Source of the DNA: Clostridia bacterium
Lineage (GTDB): Bacteria > Bacillota > Clostridia > Oscillospirales > CAG-272
Assembly: GCA_017450885.1 (NCBI GenBank)
Contig: JAFSSR010000113.1
Location: forward strand, 1 to 36,422
Length of the DNA stretch: 36,422 bases
Direction: 5' to 3'
In this document: one piece after another, positions 1 to 36,422 of the stretch
How the letters are laid out: the number at the start of each line of letters is the position of its first letter
Numbering within the stretch: position 1 is the stretch's first letter
Made by a program: the position numbers and the translations under genes
Notes under the pieces: model-generated
The model's input: the letters and a program-made list of their open reading frames with translations, nothing else
The model's database searches: none
Told to the model about the DNA's origin: nothing

Positions 1-1
1 C

Positions 2-646
2 TGCAGAATTCTCATCCCATCCAACCGTAGAGTCGTCGACGGAACTGTCTACCTGACCAACGGAAGCGGCTGCGCAAAGGAAGTTGAGATAGGATCCGGG
101 TACGACAATCCTTTTGAAGACGTTGCGGCGACAGCGTGGTATTTTAACCCGGTAATGTGGGCGTACTATCATGCTCCGCAGATCACATCCGGCACCACCG
201 CGACGACCTTCTCGCCCAAGGCGAACTGCACGCGCGCTCAGATCGTCACCTTCCTCTGGCACGCTATGGGCGATCCCGAGCCGAAGACTACTGAAAATCC
301 CTTTACCGACGTAAAGGAAGGCAAGTATTATTTCAAACCCGTGCTCTGGGCGGTCGAAAACGGTATCACCTCCGGAATAGGCAACGGTCTGTTCGGCATC
401 AACGATCCCTGCAAGCGCGAGCAGGTCGTGACCTTCATCTGGAAGACCTTTAACGCGCCCGAGCCGATCACGACCGAAAATCCCTTTACCGACGTAAAGG
501 AAGGCAAATACTATTATAACGCCGTCCTGTGGGCTGTAGAGAACGGTATCACTTCCGGCATGGGCGGGGGGCTCTTCGGAGTAGGTCAGACCTGCACCCG
601 CGGCCAGATCGTCACCTTCCTCTCCGCGGCGTTCAATATTAAATGA
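2..646 (+). CDS. SLH-repeat surface protein, C-terminal part (5' end cut by window)
   Basis: The frame is open from base 2, so this is the end of a larger protein whose start lies outside the window. The visible 214 residues are almost entirely three S-layer-homology-like repeats (about bases 110-270, 293-450 and 476-643). Each has an NPF-[ET]-DV opening, an aromatic stretch followed by a [ML]WA motif, a [GQ]ITSG turn and a closing R-[AEG]-Q-[IV]-VTF helix. SLH triplets normally bind secondary cell-wall polymer and anchor secreted proteins, so this is most likely a cell-surface protein whose N-terminal functional domain is not visible. A strong terminator follows. The repeat identity is clear; what the missing domain does cannot be said. 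Confidence 0.85.
   Translation, partial: CRILIPSNRRVVDGTVYLTNGSGCAKEVEIGSGYDNPFEDVAATAWYFNPVMWAYYHAPQITSGTTATTFSPKANCTRAQIVTFLWHAMGDPEPKTTENPFTDVKEGKYYFKPVLWAVENGITSGIGNGLFGINDPCKREQVVTFIWKTFNAPEPITTENPFTDVKEGKYYYNAVLWAVENGITSGMGGGLFGVGQTCTRGQIVTFLSAAFNIK
293..507 (+). repeat. Direct repeat inside SLH coding region (183-bp period)
   Basis: A 32-bp block is identical at 293-324 and 476-507, marking the start of the second and third SLH repeats, and the flanking sequence is also similar. This is intragenic duplication of a protein module, not a mobile repeat. Confidence 0.85.
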
Positions 647-664
647 TCCGTAATATTTATCTTT

Positions 665-706
665 CGCGGGAGTGAGCTTGGCTCGCTCCCGCGACTTTTG
701 TTTTTG
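665..706 (+). terminator. Rho-independent terminator of the SLH gene
   Basis: Arms 665-677 and 681-693 pair over 13 bp with one G-U wobble and a 3-nt loop, followed by a T-rich tract at about 695-705. It lies 19 nt after the SLH stop codon. Confidence 0.85.
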
Positions 707-737
707 CTCAAATTTATATATTTCTTTATGATCTGTG

Positions 738-766
738 TTGCAAGTTTACAGATAATATGTTATACT
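738..766 (+). promoter_or_regulatory. Sigma-A-type promoter for the membrane protein at 810
   Basis: TTGCAA (738-743), a 17-nt spacer, then TATACT (761-766) preceded by TG (extended -10). The expected start is near 773, giving a leader of about 37 nt before the ribosome binding site at 800-805. This start argues against translation beginning at the in-frame ATG at 774. Confidence 0.7.
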
Positions 767-809
767 TTTACCGATGGTACTTTTTTATTATTTTTATACG
801 GAGGAGTAT

Positions 810-1781
810 ATGTCTAATAAAGAGATCTATAAAAAAACGCTTGTCTTTTCGGTCAGAAGACTGCTGGTCGATTTTCTCGGGATCCTGCTTCTCGTCGCGC
901 TTTGCGGCGCGGGCTTCCTAATTCTTGACAAAACGACAGGGAAGGGACTTATAGGACTTGGCATCGGGCTCGTGATGGGGATCATAGTTTTATCCCTGCT
1001 CTCGCGCTTCGTTTCTTACGTTCTTAAGGCGGGACAGATAGCCATGATGACAAAGGGCGTGACCGAGGGCAGACTTCCCGATAACGTTTACGAAGAGGGA
1101 AAAGCGATCGTTAAAAGGCGCTTTCTCACCGTTGCCGCTCTGTTTGCCGCAACAAAGGTAATAAAAGGGATATTTAATCAGATCGGGCGCGTGATCACGG
1201 CTGTGGGAAACAGCATCGGAGGCGAAGCGGGCGGAAGCGTAGGCTCGGCGATCTCCGCCGTGGTACAGACGATAGTCAGTTATCTTTGCGACTGCTGTCT
1301 CGGATGGGTATTCTTCCGCGAGGGTCAGAACGCCGCTAAAGCGACCTGCGAGGGCGCTGTGCTGTTCTTTAAGCACGGTAAGACTTTTATTAAAAACATG
1401 GGCAGGGTATTCGGCATGGGGCTCGTCTCTCTGCTCGCTATCGGCGGCGCGTTTTTCGGAATATCCTACGGTATTTTCCTCCTTATCCCCAACGTCTTTG
1501 ACACTCTCGCAAAAGAGATCGTCGAGGCGGGCGTGAGACTGGAGACCGAGATCCCGGCGGTGCTTTCCGATCCGAAGACGCTCATGCTGATTTGCGCGGC
1601 GATCATCGGCGTTATGATCTGGTCGATCATCCACTCCGCGTTCGTCCGTCCGTTTATCCTCACCGGCGTTCTCCGCAACTATATTATGTCCGGCGTCAAC
1701 GACGTCCCCGCGGAAAGCGATTTTGCGGCGCTCGACGCCAAGTCCCGCAAGTTCGCCAAGCTGCACGGCGAGTTGGGCTGA
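810..1781 (+). CDS. Multi-pass membrane protein of unknown function
   Basis: A 323-residue protein. ATG at 810 is chosen over the in-frame ATG at 774 because GGAGGA sits 5-6 nt upstream and the predicted transcript starts near 773. Hydrophobic segments are visible at about residues 19-40, 48-76, 193-220 and 252-280. Between them is a glycine-rich stretch and a cysteine cluster (CDCC) leading into a short amphipathic region. I recognise no enzymatic motif and no signal peptide beyond the first membrane helix. The next gene begins 12 nt after its stop, so the two are probably co-transcribed. Function unknown. Confidence 0.75.
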   Translation: MSNKEIYKKTLVFSVRRLLVDFLGILLLVALCGAGFLILDKTTGKGLIGLGIGLVMGIIVLSLLSRFVSYVLKAGQIAMMTKGVTEGRLPDNVYEEGKAIVKRRFLTVAALFAATKVIKGIFNQIGRVITAVGNSIGGEAGGSVGSAISAVVQTIVSYLCDCCLGWVFFREGQNAAKATCEGAVLFFKHGKTFIKNMGRVFGMGLVSLLAIGGAFFGISYGIFLLIPNVFDTLAKEIVEAGVRLETEIPAVLSDPKTLMLICAAIIGVMIWSIIHSAFVRPFILTGVLRNYIMSGVNDVPAESDFAALDAKSRKFAKLHGELG

Positions 1782-1793
1782 TCGCGGCTTGTT

Positions 1794-2246
1794 ATGGTCC
1801 CAAAAGACGAATTGCTCGCATACGCAAAAGCGGAATTGAGATCAAAGGGCTTTAAAAAAAGAAACGACCGCTGGACAAAGGATACAGGGGAATTTACGCT
1901 TGTGTTTTTTGTTCAGGGGAGCAGCTGGAACAAAGAAAGCTATTATATCAGACCCGGCGTATTTATCAATGAGCTTCCGCGGGACGGCGAGATTTACGGT
2001 CATATCTGGCGCACTGTCAGGGCGGACAGCATACCGCAGATCTTCGTCGACGTATATAAGTTTTATAATGATTACTCCGATAAAAGCGCAATAAAGAAAA
2101 AGGTCCGCGAGTTTTCGGAGCGGGAAGCCCGAAACCCGCCGGACAAGCGCAGGGAAGGAACGGTCGATCTTGACGCGGAGCCTGGCTTCAAGGAATTGTT
2201 TTCTGCGAGCGATTATGTTTTAAACTACATTTCAGAAAATTCTTAG
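1794..2246 (+). CDS. DUF4304-like small soluble protein
   Basis: A 150-residue cytoplasmic protein without membrane segments. The opening GFKKRNDRW stretch, followed by a beta-rich region with VQGSSWN and YYIRPGVFIN, resembles the DUF4304 family, where a GFKK-type motif precedes a short fold of unknown function. The second half is charged and helical, ending in a YVLNYI helix. No good ribosome binding site precedes ATG 1794, so it may depend on translation from the upstream membrane-protein gene 12 nt away. A large symmetrical hairpin follows at 2284-2326. The family assignment is from memory of the motif pattern and is moderate; the biochemical role is unknown. Confidence 0.65.
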   Translation: MVPKDELLAYAKAELRSKGFKKRNDRWTKDTGEFTLVFFVQGSSWNKESYYIRPGVFINELPRDGEIYGHIWRTVRADSIPQIFVDVYKFYNDYSDKSAIKKKVREFSEREARNPPDKRREGTVDLDAEPGFKELFSASDYVLNYISENS

Positions 2247-2283
2247 ATCACAGTATTCCTTTTGAAGCGCAGCAAATTTCTGA

Positions 2284-2326
2284 TTGCATGATAAAAGCAC
2301 CCCGCGGAGGTGCTTTTATCATGCAA
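2284..2326. terminator. Bidirectional terminator between convergent genes
   Basis: Perfect 18-bp arms (2284-2301 and 2309-2326) around a 7-nt loop. Each arm contains an A/T tract, so the hairpin ends in TTTTAT in either direction. It lies between the plus-strand gene ending at 2246 and the minus-strand gene ending at 2339. Confidence 0.85.
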
Positions 2327-2338
2327 GTATTCAGCAGG

Positions 2339-2935
2339 TCACTTTGTCAGATCGTTGATCTTTGCCTGCATGAGTATCGGAGGAACGATGCTGATGAAAA
2401 TCGCGAGAATGAGGTTGATGGTCGCGGAATCGGAAGGGACGCCGCGGACGGCGGACATCTTGTCGATCCGCTGGCTGCTCTTGTAGATCCAGTACCAGCT
2501 GTAGAACGGAACAAACATGCAAAGAAGCAGTTTGGTGGTCGGGTTGCGGTATTCTTCTCCGGGGCAGTAGTTTAGATATTTAGTCGTTTTGTATATCCAG
2601 ATAAGATACCAGATACCGAGAGTAAGTAAAAGCAGCAGAACGTGAGTGAGAATGTCGATACGTCCTTCCGGAGGAAAAGGCGGATTGACGTACTGGTTGG
2701 GTCTGTACGCGTTGAACTGAAAGTCGTTAGTTGAAAATCCGTGGTTGGGGTCGTAGCCCGGCTGCTGATATCCCTGTTGATATCCCTGCTGGTAACCCTG
2801 CTGATATCCTTGCTGGTAGGGGTTATATCCGCCCTGCTGATAACCCTGCTGGGCGTTGGGATCATAGCCGCCGCCCGGCTGCTGTCCGCCGTATTGGTAG
2901 TTCGGATCGTATCCGTTTTGCTGATTGCCGTTCAT
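2339..2935 (-). CDS. DUF4234 membrane protein with Gln/Gly/Tyr-rich repeat head
   Basis: A 198-residue protein. The start at 2935 is chosen because AAAGGAG lies 9 nt upstream; a longer reading to 2971 would overlap the upstream gene. Residues 1-66 are low complexity: NGYDPN and QQGY units, with four QQGY units in a row at 41-56. Residues from about 80 on match the DUF4234 pattern: a hydrophobic segment rich in L/I/W, the WIYKTTKYLN motif, then FVPFYSWYWIYKSSQRID, and a closing membrane helix. The domain's role is not known. Two to three membrane segments put the repeat head in the cytoplasm or outside; topology is undecided. It sits 22 nt downstream of the unknown gene ending at 2958, so the two form an operon. 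Confidence 0.8.
   Translation of the reverse strand: MNGNQQNGYDPNYQYGGQQPGGGYDPNAQQGYQQGGYNPYQQGYQQGYQQGYQQGYQQPGYDPNHGFSTNDFQFNAYRPNQYVNPPFPPEGRIDILTHVLLLLLTLGIWYLIWIYKTTKYLNYCPGEEYRNPTTKLLLCMFVPFYSWYWIYKSSQRIDKMSAVRGVPSDSATINLILAIFISIVPPILMQAKINDLTK
2762..2815 (-). repeat. 12-bp tandem repeats encoding QQGY
   Basis: Four near-identical 12-bp units plus a half unit encode QQGY tandem repeats in the N-terminal region of the DUF4234 protein. Third-position differences show they are maintained at protein level. Looser QQGGY/NGYDP units flank them. Confidence 0.8.
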
Positions 2936-2957
2936 TTTATAACGCTCCTTTGAATAA

Positions 2958-3596
2958 TCATTCGCTGACAAGTATTTTGCCGATGTTCTTGTGCTTTATG
3001 GCGGAAAGAATGCCGGTAAACAGCTTGTCAAAAGTTTTGTTGTTGTATGCGATGCTGCCGTACGTGAAGTGCTTTGCGCATCCGTACATAATATCGTATC
3101 TGTCGTCGTCAGTAAGCGACCCGAGCAGGCTCTGCGCCAGCTTGCAGTCGTCCTCGGTCAGGCGGAGGGTCCCGTAGTCTTTTTTGAGATAGTCGCAGAA
3201 CAAAGCGTTTAGGTAAACCGCCGAATAGATATTGAATACAGACTGGGACGCGTCCTTTTCGAATTTTTTACAGTAATTCTCATACAGCCATTTGAGCTCT
3301 TCCTTGTCGTATTCGCCGCAGAATACGTTTTCGTAATACAGATTGAGCATGTATGATTTAAGACCCATCAGACCGTGTATCATCGAATGGTCGACAATGG
3401 GATATTTTATGGAGATCAGAGACGTCTCGTTTTTTTCGCATCTCTTTATCGCCGTCATCAGCTGACTGTCGAGCGTCTCGTTATACGTCTCGTTGGGCAA
3501 TAAAAGCCTTGTCCGCTTGACTCTTACAAGCATGCTTGTAAGTTCGAGCAGATGCATTTTTAACGGTTTGTTTCTCGTGGGATTTTGGGTCTCCAT
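2958..3596 (-). CDS. Unrecognised soluble protein
   Basis: A 212-residue, mostly helical protein with no membrane segment and no motif I recognise. It is rich in Leu, Lys, Asp and Tyr and contains several paired aromatic positions (NLYYENVF, WLYENYC). The start is uncertain: ATG 3596 is used, but there is no clear ribosome binding site, and the frame extends to a TTG at 3644 that also lacks one. A perfect-consensus promoter at 3766-3738 reads toward it, giving a leader of about 135 nt that begins with a possible 10-bp hairpin (3720-3729 with 3682-3691). The DUF4234 gene follows 22 nt after its stop. Confidence 0.6.
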   Translation of the reverse strand: METQNPTRNKPLKMHLLELTSMLVRVKRTRLLLPNETYNETLDSQLMTAIKRCEKNETSLISIKYPIVDHSMIHGLMGLKSYMLNLYYENVFCGEYDKEELKWLYENYCKKFEKDASQSVFNIYSAVYLNALFCDYLKKDYGTLRLTEDDCKLAQSLLGSLTDDDRYDIMYGCAKHFTYGSIAYNNKTFDKLFTGILSAIKHKNIGKILVSE

Positions 3597-3637
3597 TTCA
3601 ATGTCTGGTCCGTTTCTGAAAAAATTGAATATAACGC

Positions 3638-3666
3638 TTGACAATTCGCTTGCGTTATGCTATAAT
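3638..3666 (+). promoter_or_regulatory. Perfect-consensus sigma-A promoter reading into the thrS leader
   Basis: TTGACA (3638-3643), exactly 17 nt, TATAAT (3661-3666). The expected start is near 3673. No terminator is visible between there and the T-box element, so this is the best candidate promoter for thrS, giving a leader of about 340 nt. It faces the minus-strand promoter at 3738-3766. Confidence 0.75.
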
Positions 3667-3737
3667 CTCTGCACAATGGGGGATAATGTGGTCGGAGTAA
3701 GCGCGTAAGGCGAAATTTTCCGCATTATCACTTAATT

Positions 3738-3766
3738 ATTATATCATATTTTTTCCTGTTTGTCAA
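3738..3766 (-). promoter_or_regulatory. Perfect-consensus extended -10 promoter for the gene at 3596
   Basis: On the minus strand: TTGACA (3766-3761), 17 nt, TATAAT (3743-3738) with TG one base before the -10. The expected start is near 3731. Its transcript runs through the plus-strand promoter at 3638-3666. Confidence 0.75.
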
Positions 3767-3796
3767 TATTCACGGGATAAGTCGGTTACATAAAAA

Positions 3797-3985
3797 GCCG
3801 TACAGAGAGCGGCGCAGGGCGTTCTGTCCTGCTGTAAGCGCCGCCGGCGGATGTATTCCGGTACCGCCCGCTGAAGTTAAAAGTATAATATAAATGAGTT
3901 AAACGCTCGGGTGGAACCGTGCGGAAATGTTTGTTGTTTCCTCACCCCGAACAAGCGAGTTTCGCTTATTCGGAGTGTTTTTTTA
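3797..3985 (+). promoter_or_regulatory. T-box riboswitch controlling thrS
   Basis: The conserved T-box sequence GGGTGGAACCGTGCGG is at 3909-3924. It is followed by a hairpin with arms at 3943-3957 and 3963-3977 (two mismatches) and a T run (3978-3984), which is the attenuator terminator. Upstream, a compact Stem I can be drawn whose base pairs AGCGG (3808-3812) with CCGCT (3868-3872). On the 3' strand just inside that stem is ACC (3863-3865), a threonine codon in the position expected for the specifier. Uncharged tRNA-Thr should pair with ACC and with the TGGA bulge, favour the antiterminator and allow transcription. The T-box motif and terminator are directly visible; the specifier assignment is inferred from the fold. 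Confidence 0.9.
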
Positions 3986-4012
3986 TTAATCATTTTATCG
4001 GAGGACAAATAA

Positions 4013-5863
4013 ATGACAGCTTATGACGTTTTAAAGGAAAGAGATCTGATCTCGCGCGACGTGCTCGCCTGCGAGATCAACGGCGAGCTCTGCGAGCTTA
4101 CTCACGAGGTAAGCGGCGCGGAGGAGATAAAGCCCCTCACGTTTGAGGACGCGGGCGGAAAAAAGTGCTTCTGGCACACCACCTCTCACATCATGGCGCA
4201 GGCGGTCAAGCGTATAATGCCCGACGTTAAGCTGACCATCGGCCCGTCGATCGACAACGGCTTCTATTACGATTTCGACGCCGCGGAGCCGTTTACTCCC
4301 GAGACGCTCGAAAATATCGAAGCAGAGATGAAGAAGATCGTCAAAGAAAATCTCCGTCTTGAAAGATTTACTCTTCCTCGCGGCGAAGCGGTCAAATTCA
4401 TGGAAGAGAAAAACGAGCCCTACAAGGTCGAGCTGATAAACGATCTTCCGGAGGGAGAGACGATCTCCTTCTACCGTCAGGGCGAGTTTACCGATCTTTG
4501 CGCGGGGCCCCATCTTTTCTCCACGGGGGCGGTCAAGGCGTTCAAGCTGACCTCCATAGCCGGCGCGTACTGGCGCGGAGATGAAAAGAACAAGATGCTG
4601 CAGCGTATTTACGGTATTTCTTTCCCGAAGAAGGAGGAGCTTGCCGAATATCTGGAGCGTATCGAAGAAGCGAAAAAGCGAGACCATCGCAAGATAGGCA
4701 AGGAGCTCAAGCTCTTCGCCTTCCGCGACGAGGCGCCCGGCTTCCCGTTCTATCTTCCCAACGGTATGATCCTCAAGAACGCTCTTATAGATTACTGGCG
4801 CGAGGTGCATAAGAGGTGGGATTATCAGGAGATATCCACCCCGCAGATAATGAAGCGTACCCTCTGGGAGACCTCCGGTCACTGGGATCATTATAAGGAC
4901 AATATGTATACCACGGTCATCGACGGCGAGGATTTTGCCATCAAGCCGATGAACTGCCCGGGCACGATACTTGTCTACGACCTTGAGCCCCATTCCTACC
5001 GCGATCTGCCCATGCGCTGCGCCGAGCTCGGTCTGGTGCACCGCCACGAGCTTTCCGGCGCGCTCCACGGTATGTTCCGCGTCCGCTGCTTCACTCAGGA
5101 CGACGCCCATATCCTCCTCGCCAAGGAGCAGATCAAGGACGAGGTCGTCCGTATAGCAAGCCTGTTCGACGAGGTCTACTCTCTGTTCGGACTTTCCTAC
5201 ACCATAGAGCTCTCGACCATGCCGGATGACCATATCGGTTCTGTCGAGGACTGGGAGATCGCGACCAACGCTCTCGCCGACGCTATCACCAGCATCGGAA
5301 AGACCTACAAGGTCAACCCCGGCGACGGCGCCTTCTACGGACCGAAGCTCGACTTCCATATCAGCGACTGCCTCGGCCGCACCTGGCAGTGCGGGACCAT
5401 CCAGCTCGACTATCAGCTTCCCGGGCGTTTCGATCTTGAGTACGTCGGAGCCGACGACAAGCGCTACACCCCCGTTATGATCCACCGCGTCGTATTCGGA
5501 TCCATTGAGAGGTTTATCGGTATACTCACCGAGCACTTCGCGGGAAAATTCCCGACCTGGCTCTCTCCCGTTCAGGTGCGTATCCTCCCCATAGCCGACA
5601 GACACAACGAATATTGCGAGCAGCTCCGGCGCAAGCTTGACGAAAAGGGAGTTCGCTGCGAGATAGACACCCGTGCCGAAAAGACCGGATACAAGATCCG
5701 CGAAGCACAGCTCCAGCGCATACCTTATATGCTGATCGTCGGCGACAACGAGGTCAATGAGAACACCGTTTCGGTCCGCTCGCGCGACCGCGGAGACCTC
5801 GGCGTGCTCAACGCGGACGAGTTCGTCGGCGACGTTTACGCCGAGATAAAGGAACGCAGATAA
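4013..5863 (+). CDS. thrS: Threonyl-tRNA synthetase
   Basis: A 616-residue class II aminoacyl-tRNA synthetase that attaches threonine to tRNA-Thr in the cytoplasm. An abbreviated TGS-like region (1-45) is followed by the editing domain with its H55-x3-H59 and C163-x3-H167 site that removes mischarged serine. The catalytic core carries motif 2 RHELSGALHGMFRVR and the zinc ligands Cys314 (MNCPG), His365 (DDAHI) and the late His in MIHRVVFGSIERF. The C-terminal anticodon-binding domain begins near VQVRILPI. It is slightly shorter than the usual ~640 residues. ATG 4013 has GGAGG 8 nt upstream. Expression is expected to be under the T-box leader. The ADP-ribosylglycohydrolase gene follows after 37 nt with no terminator between. 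Confidence 0.97.
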   Translation: MTAYDVLKERDLISRDVLACEINGELCELTHEVSGAEEIKPLTFEDAGGKKCFWHTTSHIMAQAVKRIMPDVKLTIGPSIDNGFYYDFDAAEPFTPETLENIEAEMKKIVKENLRLERFTLPRGEAVKFMEEKNEPYKVELINDLPEGETISFYRQGEFTDLCAGPHLFSTGAVKAFKLTSIAGAYWRGDEKNKMLQRIYGISFPKKEELAEYLERIEEAKKRDHRKIGKELKLFAFRDEAPGFPFYLPNGMILKNALIDYWREVHKRWDYQEISTPQIMKRTLWETSGHWDHYKDNMYTTVIDGEDFAIKPMNCPGTILVYDLEPHSYRDLPMRCAELGLVHRHELSGALHGMFRVRCFTQDDAHILLAKEQIKDEVVRIASLFDEVYSLFGLSYTIELSTMPDDHIGSVEDWEIATNALADAITSIGKTYKVNPGDGAFYGPKLDFHISDCLGRTWQCGTIQLDYQLPGRFDLEYVGADDKRYTPVMIHRVVFGSIERFIGILTEHFAGKFPTWLSPVQVRILPIADRHNEYCEQLRRKLDEKGVRCEIDTRAEKTGYKIREAQLQRIPYMLIVGDNEVNENTVSVRSRDRGDLGVLNADEFVGDVYAEIKERR

Positions 5864-5900
5864 ACCGATAACGGTCCGAATATAGTAAAGGAGCGCAGTA

Positions 5901-7346
5901 ATGATAAAACTAAACAAATCCGTACTCCGCGATAAGATCTACGCCTGCTGGATCGGAAAGAACATCGGCGGCACCATGGGCGGCCCGTTTGAAGGAACGA
6001 CCGAGATACAGTCTATCGAGGGCTTCACCACCCCCGAGGGGACGGTGCTTCCCAACGACGATCTCGATCTTCAGCTCATATGGCTCAAGGCGCTTGAAGA
6101 CAAGGGCGCGTACAATATCAATTCCCAGCTTCTCGGCGAATACTGGCTGAACTATATTTCCCCGACCTGGAACGAGTACGGGATAGGGAAGAGCAACCTT
6201 ATGCTCGGGCTCCTGCCTCCGCTCTCGGGCGAGTACGAGAACTACTGGAAAAACTCCAACGGCGCGTGGATACGCTCCGAGGTCTGGGCGTGCGTTACGC
6301 CCGGATGTCCCGACGTAGCCATAAAGTACGCCGTCGAGGACGCCATGGTCGACCACGGGATGAGCGAGGGAACTTACGCCGAGATGTTCACCGCCGCCGT
6401 AGAGTCCGCGGCGTTCGTCGTCGACGACATTTTCGATCTTATCAAGATCGGACTTTCCAAGATCCCTCAGAACTGCCGCGTCGCGCAGAGCGTGCGCACC
6501 GCCGTTGAGTGCTATCACAAAAATCTTGACTGGAAGGAAGCCCGCGAAAAGATCGTAAAGGAAAACCGCGACCTCGGATGGTTCCAGGCTCCCGGAAATA
6601 TTGCCTTCACTATGATCGGCCTTCTCTGGGGCAAGGGCGACTTCAAAAAGTCGATGACCATCGCCATCAACTGCGGCGACGATACCGATTGCACCGGAGC
6701 GACCTGCGGCGCGCTTATGGGAATAATGGGCGGTACAGCCGCCATCCCCGCCGACTGGCGCAAGTATATAGGCGACAAGATCGTAACCATCGCCATCAAC
6801 CGCGGCGACGCCTGGGGAATGCCCCAGACCTGCACGGAGCTTACCAACCGCGTTTTCGGACTTGTCGGTCAGGTCCTTTACGCCAACAGATGCCACCATA
6901 TCGGACTTGTCGATGAGGATAACGACCTTTCCGAGCTTGACGTCGGAAAGCTCTGCGACTCTGACGCCGCCAAGCGCGTATACAGCCGCCCTGCCTGGTC
7001 TTACGAAGTGGACTTCATCCATACCAGGGCGACCGTTATCTTCGGCGCCGAGCCTCGTATCGCCCCTCTCGGAGAGCTCAAATTCAAGCTCTCCCTGCTC
7101 AGCGAGCTCCCCGACCCGAGGAACATGACCTTCAAGTGGTATCTGCCCGAAGGCTGGAAGATCTCCGGCCCCGGAAGCTGCTATCTCCGCCACTATTATC
7201 CCGATCCTCAACACGGACCTACCGTCTGCGAGTTCACCCTGACCGCGGGCGAAACGGTCGAGCCGTTCACCCGGATAATATGCGAGGCGGCGGCGCCCGG
7301 TCGTCCGACCGCCGGACTTATCCCGATCACCGTTTTAGGCGCTTGA
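5901..7346 (+). CDS. ADP-ribosylglycohydrolase family protein with C-terminal beta-rich extension
   Basis: A 481-residue protein. The first ~340 residues match the ADP-ribosylglycohydrolase (DraG/ARH) fold: an early GKNIGGTMGGPFEG segment, an acidic metal site NDDLD (52-56), and the late CGDDTDCTG site (258-266). These are the two clusters that bind the paired magnesium ions used to cleave ADP-ribose from targets. The last ~110 residues look like a beta-sandwich of unknown role. There is no signal peptide, so it is cytoplasmic. A good ribosome binding site (AAAGGAG) precedes ATG 5901. Its position 37 nt behind thrS suggests read-through from the T-box-controlled transcript. The substrate (protein, nucleic acid or small ADP-ribose compound) is not evident; some family members act on other substrates. 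Confidence 0.85.
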   Translation: MIKLNKSVLRDKIYACWIGKNIGGTMGGPFEGTTEIQSIEGFTTPEGTVLPNDDLDLQLIWLKALEDKGAYNINSQLLGEYWLNYISPTWNEYGIGKSNLMLGLLPPLSGEYENYWKNSNGAWIRSEVWACVTPGCPDVAIKYAVEDAMVDHGMSEGTYAEMFTAAVESAAFVVDDIFDLIKIGLSKIPQNCRVAQSVRTAVECYHKNLDWKEAREKIVKENRDLGWFQAPGNIAFTMIGLLWGKGDFKKSMTIAINCGDDTDCTGATCGALMGIMGGTAAIPADWRKYIGDKIVTIAINRGDAWGMPQTCTELTNRVFGLVGQVLYANRCHHIGLVDEDNDLSELDVGKLCDSDAAKRVYSRPAWSYEVDFIHTRATVIFGAEPRIAPLGELKFKLSLLSELPDPRNMTFKWYLPEGWKISGPGSCYLRHYYPDPQHGPTVCEFTLTAGETVEPFTRIICEAAAPGRPTAGLIPITVLGA

Positions 7347-7367
7347 TCGCGCTTTGGCTTATATTAT

Positions 7368-7405
7368 TAAAGAGCGGCTTTCCGTTAACGGAAAACCGCT
7401 CTTTA
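7368..7405. terminator. Bidirectional terminator
   Basis: A nearly perfect 38-nt palindrome with one C-A mismatch (arms 7368-7386 and 7387-7405). It lies between the convergent ADP-ribosylglycohydrolase and deacetylase-fusion genes. Both flanks end in a TTTA-type tract. Confidence 0.75.
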
Positions 7406-7419
7406 GTTATGAATGGTCG

Positions 7420-9261
7420 TCAGCCGTTCATCGCAAGATAATCGAGAAGCTGTTTATCCGTGGTGTTGCTGCTTACGGTATAACGGCCTAAATCGACCAA
7501 TGATTGTCCGAGACCGGGCGCTATTTCGTTTACACGACTTTTATCCGTAGAGAAAGTAAAGACGTATCCGCGGCTGACGAGTATTGCGTCCGCGGTCTTG
7601 TTCACTTTGCCTTTCGGAAATGAAAAAGCGTAAGGTTCGTCAAGTCCGCCGTCGGTGAAAAGCGTATTTTGAAGATCTATATCACTATTTACAGCATTAT
7701 AGTACTCATCCATGCTTTCTTCTTTGAAGCGATTTGCGCTTGTCCTTGCCGGTGTGTTTTCCTCGAATTTCTTGTATTGGTGCATATCGAATGTGTGAGA
7801 CTGTATCGAGACGTATCCGGACTGCGACATTTCAACAGCCTCTTCGATTGAGAAATGAGGTATCATCTTTTTTCCGGTATCTTTATACGTATTCTTTCCC
7901 GCCGAGCATCCAATCATAAAAACAGTCGCTTTCGCCCCCTCTTCTTTAATTATCGGATAGGCTGTGCTGTAATTGGAGGAATACCCGTCGTCAAAAGTGA
8001 GCAGTACCGGATATTCGGGAAGTGGGATCCCGCGGTAAACGTAATTTTTCACGTCCTCGAGAGAAACGAATTGATAGCCGTTATCTTTGATCAGTTTAAT
8101 TTGCCGCCTCAGCTCGTCACTGTGAATATTTGTCGTAGACTGCTTTGAATTATCGTTTGTGTTGTGATAAAGGAGTACCGGGACGCGTACTGCCTGCCGG
8201 GAGCAGATCGCATCTTTTGCGGTATTCTTCATTTCCGCCGCGGAATATATCTTCGATGAAGAAAACTCGTATCCAAAATGTTCGGGAAGATATATATCTT
8301 TTTCGCCGGCTTCAGCGCCGATCACCATATCGGCGGTCGCGTTTCTCGTATGTGTAAGATCATAAAAATATCTTGCGTCGAAGGAAATAGGCGAAACGGA
8401 ATAATTCCGGTAATCTGTGATATTTGCAAGGCCGGAGAACAATCTGTCGATGCTCTCATCGGTAAACAATTCTAACTGTTCTATGTATACCGGAGTAAAC
8501 ACGACGGTCAAGGTCGTTCCCGATATATCACAGAGCCGTTTGATCTCGGCTACGTCGTTGAGACACTCGTCTATCCTTGCAAGCTCGCTTTTTGAATTTG
8601 CGGCAGGAAAGTCGTCGCTGTGGAGCTGCATATATTCTTCAAGAGTGCCGATCGCCTCCGCGTCCCTGATCCTTTTGTCGTAGCAGCCCGACTCCTGAAT
8701 AAAAACGTCTGCTTTTTTGGGCAGTTCTTCATCCTCCGAGCGCGCTTTCAGCTTTTTGAAGGCGTGACCGGGACTTGCGAAAGCGAAGGCGGCGTAATAT
8801 GACAGTGGACTTTCTCCGGTGACGCGGTAGTTTTCCTTGTCGTTCAGATCTCCGCTGTTCTTCCGAACGTGATTGGCTTCACTCATCCCCAAAACAAGAA
8901 AAATTCGTTTTACGTCGTCGTTCTCTGTCAGATATTTGACCAGCTTTACGTCGTACGCTGTGTCGGATCCATAGTGGAACATATTATAAAAACTACCGCC
9001 GAAACTCTTGTTAAGAGTCTCCGGAAGATAAGATGCCGCATTTGACGATCCGATAACGTAAGAGTCGAATTTGTCAAAATTCTTCGTAACGTAAGTGACC
9101 TTGCTGTTCCTGGGATTTAAAGTCTGCGTGTACCCGCCCCAGTCCATCACGGGGTCGCCGAATGCGTTGAACGGGTCGACGGCTACGTTGAGGCCGATCC
9201 AGCATAAAACGGCGAATAATAAGGCGGAGATAAACATCAAAAACCATTTTTTTGCATTCAT
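7420..9261 (-). CDS. DltD/AlgJ-like SGNH domain fused to PgaB/IcaB-type polysaccharide deacetylase
   Basis: A 613-residue protein anchored by one N-terminal membrane helix (about 5-28), the rest presumably outside. Residues ~30-345 resemble the DltD/AlgJ SGNH-like group: VIGSSN gives a candidate nucleophile Ser73, and YDLTH gives the matching Asp301-x-x-His304. Residues ~358-613 form a NodB (carbohydrate esterase 4) domain: TFDDG with Asp424 (base) and Asp425 (metal), and SHTFDMH with His489 and His494. The five-residue His-to-His spacing matches PgaB/IcaB-like poly-N-acetylglucosamine deacetylases; ordinary NodB enzymes have HTxxH. It is the last gene of a tight four-gene Dlt-like operon, 9 nt behind the MBOAT gene. 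The likely role is acyl hand-over to, and N-deacetylation of, one extracellular polymer; this is inference. Confidence 0.85.
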   Translation of the reverse strand: MNAKKWFLMFISALLFAVLCWIGLNVAVDPFNAFGDPVMDWGGYTQTLNPRNSKVTYVTKNFDKFDSYVIGSSNAASYLPETLNKSFGGSFYNMFHYGSDTAYDVKLVKYLTENDDVKRIFLVLGMSEANHVRKNSGDLNDKENYRVTGESPLSYYAAFAFASPGHAFKKLKARSEDEELPKKADVFIQESGCYDKRIRDAEAIGTLEEYMQLHSDDFPAANSKSELARIDECLNDVAEIKRLCDISGTTLTVVFTPVYIEQLELFTDESIDRLFSGLANITDYRNYSVSPISFDARYFYDLTHTRNATADMVIGAEAGEKDIYLPEHFGYEFSSSKIYSAAEMKNTAKDAICSRQAVRVPVLLYHNTNDNSKQSTTNIHSDELRRQIKLIKDNGYQFVSLEDVKNYVYRGIPLPEYPVLLTFDDGYSSNYSTAYPIIKEEGAKATVFMIGCSAGKNTYKDTGKKMIPHFSIEEAVEMSQSGYVSIQSHTFDMHQYKKFEENTPARTSANRFKEESMDEYYNAVNSDIDLQNTLFTDGGLDEPYAFSFPKGKVNKTADAILVSRGYVFTFSTDKSRVNEIAPGLGQSLVDLGRYTVSSNTTDKQLLDYLAMNG

Positions 9262-9270
9262 AGCCGCCTC

Positions 9271-10818
9271 CTACACGTTTTCGTAAACGTACGATATCGG
9301 GACGTAATTTGAATTTGCGTAGATCCCGATAACGATTATCACAAGACATACGGACAACACCGCAAACTGAACGTACCATTTTTTGCGGCAGAAGCTTTCT
9401 ATGGGGTCGATCCCTTTTTCTTTCAGCGCGCTTATAAAAATGAGAAGTCCGCAGGCGACCGCCAGTCTGACTGTCATAAACGTGTCAAAATAAGCGGCGA
9501 GCGTATATTTCGGGTCGCCGGAAGGCGCAAACGAAAAGGTTCGTCCCAGCATCGTGAAAGCCTGAGTCAAAGAGCTTGAATTGGAAAAATAACGTCCTAT
9601 AACGACAATGACGTTGGTTCTTATTATCCCCCAGATCAGCAGCGGTACTGCGGCAGTTCTGCCGTTTAGCCGTTTGCGGATCCTCGCTCCGACAGGCGCC
9701 CATATAAGTCCGAGAGACATCAGCGTTCCGTTCCATATACCGTATGCTATGTTCTGCCAACCCGGACCCTGCCATATCCCGACCGCAAGAAAAACGATAA
9801 AAGTCGCGATGCACGGGGTCACTCGCTTTGCGGAGCCGGGAGACATATGCTTTTTTGCAAATTTGGTGATCTTTGCAAATCTCTTTGAAAGCGCTATAGG
9901 ATAAAAGAGATAGTCCTTCATCCATTCGCCGAGCGAGATATGCCATCTCCTCCAGAAGTCGGCAAGAGAGGTCGAAAAATACGGCTGTCTGAAGTTTTCC
10001 GACATCTTTATGCCAAAGAGTTGAGAGGCTCCGCAAAGAAGATCGATCCCGCCCGAAAAATCACAGTAAAGCTGCAGGCAGTACAGCGCCGCGCCGAGAA
10101 GAATGACGCCGCCGGAGCGTGATTGATAATTGGAGTATACGTCGGCGACGAAAGGCGCAAGAGCGTCCGCGACGGCGGCCTTTTTCAGTATACCGAAGAT
10201 CATCCGCAATAAGCCGGTTCGTATATTTTCCCAATCCAGAGGACTGCCGGCGTAAAGCTGTCCCGATAGCAGATCGAAGCGGTTTATCGGTCCCTGCACC
10301 ATCTGCGGGAACCAGCAAACGAAAAGCAAGTATTTAAGCGGATTTTTTTCGGGAGGATACTTTCCTTTTGCCGTGTCGATAAGATATGCCGAAGTCTGGA
10401 ATATATAAAACGAAATTCCCAGAGGCAAAATAAAACTCGGCAGAGGTATAGCCGTTCGTCCGATCAGGGTGTTTACGGTCGTGACAAAAAAACCGCCGTA
10501 CTTCAGTACTCCGAGAACGGAAAAGTTTATAATCAGCGCGGGAGCAAGAATAGCCCGTTTCCTGCGCTTGTCGCGCTTTTTTACCGACGCGGGATCTTCG
10601 CCATCCGCAACGGATGGCTTTTTACCGAGCAGAAGGGAGGCGAGATATGTAAACAGAGCCGTTGCAAGCAGATACAGCCCTGCCTTTATTCCGTTCAACA
10701 AGTAAAACGTGACGGAAGCACAAAGCAGGACAAACCATCTGATTTTCTTCGGCGCTGCATAATAAAAGACCGCCGATATCAGCAGAAATAGGAGAAAATA
10801 GGCTCCGTTTACGGACAT
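9271..10818 (-). CDS. MBOAT-family membrane O-acyltransferase (AlgI/DltB-like) with a replaced catalytic histidine
   Basis: A 515-residue multi-pass membrane protein of the MBOAT family, which moves acyl or aminoacyl groups across the membrane to polysaccharides. Family signatures are clear: PLGISFYIFQTSAYLID (133-148), WFPQMVQGPINRF (169-181), LQLYCDFSGGIDL (248-260) and FWRRWHISL (288-296, His293). The usual GxWHG carries the invariant active-site His; here it reads GIWQG with Gln350 (codon CAG at 9771-9769). The following WGxxHG is YGIWNG. The C-terminus has an aromatic tail (PISYVYENV). It starts 1 nt after the carrier-protein stop and precedes the SGNH-deacetylase gene, so it surely works with them. 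If the Gln is real, chemistry may differ from standard MBOATs or be impaired. Confidence 0.9.
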   Translation of the reverse strand: MSVNGAYFLLFLLISAVFYYAAPKKIRWFVLLCASVTFYLLNGIKAGLYLLATALFTYLASLLLGKKPSVADGEDPASVKKRDKRRKRAILAPALIINFSVLGVLKYGGFFVTTVNTLIGRTAIPLPSFILPLGISFYIFQTSAYLIDTAKGKYPPEKNPLKYLLFVCWFPQMVQGPINRFDLLSGQLYAGSPLDWENIRTGLLRMIFGILKKAAVADALAPFVADVYSNYQSRSGGVILLGAALYCLQLYCDFSGGIDLLCGASQLFGIKMSENFRQPYFSTSLADFWRRWHISLGEWMKDYLFYPIALSKRFAKITKFAKKHMSPGSAKRVTPCIATFIVFLAVGIWQGPGWQNIAYGIWNGTLMSLGLIWAPVGARIRKRLNGRTAAVPLLIWGIIRTNVIVVIGRYFSNSSSLTQAFTMLGRTFSFAPSGDPKYTLAAYFDTFMTVRLAVACGLLIFISALKEKGIDPIESFCRKKWYVQFAVLSVCLVIIVIGIYANSNYVPISYVYENV

Positions 10819-10819
10819 A

Positions 10820-11050
10820 TCATTCTTCTTCTTTGAGTTTATTTACCAGATTGAAGATCGCTTCCGCGGAATTGAAGTTTTCCGCGGTGAGGTCGTCAAC
10901 GGTTATTTCGATCCCGAATTCGTCGGAAAGCTCGCCGACGATCATGACGATGTCGAGCGATTCCAATATCCCGTTGTCGATAAGAGCAGTTTCGGTCTCA
11001 AAATCAACCCCGGGGCAGCATCCTTCAAGTATTTCCAATATTTTTTCCAT
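10820..11050 (-). CDS. DltC-like acyl/aminoacyl carrier protein
   Basis: A 76-residue acidic carrier protein of the phosphopantetheine-binding family. The attachment serine is Ser31 in NGILESLDIV, which fits the GLLDS-type motif of DltC. Four helices of the usual size can be drawn, with FGIEITVDDL leading into the third helix. It lies 2 nt behind the adenylation-enzyme gene and 1 nt before the MBOAT gene, so it should carry the thioester-bound substrate between these two. A phosphopantetheinyl transferase must act on it; none is in this window. Confidence 0.9.
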   Translation of the reverse strand: MEKILEILEGCCPGVDFETETALIDNGILESLDIVMIVGELSDEFGIEITVDDLTAENFNSAEAIFNLVNKLKEEE

Positions 11051-11052
11051 TT

Positions 11053-12543
11053 TTATAAATCCTTTGCCATTTGTAATAAAACTTTTCTGTCTATCTTTCC
11101 GGTCCGTGTCTTCGGAAAGTCGTCGAGCTTTACGGCGTTTTTAGGAACCATAAATCTCGGAAGCGTTTTGCGTATATGTGAGAGCAGGGATAAGGAGTCG
11201 GTATTTCCTGTGTAAAAGATGGTGATGACCGATTTTTCCTCGTCGTATACGCAGGCGCAGACCTCCGCGTCGGGGGCGGATGAGGCGCAAAGCTCTATCT
11301 CCGATAATTCTATGCGGTGTCCCATGTGTTTTATCTGAGTGTCTTTGCGTCCCGTGAAGTACAGCTTACCGTCTTTTTTGAACGAGAGGTCGCCGGTGCG
11401 GTATATCCTTTCGGAGTATCTTTTTTCGAGAGGATTTTGTATAAAAACGGCTTTCGAGAGATCCGGCCTCCCGAAATATCCCGTGGAAAGACAGCTTCCT
11501 GAAACACAAATCTCACCTATGTCTCCCTCGCGCAAGACGGGATCTTCGCCGTTGAGGAGAAATACTGAACAATTCGGAAAAGGAACTCCGATCGGTACGG
11601 CGCGGTCGAGTTTATCCTCACGGCCGATTATGTGATATGTGCAGTTGCAGGTGATCTCGGTAGGGCCGTAGAGATTGACAAACCTTACGTCGGGAAATGA
11701 ACTCATCCAGTATTCAAGCGTTTTAGGAGGGATGGTCTCTCCTGAAAACATAACGTCTTTCAGAAACATCGGTCTATCCGATCTGAAAGCGTTGAGAGCT
11801 GAAAGCACTCTTAGAGCGGGGACCGCCCAGATGAGGGTGTTAATTTTTCTTTCGTTTAGCCTTTGTATCAGCAGGGAGGGAAGAGTAAAAAGCTTTTTTT
11901 CAAGTATTTCGAGCCTTCCCCCGGTTTTTAGTGAAATAAAAATATCTTTTACGGATACGTCAAAATCGAACGGGGCTTGATTTCCGAATACCGAGCCGTC
12001 TTCAAATCCGAAAACAGAACAGAATTGCTCTGTCATATCAACGACTCCGCGGTGGGTGATCGTGACCCCCTTGGGCACTCCGGTTGAACCGGAAGTAAAC
12101 AGAACGTAAAGGGGATCGGTATCCTTTCTTTCCAACCACGGAGAAGCCTGCGGGGCTTCGCAGTCCAGATCCTGTGCCGCGACCCGCTGCTTTTCGGAAA
12201 TACCTTTCGGAAGCCTGTCGTCGTTGTCGATTATAAAATGGGGGTCTATCACTGAAAGCATATCGGCTATTCGGTTTTCGGGCAGAAGGGGGTCGATGGG
12301 AACGTAGAAATTTCCGCTGTACGCAACCGAAAGGAAAAAGATAATGTCAAGAGGCTTATGCTCCGAAACAACGGCGATCGGCTTGTTTTCCGATCCGAAC
12401 CGATAAGCGATGGCTTGCCCGTATTTTTTGACCATGCTCCATTCCTGCGCATAGGTATAGGAGATATCCGCGCCCGCAAGCGAAACGCGCTCCGGATATT
12501 TTTCTGCGTCATATTCGAGATAAGATATAATGTTGCAGATCAT
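11053..12543 (-). CDS. DltA-like adenylation enzyme (amino-acid:carrier ligase)
   Basis: A 496-residue ANL-superfamily enzyme that activates a carboxylate with ATP and loads it on the adjacent carrier protein. Core motifs: FTSGSTGVPKGV (149-160), LYGPTE (291-296), YRTGDL, GRKDTQIKHMGHRIEL, and the C-terminal lysine loop KTRTGKIDRK. The region PFDFDVSVKD (191-200) aligns with the DltA stretch whose Asp grips the substrate amine, giving Asp195, so an amino acid is likely. DltA has Cys in its FCGE motif, tied to D-alanine selectivity; here it is FSGE with Ser267. The substrate may therefore not be D-alanine. GGAG lies 7 nt before ATG 12543. It heads the four-gene operon driven from about 12579-12607. 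Confidence 0.9.
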   Translation of the reverse strand: MICNIISYLEYDAEKYPERVSLAGADISYTYAQEWSMVKKYGQAIAYRFGSENKPIAVVSEHKPLDIIFFLSVAYSGNFYVPIDPLLPENRIADMLSVIDPHFIIDNDDRLPKGISEKQRVAAQDLDCEAPQASPWLERKDTDPLYVLFTSGSTGVPKGVTITHRGVVDMTEQFCSVFGFEDGSVFGNQAPFDFDVSVKDIFISLKTGGRLEILEKKLFTLPSLLIQRLNERKINTLIWAVPALRVLSALNAFRSDRPMFLKDVMFSGETIPPKTLEYWMSSFPDVRFVNLYGPTEITCNCTYHIIGREDKLDRAVPIGVPFPNCSVFLLNGEDPVLREGDIGEICVSGSCLSTGYFGRPDLSKAVFIQNPLEKRYSERIYRTGDLSFKKDGKLYFTGRKDTQIKHMGHRIELSEIELCASSAPDAEVCACVYDEEKSVITIFYTGNTDSLSLLSHIRKTLPRFMVPKNAVKLDDFPKTRTGKIDRKVLLQMAKDL

Positions 12544-12578
12544 CGGTTTCTCCGGTATTCTGTCATAATATTTGATTT

Positions 12579-12607
12579 AGTATATCATATTCATAGAAAA
12601 AAGTAAA
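12579..12607 (-). promoter_or_regulatory. Probable promoter of the Dlt-like operon
   Basis: On the minus strand: TTTACT (12607-12602), 17 nt, TATACT (12584-12579), with TG one base before the -10. The start would fall near 12572, giving a leader of about 29 nt. A second possible -10 (TATAAT) lies further upstream but with poor spacing. Confidence 0.5.
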
Positions 12608-12661
12608 TACTGATACATATTATAACTTAAAAAATATATTGAAATACAATATAATAATGGG

Positions 12662-12690
12662 TTGAAATGCCCAATATTTTGTGATATAAT
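12662..12690 (+). promoter_or_regulatory. Extended -10 promoter for mtlD
   Basis: TTGAAA (12662-12667), 17 nt, TATAAT (12685-12690) preceded by TG. The expected start is near 12697, about 34 nt ahead of the mtlD ATG. It is identical in both boxes and spacing to the Nudix promoter at 25239. Confidence 0.75.
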
Positions 12691-12730
12691 AATCTATAAA
12701 ATACAATATCTATGGGAAAAGAGATAAAAA

Positions 12731-13930
12731 ATGAAAGCAGTAATGTACGGCGCTGGAAATATCGGCAGGGGATTTATCGCGCAGCTTTTTACCGAGTCGG
12801 GATATCATACAACTTTTGTCGACGTGGTCGACAGCGTCGTGAACGAACTGAACGATAAAAACGAGTATCCGCTCTATATTACGCGCGGCGGAGAATACGA
12901 ACGCAATAAAGTCGTCAACGTTGACGCCGTAAACGGCAAGGACCCCGAGGCTGTCGCCGAGGCCATCTCCGAGGCTGATATCATGGCTACCGCCGTAGGC
13001 GTGAATATCCTCAAATTCATCGCCGAGCCGATCTCTCTCGGCGTAAAGCGTAGGATGCGGAAGAGCAAGGGCACTCTCAATATCATCGTCTGCGAGAACA
13101 AGATCGACGCCAACGTCTATCTCCACGACCTTATTGCGGGTTATCTCGACGATGAGGAAAAACAGTATTTTGACGATAATTTCGGCTTTGTGGAAGCGTC
13201 GATCGGACGTATGGTCCCGGCAACTCCCGCCGAGATCAAGGAGAAAGAGCCGCTTGCCGTCTGCGTCGAGCCCTTCTGCACGCTTCCCGTCGACCGCGAC
13301 GCCTTCAAAGGCGGTATTCCGGAGATAAAGAATATGCTCCCGTTTGCTCCGTTTGAACTGTTTATAGAGCGTAAGCTGTATATGCATAATATGAGCCACG
13401 CGGTCTGCGCTTATCTCGGAAATCTTTTCGGATACAAATACATATGGGAAGCCGCCGGAGATATGCGTATCCGCTATATCGCGCTCGGCGCGCTTACCGA
13501 GTCCGCGTCAGCTCTGTCGGTCTATCATAAGACCGATATCAGACCGCTGATCGAACACGCTTTCGATCTGCTGACTCGCTACGATAATAAACTGCTCGGC
13601 GATACCGTCGCCCGCGTCGGTAACGACACCAAACGCAAGCTCTCTCCCGCCGACAGGCTCCCGGGCGCGTTCAAGCGCGCGGCGGAGACGGGAGTCCCGA
13701 ACGGGTTTATCGCCTGCGGTATAGCAGCGGGACTCCTGTTTGCGCCCGAGGGCGATCTTTCATCCGCCGAGATCCGCGATTATACTGTCGAAAACGGAGT
13801 GGGCGCGGCGCTTGAAAAGTATTCGGAGATCACGGATGACGCCGCCGTTTCGGAAATAAAGAGGTATTACGACGCGATGAAGCGCGATCCGGCTTCCGCT
13901 CTCGACGGTATAATAAAGGGAACGCTGTAA
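12731..13930 (+). CDS. mtlD: Mannitol-1-phosphate 5-dehydrogenase
   Basis: A 399-residue enzyme of the mannitol dehydrogenase family that interconverts mannitol 1-phosphate and fructose 6-phosphate with NAD. The N-terminal nucleotide-binding motif is GAGNIGRG (7-14), followed by the family's VGVNIL and CENK stretches. The C-terminal catalytic domain shows the KLYMHNMSHAVCAYLG segment that contains the catalytic Lys and His. The length is near the usual ~380-390. No mannitol phosphotransferase genes are adjacent, so it may serve intracellular mannitol formation as a redox outlet or work with transport encoded elsewhere. It diverges from the Dlt-like operon across a 187-bp AT-rich gap. The ribosome binding site is weak (GGGAAAAGAG). 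Confidence 0.88.
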   Translation: MKAVMYGAGNIGRGFIAQLFTESGYHTTFVDVVDSVVNELNDKNEYPLYITRGGEYERNKVVNVDAVNGKDPEAVAEAISEADIMATAVGVNILKFIAEPISLGVKRRMRKSKGTLNIIVCENKIDANVYLHDLIAGYLDDEEKQYFDDNFGFVEASIGRMVPATPAEIKEKEPLAVCVEPFCTLPVDRDAFKGGIPEIKNMLPFAPFELFIERKLYMHNMSHAVCAYLGNLFGYKYIWEAAGDMRIRYIALGALTESASALSVYHKTDIRPLIEHAFDLLTRYDNKLLGDTVARVGNDTKRKLSPADRLPGAFKRAAETGVPNGFIACGIAAGLLFAPEGDLSSAEIRDYTVENGVGAALEKYSEITDDAAVSEIKRYYDAMKRDPASALDGIIKGTL

Positions 13931-13960
13931 AAAAATATCGGCGTCCGCCGCCGGACGCCG
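13930..13960 (-). terminator. Terminator of the minus-strand gene at 13966 (may serve both sides)
   Basis: A 9-bp GC stem (13939-13947 with 13952-13960) and a 4-nt loop. On the minus strand it is followed by a run of six T (plus-strand A run at 13930-13935). It lies immediately behind both the mtlD stop and the opposite gene's stop. Confidence 0.75.
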
Positions 13961-13965
13961 TATCA

Positions 13966-14535
13966 TCAGGATATATATATCAGCTTTGTCTTGTCGAAAT
14001 TCTTCAGGAATTTGCGCTTGATTATATAGAAATAGTTCAGCTTTATCATCCAAAGCCCGTCTTCGATCTTCGCGGCGGCGTTCACACCGTCTTTAAACAA
14101 CGGACGCGAGACCACGAACACCGTGTATCCCTGATCCTTGAAGTCTCTTGACATCCCGCGGAGGAACGACGAACGCTTGCTTCCCCATCCCCGGCTCGAA
14201 AAGATGAACATGACCTTTTCGCTCCCGTTCAGTATAGGCGCCAGCTCGCGGCCGAACGTCCTGAACTGTATAAGGCTGAAAAGCGAGAACACTCCGACCG
14301 TGACGAGAAATACCGGGACGAGGACAAGCAGCACGGAGGACAGTATTATCAGCACCGCGCTCGTCTCGATAAACGATATTATCATCGACATGTATTTTAT
14401 CAGCCTCGATATCAGCATATAGCTGCGCGCGTACTTCATCAGCCTGTTTGCGCGGCTGAACGCGCCGTTACGCTTTATTACGTCTCCGTAAAAGCCGAAG
14501 ATTGTTTTATAATCCTGAAAACCTTTGTGAAACAT
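13966..14535 (-). CDS. Small membrane protein of unknown function
   Basis: A 189-residue protein. A basic N-terminal stretch (1-50) is followed by a long hydrophobic double segment (about 52-90), consistent with a membrane hairpin. A cytoplasmic C-terminal half (95-189) follows, starting with KVMFIFSSRGWGSKRSSF and containing alternating beta/alpha elements (GYTVFVVSRPLF). That half hints at a small alpha/beta domain, but I cannot name a family. AAAGGCGG precedes the ATG. It is 46 nt downstream of the QueG-like gene and is closed by a good terminator, so the two are probably co-transcribed. Confidence 0.65.
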   Translation of the reverse strand: MFHKGFQDYKTIFGFYGDVIKRNGAFSRANRLMKYARSYMLISRLIKYMSMIISFIETSAVLIILSSVLLVLVPVFLVTVGVFSLFSLIQFRTFGRELAPILNGSEKVMFIFSSRGWGSKRSSFLRGMSRDFKDQGYTVFVVSRPLFKDGVNAAAKIEDGLWMIKLNYFYIIKRKFLKNFDKTKLIYIS

Positions 14536-14581
14536 CTTTTAAAATCCGCCTTTGTGGGACATAAACAGCCCATCCGATAGT

Positions 14582-15400
14582 TTATAATATAGACGAAGCG
14601 GAAGGCGGTTCGCAGATGATCCTGACGTTCCTCTCTATTACCGCCCGCCCGCGCCAGGAGTAAGCGCGCTTTTCAAATTCGTCCGGCGTCATAGCCGACA
14701 GTTTATCGGGATCGAGCCGATATATGAGTTCTTTCCGGAAAAAATCTATCCTTGTGAACTCTTTTCCCGCGTTCATCGGACAGACGTACTGACATACGTC
14801 GCATCCCCATACGCTATCGCAGCGTTTGACAAGCTCTTTTTCATCCTCGGTGAGCTCGCCTTTCTTTTGCGTAACGGCGGAAAGACATTCTCCCGAAAAG
14901 CCGGTAGGACAGGCTTTGCGGCATTTACCGCATCCGAGGCATTTCTTCGGCTCGCAGGGGGGCGAAACGCCTATTTCCGCGTCCGTATAGAATTCTCCGA
15001 TAAACACGTAAGAGCCGTATTTCTCGTTTATCAGCCGTCTGTTCTCGCCTATCGCTCCGAGACCGCATTTCGCGGCGGCGAGCGTTTCGTCTATGGGGGA
15101 ATGGTCGCTCATCCCTTTGAAGCGCGAGCCGCGGTACAGCTTTTCCAGCTCCGGCTCCAGCCTCTCAAACAGATCTTTCATAAAAAGATGGTAGTCGCGC
15201 GGGACGGCGTATATCGAAAGGTTGCGGTTTGCCGCAGCTTCGGCGCGGTAGGGCACGAGAAACGTAATGACGTTCTTTGCAAAACCGGCTATGTTCTGAT
15301 CGTAGATGCGCTTATTTATTATGAGCGCCGCGTCCATCGGTATCGCGCCGGCGTATTCAATTCCGTTTGCGCCGAGCAGCGCGGCGATCCTCTCGTCCAT
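14582..15400 (-). CDS. Short QueG-like (epoxyqueuosine reductase family) iron-sulfur protein
   Basis: A 272-residue protein. ATG 15400 is preferred to the TTG at 15412, which lies within the GGGG ribosome binding region. Two ferredoxin-like 4Fe-4S motifs are visible: C154-x2-C157-x2-C160-x3-C164, and C194, C200, C203, C207 in the CDSVWGCDVCQYVCP stretch. Upstream, AAAKCGLGAIGENRRLI matches the GLG-x-IGKN signature of QueG with Glu in place of the usual Lys. QueG reduces epoxyqueuosine to queuosine in tRNA using cobalamin, but typical enzymes are ~380 residues with a C-terminal HEAT-like part that is missing here. It may be a short QueG variant or a related reductase of other function. No other queuosine gene is nearby. 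Confidence 0.75.
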   Translation of the reverse strand: MDERIAALLGANGIEYAGAIPMDAALIINKRIYDQNIAGFAKNVITFLVPYRAEAAANRNLSIYAVPRDYHLFMKDLFERLEPELEKLYRGSRFKGMSDHSPIDETLAAAKCGLGAIGENRRLINEKYGSYVFIGEFYTDAEIGVSPPCEPKKCLGCGKCRKACPTGFSGECLSAVTQKKGELTEDEKELVKRCDSVWGCDVCQYVCPMNAGKEFTRIDFFRKELIYRLDPDKLSAMTPDEFEKRAYSWRGRAVIERNVRIICEPPSASSIL

Positions 15401-15478
15401 ATTGATCCCCAAAGAAAACTATTATATTTATATTACCACAAAAACCTTCTTTTTACAACTATTTTTAAGGAGTTCTTC

Positions 15479-17491
15479 ATGGCAGCCAAGTCCACAGTTA
15501 AAAAATACGACGAAACGAGTATCGAACTGCTAAAGGGGGAGGACCGCGTACGCAAGCGCCCGGCGGTCATTTTCGGTTCCGACGGCATAGAAGGATGCGA
15601 ACATTCCGTTTTTGAGATAATCTCCAACTCCGTCGACGAGGCGCGCGAGGGTTACGGCGATACCATAACCGTCACCGTATGGCGCGATATGACCATCGAG
15701 GTGGCGGACCGCGGCAGAGGCGTTCCCCTTGATTACAACGAAAAGGAAAAGAGGTTCAACTGGGAGCTGGTATACTGCGAGCTTTACGCCGGCGGCAAGT
15801 ATAATAACAACAGCGATTCCTCCAACTATCAGTATTCCCTCGGATTGAACGGCCTCGGCGCCTGCGCGACCCAGTATTCGTCCGAGTTTATGAGCGTCAA
15901 GTCGTATAAGAACGGGACGCTTTATGAGATCGACTTCAAAAAAGGCAAGCCCGTAAAGCCGCGCGGAGGCGAGGTGCTGCGAAAGTCCGAGCTTGACGGC
16001 AAGGACAGAAAATTGTCCGGCACGGTCACAAAATGGCGCCCCGACCTCGAAGTTTTTACCGATATCAACATCCCCAAGCAGTATTTTGAGGAGACGCTTA
16101 AACGCCAGTCGGTCGTAAACTCCGGCATCCGCTTTATACTCAAATGGGAAGCCGACCGCGGCTTTGAAACGAGCGAGTATTATTATCAGAACGGTATAGA
16201 GGACTATGTCAGGGAGGCTGTGGGAGAAAGCGGACTTACCCTTCCGGTAAAATGGTCCGGCGAGACGGAAGGGCGCGACAGAGAGGACAAGGACAGTTAT
16301 AAGCTCAAGTTCGAGATAGTGTTCTGCGCTTCAAATGAAGTCAATATGATCGAGTACTATCACAACTCCAGCTTCCTCGAATACGGCGGATCTCCCGACA
16401 AGGCGGTCCGCGCCGCGTTCACTTTCGCCATAGATAAATATCTCCGCGACAGCGGCAAATATAATAAAAACGAATCGAAGGTCACTTTCCCGGACATACA
16501 GGACGTTATGGTGCTCGTCTCGAACAGCTTCTCGACCGAGACCTCGTACGAAAACCAGACCAAGAAGTCGATAACCAATACTTTTATAGCCAAGTATATG
16601 ACCGACTTCCTCAAGCGCAGTCTTGAGATCTACTTTATCGAAAACCCGCTCGACGCGGAAAAGATCGCCGGTCAGGTGCTCGCGAACAAGCGCGCCCGCG
16701 AAAACGCCGAGACGACAAGACTTCGCGTAAAGGCGCAGCTCACCGGAAAGATAGACATAGCCAACAGGGTCGAAAAGTTCGTCAACTGCCGCTCCCGCGA
16801 CGTGACGAGACGAGAACTGTATATTGTTGAGGGCGACTCGGCGCTGACCTCCTGCAAGCTCGGACGCGACGCCGAATTTCAGGCTATCATACCTGTCCGC
16901 GGAAAAACGCTCAACTGCCTGACTACCGGCTACGACCGTATTTTCAAAAGCGATATCATCGTCGATCTTCTCCGCGTCATCGGCTGCGGAGTAGAGCTCA
17001 AGGGCAAGGTCAAAAGCGATCTTGCGGAGTTCGATCTCGATAAGCTCACCTGGAGCAAGATAATCATCTGTACCGATGCCGACGAGGACGGATTTCATAT
17101 TAGGACCCTGCTCCTTACTATGTTCTACCGGCTTCTCCCGACGCTTATCCGCGAGGGAAAGGTGTTTATCGCGGAATCGCCGCTGTTCGAGATAACGACC
17201 AAGGACGATACTTATTTTGCGTATAACGAGGCGGAAAAGGCGGATATTTTAAAGTCGCTCGAAGGTCAGAAGTACACTCTCCAGCGTTCTAAAGGACTGG
17301 GTGAAAACGAGCCGGAAATGATGCGCAAGACCACCATGGGTCCCGCCACGAGACGGCTCATACAGGTCAGCCCCGCCGACGAAGAGGACACCTTCTTTAT
17401 GTTTGATACGATGCTCGGCGATAACGTTGAGGCGAGAAAGAAATTTATCGCGCTCCACGGAGCGCAGTATGTTTCCGCCGCCGATATCTGA
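15479..17491 (+). CDS. parE: GyrB/ParE-type DNA topoisomerase subunit B (clostridial paralogue)
   Basis: A 670-residue type IIA topoisomerase B subunit, providing the ATPase and TOPRIM parts that pass one duplex through another. The GHKL ATPase shows EIISN with Glu46 and Asn50, DRGRG (77-81) and a lid GLNGLGACATQ that differs from the GyrB norm. QTK is present in ENQTKKS. TOPRIM has VEGDSA with Glu451 and DADEDG with Asp533/535/537, then SKGLGEN. The start at 15479 has AAGGAG 6 nt upstream; the frame is open further back, but that part lies antisense to the QueG-like gene. Such a B subunit normally has its A subunit alongside; here addB follows after 15 nt and no subunit A is in the window. 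Confidence 0.88.
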   Translation: MAAKSTVKKYDETSIELLKGEDRVRKRPAVIFGSDGIEGCEHSVFEIISNSVDEAREGYGDTITVTVWRDMTIEVADRGRGVPLDYNEKEKRFNWELVYCELYAGGKYNNNSDSSNYQYSLGLNGLGACATQYSSEFMSVKSYKNGTLYEIDFKKGKPVKPRGGEVLRKSELDGKDRKLSGTVTKWRPDLEVFTDINIPKQYFEETLKRQSVVNSGIRFILKWEADRGFETSEYYYQNGIEDYVREAVGESGLTLPVKWSGETEGRDREDKDSYKLKFEIVFCASNEVNMIEYYHNSSFLEYGGSPDKAVRAAFTFAIDKYLRDSGKYNKNESKVTFPDIQDVMVLVSNSFSTETSYENQTKKSITNTFIAKYMTDFLKRSLEIYFIENPLDAEKIAGQVLANKRARENAETTRLRVKAQLTGKIDIANRVEKFVNCRSRDVTRRELYIVEGDSALTSCKLGRDAEFQAIIPVRGKTLNCLTTGYDRIFKSDIIVDLLRVIGCGVELKGKVKSDLAEFDLDKLTWSKIIICTDADEDGFHIRTLLLTMFYRLLPTLIREGKVFIAESPLFEITTKDDTYFAYNEAEKADILKSLEGQKYTLQRSKGLGENEPEMMRKTTMGPATRRLIQVSPADEEDTFFMFDTMLGDNVEARKKFIALHGAQYVSAADI

Positions 17492-17506
17492 TCGGGAAGG
17501 TCTTTT

Positions 17507-20500
17507 ATGATTAGATTTGTTTACGGCATCACCGGAAGCGGTAAAAGCCGGTACGTTTATGAAAACGTCTGCCGCGATATAAGAGAAGGAAAAAAGGTCC
17601 TCCTGCTCGTTCCTGAGCAGGAGGTCCTTAAAACCGAGCTTGAATGCGCTTCCCGCCTTGACGGAGTCAACTCGCTCGGACTGGAAGTCGTCAGCTTCCG
17701 GAGACTCTGCAACCGCGTCTTCCGCGAGTACGGCGGGCTTTGCAGGAATTACATAACGGCGGGCGGGAAGGCGCTGCTGATGTGGCGTTCTCTCCGTGCG
17801 CTCGCAGGCAGCTTGTCCTACTTTTCACTTGCCGATTCTTCCGATCCGGCTCTGATCGACAAGCTGCTTTCGTTTGTCAACGAAATGAAAGCGTATAAGA
17901 TCTCGGCGGAGAGGTTCTCGTCTATCGCCGCAAAGCTTGAGCCGTCCGTTCTCGCTGACAAGGCGGACGATCTCGCTGCTGTCTATCTGACCTTTGACAG
18001 GATGCTGCACGAGAGCTACGACGACTCCTCGGAGGACGTTTACGCGACCCACGAGCTCTTTCTTGAATACGGCTTTTTCCCCGGCGTTGAAGTATATATC
18101 GACTCATTCTACGGGTTCACTCCCGACGAATACGATATTATTTCGGATATATTCAACGGAGCGGAGAATACGACCGTGTCCTTGATGTGGGATAATTCTG
18201 AGGGCGCCGTCAATTTCGAGCGGGTCGAGATGACCAAAAAGACGCTCTCCCGTTTGGCGAAGGAAAGCGGGTCGGCTGTTGATACGGTCGAGCTTAACGG
18301 CGCTCCACGTTTTAAAGAGAAGGTCCTCGAAGAACTCGTCCGCGATTTTTTCGTGAGAGAACAGCCCTGTTCGCCGGATGAAAACGGAGCGGTCTCTGTG
18401 GTCGCCTGCGGCGACGTATATAACGAGGCTGCGTGGATCGCGGCGGACGTGAGACGCACGGTGCGAGAAGAGGGCCTGCGGTACCGTGATATAGCAGTGG
18501 TCGCGCGCGACGTCTCCCCGCTCGAGGGCATACTTGACGAAGCGTTTGCTTCGCAGGGTGTCCCTTATCATATGTCCCGGCGCGAGGACATCACCTCTTA
18601 TCCGATCGTGAGATACGTTATCTTTGCTCTCCTTATCGCGGAGCGCGGGTGGAAGCTTCAGGACGTCATATCGTTTATCAAGACCGGCATGGCCGACGTG
18701 ACCGTCGAGGAAGCCGATCTTATCGAGAACTACGCTTCGCTCTGGGATATAAATTCGCGCAGAGCGTGGTGCGGAGTGTGGAACATGAACCCGCGGGGCT
18801 TTACGACCGACCGCAGGCCGGAGGACGCGGAGATCCTCGACAGGCTCAACGATATAAGGGAGAGGATAACCCTTCCTCTCGAGACGCTTATCGACGCGGT
18901 GAACTCTGCGGACAGCGCGCTCGCCGCCGCGTCCGCGGTTTATGATTTTCTTCTTGCGGGCAAGATCCCCGAAAAAGCGGTTACAGATAACGACGCCGCC
19001 GTCTGGAACGCGCTTTGCTCTGCTCTCGACGACATAGCGGTCTGCGGAGGAAACGAAAAATGCGATATTTCCTCCTGCAGTAAGCTGCTCTCCTGCGTCT
19101 TCCGTCATACCGATTTCGGCTCTATACCCAATTCGACCGACGAGGTGACTGTTTCCGGCGCGCCGAACGCCCGCCTCGGCTCGCCCGTCAAGGTGTATAT
19201 ATGCGGCGCGAACGAGGGCGTATTTCCCGCGTACGTCAATGACGGCGATCTGCTCGACGACTCCGATCTCCGCAAGCTCTCCGAGGCAGGTCTCGATATA
19301 GGCGACGATCACGGAACGCGCGCCGGCGACGAGCTGCTTTACTTCTACAGAGCCGCCTTCGCCGCTTCGAAGTATCTCACGGTCTCTTACCGCACCGCTG
19401 GAGAAAATACAGTCAGATCCGACGGATGCAGGCGCTTTCTCGATCTTATTCCCGGAAAACAGGAAACGGTCGTAAAGGAGCTCGATCCCTCGGTATATAT
19501 CGAGAACAGGGAAAACGCGCTCCGCCATTCATACGAATATATCGGAACGCCCGCGGGAGACGCCGTTTTCAAGCATCTCGGCGTCGACCCCGAACTTTCC
19601 GGTGGAGGAGAGGTCTCATACGGAGAAGGCCGTTTTTCCGCCGAGATCGTTGAGCGGATGTACGGCAAACGGCTCGGGCTTTCTCAGACCAGGATCGAAA
19701 ACTTTATGGACTGTCCGTTCGCATATACCTGCAAACACATTCTCAAGCTCTCCGACGAGGGAAAGAAAAAATACGACCCGTCTGATATCGGGGTTTTTGT
19801 CCACGAAATACTGGAGAATTATTTCAGCGACGCCATGTCGCCGGAGCCGCGTTTGCCCGAAGACGTAGACGAGGCGGTTGCCGTCCTTTCGAACGAATAT
19901 ATGGACGGCAGTATCGGCGGATCGGACAAGCTGGACGCGCGCACCGCGGCGCTTTTTACGCGCCTCGGGAGGACGACGGCATATCTCATAAAGGACATCC
20001 TCCGCGAGATCGGAGAGACCGATTTCAAACCGAAATACTTTGAACTTCCCATCGGGCTTGGCGACGACCCCAAGGTAAAGCCGCTGACCGTTACCCTCGA
20101 CGACGGGACGTCTGTCTCGGTGGGCGGGGTAATCGACCGCGTCGACGTCTTCAAAAGCGGGGATGACGCGTATATCCGCATAGTAGACTATAAGACCGGC
20201 AAGAAGGCTCTTTCCGTCAGCGACGCAGAAAAGGGTAAAAACCTCCAGATGCTCCTCTATCTTTTCTCGATCTGCGACGACGCCGACGGCACGCTCAAAA
20301 AAGACCTCGGGTGCGAAGGAAAGCTCATCCCGGCGGGAGTCGAATATTATCTTGCAAGCGATCCGGTGACCGACGTGGATAACGCCGAGGATCTTAACAA
20401 GCTGCTCGATCCCGAGCGCATCAACGTCATAAAGCGCAGCGGCTACGCGCTGAATGAGGAACGCTTCCTTCTTGCGATGGACAAGGACGGAAAGGGAAGC

Positions 20501-20692
20501 TGGCTCCCTGTAAACGAGAAGGGAAGCAAGGTGCTGATAGAGCCCGAAAAGTTCGCTGAGCTCGACGCCGTGGTGCGGGAAGAACTGACCGAAGTAGCAA
20601 AAAGGATCAAGAGCGGGGACAATTCCGTCCGCGCGGGGAACGCCTGCCGGAGCTGCCGCTTCAAGTCGGTCTGCAGACGGGAAAACAACTGA
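17507..20692 (+). CDS. addB: AddB, helicase-like/nuclease subunit of the AddAB recombination complex
   Basis: A 1061-residue subunit of the AddAB helicase-nuclease, which resects double-strand breaks up to Chi and loads RecA. The start region MIRFVYGITGSGKS holds a Walker A motif (8-15). The C-terminal RecB-type nuclease has GGVIDRVD and VDYKTG. The iron-sulfur cluster cysteines are Cys736 (MDCPFAYTC region) and C1047-x2-C1050-x5-C1056 at the end, matching AddB spacing in Bacillus. Length is close to the usual ~1150. Start ATG 17507 has GGAAGG about 6 nt upstream. It lies between parE-like (15 nt) and addA (14 nt), giving one long transcript. Confidence 0.95.
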   Translation: MIRFVYGITGSGKSRYVYENVCRDIREGKKVLLLVPEQEVLKTELECASRLDGVNSLGLEVVSFRRLCNRVFREYGGLCRNYITAGGKALLMWRSLRALAGSLSYFSLADSSDPALIDKLLSFVNEMKAYKISAERFSSIAAKLEPSVLADKADDLAAVYLTFDRMLHESYDDSSEDVYATHELFLEYGFFPGVEVYIDSFYGFTPDEYDIISDIFNGAENTTVSLMWDNSEGAVNFERVEMTKKTLSRLAKESGSAVDTVELNGAPRFKEKVLEELVRDFFVREQPCSPDENGAVSVVACGDVYNEAAWIAADVRRTVREEGLRYRDIAVVARDVSPLEGILDEAFASQGVPYHMSRREDITSYPIVRYVIFALLIAERGWKLQDVISFIKTGMADVTVEEADLIENYASLWDINSRRAWCGVWNMNPRGFTTDRRPEDAEILDRLNDIRERITLPLETLIDAVNSADSALAAASAVYDFLLAGKIPEKAVTDNDAAVWNALCSALDDIAVCGGNEKCDISSCSKLLSCVFRHTDFGSIPNSTDEVTVSGAPNARLGSPVKVYICGANEGVFPAYVNDGDLLDDSDLRKLSEAGLDIGDDHGTRAGDELLYFYRAAFAASKYLTVSYRTAGENTVRSDGCRRFLDLIPGKQETVVKELDPSVYIENRENALRHSYEYIGTPAGDAVFKHLGVDPELSGGGEVSYGEGRFSAEIVERMYGKRLGLSQTRIENFMDCPFAYTCKHILKLSDEGKKKYDPSDIGVFVHEILENYFSDAMSPEPRLPEDVDEAVAVLSNEYMDGSIGGSDKLDARTAALFTRLGRTTAYLIKDILREIGETDFKPKYFELPIGLGDDPKVKPLTVTLDDGTSVSVGGVIDRVDVFKSGDDAYIRIVDYKTGKKALSVSDAEKGKNLQMLLYLFSICDDADGTLKKDLGCEGKLIPAGVEYYLASDPVTDVDNAEDLNKLLDPERINVIKRSGYALNEERFLLAMDKDGKGSWLPVNEKGSKVLIEPEKFAELDAVVREELTEVAKRIKSGDNSVRAGNACRSCRFKSVCRRENN

Positions 20693-20706
20693 AAGGAGGC
20701 ATATCA

Positions 20707-23700
20707 GTGTCCGAAGAGAACAAAGTGTTATGGACGGAGGATCAGCGCAGCGCGATAGAACTGCGAGCGCGGGATCTTCTTGTAAGCGCAGGCGCGGGAT
20801 CGGGTAAGACGAGCGTTATGAAAGAACGCATCATCGACCGCATTTGCGATCCAGACGATCCCTGCGATATAGACGATATGCTGATAGTCACTTTTTCCGT
20901 CAAAGCGACCGGAGAATTGAGCGAGCGTATCTCAAAGGGACTGCGCAAACGGTATGCCGAGACCGGCGACCCGCGCGTCAAGAAGGCTATAGCCGATTTC
21001 GGGAACGCAAATATTTACACAATCAACGGATTTTGCTACTACGTCGTCCGACGCTCGTTCGCCGCGCTGGGGCTTCCCGCTTCGGTAAGGATAGCGGACG
21101 AGGCGGAGGACGAGCTTATATCCGAGGAGACCATGGAGGAAACTCTCGAAAGCTTTTTCGAGAACTCACATAGGTACGGGATAGACGACTTTCCTTCGTT
21201 CATCGAAAATTTCATAAACGACCGGGACGACAAGCTGGCTGACATTTTTCTTGATATTTACAGCAAGCTGCTGACGCTTCCGGAAGGGGTGGGTATACTT
21301 AAGAAAAAAGCCGAGGAGCTGACCGGCGTCAACGGAGAGACCTTTTTTGAGTCCGGCTGGGGCTCGCTTGTCAAGCGGCAGACCTTCGATATGCTCGATC
21401 ATTACCGCGGGCTGCTCGCCGACGCCGCGGCGTACTTTTCGCGCAGCGAAAAGCAGTATCTCAATTACGGAGTCCCCTGCGAGGACGCCGTCGAGCATAT
21501 TGATCGCATACTCAATAAAAAAGATCCCGATTACGACTTTGTCAGAAATAATCTCGTAGGGTATTCTTTTCCCAAACTCGGCTCAAAACGTATATCCGAA
21601 GACGAGAAGACCTCCGAATTCTATTTCTACAGAGCGCAGAGGAACGATTTCAAAAAAGCGCACGAGGAGCTTATCGGATCGCTTTACTCGATGCCTTCTT
21701 CCGAGATCGGACGTCTCGCGTCGATGACCTCACAAACCGTCCTTGACCTTGGCTGTTTCCTTGAAGAATTCGAAAGACGTCTCACGGCAAAGAAAAAAGA
21801 CCTGGGCGTAGTCAGCTTTTCGGATTGCGAACGGTATACCTATGAGCTTTTCACCGATAAAAACGGCGGACCGACAGAGTTCGCTCTCGAATACAGGGAA
21901 AAATACAAAGAGATATACATAGACGAATATCAGGATACAAACGCTCTCCAGGACAGCATTTTCCGCGCTATAGCGCGCCCGTCCTCGAGATTTCTCGTCG
22001 GCGACGTGAAGCAGAGCATTTACGCGTTCCGTTCGGCGGAGCCGGCGCTGTTTTCGGGGTACCGCGACGCCTGGAAAAAGTATTCGGAGGGCGACGGGAA
22101 CACGGCGAGCACCGTTTTCCTCTCTGAAAACTTCCGTTCCTCTCCGCAGATACTCCGCACGGTGAACGCCGTTTTTGACAAGCTCTTTCCTCTGTCCGGA
22201 AGGATCGGCTACAAGCCGGATGACGCGCTCAAGGTACCTGAATTCAAAAAAGACGAGACGCACGATAAAGTAAAGGTGGTCGTCACCCCGCTCAACGAAC
22301 GTCTTGAAGAGGGAGAAGACCCCTCCGCCGCAGGCGTCGGGCTCGACTATATAGCGAGCACAATAGCGTCTCTTATAGCTGACGGCGAATCGCCGAATGA
22401 CTGCGCCGTCATCGTCCGGACTAACAATATGGTGCGCAAGGCGGCGAAAGCTCTCGCCGAATACGGAGTGGCTTACGACGCCGTAGTCAAGGAGGAATTC
22501 TTCGCTTTTCCGGAGATATTGCTCGTCATGTCCGTACTGCGGGTAATAAACAATCCGACCCGCGACGTTCATCTTTCCGCCGTGCTCACAAGCCCCCTTT
22601 GCGGATTATCCATGGACGATATAACAAAAATGCGGCTCGACGGCGGCGACGCGCCCCTTTGGGAGATAGCGTCCGCGTCTGACGATCCGCGCGTCAGGAG
22701 ATTTCTTTCCGATCTTACCGAGTGGAGAGAGTATGCGAGAAAAGTCCCGGCTCACCGCGTGATCCATATGCTTTACGACAAGTATTCGCTTATCGGAGCC
22801 TGCTGCAAGGGGAGAGATCCGCAACGTTCGGCAATAGTCAAGATCAACTGCGGCTATTTGTATGATCTCGCTTTGAAATATGAAGCCAACTCGTATAAAG
22901 GACTCTACAGCTTTATCGAGTACGCCGACTCCCTCGCCTCATCCGAGCTCTCGCTCGATATCCCGTCCGGCGAAAAGGACAATCAGGTAAAGATAATGAA
23001 CGTCCATCAGTCAAAGGGACTTGAGTTCAAAAACTGCTTCTTTTTCTCAGGCAGCCGCTCCTTGAGAAGCTCGAAGGACAAGGGGAACATCGTATTCTCT
23101 AAACGTCTCGGCTTTGCTTCGAAGGTCCGCGACAGAGAACTTCCTATAAGATACGATACTCCCGTGCGGCAGGCGATAATCAGGGACAACTACGTCTACG
23201 AGAGTGCGGAAGAGCTCCGCATCCTCTACGTTGCGCTGACACGCGCGATGGAGAGGCTGTATATCGTCACGGAACGCACGAAGACCGACAAGACGGTAGA
23301 TTATTACACTCATTTCGGAAAATACCTTTCGGACCAGTTCGTTTATGAAAGCGACAACTTCGGCGACTGGGTCCTCGCGGCTCTTGCGGCGGACGGAAGT
23401 TCGCCGGACTGGGAGATCATAGAGCTCGACAGACGCGTCGGCGCGTCGGCGGAAAACAAAGAAGATATCGAAGAAGGTATTGCCGGCGAGGACGGGGATG
23501 AGATAGCCGGCGAGCGCGAAAGGTACGCCGACCTGATAAAAGAAAAGCTCGATTACGTTTACCCTTACGCCGCCTCCACAACGATCCCCGCGAAGCTCTC
23601 CGTGTCGGCGCTTTATCCCGAAGTGATAGACGATATGATTCCGGGCGCCGCAAAGCCGGAAGCCCCTCGGCTTGCCGTTCCGTCCTTCAGGAACAGGTCG

Positions 23701-24249
23701 GGAAAACGCGGGGGCTCGTTCGCGGGTACGGCGACGCATCTCTTTATGCAGTTCTGCGACTTTGACAATCTCGAAAAGCACGGCGCCGCATATGAGCTTA
23801 AGCGTTTGAGAGAGGAGGAGTTCCTGTCCGGGGAAGCCGCCGCCGAAGTCAGGCTCGACAATATAAACACGTTCGTTTCTTCCGGGCTTTTCGCCGAGAT
23901 CCGGCGTTCGCCGGAGGTCTGGCGCGAGCGCAGATTTAATGTTCTTTTGCCGGCGCGCGATTTTACCGCAAATAAAGAAGACCGCTCGCTCGATGGCGAA
24001 ACGGTCCTCGTTCAGGGCGTTGTGGATTGCGTTTTCCGCGATACGTCCGGCGGGCTGGTACTTATCGACTATAAGACGGACTCGGTCAAGGGGCTGAGCG
24101 CCGAGGAGGCGGAGGATATGCTTCGCAAAAAGCACTCCATGCAGCTCGGATACTATAAGATCGCGCTCGAAAAGCTGACCGGCGACCGCGTTTCGCGCAC
24201 CGAACTGTATTCGTTCGGGCTCGGACGTACGGTGGAGATCAACTGCTAA
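20707..24249 (+). CDS. addA: AddA, UvrD-type helicase and nuclease subunit of AddAB
   Basis: A 1180-residue SF1A helicase with C-terminal nuclease. Start GTG 20707 is well supported by AAAGGAGG 7 nt upstream. Helicase motifs in order: I SAGAGSGKT (27-35), II IYIDEYQDTN, III FLVGDVKQSIYAFR, IV LSENFRSS, V VKIMNVHQSKGLEF, VI ILYVALTRAMERLYIV. The nuclease has VQGVVDC followed by LIDYKTD near the C-terminus. Together with AddB it processes broken DNA ends. Its final four bases overlap the stop of the convergent dehydrogenase gene at 24246, so no terminator fits between the two. Confidence 0.96.
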   Translation: MSEENKVLWTEDQRSAIELRARDLLVSAGAGSGKTSVMKERIIDRICDPDDPCDIDDMLIVTFSVKATGELSERISKGLRKRYAETGDPRVKKAIADFGNANIYTINGFCYYVVRRSFAALGLPASVRIADEAEDELISEETMEETLESFFENSHRYGIDDFPSFIENFINDRDDKLADIFLDIYSKLLTLPEGVGILKKKAEELTGVNGETFFESGWGSLVKRQTFDMLDHYRGLLADAAAYFSRSEKQYLNYGVPCEDAVEHIDRILNKKDPDYDFVRNNLVGYSFPKLGSKRISEDEKTSEFYFYRAQRNDFKKAHEELIGSLYSMPSSEIGRLASMTSQTVLDLGCFLEEFERRLTAKKKDLGVVSFSDCERYTYELFTDKNGGPTEFALEYREKYKEIYIDEYQDTNALQDSIFRAIARPSSRFLVGDVKQSIYAFRSAEPALFSGYRDAWKKYSEGDGNTASTVFLSENFRSSPQILRTVNAVFDKLFPLSGRIGYKPDDALKVPEFKKDETHDKVKVVVTPLNERLEEGEDPSAAGVGLDYIASTIASLIADGESPNDCAVIVRTNNMVRKAAKALAEYGVAYDAVVKEEFFAFPEILLVMSVLRVINNPTRDVHLSAVLTSPLCGLSMDDITKMRLDGGDAPLWEIASASDDPRVRRFLSDLTEWREYARKVPAHRVIHMLYDKYSLIGACCKGRDPQRSAIVKINCGYLYDLALKYEANSYKGLYSFIEYADSLASSELSLDIPSGEKDNQVKIMNVHQSKGLEFKNCFFFSGSRSLRSSKDKGNIVFSKRLGFASKVRDRELPIRYDTPVRQAIIRDNYVYESAEELRILYVALTRAMERLYIVTERTKTDKTVDYYTHFGKYLSDQFVYESDNFGDWVLAALAADGSSPDWEIIELDRRVGASAENKEDIEEGIAGEDGDEIAGERERYADLIKEKLDYVYPYAASTTIPAKLSVSALYPEVIDDMIPGAAKPEAPRLAVPSFRNRSGKRGGSFAGTATHLFMQFCDFDNLEKHGAAYELKRLREEEFLSGEAAAEVRLDNINTFVSSGLFAEIRRSPEVWRERRFNVLLPARDFTANKEDRSLDGETVLVQGVVDCVFRDTSGGLVLIDYKTDSVKGLSAEEAEDMLRKKHSMQLGYYKIALEKLTGDRVSRTELYSFGLGRTVEINC

Positions 24250-25196
24250 TTGACCTTGTTTATCGGATTTCCGGCAAGGAAGCCTTCGATGTTGCCGCAG
24301 ATGATTTTGATAAGCCGTTTTCTGGTCGTAAGCGGGCCCCAGGCGACGTGCGGGGTAATAGTTATTCCGGGAACGCCGTAGATCGGACATCCGGGCTTCA
24401 TCGGCTCGCCGTCGAGAACGTCGATCGCGGCTCCCGACAGCTTTCCCGAGCGGACGGCGTCTGCGAGATCCCGCTCGACGGTGACGGCTCCGCGCGCCGT
24501 GTTTATCAGATACGCGCCGTCCTTGCACCTGTCGAACGCATCCTTGTTGAAGGTGTGCTTCGTCTCGGCGGTCAGCGGGCAGTGGAGCGATAATATATCG
24601 CTTTCGCGGAGAAGGGCGGAGAAGTCGACGTCTTCGACCGTTTTGTAGTTTTTCGGCGTTCTGGAGCAGGCGATCACTCTCATCTTAAAAGCCAGCGCGA
24701 CGTCCGCCACCGCTTTTCCGATTGTGCCCAAGCCGAATATGCCGAGAGTTTTGCCGGCTATCTCGTCGGCGGGAAAAACGAAGGGCGAAAAGGAAGGAGA
24801 CTCCATCCATCCGCCTTCGGCGACAAAGCGGGAGTAATCTCCCACGCGGCTGAAATGCTCGAGCATCAGAGCGAAAACGTGCTGCGCCACCGCGTCGGTC
24901 GAGTAGGTCCCGGCGTTGGAAACGACGATCCCGCGCTTTGCGGCGTATTCTACGTCGATATTGTTGTATCCGGTCGCAAATACGGTGATGAACTTCAGAT
25001 TTTTCGCGCCCCTCATCTCGTTTTCGCCGATGACCGCTTTATTGCAGATGGCTATGTCGGCGTCCTTTATGCGTTCCGCCGTCAGCTCAGGCGCGGTGAG
25101 TTGGTATACCGTGAGGTCTCCGTACCGCTTGTATATATCAAGGTCTACGTCCCCGTTGCGGCTGACCGTCTGCGCGTCAAGAATTACGATTTTCAT
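24246..25196 (-). CDS. D-2-hydroxyacid dehydrogenase (glycerate dehydrogenase/hydroxypyruvate reductase-like)
   Basis: A 316-residue NAD(P)-dependent dehydrogenase. The Rossmann motif is GIFGLGTIGKAVA (152-164). The catalytic set is the Arg in NTARG, the Glu in DVLDGEP and the His in TPHVAWGP. The TPH-x-AW-x-PLTTRKRL ending is typical of glycerate dehydrogenase-like members, which reduce hydroxypyruvate or related 2-oxoacids. GGAG precedes ATG 25196. It overlaps addA tail to tail by 4 bp and diverges from the Nudix gene through interleaved promoters. The exact 2-oxoacid cannot be decided from sequence. Confidence 0.88.
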   Translation of the reverse strand: MKIVILDAQTVSRNGDVDLDIYKRYGDLTVYQLTAPELTAERIKDADIAICNKAVIGENEMRGAKNLKFITVFATGYNNIDVEYAAKRGIVVSNAGTYSTDAVAQHVFALMLEHFSRVGDYSRFVAEGGWMESPSFSPFVFPADEIAGKTLGIFGLGTIGKAVADVALAFKMRVIACSRTPKNYKTVEDVDFSALLRESDILSLHCPLTAETKHTFNKDAFDRCKDGAYLINTARGAVTVERDLADAVRSGKLSGAAIDVLDGEPMKPGCPIYGVPGITITPHVAWGPLTTRKRLIKIICGNIEGFLAGNPINKVN

Positions 25197-25223
25197 ATCC
25201 TGCTCCGAAATATAATTTTTTAT

Positions 25224-25252
25224 ATTTTACCGCTTGTATTGAAAATAGTCAA
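25224..25252 (-). promoter_or_regulatory. Promoter of the dehydrogenase gene
   Basis: On the minus strand: TTGACT (25252-25247), 17 nt, TAAAAT (25229-25224). Start near 25217. Its -35 box lies inside the spacer of the divergent Nudix promoter. Confidence 0.65.
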
Positions 25253-25267
25253 GCCGGGTGATATAAT
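25239..25267 (+). promoter_or_regulatory. Extended -10 promoter of the Nudix gene
   Basis: TTGAAA (25239-25244), 17 nt, TATAAT (25262-25267) preceded by TG. Start near 25274, giving a leader of about 22 nt that carries GAGAGG. Confidence 0.75.
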
Positions 25268-25295
25268 TTAACAAAACAGTTTGAGAGGTTTCAAA

Positions 25296-25850
25296 ATGGA
25301 TCTTGAAGAAAAAAAGATATCGCGCGAAGAGATATTCGAGGGAAAGGTGCTCCACGTTGTAAAGGACACCGTCAGTCTGCCCGACGGCGGGACGGCGACG
25401 CGCGAGATACTTCTGCATCACGGCGCGGTCTGTATAATCCCGATTACCGACGACGGAAAAGTCATTCTCGAACGTCAGTTCAGATACGCCGTCGGGGACG
25501 TGCTTGTCGAGATACCGGCGGGCAAGCTGGAGCCGGGAGAGGATCCGCTCGAATGTGCGAAAAGGGAGCTTCAAGAGGAGACAGGGTATTCCGCCGACGA
25601 GATGATCGTCATCGGAGACTATTACGGATCCCCCGCGCTTCTTCGCGAGCATATCACCATGTATCTTGCGCGTGGACTGCATAAAGGAAAAACTCATTAT
25701 GACGACGACGAGTTCATGGAGGTCTTTGAAATGCCTCTCGACGATCTTATCGACGACGTTATGAACAATAAGATCCCCGACGCCAAGACTCAGCTTTGCG
25801 CCTTAAAAGCGAGAGAGTTCCTTAATAGGGAAAAGTCGGAACGGCGATAA
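25296..25850 (+). CDS. Nudix hydrolase, probably ADP-ribose pyrophosphatase
   Basis: A 184-residue protein. The full Nudix box is present: a G-x5-E-x7-REL-x-EE-x-GY pattern beginning at GKLEPGED, which binds the metal and pyrophosphate. The preceding VLERQFRYAVGD-VEIPAGKLE pattern is the hallmark of the NudF/ADP-ribose pyrophosphatase group, which splits ADP-ribose to AMP and ribose 5-phosphate. ATG 25296 is preferred over the in-frame TTG at 25281, because GAGAGG at 25283-25288 then serves as ribosome binding site. An ADP-ribosylglycohydrolase is encoded elsewhere in this window (5901), so the two could act in the same ADP-ribose turnover, though they are not linked in one operon. Confidence 0.9.
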   Translation: MDLEEKKISREEIFEGKVLHVVKDTVSLPDGGTATREILLHHGAVCIIPITDDGKVILERQFRYAVGDVLVEIPAGKLEPGEDPLECAKRELQEETGYSADEMIVIGDYYGSPALLREHITMYLARGLHKGKTHYDDDEFMEVFEMPLDDLIDDVMNNKIPDAKTQLCALKAREFLNREKSERR

Positions 25851-25889
25851 TAAAACGCGCGTGCCGCCCCGATCTCCGGGGCGGTACGC
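25850..25889 (-). terminator. Terminator between convergent Nudix and Sel1-repeat genes
   Basis: A 13-bp GC-rich stem (25859-25871 with 25877-25889, one wobble) and a 5-nt loop. On the minus strand it is followed by GCGTTTTATT, so it best ends the Sel1-repeat transcript; it may also stop the Nudix one. Confidence 0.7.
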
Positions 25890-25901
25890 AACGTTATCGG
25901 A

Positions 25902-26756
25902 TCATTCAATAAAAGCCGAGAGGCGTTCGTATTCGTTGCCGTAAAACGCGGCGTTGTTTTCGTCCTTTTCAACTCCGTCGCCTTTTTCGTAAGCCTCGGC
26001 GAGACGCTTCAGAGCCTCGCAGTCTCCGAACTCGGCGCCCTTTTCATAAAAGTCGATCGCTTGCGCGGGATCGCAAAGGTCTCCGTACGCGGCGTACGCT
26101 CCGTGAAAACCCTGCTTTGCCGCTTGTTCAAGCATCTCCTTGCGCTTTTCGACCGGAAGTCTTTCGTCCTCCGCTTCAAGGAAGAGCTTTTCTCCGTCGA
26201 TTATATTCGGATGAACTATATTCAGCCTGTCGCGGTCGATGACCCACGCCTGCTTGAACCAGAAGTATGCCCGCGTCCATTGCTTTTCGATATCCGCGTC
26301 GATCGCAAAGCGGTCGAAGAGAGCGATCATTGAAAGGAAATGTCCTTTCTTCGCCGCCCGGTCGAAGTATTCGACCGCAAGCTCTTTGTTACGCTCCACG
26401 CCCTCTCCGCGCATCAGAAGTACGGCGTATTTATAACAGGCTTTCGCGTCGCCGCCGTCCGCTTCCGCTTTTAGGACTTTTATTTCCCCGTCGGACAGCG
26501 ACGCTTTTTTTCTTTTTATGCCGCCGAGCAGCTTTACCGCGGGAATAAACCCTTTTTTTGCGGACGCTTCAAGAAATCCCACGGCTATCTCGTGCGAAGG
26601 CTCGACCCCTTTTCCGGTATAGTACATATAGCCCAAAAGATACGCCGCCTGAGCTTCTCCGTCGTCGGCGAGTCTGACAAGCCTTCTCACGGCGGAGGGG
26701 AAGTCCCCCTCCTCCATAAGACGGTAGATCGCGTCGTATTCTTTCTGATACTTCAT
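25902..26756 (-). CDS. Sel1-repeat (TPR-like) protein
   Basis: A 284-residue, all-helical soluble protein. The start at 26756 is chosen because ATGA there overlaps the stop of the upstream glycosidase gene (4-bp translational coupling). At least three Sel1 repeats are visible, each with an AxYLLGxMYYTGKGV-type helix followed by AVxxxxxAAKKG: at about 33-68, 102-140 and 250-284. Sel1 repeats form a solenoid used for protein-protein contacts. The overlap with the glycosidase gene implies joint expression; whether the protein binds the glycosidase is not shown. A terminator follows. Confidence 0.85.
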   Translation of the reverse strand: MKYQKEYDAIYRLMEEGDFPSAVRRLVRLADDGEAQAAYLLGYMYYTGKGVEPSHEIAVGFLEASAKKGFIPAVKLLGGIKRKKASLSDGEIKVLKAEADGGDAKACYKYAVLLMRGEGVERNKELAVEYFDRAAKKGHFLSMIALFDRFAIDADIEKQWTRAYFWFKQAWVIDRDRLNIVHPNIIDGEKLFLEAEDERLPVEKRKEMLEQAAKQGFHGAYAAYGDLCDPAQAIDFYEKGAEFGDCEALKRLAEAYEKGDGVEKDENNAAFYGNEYERLSAFIE

Positions 26757-29647
26757 ACGTCGAGTCCGAGCCTCTTGAACGAATAGGTGGGAAGATAATA
26801 CTCGCACTTGTCGCCGTTCCAGCCCTTTTCAAAGCAGAATTTTTCAGGCGTTGCGTAACATTCGGCTTCGATAAAGTGATGCGGTCCGAGAAGGTTCCTG
26901 TTGGTCGCCCAGATGCGGACGGTTATCCTGTCGTCGGGAGATCTGAGATAGTCCCTTAGGTCGATCTTCCTTGTGAACATGAGTCTGCCGGCGATCTCTC
27001 CGTTAACGCGGACAAGCGCGGTGGGATAGCTTCCGGGAAGTTCGAGAACGGTTCCGTCGTTTTCGCGTTCGATCTCCAGGTCAAAATATCCGTTGAAAAA
27101 GGTGTACCCGCCCTTGACCACGTTATACCGGTCGGTAGGCTCGTGGGGAGCTTCGATGGCAAAACCGCCGTCGTATATGTTGTATTCGTGATAGATATCC
27201 TCGAATTTTCCGTCCGTCTTAACGCAGAACTTGCCGAAGAGATAGGGTATCTCGATCTCGGTGTCGAAGTTGAGGCAGTTGCGCAGAGACTCCGATACTC
27301 CGCCGTAAAGGACGTGGTATACGTAGTCGCTCTGCCAATAATCGAGGCTCATGACCAGCTCGTTTTCTCCGGCCTTGACGTAGGGAAGAGCGTCGTAAGC
27401 CTTGAAGGTGCGGTCTATACGGTATCCCTTGACGTCGGTGAGCTGATGACCGTTGAGGGTGAGCGACTTATAGTCGAGCGGCTCGACGACGCAGAGCAGA
27501 GTCTCCGGCATCGAAAGCACGTCAAATCTGAACTTGATCCAGATCATGCCCTTGTACCTGTCGGAAAGCAGGTTATCCTTTATCTGCATAAAGGGGGAGA
27601 GCTTTCCGTAGTTTACGCCGTCGTAAGATATCTCGGCATAGTCGAGGGGCATGGCGTTCTCGGGTATCTCAAGGAGTTTGATATTCTTTATGGTAAAGGG
27701 TCTCGCTTCGGGAGCGGGCTCCGCCTTTACCTCTTTGTCGAGGATAATAAATGACTGATTGGGCTCGAAATCCATAACCGCGGTAAACGATCCGTCCGCG
27801 TTCTTTTCGCCTCTGATCGCTTTATATTCAAGCGTTTCGAGGTCGAGAGAAACGAGATGTCCGCAGTTCTTGACGGTAAAGCTGACGCGGTTGAGCGGCT
27901 TTTTATCAAAGTTGAAGACGTAGAACATCCTGCCTTCGTCGGTGATCCGCTCCATAACGCGGACGTGGAGGGCTTCTTTTCCGTCGATCCTTGCGATCAC
28001 GTCGGAGGAGGCGGCGACGTCGGCCATGCTGATATTGGGCTTTAGCCAGGAGAGATCGGCGATCCGTCCGTCGATCCTCGTCGGAAGGGTGTCCGCGTAG
28101 TTTGCGAGCTTTCCACCGTTTTCGAGGAATTCTTTGAGCAGCTTTGCGGTGTAGGAGTCGATCGTGTAGATCAGCGGGAGCACGACTGTGTCGTATTCGC
28201 ACTCGCCTACGATTATTTTCGCTCCTTCGACTCTCGCGTGCTTCTGCATGATTATCTCGTCGCCGTAGTGGAAGGCGATCTGATTTTGCGACATACAGTC
28301 GTGGAGACGCTGCAGCGAAACGTCAAGCTCCGCTATGGTCGGCGCGTCTATTTCGCGCTTGTAGTTGAGATAAGCCGAATGCATCGGGTGGATAACGAGC
28401 ACGTTGGCTTTTTCTTTGCCGTAGGATAAAGCGCAGCCGAGACGGTTGAAATATTCGTTGAACGGAGCGAATTCACGGTAGTAGGAGTTGTGCTCGGAAA
28501 AATGCGCGGGGTAGTCGCGCTTTCTCTGTCCGCGTTCGGAGTAAGGATAGAGATGCTGGCACATAAGGTTTACTCCGCCGTAATACATATGTTCGGCGGT
28601 CCGCTTGAGCTCGAGCGGAGTGACCTCCCATCCGCAGCAGGCGAACATTTCGGAGAGGACGCGCTTTTTGCCGAGCTGCGCGGCAACGGAGCCGAGCTGC
28701 TTTGCGGAGTAGTCGTTTTCCGTCACCTTGCCGAGATTGTCCATTCCGGGATACTGCTGATACTCGTACATCGGCATAACTCCGCCGCAGCACCACATCT
28801 GACCGTGGAGACATTTTTCCTCTACAAAATGGCCGGTCAGCTTGACGCCGTTCTCCTCGCACCAGTCGTAGAGCACCTTTACGAAGTTGTATAAGAACAG
28901 CTCGTGACAGATAAGGTGATAATCGTATCTGAATTCCTCCGCGCCTTCGTAGTCGATAAACAGGGCGGGGAGCCCGCTCATAACGTCGTATCCGAAACGC
29001 TTTTTGAATTCGGCGGGGAGTGTGTCGCTCCAGACGGTCGCCCATCTGTAATACTGCGGCTCGTCGGTAAAGAAACCGGGCATTATCTTGCCGAAATCGT
29101 CTCCGAGCAGTTTTTTGTACTGCTCGTGCGTAGCCTCGATAAATTTGCGGGTGATGCTTGCGTCCATCGTGTCGACGTAGGAGTCGTCGGCGCGGCGGTA
29201 TATCGTGTGATACTCGGTCTTATCGTCAAAAGCTCCGCCGACCATCATGGGCTTGCCGTTCACCATTACGTAAACGGCGAAGGCCTCCGGGTCATAATAG
29301 TCCTTGACCTCGTATTTAAGATACAGAGAGTAGTTCGCCGGATCTTCAAGCAGCTTGCCTCCGGCAAATCCGCTCGGCCAGCCGTTCTCGTCGTAAGCCC
29401 AGGCCTCCATGCCGAGCTCCTTCGCCCGCTTGACGCACGCCTTGATGCACTCGTACCATTTATCGCTCAGATACTCGGTCTCAAGGCCGCTCCTCGCGTG
29501 CATGAAAAAACCTTTGATGCCTATATCGTGCATGTCGTTTATCTGTTCGATAAGATGGGCGGGATCGAGATCGTCGTTCCAGCTCCAGAAGGGGATGCTG
29601 CCGTACTCGGCGGCGTTGTTTTTGATGTGGGAAACAAGCTTATCCAT
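26753..29647 (-). CDS. GH106-like glycoside hydrolase (alpha-L-rhamnosidase family), cytoplasmic
   Basis: A 964-residue protein. ATG 29647 is chosen because GGAG lies about 6 nt upstream; an ATG at 29689 lies in the promoter region. The N-terminal barrel opens with IPFWSWNDDLDPAHLIEQI and continues with GIKGFFMHARSGLETEYLS and the YDENGWPSGFAGG segment, a pattern I associate with the family 106 rhamnosidase-like group. FTDEPQYY and SEMFACCGWEVTP supply likely catalytic-site acids. Beta-rich accessory regions follow (about 600-960), the last resembling a sugar-binding sandwich. There is no signal peptide, so it likely acts on imported oligosaccharides. It has a strong promoter with duplicated -35 boxes and is coupled to the Sel1-repeat gene. 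Family level is moderately sure; substrate is not. Confidence 0.75.
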   Translation of the reverse strand: MDKLVSHIKNNAAEYGSIPFWSWNDDLDPAHLIEQINDMHDIGIKGFFMHARSGLETEYLSDKWYECIKACVKRAKELGMEAWAYDENGWPSGFAGGKLLEDPANYSLYLKYEVKDYYDPEAFAVYVMVNGKPMMVGGAFDDKTEYHTIYRRADDSYVDTMDASITRKFIEATHEQYKKLLGDDFGKIMPGFFTDEPQYYRWATVWSDTLPAEFKKRFGYDVMSGLPALFIDYEGAEEFRYDYHLICHELFLYNFVKVLYDWCEENGVKLTGHFVEEKCLHGQMWCCGGVMPMYEYQQYPGMDNLGKVTENDYSAKQLGSVAAQLGKKRVLSEMFACCGWEVTPLELKRTAEHMYYGGVNLMCQHLYPYSERGQRKRDYPAHFSEHNSYYREFAPFNEYFNRLGCALSYGKEKANVLVIHPMHSAYLNYKREIDAPTIAELDVSLQRLHDCMSQNQIAFHYGDEIIMQKHARVEGAKIIVGECEYDTVVLPLIYTIDSYTAKLLKEFLENGGKLANYADTLPTRIDGRIADLSWLKPNISMADVAASSDVIARIDGKEALHVRVMERITDEGRMFYVFNFDKKPLNRVSFTVKNCGHLVSLDLETLEYKAIRGEKNADGSFTAVMDFEPNQSFIILDKEVKAEPAPEARPFTIKNIKLLEIPENAMPLDYAEISYDGVNYGKLSPFMQIKDNLLSDRYKGMIWIKFRFDVLSMPETLLCVVEPLDYKSLTLNGHQLTDVKGYRIDRTFKAYDALPYVKAGENELVMSLDYWQSDYVYHVLYGGVSESLRNCLNFDTEIEIPYLFGKFCVKTDGKFEDIYHEYNIYDGGFAIEAPHEPTDRYNVVKGGYTFFNGYFDLEIERENDGTVLELPGSYPTALVRVNGEIAGRLMFTRKIDLRDYLRSPDDRITVRIWATNRNLLGPHHFIEAECYATPEKFCFEKGWNGDKCEYYLPTYSFKRLGLDV

Positions 29648-29679
29648 ACGCTTCTCCGTTTTAAAAATTGGTTGATAAC

Positions 29680-29708
29680 ATTCTATCATATTTATTTATA
29701 TCTGTCAA
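29680..29708 (-). promoter_or_regulatory. Extended -10 promoter of the GH106-like operon
   Basis: On the minus strand: TTGACA (29708-29703), 17 nt, TAGAAT (29685-29680) preceded by TG. Start near 29673. A second TTGACA lies 14 bp upstream in the tandem duplication. Confidence 0.75.
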
Positions 29709-29724
29709 TTTATATCTGTCAATT
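29697..29724. repeat. 14-bp tandem duplication carrying the -35 box
   Basis: TATATCTGTCAATT occurs twice head to tail (29697-29710 and 29711-29724). Each copy holds a minus-strand TTGACA. The proximal copy has ideal spacing to the GH106-like -10; the distal one does not. Confidence 0.9.
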
Positions 29725-29742
29725 TATTATCGTGTAAGATTA

Positions 29743-29772
29743 TTGACATGAACGAGAAAAATATAGTATAAT
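29743..29772 (+). promoter_or_regulatory. Promoter of the amidase_6 lipoprotein gene
   Basis: TTGACA (29743-29748), 18 nt, TATAAT (29767-29772): both hexamers are perfect. Start near 29779. Confidence 0.75.
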
Positions 29773-29813
29773 CAATTTCGCCGGTATATGAAAAGGGCGG
29801 GGAGGGAAAAGAT

Positions 29814-31163
29814 ATGGACGTAAGACGGATCGCTGCGATAATTGGTGCCGCCGCGCTTCTTTTTGTTCTTCCGTCCTGCTCTGACAGCCCGGAGAGGAAC
29901 TCTCCCGCGACCTATTGCGAGACCTCGGAGCTGCAGGAGCCGCCGGAAACGGAGAGCTTACCCGGCATCAAATACCGCGAAACCTCGGTAAAGGTAGAAT
30001 ACCGCACGCCGCTTGAAGAGCTCGGGATCGACGAAGGCACGGCGGAAACGATCGCCGAATACTTCCGGGTATACTACCAAAGCCTCGGAAGCTGCGAGGC
30101 GGGGGATATCTCCTCCTTATATTCCTTCGATACCGATTACGAGCGCAGGCTCGCCGAGACGATGATCGACTATCAGATACTCATTCGCCGAAATATGGAT
30201 ATAGATCTCTCCTTCGGAGAATGTTCGGTCGGTCTCACCTTCCTTGAATACCTTCCGTCGGAGAGAACGGCGGAGGTCAAGCTGTATGTAAACCACAGCG
30301 AAAAATACGCTTTCGCCGGGGATATAGCCTCTTATACCTCCGGAGTCGAGCACGTTTTCAGGCTCGAACGCGCCCAGACGGGCTGGTACATAATCTCACA
30401 TTCGGAGATATCCGGCGTATATTCCCTTATCTCCGAAAAATTTGATCTGATCTGTAAGGAAAAGCGCCTGACTCTTTCGACGATGACGGCAAATCAGCTC
30501 TCCTCCGTGTTTTCCGCCTTGAACGAACAGCTCGTCAAAGAGAACGACGAGGGGCTGTCCTTGCTGTATGAACAAAAATCGGAATACAATTCTTCAAAAA
30601 AATCTTTCGAGCCGAAAAAGACCGCCGATAACCCGTACGACGCAAATTCCGCGGTCGAATATTCGTACGAGTGGGCGGGAAAGGCGGATATGAAGAGAAA
30701 TCCCGCCTATCCAGAATACGATAATTACGGCGGCAACTGCAACAATTTCACCTCCCAATGCATCTGCGCCGGCGGGATACCCATGGACTATCGCGGCGAT
30801 ATTTATAACCAGTGGAAATACTACGGACCTGTCGTTTCCGGATATAACAGGGCGTACGGACGCTCGATGAGCTGGGCGGGGGTCGAGGAGTTTTATAATT
30901 ATTGCTCGACAAACGATGGCTTCGGAATGGTCACGGAGATCACGGATAACGTCTACTGCGCCCGCCCCGGAGATATCGTTCAATACGTCGACGGCGGCAG
31001 GGGAGTACACTCGGCCATCGTTTCTCGCGTCGTTTACGACGATAACGGAGACGTCGCGGAGCTGCTTATAAACTCGAATACGACCGACAAGGTGGACAGC
31101 CCGATGTCTATATACGGATATACGCGGTTCCGGCTGATACGCATTATCGGATGGAATAACTGA
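29814..31163 (+). CDS. Lipoprotein with putative amidase_6-like domain
   Basis: A 449-residue exported protein. Residues 1-22 form a lipoprotein signal with lipobox LPSC and Cys22 as the likely lipid anchor. A Glu/Pro/Thr-rich linker follows. A middle region (60-270) resembles an alpha/beta scaffold of unknown role. The C-terminal domain (about 270-449) has the putative amidase_6 pattern: AVEYSYEWAGK, then YGGNCNNFTSQCICAGG with candidate nucleophile Cys309, and GVHSAIVSRV with a candidate His. This fold is related to papain-like peptidoglycan amidases, so cell-wall cleavage is plausible but not proven. GGAGGG precedes ATG 29814. Confidence 0.82.
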   Translation: MDVRRIAAIIGAAALLFVLPSCSDSPERNSPATYCETSELQEPPETESLPGIKYRETSVKVEYRTPLEELGIDEGTAETIAEYFRVYYQSLGSCEAGDISSLYSFDTDYERRLAETMIDYQILIRRNMDIDLSFGECSVGLTFLEYLPSERTAEVKLYVNHSEKYAFAGDIASYTSGVEHVFRLERAQTGWYIISHSEISGVYSLISEKFDLICKEKRLTLSTMTANQLSSVFSALNEQLVKENDEGLSLLYEQKSEYNSSKKSFEPKKTADNPYDANSAVEYSYEWAGKADMKRNPAYPEYDNYGGNCNNFTSQCICAGGIPMDYRGDIYNQWKYYGPVVSGYNRAYGRSMSWAGVEEFYNYCSTNDGFGMVTEITDNVYCARPGDIVQYVDGGRGVHSAIVSRVVYDDNGDVAELLINSNTTDKVDSPMSIYGYTRFRLIRIIGWNN

Positions 31164-31167
31164 CATA

Positions 31168-31197
31168 GCGGATGTTTTTCCGTCCGCCGCGGTTTTT
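31168..31197 (+). terminator. Possible terminator after the lipoprotein gene
   Basis: A 7-bp stem (31168-31174 with 31081+100 offset arm at 31181-31187, one wobble) is followed, after five bases, by five T (31193-31197). The gap before the T run makes this only a moderate candidate. Confidence 0.4.
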
Positions 31198-31230
31198 CTG
31201 ATGATTATTACTTATGAAAGGTATAGACAT

Positions 31231-31824
31231 ATGTTCGGCAGATACGATCCCGCCCTACTGAAGCCCGATCCGAAAAAGCTTCGATATATCAGAAGACTGA
31301 TCTGTACGGAATGGAGGGAGCGGATAGGATTTACGTTCGGAACGAAGAGGACGTTCAAAGATGCGCTAAGCGGCGGAGATACGCAGCCCGCGGTCGTTTA
31401 TTCGACTTCTCCTCTGATCATTTCCGTATATTCGGACGAATTTGACGCGGTAAGGTTTTTCAGATTTCCAGACGAGCTTGCCGTAAGGTACTCCCTTAAA
31501 GAAACGACTATGATGACTGCGTCTTGTATGTATGATCCGAGAAAGCTGGACGTCCCCGACGATCTTTTTCCGGGTGAAAACGCTTCTTATGACTATTGCG
31601 ACTTTATTCCGTTTATACATCTTTTTCTCGCAAAGGACGACGGAAGGTTAAGAGATCGGACCGATCATTTTTCTGCCGCGGAATGGGATCACGTTGAAAA
31701 GCTTACCCGTTCGTACGCGCAGGATCATCCGGGGCTCTCGTGCGACGGCTTCGGACGGTTAAAAAAATATATGATGAGGTGGTTCACTACGCTTGGCGAC
31801 CCGGATACTTTTTTCAGAATATAA
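31231..31824 (+). CDS. Unrecognised soluble protein
   Basis: A 197-residue protein without membrane segments or a family I recognise. ATG 31231 is chosen because AAAGG lies 9 nt upstream; the longer start at 31201 directly follows a T run with no ribosome binding site. The sequence alternates short basic helices (RYIRRLICTEW) with beta-prone stretches (AVVYSTSPLIISVYSD), compatible with a small alpha/beta fold. It ends near a 13-bp perfect hairpin at 31838-31869. Confidence 0.6.
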   Translation: MFGRYDPALLKPDPKKLRYIRRLICTEWRERIGFTFGTKRTFKDALSGGDTQPAVVYSTSPLIISVYSDEFDAVRFFRFPDELAVRYSLKETTMMTASCMYDPRKLDVPDDLFPGENASYDYCDFIPFIHLFLAKDDGRLRDRTDHFSAAEWDHVEKLTRSYAQDHPGLSCDGFGRLKKYMMRWFTTLGDPDTFFRI

Positions 31825-31837
31825 AATCGGATAAAGA

Positions 31838-31869
31838 CCCGCGCCGCTTTTTTTGCAAAGCGGCGCGGG
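31838..31869. terminator. Terminator between convergent genes
   Basis: A perfect 13-bp stem (31838-31850 with 31857-31869) and a 6-nt loop. No long T run follows on either strand, but the stem is very stable and sits between two converging stop codons. Confidence 0.65.
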
Positions 31870-31880
31870 ATCTTCATGTT

Positions 31881-33008
31881 TTATATATGTTTACAGTACG
31901 CAACTCTCGGAGCTCCGTTTTCAAGGCGGATCGTACCGCATTCCGTAAACCCGTTCTTTTCAAGCGCGCGGCGCATCGAGCGGTTGTCGGCGTGTGTGTC
32001 GCAGCGTATCTCGTTTATGCCTTTACCGCGGCAGACGGTCTCAAATCCGTTGAACATTTTACGCGCGAGGTCCATACCCTTATGCTCTTTTGCAACAACT
32101 ATTCTGTGGATCGCGGCGTAAGGAAGATCGTCCGGCCAGCTTCCGCTGATCTCGCGGTATGTCGGCTCCTCCCCGAAGCAGAGGACGGCGTAAGCCACCG
32201 GTTTTCCCGAGGTCTCAAGGACGTATGCGCGTCCTTTTTCAACGTCTTCACGGAGTATTTCGGGCGTCGGATATCCGTCCTGCCATTGATCTATCCCGTT
32301 CTTTTTCATATAGGCGCGGGCGTCGTCGAACATCGCGGGTACCGGTCCGTCCAATTCGTCCGCGGAGGCGAGCCGGAGGGTAAAGCCGGCGCTTTCGGGA
32401 AGAACGGCTTCGACCCTGTTGATCTTAAATCCGCGGGAGGAGAAATTGCGCTCGTACTCGGTCATGATATTGCCTTCGTTGTATTCGCTGCCGTGGAGGT
32501 CGCGGGTCACTCCGCGCAGCTCAAATCCGCAGAACGTGAATTCTTCGAGCGAGAAGTCGAACAGCTTTTCGTTGTCGGTCTTGAATATCACAGATCCGCC
32601 GTCCTTGAGAATTGACTTATAAACGGTCAGAAAAGACCGGTATGTAAGTCTTCTCTTATGCTGTCCGGAGTTCGGCCAGGGATCCGAAAAATTGAGATAT
32701 ATGCGATCAACGTCGCCTTTATCAAAATAATCGGGGAGAGTCTTTGCGTCCGCGACTATGAAATGAACGTTGTTTATTCCTTCGCGCTCGACGCGCTCGG
32801 CGGCGAGGACCGCGACGTCGAGACAGATCTCGACCGCGACGAACTGCTTGTCCGGCTCGCGTTTTGCCGCTTCGCAGATAAAGCCGCCTTTGCCGCATCC
32901 GATCTCAATAGTGACCGGCGTCGGCGGCAGGGAAGCGCGGTCTTTGACGATCAGATCGCCCGCCGCCTCCAGCCTTCCGACACCGTTTCTTTTTTTTCGC
33001 ATTCGCAT
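31881..33008 (-). CDS. trmB: TrmB tRNA (guanine-N7) methyltransferase fused to a GNAT acetyltransferase
   Basis: A 375-residue single reading frame with two domains. Residues 1-199 are a full-length TrmB, which puts the 7-methyl group on G46 of tRNAs using S-adenosylmethionine: MRMRKK start, EIGCGKGGF (35-43), NFSDPWP (106-112), HKRRLT, and NIMTEYERNF near the end. The MRMR opening is typical of TrmB and fixes the start at 33008. Residues 208-375 are a GNAT N-acetyltransferase starting at FTLRLASADEL, with QWQDGYPT, AIHRIVVAKEHKG (acetyl-CoA loop) and RALEKNGF. That GNAT type is usually a separate protein. The linker is only about ten residues. The GNAT substrate is unknown. The ribosome binding site (GGAG) is 10-11 nt upstream. 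Confidence 0.9.
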   Translation of the reverse strand: MRMRKKRNGVGRLEAAGDLIVKDRASLPPTPVTIEIGCGKGGFICEAAKREPDKQFVAVEICLDVAVLAAERVEREGINNVHFIVADAKTLPDYFDKGDVDRIYLNFSDPWPNSGQHKRRLTYRSFLTVYKSILKDGGSVIFKTDNEKLFDFSLEEFTFCGFELRGVTRDLHGSEYNEGNIMTEYERNFSSRGFKINRVEAVLPESAGFTLRLASADELDGPVPAMFDDARAYMKKNGIDQWQDGYPTPEILREDVEKGRAYVLETSGKPVAYAVLCFGEEPTYREISGSWPDDLPYAAIHRIVVAKEHKGMDLARKMFNGFETVCRGKGINEIRCDTHADNRSMRRALEKNGFTECGTIRLENGAPRVAYCKHI

Positions 33009-33009
33009 A

Positions 33010-33038
33010 TTGAATTTTGCTCCGTTATATGATATACT
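33010..33038 (+). promoter_or_regulatory. Extended -10 promoter of the HAAS/DUF4097 operon
   Basis: TTGAAT (33010-33015), 17 nt, TATACT (33033-33038) preceded by TG. Start near 33045, giving a leader of about 83 nt. A weaker alternative (TTGATT 33043, TACTAT 33067, 18 nt apart) lies downstream. Confidence 0.6.
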
Positions 33039-33127
33039 ATAATTGATTTATCCTTTGCATATATGATACTATATGACATTTCGATAAATAAAGCGTGAAA
33101 TTGTAAATTTTGCGCCGGGAGAAGCAG

Positions 33128-34135
33128 ATGAACAAACAATCATTCTATACGCAATTCAGGACCTCGCTTGCCGGACTCGGCTGCGACGACGAACTCTGCA
33201 GGGAGTGGGTCGAAGCGGCGTCGGGATATATAAGTCTTATACCCGACTCCGAATTCGATAAAAAATACGATGAGTTCACCGTCGAAAAGCTGATCAGCCG
33301 CATAATAGCCAGCCCGGATACAGCGCTTGACGAGATATTCCGCGGAGTTCCGAGAAACGATCATACCGAGGCGGACTATCCGGAGCCCGTGAATGAAGAG
33401 GGATATACCGCCGAGAACACGGAACAGCCCACGGAACAGCCCGCAGAAATGAAGATCGAAGACGATGTTTCCGTCGACGGTGTGCTTGACGCGGTTTTCG
33501 CCGACGATCCCGCGGCGGACAAAAACGGCTTCATCCCGGAAGACGCGGAGTTTTCGCAGGACGATCTTCCCGTATACCTGGGCGACGTCGGACTCCCCGG
33601 AGGCGAAGAGCTGGGCGATACGCAGATCTTTGACGTCTCGGACGGTGACGATCTCGTTATCGTCGACAGAGACCGCCTCAGACGGGTCGCAAGAGAGCGC
33701 AAGCTGACCGAGAGGCAGTATATCAAAGGAAGCCCGCTGTTTTATCTTCTGCTTATCCTGTTCGCTCCCGTCTGGATCCCTCTGTATATCGCGGTATGGG
33801 TGCTCGTAGGCGCCGTATTTGTTGCCGTCGCCGCTTTGATGGTCGCTTTTATCGCCGCGATGGTCGCCGTCATCGGCGCGGGCGCCGCGCTTTCGCTTGT
33901 CGATATCATATACGGCGTCGTCAAGCTGTTCTCGCAGATGCCCATCGGACTTTTTGAGATCGGCCTCGGGATCGTCATAGCGGGCGTGACCATGCTTGTT
34001 TCGATTCTTCTTTACAATCTCGCCGTCAGGCTCATCACCAAACTGTTCAAGCCGGTCAAGCTGCTTGCCCGTTTCGTCAACGATAAGCTGATAGATCTCT
34101 ACTATACGATCAAAAAGGAGTGCGGCAGAAAATGA
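33128..34135 (+). CDS. HAAS/DUF1700-like membrane protein
   Basis: A 335-residue protein. The start at 33128 has GGGAGAAG just upstream. Residues 1-80 are helical and resemble the HAAS (DUF1700-like) N-terminal module: MNKQSFYTQFRTSLAGL followed by a second acidic helix. Residues 85-190 are a long acidic, Pro/Glu/Asp-rich region, probably unstructured. Three membrane segments fill about 205-300, including an alanine/valine-rich one. The C-terminus is basic. Its stop overlaps the start of the DUF4097 gene by 4 bp (ATGA). HAAS proteins often lie between a PadR-type regulator and a DUF4097 protein; no PadR gene is present here. Confidence 0.7.
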   Translation: MNKQSFYTQFRTSLAGLGCDDELCREWVEAASGYISLIPDSEFDKKYDEFTVEKLISRIIASPDTALDEIFRGVPRNDHTEADYPEPVNEEGYTAENTEQPTEQPAEMKIEDDVSVDGVLDAVFADDPAADKNGFIPEDAEFSQDDLPVYLGDVGLPGGEELGDTQIFDVSDGDDLVIVDRDRLRRVARERKLTERQYIKGSPLFYLLLILFAPVWIPLYIAVWVLVGAVFVAVAALMVAFIAAMVAVIGAGAALSLVDIIYGVVKLFSQMPIGLFEIGLGIVIAGVTMLVSILLYNLAVRLITKLFKPVKLLARFVNDKLIDLYYTIKKECGRK

Positions 34136-35166
34136 AACCTACCTCGATTATTTTTCTGATACTCTCCGCAATACTGATTATAAGCGGTATAATCATCTGC
34201 GTCATCGCCGGCGTCATAGCAAAGAACGACGGTATCGAACTGTACGTCGATTATATGGACGACGCCGGTAACGCGGTCGTCGAGCACGACCTGTCGGGCA
34301 AAAAAGCGACCGACGTCAAGATAGATATAAAAAGGGCGGACGTCGCAATAATAACCGGCGCAGACAGGTCATATATCAAGGTCGAGAACTATCCGACCAA
34401 AGCGTACGACTACTGGGTGACCGACGGGTCGATCAACATCAAGGACGCGAACGCTCTCAGCATTTTCACCTCGATACGGATCAATGAGTCGGGCTTCGGC
34501 TTTACAGGCCTTCGCCATTATCTTGCCCTCGGCAGATATAAGGATATGCCCCGCCGCGTCACCATCTATCTGACCAAAGGCTCTATTCTCAATTCGGTCG
34601 ATATCTCGGTCAAAAACGGAAGCGTTACCATCGACGGGCTTCAGGTCCGCACCGACTGCGCTCTCGCCGTCGGAGAAGGCGACGTAAAGCTGACCGATCT
34701 CACGTCTCCCGGAACCGTCAAGGTCACCTGCGGCACCGGCAACATCATTTTCGATAAATGTATGATGAGCGATACCAACGCCGAGGTCACAGAGAAGGGC
34801 GATATCGAATGTGAGATAGATATGCAGTATTCCTTCGCTCTCAAGTGCGTTTCGGGCGGAGTATACCTCGATTCCGTAAAGAGCGGATCGGATTTCAGCG
34901 GAAATTATCCCGCCGAGGCGCTCGAACGCAAAGAAGCGCCCGAGCCCGAGGACACCGCGGAGCCCGCAGACAGCGGCAGCGCGGAGGATACGAATAAGGC
35001 GGACGATAAAAAAGAGGAAACGAAAAAAGACGATAAAAAGGACGACAAAAAAGACGGCAAAAAAGACGATCCCTCGTCCGGAGAAGTCGAGGCGGCCTCG
35101 CGTATGTTCGTCGGAAGAGTCAAACTCGGCGATATCAAGATCAAACTTGCCTCCGTCGGCGAATAA
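34132..35166 (+). CDS. DUF4097 (adhesin-like beta-repeat) membrane-anchored protein
   Basis: A 344-residue protein. The start at 34132 overlaps the previous stop (ATGA) and uses AAGGAG about 11 nt upstream. One membrane helix (about 5-30) anchors it. Residues ~50-265 form the repetitive beta-strand pattern of DUF4097: KNGSVTIDGL, GEGDVKLTDL, GTGNIIFDKC, EKGDIECEID. Then comes an acidic Pro/Glu/Thr stretch and a Lys/Asp-rich run of about 25 residues, followed by one more strand-like tail (VGRVKLGDIKIKLASV). DUF4097 proteins are usually surface-exposed partners of HAAS proteins in envelope stress loci; their molecular role is not settled. DUF378 follows after 56 nt. Confidence 0.78.
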   Translation: MKPTSIIFLILSAILIISGIIICVIAGVIAKNDGIELYVDYMDDAGNAVVEHDLSGKKATDVKIDIKRADVAIITGADRSYIKVENYPTKAYDYWVTDGSINIKDANALSIFTSIRINESGFGFTGLRHYLALGRYKDMPRRVTIYLTKGSILNSVDISVKNGSVTIDGLQVRTDCALAVGEGDVKLTDLTSPGTVKVTCGTGNIIFDKCMMSDTNAEVTEKGDIECEIDMQYSFALKCVSGGVYLDSVKSGSDFSGNYPAEALERKEAPEPEDTAEPADSGSAEDTNKADDKKEETKKDDKKDDKKDGKKDDPSSGEVEAASRMFVGRVKLGDIKIKLASVGE

Positions 35167-35222
35167 AATGAAAAAATAGGACCATAATAATACCGAAATC
35201 CAGAAATAAGGAAGGTAATATT

Positions 35223-35432
35223 ATGGTAATCGATAAAATAGCGCTGATCCTTTCGATAATCGGCGGCATCAACTGGGGAAGCATAGGCATTTTCAAGTTC
35301 GATATCGTCGCATGGATCTTCGGCGGTCAGGACGCGGTAGTCAGCCGCATCATTTACGCGATAGTGGGCATCGCTTCGCTTTGGTGCATATCGCTTCTTT
35401 TCCGCAACAAGGGCGCAGTAGACCACGATTGA
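35223..35432 (+). CDS. DUF378 small membrane protein
   Basis: A 69-residue protein with two membrane helices (about 4-20 and 41-60). The first, LILSIIGGINWGSIGIF, is the signature of DUF378, a small membrane family of unknown function common in Bacillota. AAGGAAGG precedes ATG 35223. It is probably part of the HAAS/DUF4097 transcript; a terminator follows. Confidence 0.88.
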   Translation: MVIDKIALILSIIGGINWGSIGIFKFDIVAWIFGGQDAVVSRIIYAIVGIASLWCISLLFRNKGAVDHD

Positions 35433-35445
35433 ACAGCAAAGACAA

Positions 35446-35490
35446 AGCAGGGCGCGTCCCGGGATCCGGGGCTCGCCCTGCTGCTGTTTG
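35446..35490 (+). terminator. Terminator after DUF378
   Basis: Arms 35446-35462 and 35466-35482 pair over 17 bp with two mismatches around a 3-nt loop, followed by a T-rich stretch (35485-35499). Confidence 0.75.
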
Positions 35491-35515
35491 CATTTCTTTC
35501 TCTCCTGCATACAAT
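35488..35515 (+). promoter_or_regulatory. Candidate promoter of the cysteine-rich gene
   Basis: TTGCAT (35488-35493), 16 nt, TACAAT (35510-35515) is a modest sigma-A match. The same place reads CATACAAT (35508-35515), which also resembles the -10 of mother-cell sporulation sigma factors. The two readings cannot be separated by eye. Confidence 0.4.
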
Positions 35516-35562
35516 GGTACAGAAGACATATGTCTAATAAAAAACAGGAGGAAGGATATCCT

Positions 35563-36363
35563 ATGCCCGAAAACAGAAATTGCTCGCGGGGGACGGGGAA
35601 TTGCGGCCGAGTGGCTATCGACTGCAATCGCATCCTCGACAGCTGCCGCGACAAGGATTGCTTTGAAAATACCCGCGTATATCTGACCGATCCCGGCCGG
35701 GATATTATAAACAGGACCTCGACCGTAAGGGTCAAGAACACCAAGGTCGTCGGGACCTGCATCACCGTCGAGCCGGTAAGATTTAACCGCGGATTTTACC
35801 AGGTTTACGTACGCTTTTACACCCGCCTCTGCCTTGAAGGATGCGTGGCGCCCGGAAGAGCCCAGGAGTTCGAAGGGATCGCCGTCTGCGAGAAGCGCGT
35901 CATCCTTTACGGGAGCGAAGGGGAGGTAAGCATATTTCGCAGCGACCCGGAGAACAACAGCTTCTGCTGCGCCGACGTCTGCGGCGGCGATATAGAGACC
36001 AACGCGCCGACGGCGGTCTGCGAGGTTGTCGATCCCATCGTGCTCTCCTGCTGCGTCGCGCAGGACAGACGGCCTTGCTGCTGCTGCGCGTCCGATATCC
36101 CGGACAGCGTTCTCGCCTGCCTTGACGGAAACATCTGCCCGGACGACAACGACGACAACAGACTGTACTGCACCCTCGGCTTCTTCTCGGTCATCCGCAT
36201 AGAAAGGCCGGCGCAGATACTCGTTTCCGCGGAGGAATACAGCGTCCCCGACAAGCAGTGCATGGACACCTGCGACGAGGACCCCTGCACCGTGTTCGGA
36301 AGGATGAGCTTTCCGACGCACAAGTTCGCCCCTCCGTCTCTGTGCGAATTGAGGGACGACTGA
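35563..36363 (+). CDS. Cysteine-rich protein (26 Cys), unknown function
   Basis: A 266-residue soluble protein with 26 cysteines, almost 10 percent. ATG 35563 is chosen for the AGGAGGAAGG ahead of it; an ATG at 35529 lacks a ribosome binding site. The N-terminal 35 residues hold five Cys spaced 5-7 apart. A conserved-looking beta core follows (VRVKNTKVVGTCITVEPV, FYQVYVRFYTRLCLEGC). Then come clusters FCCADVC, LSCCVAQ and PCCCCAS, and a last group QCMDTCDEDPC. I associate this layout with a family of uncharacterised proteins in Clostridia. There is no signal peptide. Disulfide cross-linking or metal binding are both possible. It has its own terminator and probably its own promoter. Confidence 0.8.
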   Translation: MPENRNCSRGTGNCGRVAIDCNRILDSCRDKDCFENTRVYLTDPGRDIINRTSTVRVKNTKVVGTCITVEPVRFNRGFYQVYVRFYTRLCLEGCVAPGRAQEFEGIAVCEKRVILYGSEGEVSIFRSDPENNSFCCADVCGGDIETNAPTAVCEVVDPIVLSCCVAQDRRPCCCCASDIPDSVLACLDGNICPDDNDDNRLYCTLGFFSVIRIERPAQILVSAEEYSVPDKQCMDTCDEDPCTVFGRMSFPTHKFAPPSLCELRDD

Positions 36364-36376
36364 ACGGACGTAAAAC

Positions 36377-36402
36377 AAAAACGCCGGATCTCCGGCGTTT
36401 TT
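36377..36402 (+). terminator. Terminator of the cysteine-rich gene
   Basis: A 12-bp stem including A/T ends (36377-36388 with 36391-36402) and a 2-nt centre, closing in a five-T run. It lies 13 nt after the stop codon and, by symmetry, could act in both directions. Confidence 0.9.
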
Positions 36403-36422
36403 GTCGGTATCGTTTATTTATA

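Follow-up and report, generated by a model that had tools for sequence, protein, structure and literature searches.

The four-gene operon analyzed here probably specifies a self-contained MBOAT-SGNH complex for the modification of envelope glycans, one that would O-aminoacylate and N-deacetylate a single extracellular glycan. It lies in a stretch of DNA of 36,422 nucleotides (the window) from the 92%-complete genome of an uncultured gut-type Clostridia bacterium. Reading of the open reading frames (ORFs) in the window gave four genes in the order A-C-B-D, all on the minus strand, separated by gaps of 2, 1, and 9 nt and flanked by housekeeping genes. The ORFs, Pfam matches, and stem energy of the terminator reproduced exactly the layout given in an earlier first-pass annotation of this DNA. 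The features are as follows.

11053..12543, minus strand: gene A, amino-acid adenylation enzyme, 496 aa (Pfam AMP-binding, 2.8e-55)
10820..11050, minus strand: gene C, carrier protein, 76 aa (Pfam PP-binding, 1.6e-5)
9271..10818, minus strand: gene B, MBOAT, 515 aa (Pfam MBOAT, 1.9e-8)
7420..9261, minus strand: gene D, N-terminal TM helix, SGNH/DltD-fold domain, and NodB deacetylase domain, 613 aa
8257..9144, minus strand: predicted SGNH acyltransferase domain of D (Ser73, Asp301, His304; DltD fold match)
7432..8208, minus strand: NodB domain of D (CE4, PgaB/IcaB/PplD-type; Pfam Polysacc_deac_1, 8.5e-18)
9769..9771, minus strand: codon CAG, Gln350 of B, at the MBOAT hallmark His position (DltB His336)
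9274..9291, minus strand: putative C-terminal acyl-shuttle motif YVYENV of B with Tyr512, counterpart of the DltX FxYxxF motif
7368..7405, minus strand: intrinsic terminator, 17-bp stem, -27.8 kcal/mol, z -8.4
12579..12607, minus strand: promoter-like site TTTACT-17-TATACT with extended -10, ~36 nt upstream of gene A, a consensus match only

From the genes, folds, catalytic residues, conservation, operon types, and co-variation observed, we infer the catalytic steps, the acyl group, and the acceptor. The amino acid that A would adenylate and then load onto the carrier C is probably other than D-Ala and may be acidic. B would carry the acyl group across the membrane to Tyr512 in its own C-terminal motif, which would perform the role of the missing DltX, and in the window clade B would operate with Gln in the hallmark His position. 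Ser73 of the SGNH domain of D would accept the acyl group, which would then be esterified to a hydroxyl group on an N-acetylated glycan outside the cell; from this glycan the NodB domain of the same D chain would strip N-acetyl groups to leave free amines. Points against this proposal include the absence of the hallmark His from B and the lack, in the window's genome, of the decarboxylase tied to its pocket code in other genomes.

The N-terminal half of D gave no Pfam match, and PF04914 (DltD) was detected neither in D nor in the whole genome. In an AlphaFold2 model of D (pLDDT 94.7), residues 27 to 338 matched DltD structures (VIA) with a Z score of 11.7 and an rmsd of 4.6 over 252 residues, and Ser73, Asp301, and His304 were invariant in 61 aligned D sequences. 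This fold and these motifs suggest the assignment of D to the SGNH proteins. Residues 356 to 613 of the model matched PgaB (Z score, 29.9), IcaB (27.6), and PplD (26.9), and the NodB residues His366, Asp424, Asp425, His489, His494, and Arg593 were likewise invariant in the 61 sequences. An inactive deacetylase had been named in the first-pass annotation as a finding that would speak against its reading; at the sequence level, all tested NodB motif residues were intact.

A search with the SGNH half of D alone as the query gave 140 related loci in Clostridia/Peptoniphilaceae, the best 80 of which were examined. NodB was present in every D ORF of these best 80 of 140 loci, although shortened in one (L063), so that the proposed pairing of acylation with de-N-acetylation is supported in the form of one fused enzyme. 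Donor genes were found in nearly all of the best 80 loci with enough contig, and the A-C-B-D arrangement is a conserved operon, not a product of chance. Three donor types were distinguished: A-C-B-D, as in the window (type I), A-GNAT-C-B-D (type II), and B-D-carrier-FkbH (type III). The GNAT type is present in the culturable Anaerosphaera multitolerans. In type III, FkbH and a carrier stand in place of A and C (11 of 80 loci), and the two FkbH proteins tested scored over the TIGR01686 cut-off. FkbH-type loading provides acyl carriers with glyceryl units; it is absent from the window, and in the branch that has it would serve attachment to a surface glycan. In a quick tree, the D protein of L091 was nested inside the window clade, yet this locus pairs it with FkbH and a His-type MBOAT, and it is a donor swap. 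Of the gene order with a fused last gene that the first-pass annotation had put forward for a cross-genome search, the fusion was constant and the donor genes were not.

Because the donor genes vary while NodB is constant, these data fit a NodB domain that acts on the glycan and not on the acyl group; no column of the NodB alignment was specific to a donor type. A role for NodB in deprotecting an N-acetyl-aminoacyl group made by the GNAT was considered and is disfavored because D keeps NodB in types I and III, which are without GNAT. Searching the PDB with a GNAT as the query yielded no match. A plasmid search gave partial matches only, essentially to the NodB half, and the open papers searched contained no earlier description of the complex.

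PgaB was the top match of the NodB domain in both sequence and structure, which would suit poly-N-acetylglucosamine as the acceptor, and the first-pass annotation had made this link. PplD, which deacetylates a linkage unit, shares its type of active site with the NodB domain of D (PMC8807736), and since NodB resembles PgaB, IcaB, and also PplD, poly-N-acetylglucosamine is not implied. Moreover, the NodB domain fell far under the cut-off of the PgaB model (TIGR03938; 116.8 against 321.9), PgaC/IcaA over the cut-off was absent from the window's genome, and among 80 loci only 2 had flanks matched by glycosyltransferase seeds. We therefore consider this acceptor highly improbable, and the polymer synthesis genes (glycosyltransferase, PgaC/IcaA) whose co-occurrence the first-pass annotation had proposed to examine showed no recurrent linkage. 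A neighboring polymer synthase was also rejected, as clustering of neighbors gave only antisense artifacts, ABC transporters, response regulators, and purine genes.

The lack of a cassette-linked polymer synthase suits a housekeeping polymer, and the acceptor might be peptidoglycan or the GlcNAc linkage unit of a wall glycopolymer, where O-acylation and de-N-acetylation would protect from lysozyme or stabilize the linkage. The NodB active site is of the PgaB/IcaB/PplD type and PplD works on the wall linkage unit (PMC8807736), while PatA and PatB, which have the same MBOAT-SGNH layout, O-acetylate peptidoglycan (PMC12148441). However, PplD is placed at a greater structural distance from the peptidoglycan deacetylase PgdA (PMC8807736), and we regard these acceptors as a serious but rather unlikely choice. 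Such a reading is a narrower form of the main explanation and differs from it in the acceptor.

The cassette resembles the Dlt pathway (DltA, DltB, DltC, DltD, DltX) in having an adenylation enzyme, a carrier, a DltB-fold MBOAT, a DltD-fold SGNH domain, and a Tyr shuttle motif. It could accordingly be the lineage's own Dlt system, which would D-alanylate lipoteichoic acid (LTA) while NodB trims GlcNAc substituents of the same LTA. Two LtaS-like proteins of the genome, L053 and L055, matched the lipoteichoic acid synthase model below its cut-off, with L055 also giving a PDB match to LtaS, and because no DltD-family protein was found in the genome, no other Dlt system is seen there. In contrast, the pocket code of A, read from alignments as D-V-K-W-M-S-L-C-N-K (A10 Lys, Lys483), differed from that of a DltA control (DLMSLCTVAK) at 8 of 10 positions in a comparison confined to sequence, and the adenylation pocket is predicted to be without D-Ala character. 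A scored 274 bits against the TIGR01734 DltA model, under its cut-off of 559.85, and the cassette proteins were far under the cut-offs of the DltA, DltB, and DltC models, missing the DltC equivalog cut-offs. A separate DltX is absent: no DltX-like ORF was found upstream of the cassette or in the 1- to 9-nt gaps, which led us to reject a DltX hidden upstream, and the shuttle motif instead occupies the C terminus of the MBOAT itself. D, a fusion with a deacetylase, lies outside Pfam DltD, Gln is found where DltB has the invariant His336, LtaS-like seeds had no match in any flank of the 80 loci, and the FkbH versions feed a D of this same kind with a different acyl group. We regard an LTA-directed Dlt system as improbable. 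The first-pass annotation had argued for Dlt-like logic outside the LTA pathway, counting linkage to lipoteichoic acid synthase or an enzyme specific for D-Ala as contrary findings, and the pocket, the flanks, and the absence of DltX and PF04914 all agree with its argument.

The carrier C has the motif LESLD with phosphopantetheine Ser31, a Ser kept in 73 of 73 aligned rows. Among the Asp235-type codes read, nearly all had Lys at pocket position 239. Of the 17 informative loci with the code DAKWAGLGMK, 15 had an Asp/Glu racemase no more than ~2 kb upstream of A, and a PLP decarboxylase accompanied the code DVKW[ML]SLCNK in all three loci outside the window clade (L178, L180, and L195, two of them of one genus). 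These genes in cousin operons hint at an acidic amino acid. The macrolactam starter-unit systems VinN/VinO and FlvN, which also combine a stand-alone adenylation enzyme with a stand-alone carrier, provide precedent for loading of acidic amino acids (PMC11284099), and their PLP decarboxylase works on the amino acid once it is bound to the carrier. Unlike the cassette, they belong to secondary metabolism and are without MBOAT or SGNH proteins, whereas the window is without a decarboxylase. No PLP decarboxylase homologue was detected in the window's 92%-complete genome, and action of such an enzyme in trans was rejected on these grounds. The pocket code alone does not fix the substrate.

B has the DltB fold (Z score of 29.0 against the DltB structure) with two additional C-terminal helices. 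Tyr512, in the window variant YVYENV, was invariant in 136 of 136 rows having a letter at that position, and motifs of the FxYxxF type shuttle acyl groups in DltX and PatA (PMC12148441). Gln350, in the motif WQGP, replaces the hallmark His in 16 of 16 genomes of the window clade, and His occupied this position in all 120 other aligned MBOAT rows. This Gln, fixed in the window clade, is new here; a sequencing error was rejected, given its fixation across the 16 genomes. HHATL/GUP1 is an MBOAT lineage that likewise lacks the hallmark His, and the window-clade MBOAT could be dead through the His-to-Gln change, with the pathway decayed or B a mere scaffold. PatA and DltB both depend on this His (PMC12148441), which has been termed the family hallmark (PMC10213974). 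Against this, the 16 genomes share 44 to 88% pairwise identity (median, 53%), and those with letters at the positions concerned keep WQGP, Tyr512, His293, the pocket code of A, the Ser of the carrier, and the catalytic residues of D. Loss of activity is thus quite improbable, because a new motif would not become fixed through decay. A bolder reading, held at somewhat below even confidence, is that the window clade has working MBOAT acyltransferases with a fixed Gln instead of the catalytic His, in which transfer to the shuttle Tyr may be aided by a second conserved His (His293) or by an amine or carboxylate of the acyl group itself. If this is true, the textbook His requirement is not universal. 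The fixed change is a direct natural test of the role of the MBOAT histidine.

Like PatA/PatB, AlgI/AlgJ-X, and WssH/WssI, the cassette combines an MBOAT bearing a C-terminal shuttle Tyr with an SGNH partner. It differs from them in that its donor would be a carrier-bound acyl group from dedicated enzymes and not acetyl-CoA, in the fusion of the SGNH partner to NodB, and in the missing catalytic His of the window MBOAT and 15 relatives. Current papers separate carrier feeding (DltB) from a built-in shuttle (PatA), and B would join the two. The NodB domain shares its fold and active-site residues with the PgaB/IcaB/PplD de-N-acetylases but is fused to an SGNH acyltransferase, with no PNAG synthase found and no polymer genes recurrently linked. 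One enzyme would thereby couple two envelope-glycan modifications, ester-linked acyl groups and free amines, with interchangeable donor modules, in a complex that is widespread in Clostridia, many from animal guts and rumens. Not noted in the first-pass annotation were the shuttle Tyr within the MBOAT, the replacement of the hallmark His by Gln, and the exchange of donor modules. The window clade alters four things together, specifically, the MBOAT His, the shuttle motif, the adenylation pocket, and the residue beside the catalytic Ser of D.

The four minus-strand genes proposed in the first-pass annotation (A, adenylation enzyme; C, carrier; B, MBOAT; D, SGNH-NodB fusion) and the gaps of 2, 1 and 9 nt between them were confirmed exactly, as was the terminator closing the cassette. 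The genes match the Pfam families AMP-binding, PP-binding, MBOAT and polysaccharide deacetylase, and a Shine-Dalgarno-like GGAGAAA, read from the sequence, precedes A. The divergent neighbor is a mannitol-1-phosphate-dehydrogenase-like gene; the convergent neighbor is an ADP-ribosylglycohydrolase-family gene (window 5901-7346), which has the terminator region in common with the cassette. Elsewhere in the window (26753-29689), a gene matching GH106 (alpha-L-rhamnosidase) lies close to addB/addA-like genes. The flanking signals are as follows:

12607-12579, minus strand, promoter-like site (match to consensus only)
7405-7368, minus strand, terminator stem of 17 bp (-27.8 kcal/mol, z -8.4)

A Pfam search of D detected nothing outside NodB. 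In an AlphaFold2 model built from 61 sequences (pLDDT 94.7), residues 27-338 match DltD structures (Z 11.7, 252 residues, rmsd 4.6) and residues 356-613 match PgaB (Z 29.9), IcaB (Z 27.6) and PplD (Z 26.9). Invariant in the D alignment are Ser73, Asp301 and His304 of the SGNH half and His366, Asp424, Asp425, His489, His494 and Arg593 of NodB. The SGNH half was used to search 84,980 species genomes and found 140 relatives, of which the best 80 (L059-L138) were used for locus comparison. These 80 are all from Bacillota, mostly Oscillospiraceae and other Clostridia, with two named Peptoniphilaceae strains; all 80 D ORFs carry NodB, in shortened form in L063. Near full-length D occurs in 10 of 146 genomes of the sampled family, the window's genome included. 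The cassette is real, conserved and Dlt-like in logic, as had been proposed, and four of the features tested place it outside the lipoteichoic acid (LTA) Dlt system. It would be a carrier-fed, self-shuttling MBOAT-SGNH acylation system with an acyltransferase-deacetylase fusion, a variant that appears to be new.

Three donor arrangements were found among these best 80 loci. Type I (A-C-B-D) comprises the window and 15 loci, plus L062, assigned by its D. Most loci are type II (A-GNAT-C-B-D), the GNAT being absent from three near-identical members (L113, L117 and L127). Type III (B-D-carrier-FkbH) has 11 loci, including the divergent L091; both type III proteins tested scored over the FkbH cut-off. 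In an MBOAT tree (quick method), types I and III each fall to one side of one branch (SH-aLRT 100). The D of L091 nests within type I on the D tree, but its partners at L091:2182-7471 are a long FkbH protein and an MBOAT that is divergent and of the His type, which indicates a natural donor swap.

In the model of B (pLDDT 89.4), residues 1-425 match DltB (Z 29.0), followed by two more helices and a C-terminal motif; PatA-like MBOATs have been described with such helices leading to a C-terminal motif (PMC12148441). Tyr512 is kept in all 136 alignment rows with a letter at that position. The ends are mostly FIYxQ[FY] in type II, FLYF[QN]F in type III and YVYE[NS][VI] in type I; the control DltX, the separate Dlt microprotein, ends FIYNEF, and no DltX-like ORF was found upstream of A. 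A second MBOAT in the window's genome (L001:1072-3558, C terminus NPFLYFRF) adjoins a DHHW/AlgJ-like protein, probably as an ordinary O-acetylation pair.

The MBOAT histidine has been called a hallmark (PMC10213974) and described as universally conserved and needed by PatA and DltB (PMC12148441). A conserved His-to-Gln change sets the window's branch apart: the residue at this position in B is Gln350, encoded by CAG, and 138 aligned rows hold 120 His, 18 Gln and never a third residue. The Gln rows represent 16 distinct genomes, the window being counted three times, and 13 type I MBOATs compared are 44-88% identical pairwise (median, 53%). HHATL/GUP1 is reportedly an exception lacking the histidine and is not regarded as the usual kind of transferase. 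The last five residues of the B model have pLDDT <50, so the Gln350-Tyr512 distance is not readable. Type-I-specific MBOAT columns include Pro335, Gln350, Asn356, Tyr510 and Val511; type-specific columns of A include pocket positions 330 and 331; and in D the sole such column is Ala76, three residues past the catalytic Ser, with none in NodB. The acyl-touching enzymes thus changed jointly and the deacetylase did not, which argues that type I uses a different acyl group or chemistry on a similar glycan.

The pocket code of the window's A, DVKWMSLCNK, is invariant among type I genomes whose A spans these positions; type II mostly has D[LAGC]KWxGLVDK, and the same columns of Listeria DltA read DLMSLCTVAK. 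The Glu code DAKDLGVVDK likewise has Lys at 239. Wider Clostridia hold related cassettes without NodB:

L175, L177, L183-L186, L188, L191-L194, L196-L199, racemase-A-C-B-SGNH, Asp/Glu racemase close upstream of A

Of the 17 informative loci with the DAKWAGLGMK code, 15 have this racemase (PF01177; TIGR00035 over cut-off) no more than about 2 kb upstream of A. A PLP decarboxylase takes its place in three other cassettes (L178, L180 and L195; DVKW[ML]SLCNK), two with the window's exact code and one a residue off, with a His-type MBOAT where read (L178 and L180); an aspartate-to-beta-alanine route on the carrier is possible there. VinN loads 3-methyl-Asp and FlvN loads Asp, and decarboxylation by VinO takes place while the residue is on its carrier (PMC11284099). 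Together, the racemase and decarboxylase linkage, this precedent and Lys 239 of the Glu code lead us to favor, at slightly below an even chance, an acidic amino acid as the acyl group. The window's genome has no PLP decarboxylase of this kind, and the loaded residue would therefore be passed on unchanged. Related A enzymes at L176, L153, L155 and L166 (SMLW[LM]ALDIK) lack the amine-binding Asp and, judging from this code, probably handle an acyl group that is not an amino one or is bound in another way.

The mismatch with the LTA pathway noted in the first-pass annotation was upheld, LtaS seeds matching none of the best 80 loci; the window's genome has LtaS-like proteins and no DltD-family protein. 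The annotation had proposed a check for co-occurring polymer synthesis genes: neighbor clustering over the same 80 loci gave no recurrent glycosyltransferase, and glycosyltransferase seeds matched only 2. The link to poly-N-acetylglucosamine that its comparison with PgaB/IcaB implied was not supported, PgaC over cut-off being absent from the genome. An active site of the PgaB/IcaB type is also the one with which PplD acts on a wall linkage unit (PMC8807736). The acceptor here could be peptidoglycan, a wall glycopolymer or the linkage unit of such a polymer.

Follow-up and report, generated by a model that had tools for sequence, protein, structure and literature searches.

Gene content of the locus

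The window, meaning the whole stretch of 36,422 nucleotides of Clostridia bacterium DNA that was analysed (GCA_017450885.1, contig JAFSSR010000113.1), carries on its minus strand four genes in the order ligase, carrier protein, MBOAT and fusion, separated by gaps of 2, 1 and 9 bases. The last gene (7420..9261, minus strand) is an intact open reading frame with an ATG start and encodes a fusion protein of 613 aa, in which an N-terminal membrane helix is followed by a DltD-like SGNH part and a polysaccharide deacetylase part. A preliminary description of this DNA had assigned the fusion an MBOAT partner, and that gene was located 9 bases upstream. The genome (2.2 Mb in 235 contigs) contains one copy of the fusion.

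The first gene (11053..12543, minus strand) encodes a protein of 496 aa that matched profiles of DltA-like adenylating ligases. The Asp of its FDxSV motif, which was kept in 14 of 14 ligases, should bind an amino group. The pockets of the window-type ligases and of those found with a GNAT protein differ, as read by eye at the presumed code positions, and the window ligase has Ser at what we take to be the selectivity Cys of DltA. The second gene (10820..11050, minus strand) encodes an acyl carrier protein of 76 aa that matched PF00550 and DltC-type models, with a probable phosphopantetheine site at Ser31 (10958-10960). The third gene (9271..10818, minus strand) encodes an MBOAT with a DltB-like core and a longer C-terminus, as judged from profiles and alignment to DltB, and scored 34.4 bits against the Pfam MBOAT model (cut-off 27). 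All three proteins fell below the Dlt NCBIfam cut-offs (ligase 274/560 bits, MBOAT 140/375, carrier 21/52). The DltX microprotein was absent from the operon, since gaps of this size leave no room for it. With a DltA-like ligase and a carrier protein encoded ahead of the MBOAT, an amino acid bound to the carrier is the most likely donor.

Between the operon and a convergent gene that ends at 7346 lies a 17-bp hairpin (7368..7405, -30.9 kcal/mol, z -7.1) with a weak U-run, a probable two-way terminator that was missed by a pattern scan. A promoter scan was uninformative (11 sites, with 7.5 expected). The convergent gene (5901-7346) encodes an ADP-ribosylglycohydrolase-family protein with a C-terminal extension. 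Elsewhere in the window are a protein with repeats resembling S-layer homology domains (155-646) and a 189-aa frame (13966-14535) that has hydrophobic stretches and matched nothing in Pfam or NCBIfam.

Two predicted active sites in one chain

The structure model of the fusion predicted one N-terminal helix at residues 3-28 (9178..9255, minus strand), hydrophobic in sequence and of presumed orientation, in keeping with the single membrane helix that had been proposed to stand ahead of both halves. From structure comparison, the SGNH/DltD-like domain spans about residues 43-340 (8242..9135, minus strand); profile and structure matches place the PgaB/IcaB/PplD-like deacetylase domain at residues 355-613 (7423..8199, minus strand). 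The motifs located in the chain were GSS (71-73), DLTH (301-304), TFDDG (422-426), SHTFDMH (488-494) and SFPKG (547-551). The preliminary description had read GSS, D301-x-x-H304, TFDDG and the pair H489/H494 in one frame, and each was found exactly where it had been placed.

Within GSS the last residue, Ser73 (9043..9045, minus strand; 28/32 rows), is the likely SGNH nucleophile, because the middle position varies among the aligned fusions (S, C, P, A, G, T) and Ser73 is constant in every row with an intact SGNH site. Motif and alignment assign the remainder of the triad to D301-L-T-H304 (8350..8361, minus strand). In the deacetylase half, TFDDG (7984..7998, minus strand) would supply the catalytic and metal-binding Asp pair, and H489-x4-H494 (7780..7797, minus strand) the metal histidines; His366, within a YH motif, is a further conserved deacetylase residue. 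The five-residue spacing of the histidines, earlier likened to that of PgaB/IcaB, agreed residue by residue with E. coli PgaB (3vus). Across 14 aligned fusion proteins, G71, S73, D301, H304, R306 and N307 were invariant. These invariant residues, together with a deacetylase profile match above cut-off, indicated that the set of motifs is more than chance.

Folds of the two halves

That profile match was Polysacc_deac_1, the only Pfam family found in the fusion, which lies in the C-terminal half (64.9 bits, cut-off 23.1). The nearest NCBIfam models to this half were PgaB and IcaB, both well below their equivalog cut-offs (116.8/321.9 and 55.5/248.4 bits). An AlphaFold2 model of the whole fusion, built with 14 aligned relatives, had a pLDDT of 89.4 and a pTM of 0.87. 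In a comparison of this model with solved structures, the C-terminal half matched PgaB (3vus; Z 29.8, 2.8 Å over 248 residues), IcaB (4wcj; Z 27.4) and PplD (6dq3; Z 27.0). The PgaB/IcaB fold and the metal and catalytic residues H366, D424, D425, H489 and H494 are thus all present in this half.

In the whole-fusion model the N-terminal half matched DltD (6o93) with Z 11.1 over 250 residues. The half was also modelled alone from 27 sequences (pLDDT 94.2), and the first 12 Foldseek rows were then all DltD chains (E 2e-5 to 2e-3). The preliminary description had named failure to superpose on DltD/AlgJ folds as refuting its reading; superposition on DltD succeeded, with 6o93 as the top match (Z 11.7, 4.5 Å, 242 residues). 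Plain SGNH hydrolases were tied with DltD to within 1 Z, though their matches were shorter (about 155-180 residues), SGNH-type proteins made up most of ranks 1-42 (Z 7.6-11.7) before Z dropped to 5.9, and PatB was among the matches at Z 9.6-9.7. From this ranking and these match lengths, the SGNH fold of the modelled half is firm, and DltD is the SGNH member that covers most of the modelled domain. The sequence link to DltD is very weak: the fusion did not match Pfam DltD (PF04914) at E<=0.1, its own genome had 0 matches to that family, and a profile of the half compared with one real DltD gave a probability of 3% (E 0.014). Of the DltD/AlgJ-like character first suggested for this half, the DltD-like fold therefore stands, outside Pfam DltD; no specific likeness to AlgJ or AlgX was seen among the matches listed in the structure comparison.

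The MBOAT and its C-terminal tail

Alignment of the window MBOAT to DltB (8jem, 6bug) placed its RRWH motif (9940..9951, minus strand) on the His289 segment, where His293 is the retained counterpart, and its IWQG motif (9766..9777, minus strand) on the WHG segment of His336, where it has Gln350. His336 of DltB is called invariant in passages of PMC11035591. Gln was found at this place in 6/6 window-type MBOATs and in 0/31 others, all of which have His (10 of the GNAT type, 7 of the FkbH type, that of locus L092 and 13 from outside the fusion set). The FkbH-type MBOATs have RRWN instead of RRWH.

The window MBOAT ends in YVYENV (9274..9291, minus strand), the putative counterpart of the acyl-shuttle hexapeptide FXYXXF as that motif is given in a passage of PMC12148441. 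It keeps the Tyr and neither Phe. The tail Tyr was present in every MBOAT with a readable C-terminus; tails read YVYEN[VI] in the window type, F[IL]Yxx[YF] in the ligase and GNAT type and FLYFNF in the FkbH type. Passages of the same source report that the C-terminal tail of PatA is auto-acetylated, that the acetylated peptide is the donor to PatB, that an acyl-Tyr route applies to both PatA and Dlt, and that MBOAT-SGNH pathways besides Dlt lack a carrier protein (PMC12148441).

Recurrence and decay of the fusion

Protein searches found relatives of the window fusion in at least 13 of 196 genomes of the family, its own included, in at least about 20 of 394 genomes of the order, where the SGNH site is dead in four, and in at least 3 genomes outside the order in a phylum sample of 398. 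These counts are lower bounds, and the family and order samples overlap in some genomes. One relative, in an Oscillospiraceae MAG (L031), shares 46% identity with the window fusion, which suggests that the host is probably close to that family. Recurrence across family, order and phylum ruled out an assembly error or a chance frame; the fusion was recovered as 32 chains from 31 genomes.

Both sites, which the preliminary description had thought intact, do look so in the window protein, and S73/D301/H304 and the deacetylase residues were kept together in 25 of the 32 chains. Three chains retain the SGNH site alone and four the deacetylase alone, so that the SGNH residues are present in 28/32 and the five tested deacetylase residues in 29/32. 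Two further chains (L154, L155) kept the motifs on inspection. The SGNH triad alone remains in L043 and in both tandem copies of L092; the deacetylase residues alone remain in L091, L093, L094 and L098, the first three of which form one clade. In L092 (5013-8392) the two tandem fusion genes follow one MBOAT, and in both the SGNH triad is intact and the deacetylase decayed. In L043 (8078-9550) the deacetylase core is absent in frame and a C-terminal GLPQTL is retained, a motif kept in nearly all fusions, decayed ones included. Because the deacetylase has decayed in L043 and in both L092 copies with the rest retained, this part is dispensable.

A tree of deacetylase domains (L043, L072 and the two L092 rows excluded) showed the 29 fused and 24 unfused domains intermingled, and its well-supported branches forced at least 3 changes. 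A single origin of the fusion was thus unsupported. This intermingling also means that the halves of the fusion need not share a single polymer in every lineage.

Acyl suppliers beside the fusion

Three kinds of supplier genes accompany the fusion. Six loci have ligase, carrier, MBOAT and fusion without a GNAT: the window, L031, L033, L043, L079 and genome G437, whose operon is divided between two contigs (L153, L080). Ten have ligase, GNAT, carrier, MBOAT and fusion (L034, L035, L038, L040, L081-L084, L086, L154); the Pfam GNAT model was above cut-off in both of two proteins tested. Seven have MBOAT, fusion, carrier and FkbH (L037, L041, L042, L085, L087, L088, L089), and the one FkbH protein tested scored 261.9 bits (cut-off 146.7). 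Within the FkbH type no carrier was found in L089, and that of L042 was not called by the script, although its near twin L041 has one at the same place. A CotH-like protein directly follows FkbH in L041 (118-1791) and L042 (4068-5756), confirmed by Pfam CotH for L041.

The fusion lacks a nearby MBOAT in L036, L090, L155 and the four SGNH-dead loci (L091, L093, L094, L098). L032 and L039 are contig-edge loci, the contig of L092 does not include its supplier, and L100 (G643) fell outside the inspected set. Away from contig edges, an MBOAT adjoins 24/26 SGNH-intact chains and 0/4 SGNH-dead ones (Fisher p 0.0005, uncorrected for kinship). Supplier types clustered on the fusion tree (7 changes, 15.6 in shuffles), and standalone fusions without supplier genes showed no clear clustering (48/500 shuffles as low).

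Of the 394 order genomes, 80 encode MBOATs like that of the window (E<=1e-60), and about 10 of these have the fusion operon. In 13 hand-picked non-fusion MBOAT loci (L141-L152, L156), a separate ORF of 317-396 aa directly followed the MBOAT in 12; in L152 the SGNH ORF was unresolved in the ORF choice used. Pfam found no family in two of three such ORFs and a sub-threshold GDSL match in the third, and their position and GxS-like motifs suggest that they encode SGNH partners. Because 12/13 of these selected loci have the separate ORF, the fusion represents a subset of a wider MBOAT kin. The earlier proviso that most homologues might prove to be two separate genes thus holds in part for that wider kin, and the fusion is itself conserved.

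In 6/13 non-fusion loci, a PLP enzyme of the Orn/DAP/Arg decarboxylase fold lies between ligase and MBOAT (family confirmed in 2/6). These six (L141, L145, L146, L147, L148, L151) have ligase, PLP enzyme, carrier, Tyr-tail MBOAT and a separate SGNH-like ORF, with no fusion. In L143, L150 and L152 a long FkbH-type protein stands beside an MBOAT ending FIYFQF, with a separate SGNH-like ORF in 2/3. These PLP-enzyme and FkbH loci indicate that the fusion is one part of a wider set of carrier-fed MBOAT systems.

Comparison with known systems

The operon resembles Dlt in having a ligase, a carrier, a DltB-like MBOAT and a DltD-fold SGNH domain after one membrane helix, all in one operon. It differs in the lack of DltX, in the Tyr tail on the MBOAT itself, in the deacetylase fused to the SGNH domain and, in the window type, in the replacement of His336 by Gln. 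On sequence grounds it is an MBOAT-SGNH kind of system with a novel combination of parts and is not canonical Dlt, because its other three proteins are below the Dlt cut-offs, Pfam DltD is unmatched and DltX is missing. PatA/PatB, as described in passages of PMC12148441, likewise pairs an MBOAT carrying its own C-terminal Tyr tail with an SGNH partner; here, however, the Tyr tail is found alongside a carrier, and a deacetylase is joined to the SGNH partner.

The C-terminal half shares with PgaB/IcaB its fold, active-site residues and five-residue His spacing, but it is fused to an SGNH domain, falls below the PgaB and IcaB model cut-offs and has no PgaC/IcaA synthase in the same genome (0/26 genomes at E<=1e-40; above cut-off in 1/14 control genomes). 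Because that synthase is lacking, a PgaB-type polymer is probably absent, and PNAG is an unlikely acceptor without support. LTA, other teichoic-type polymers, and peptidoglycan or linkage units are possible acceptors. PplD is described in part of PMC8807736 as the de-N-acetylase of the streptococcal polysaccharide-peptidoglycan linkage unit; its fold is like that of the C-terminal half, but the solved PplD chain (227 residues) lacks an SGNH part. In staphylococcal PIA, according to passages of PMC4432689, one extracellular glycan is N-deacetylated by IcaB and O-acylated (succinylated), the latter a proposed role of IcaC. This is a precedent for two marks on one glycan, but by two separate proteins (PMC4432689). 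No description of an SGNH-deacetylase fusion or of an FkbH-fed MBOAT-SGNH system was found in the titles, abstract openings and passages of the open-licence papers that were retrieved.

Proposed function of the operon

We propose, with a probability of about 0.62, that the four genes form a Dlt-like relay in which the fusion both aminoacylates and de-N-acetylates one extracellular glycan. The ligase would adenylate an amino acid and load it onto Ser31 of the carrier protein. The MBOAT would then pass the aminoacyl group to the Tyr of its own YVYENV tail, so that no DltX microprotein would be needed. The tail would hand the group to Ser73 of the SGNH domain, which would form an ester on a polymer hydroxyl outside the membrane, and the PgaB/IcaB-like domain would de-N-acetylate hexosamines in that polymer. 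Since the deacetylase is fused to the SGNH domain, a single protein anchored in the membrane would then set both marks; joint action of the halves on one polymer we infer. In other lineages the same fusion is served by a ligase together with a GNAT acetyltransferase, or else by a protein of the FkbH type, which should load a glycerate-derived acyl group. The model follows the order of the parts and the published chemistry of Dlt and PatA; in its favour are the closely spaced genes ending at a hairpin, the folds of both halves, the conserved active sites, the adjacency of an MBOAT to SGNH-intact chains, the clustering of supplier types on the fusion tree and the Tyr in the MBOAT tails. Two features of the window MBOAT count against it: the His regarded as acting in PatA and DltB is missing, and the Tyr is the one position of FXYXXF, out of three that are fixed, which the tail retains. 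The dispensable deacetylase part, the intermingling of fused and unfused deacetylase domains and the lack of a PgaC/IcaA synthase in the 26 genomes searched also weigh against it.

Positive charge would be gained from D-Ala as well as from free amines. This argument fits the ligase type alone, because glycerate or an N-acetylated amino acid adds no positive charge, and we therefore suggest that the constant function lies in the acceptor and not in the acyl group.

Ordinary D-alanylation of LTA, with the operon replacing dltABCD and the deacetylase an unrelated activity riding on a DltD-like part, is unlikely. The A-C-B-D gene order and the DltA-like and DltB-like scores would suit it, as would a genome with no canonical DltD and with six proteins of LtaS-like length that have a sulfatase domain (one confirmed as Pfam Sulfatase). 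Those scores are nevertheless below the Dlt cut-offs for ligase, MBOAT and carrier alike, DltX is missing, Ser replaces the presumed selectivity Cys, and FkbH-fed relatives should not deliver D-Ala. Pfam DltD was found in 1/30 fusion-bearing genomes, and this one (G297) holds, besides its fusion operon, the usual dltB-C-D set with a frame of 61 aa whose end, FVYNEF, resembles the tail of DltX. A second MBOAT in the genome of the window (C212) has the C-terminus FLYFRF, and after it comes a separate protein that matched DHHW and ALGX; this locus is an ordinary two-gene MBOAT pair.

Less probable again is an acyl exchange, in which the deacetylase takes N-acetyl off a surface glycan and the SGNH domain refills the freed hexosamine amine, directly or by an O-to-N shift. 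N-aminoacyl or N-glyceryl would then replace N-acetyl, the carrier delivering an amino acid, an N-acetylated amino acid or glycerate according to lineage, and the window-type MBOAT would work with Gln in place of His. Both functions lie in one chain that is conserved with three acyl suppliers, so that the acceptor rather than the acyl group would be constant, and the free amine needed would come from the deacetylase. However, described SGNH transferases of this class form esters, according to passages of PMC12148441, and the dead-deacetylase copies in L043 and L092 retain the SGNH triad and an MBOAT.

We give little credence to a decaying window-type pathway in which the MBOAT has lost its catalytic His and the deacetylase alone still works. 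WQG instead of WHG would be expected of such decay, but the Gln is common to 6/6 MBOATs of the type, whose loci have open frames and RRWH, the tail Tyr, the carrier Ser and the SGNH triad, and the loci in which the SGNH site has truly decayed (L091, L093, L094, L098) have no adjacent MBOAT. An SGNH esterase, making the protein a two-headed deacylase of O- and N-acyl groups, is the least probable reading, for although SGNH proteins are mostly hydrolases (in a passage of PMC12148441) and hydrolases lie within 1 Z of DltD, the MBOAT adjoins nearly all SGNH-intact chains away from contig edges, and the structure matched over the greatest length, DltD, is a transferase.

Significance

Bacterial MBOAT-SGNH acylation is described, in passages of PMC12148441, as using either a carrier and DltX (Dlt) or acyl-CoA and an MBOAT that itself bears a Tyr tail (PatA type). 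The fusion operons combine carrier and tail, direct three kinds of supplier to one terminal enzyme and attach a de-N-acetylase to it. The natural losses of single sites, in three SGNH-only and four deacetylase-only chains, make the two predicted activities separable with existing proteins. If the proposed relay is correct, the window-type operons would be a natural experiment on the need of an MBOAT for its 'invariant' His, and bacteria would have more kinds of acyl group at their disposal for decorating surface glycans.
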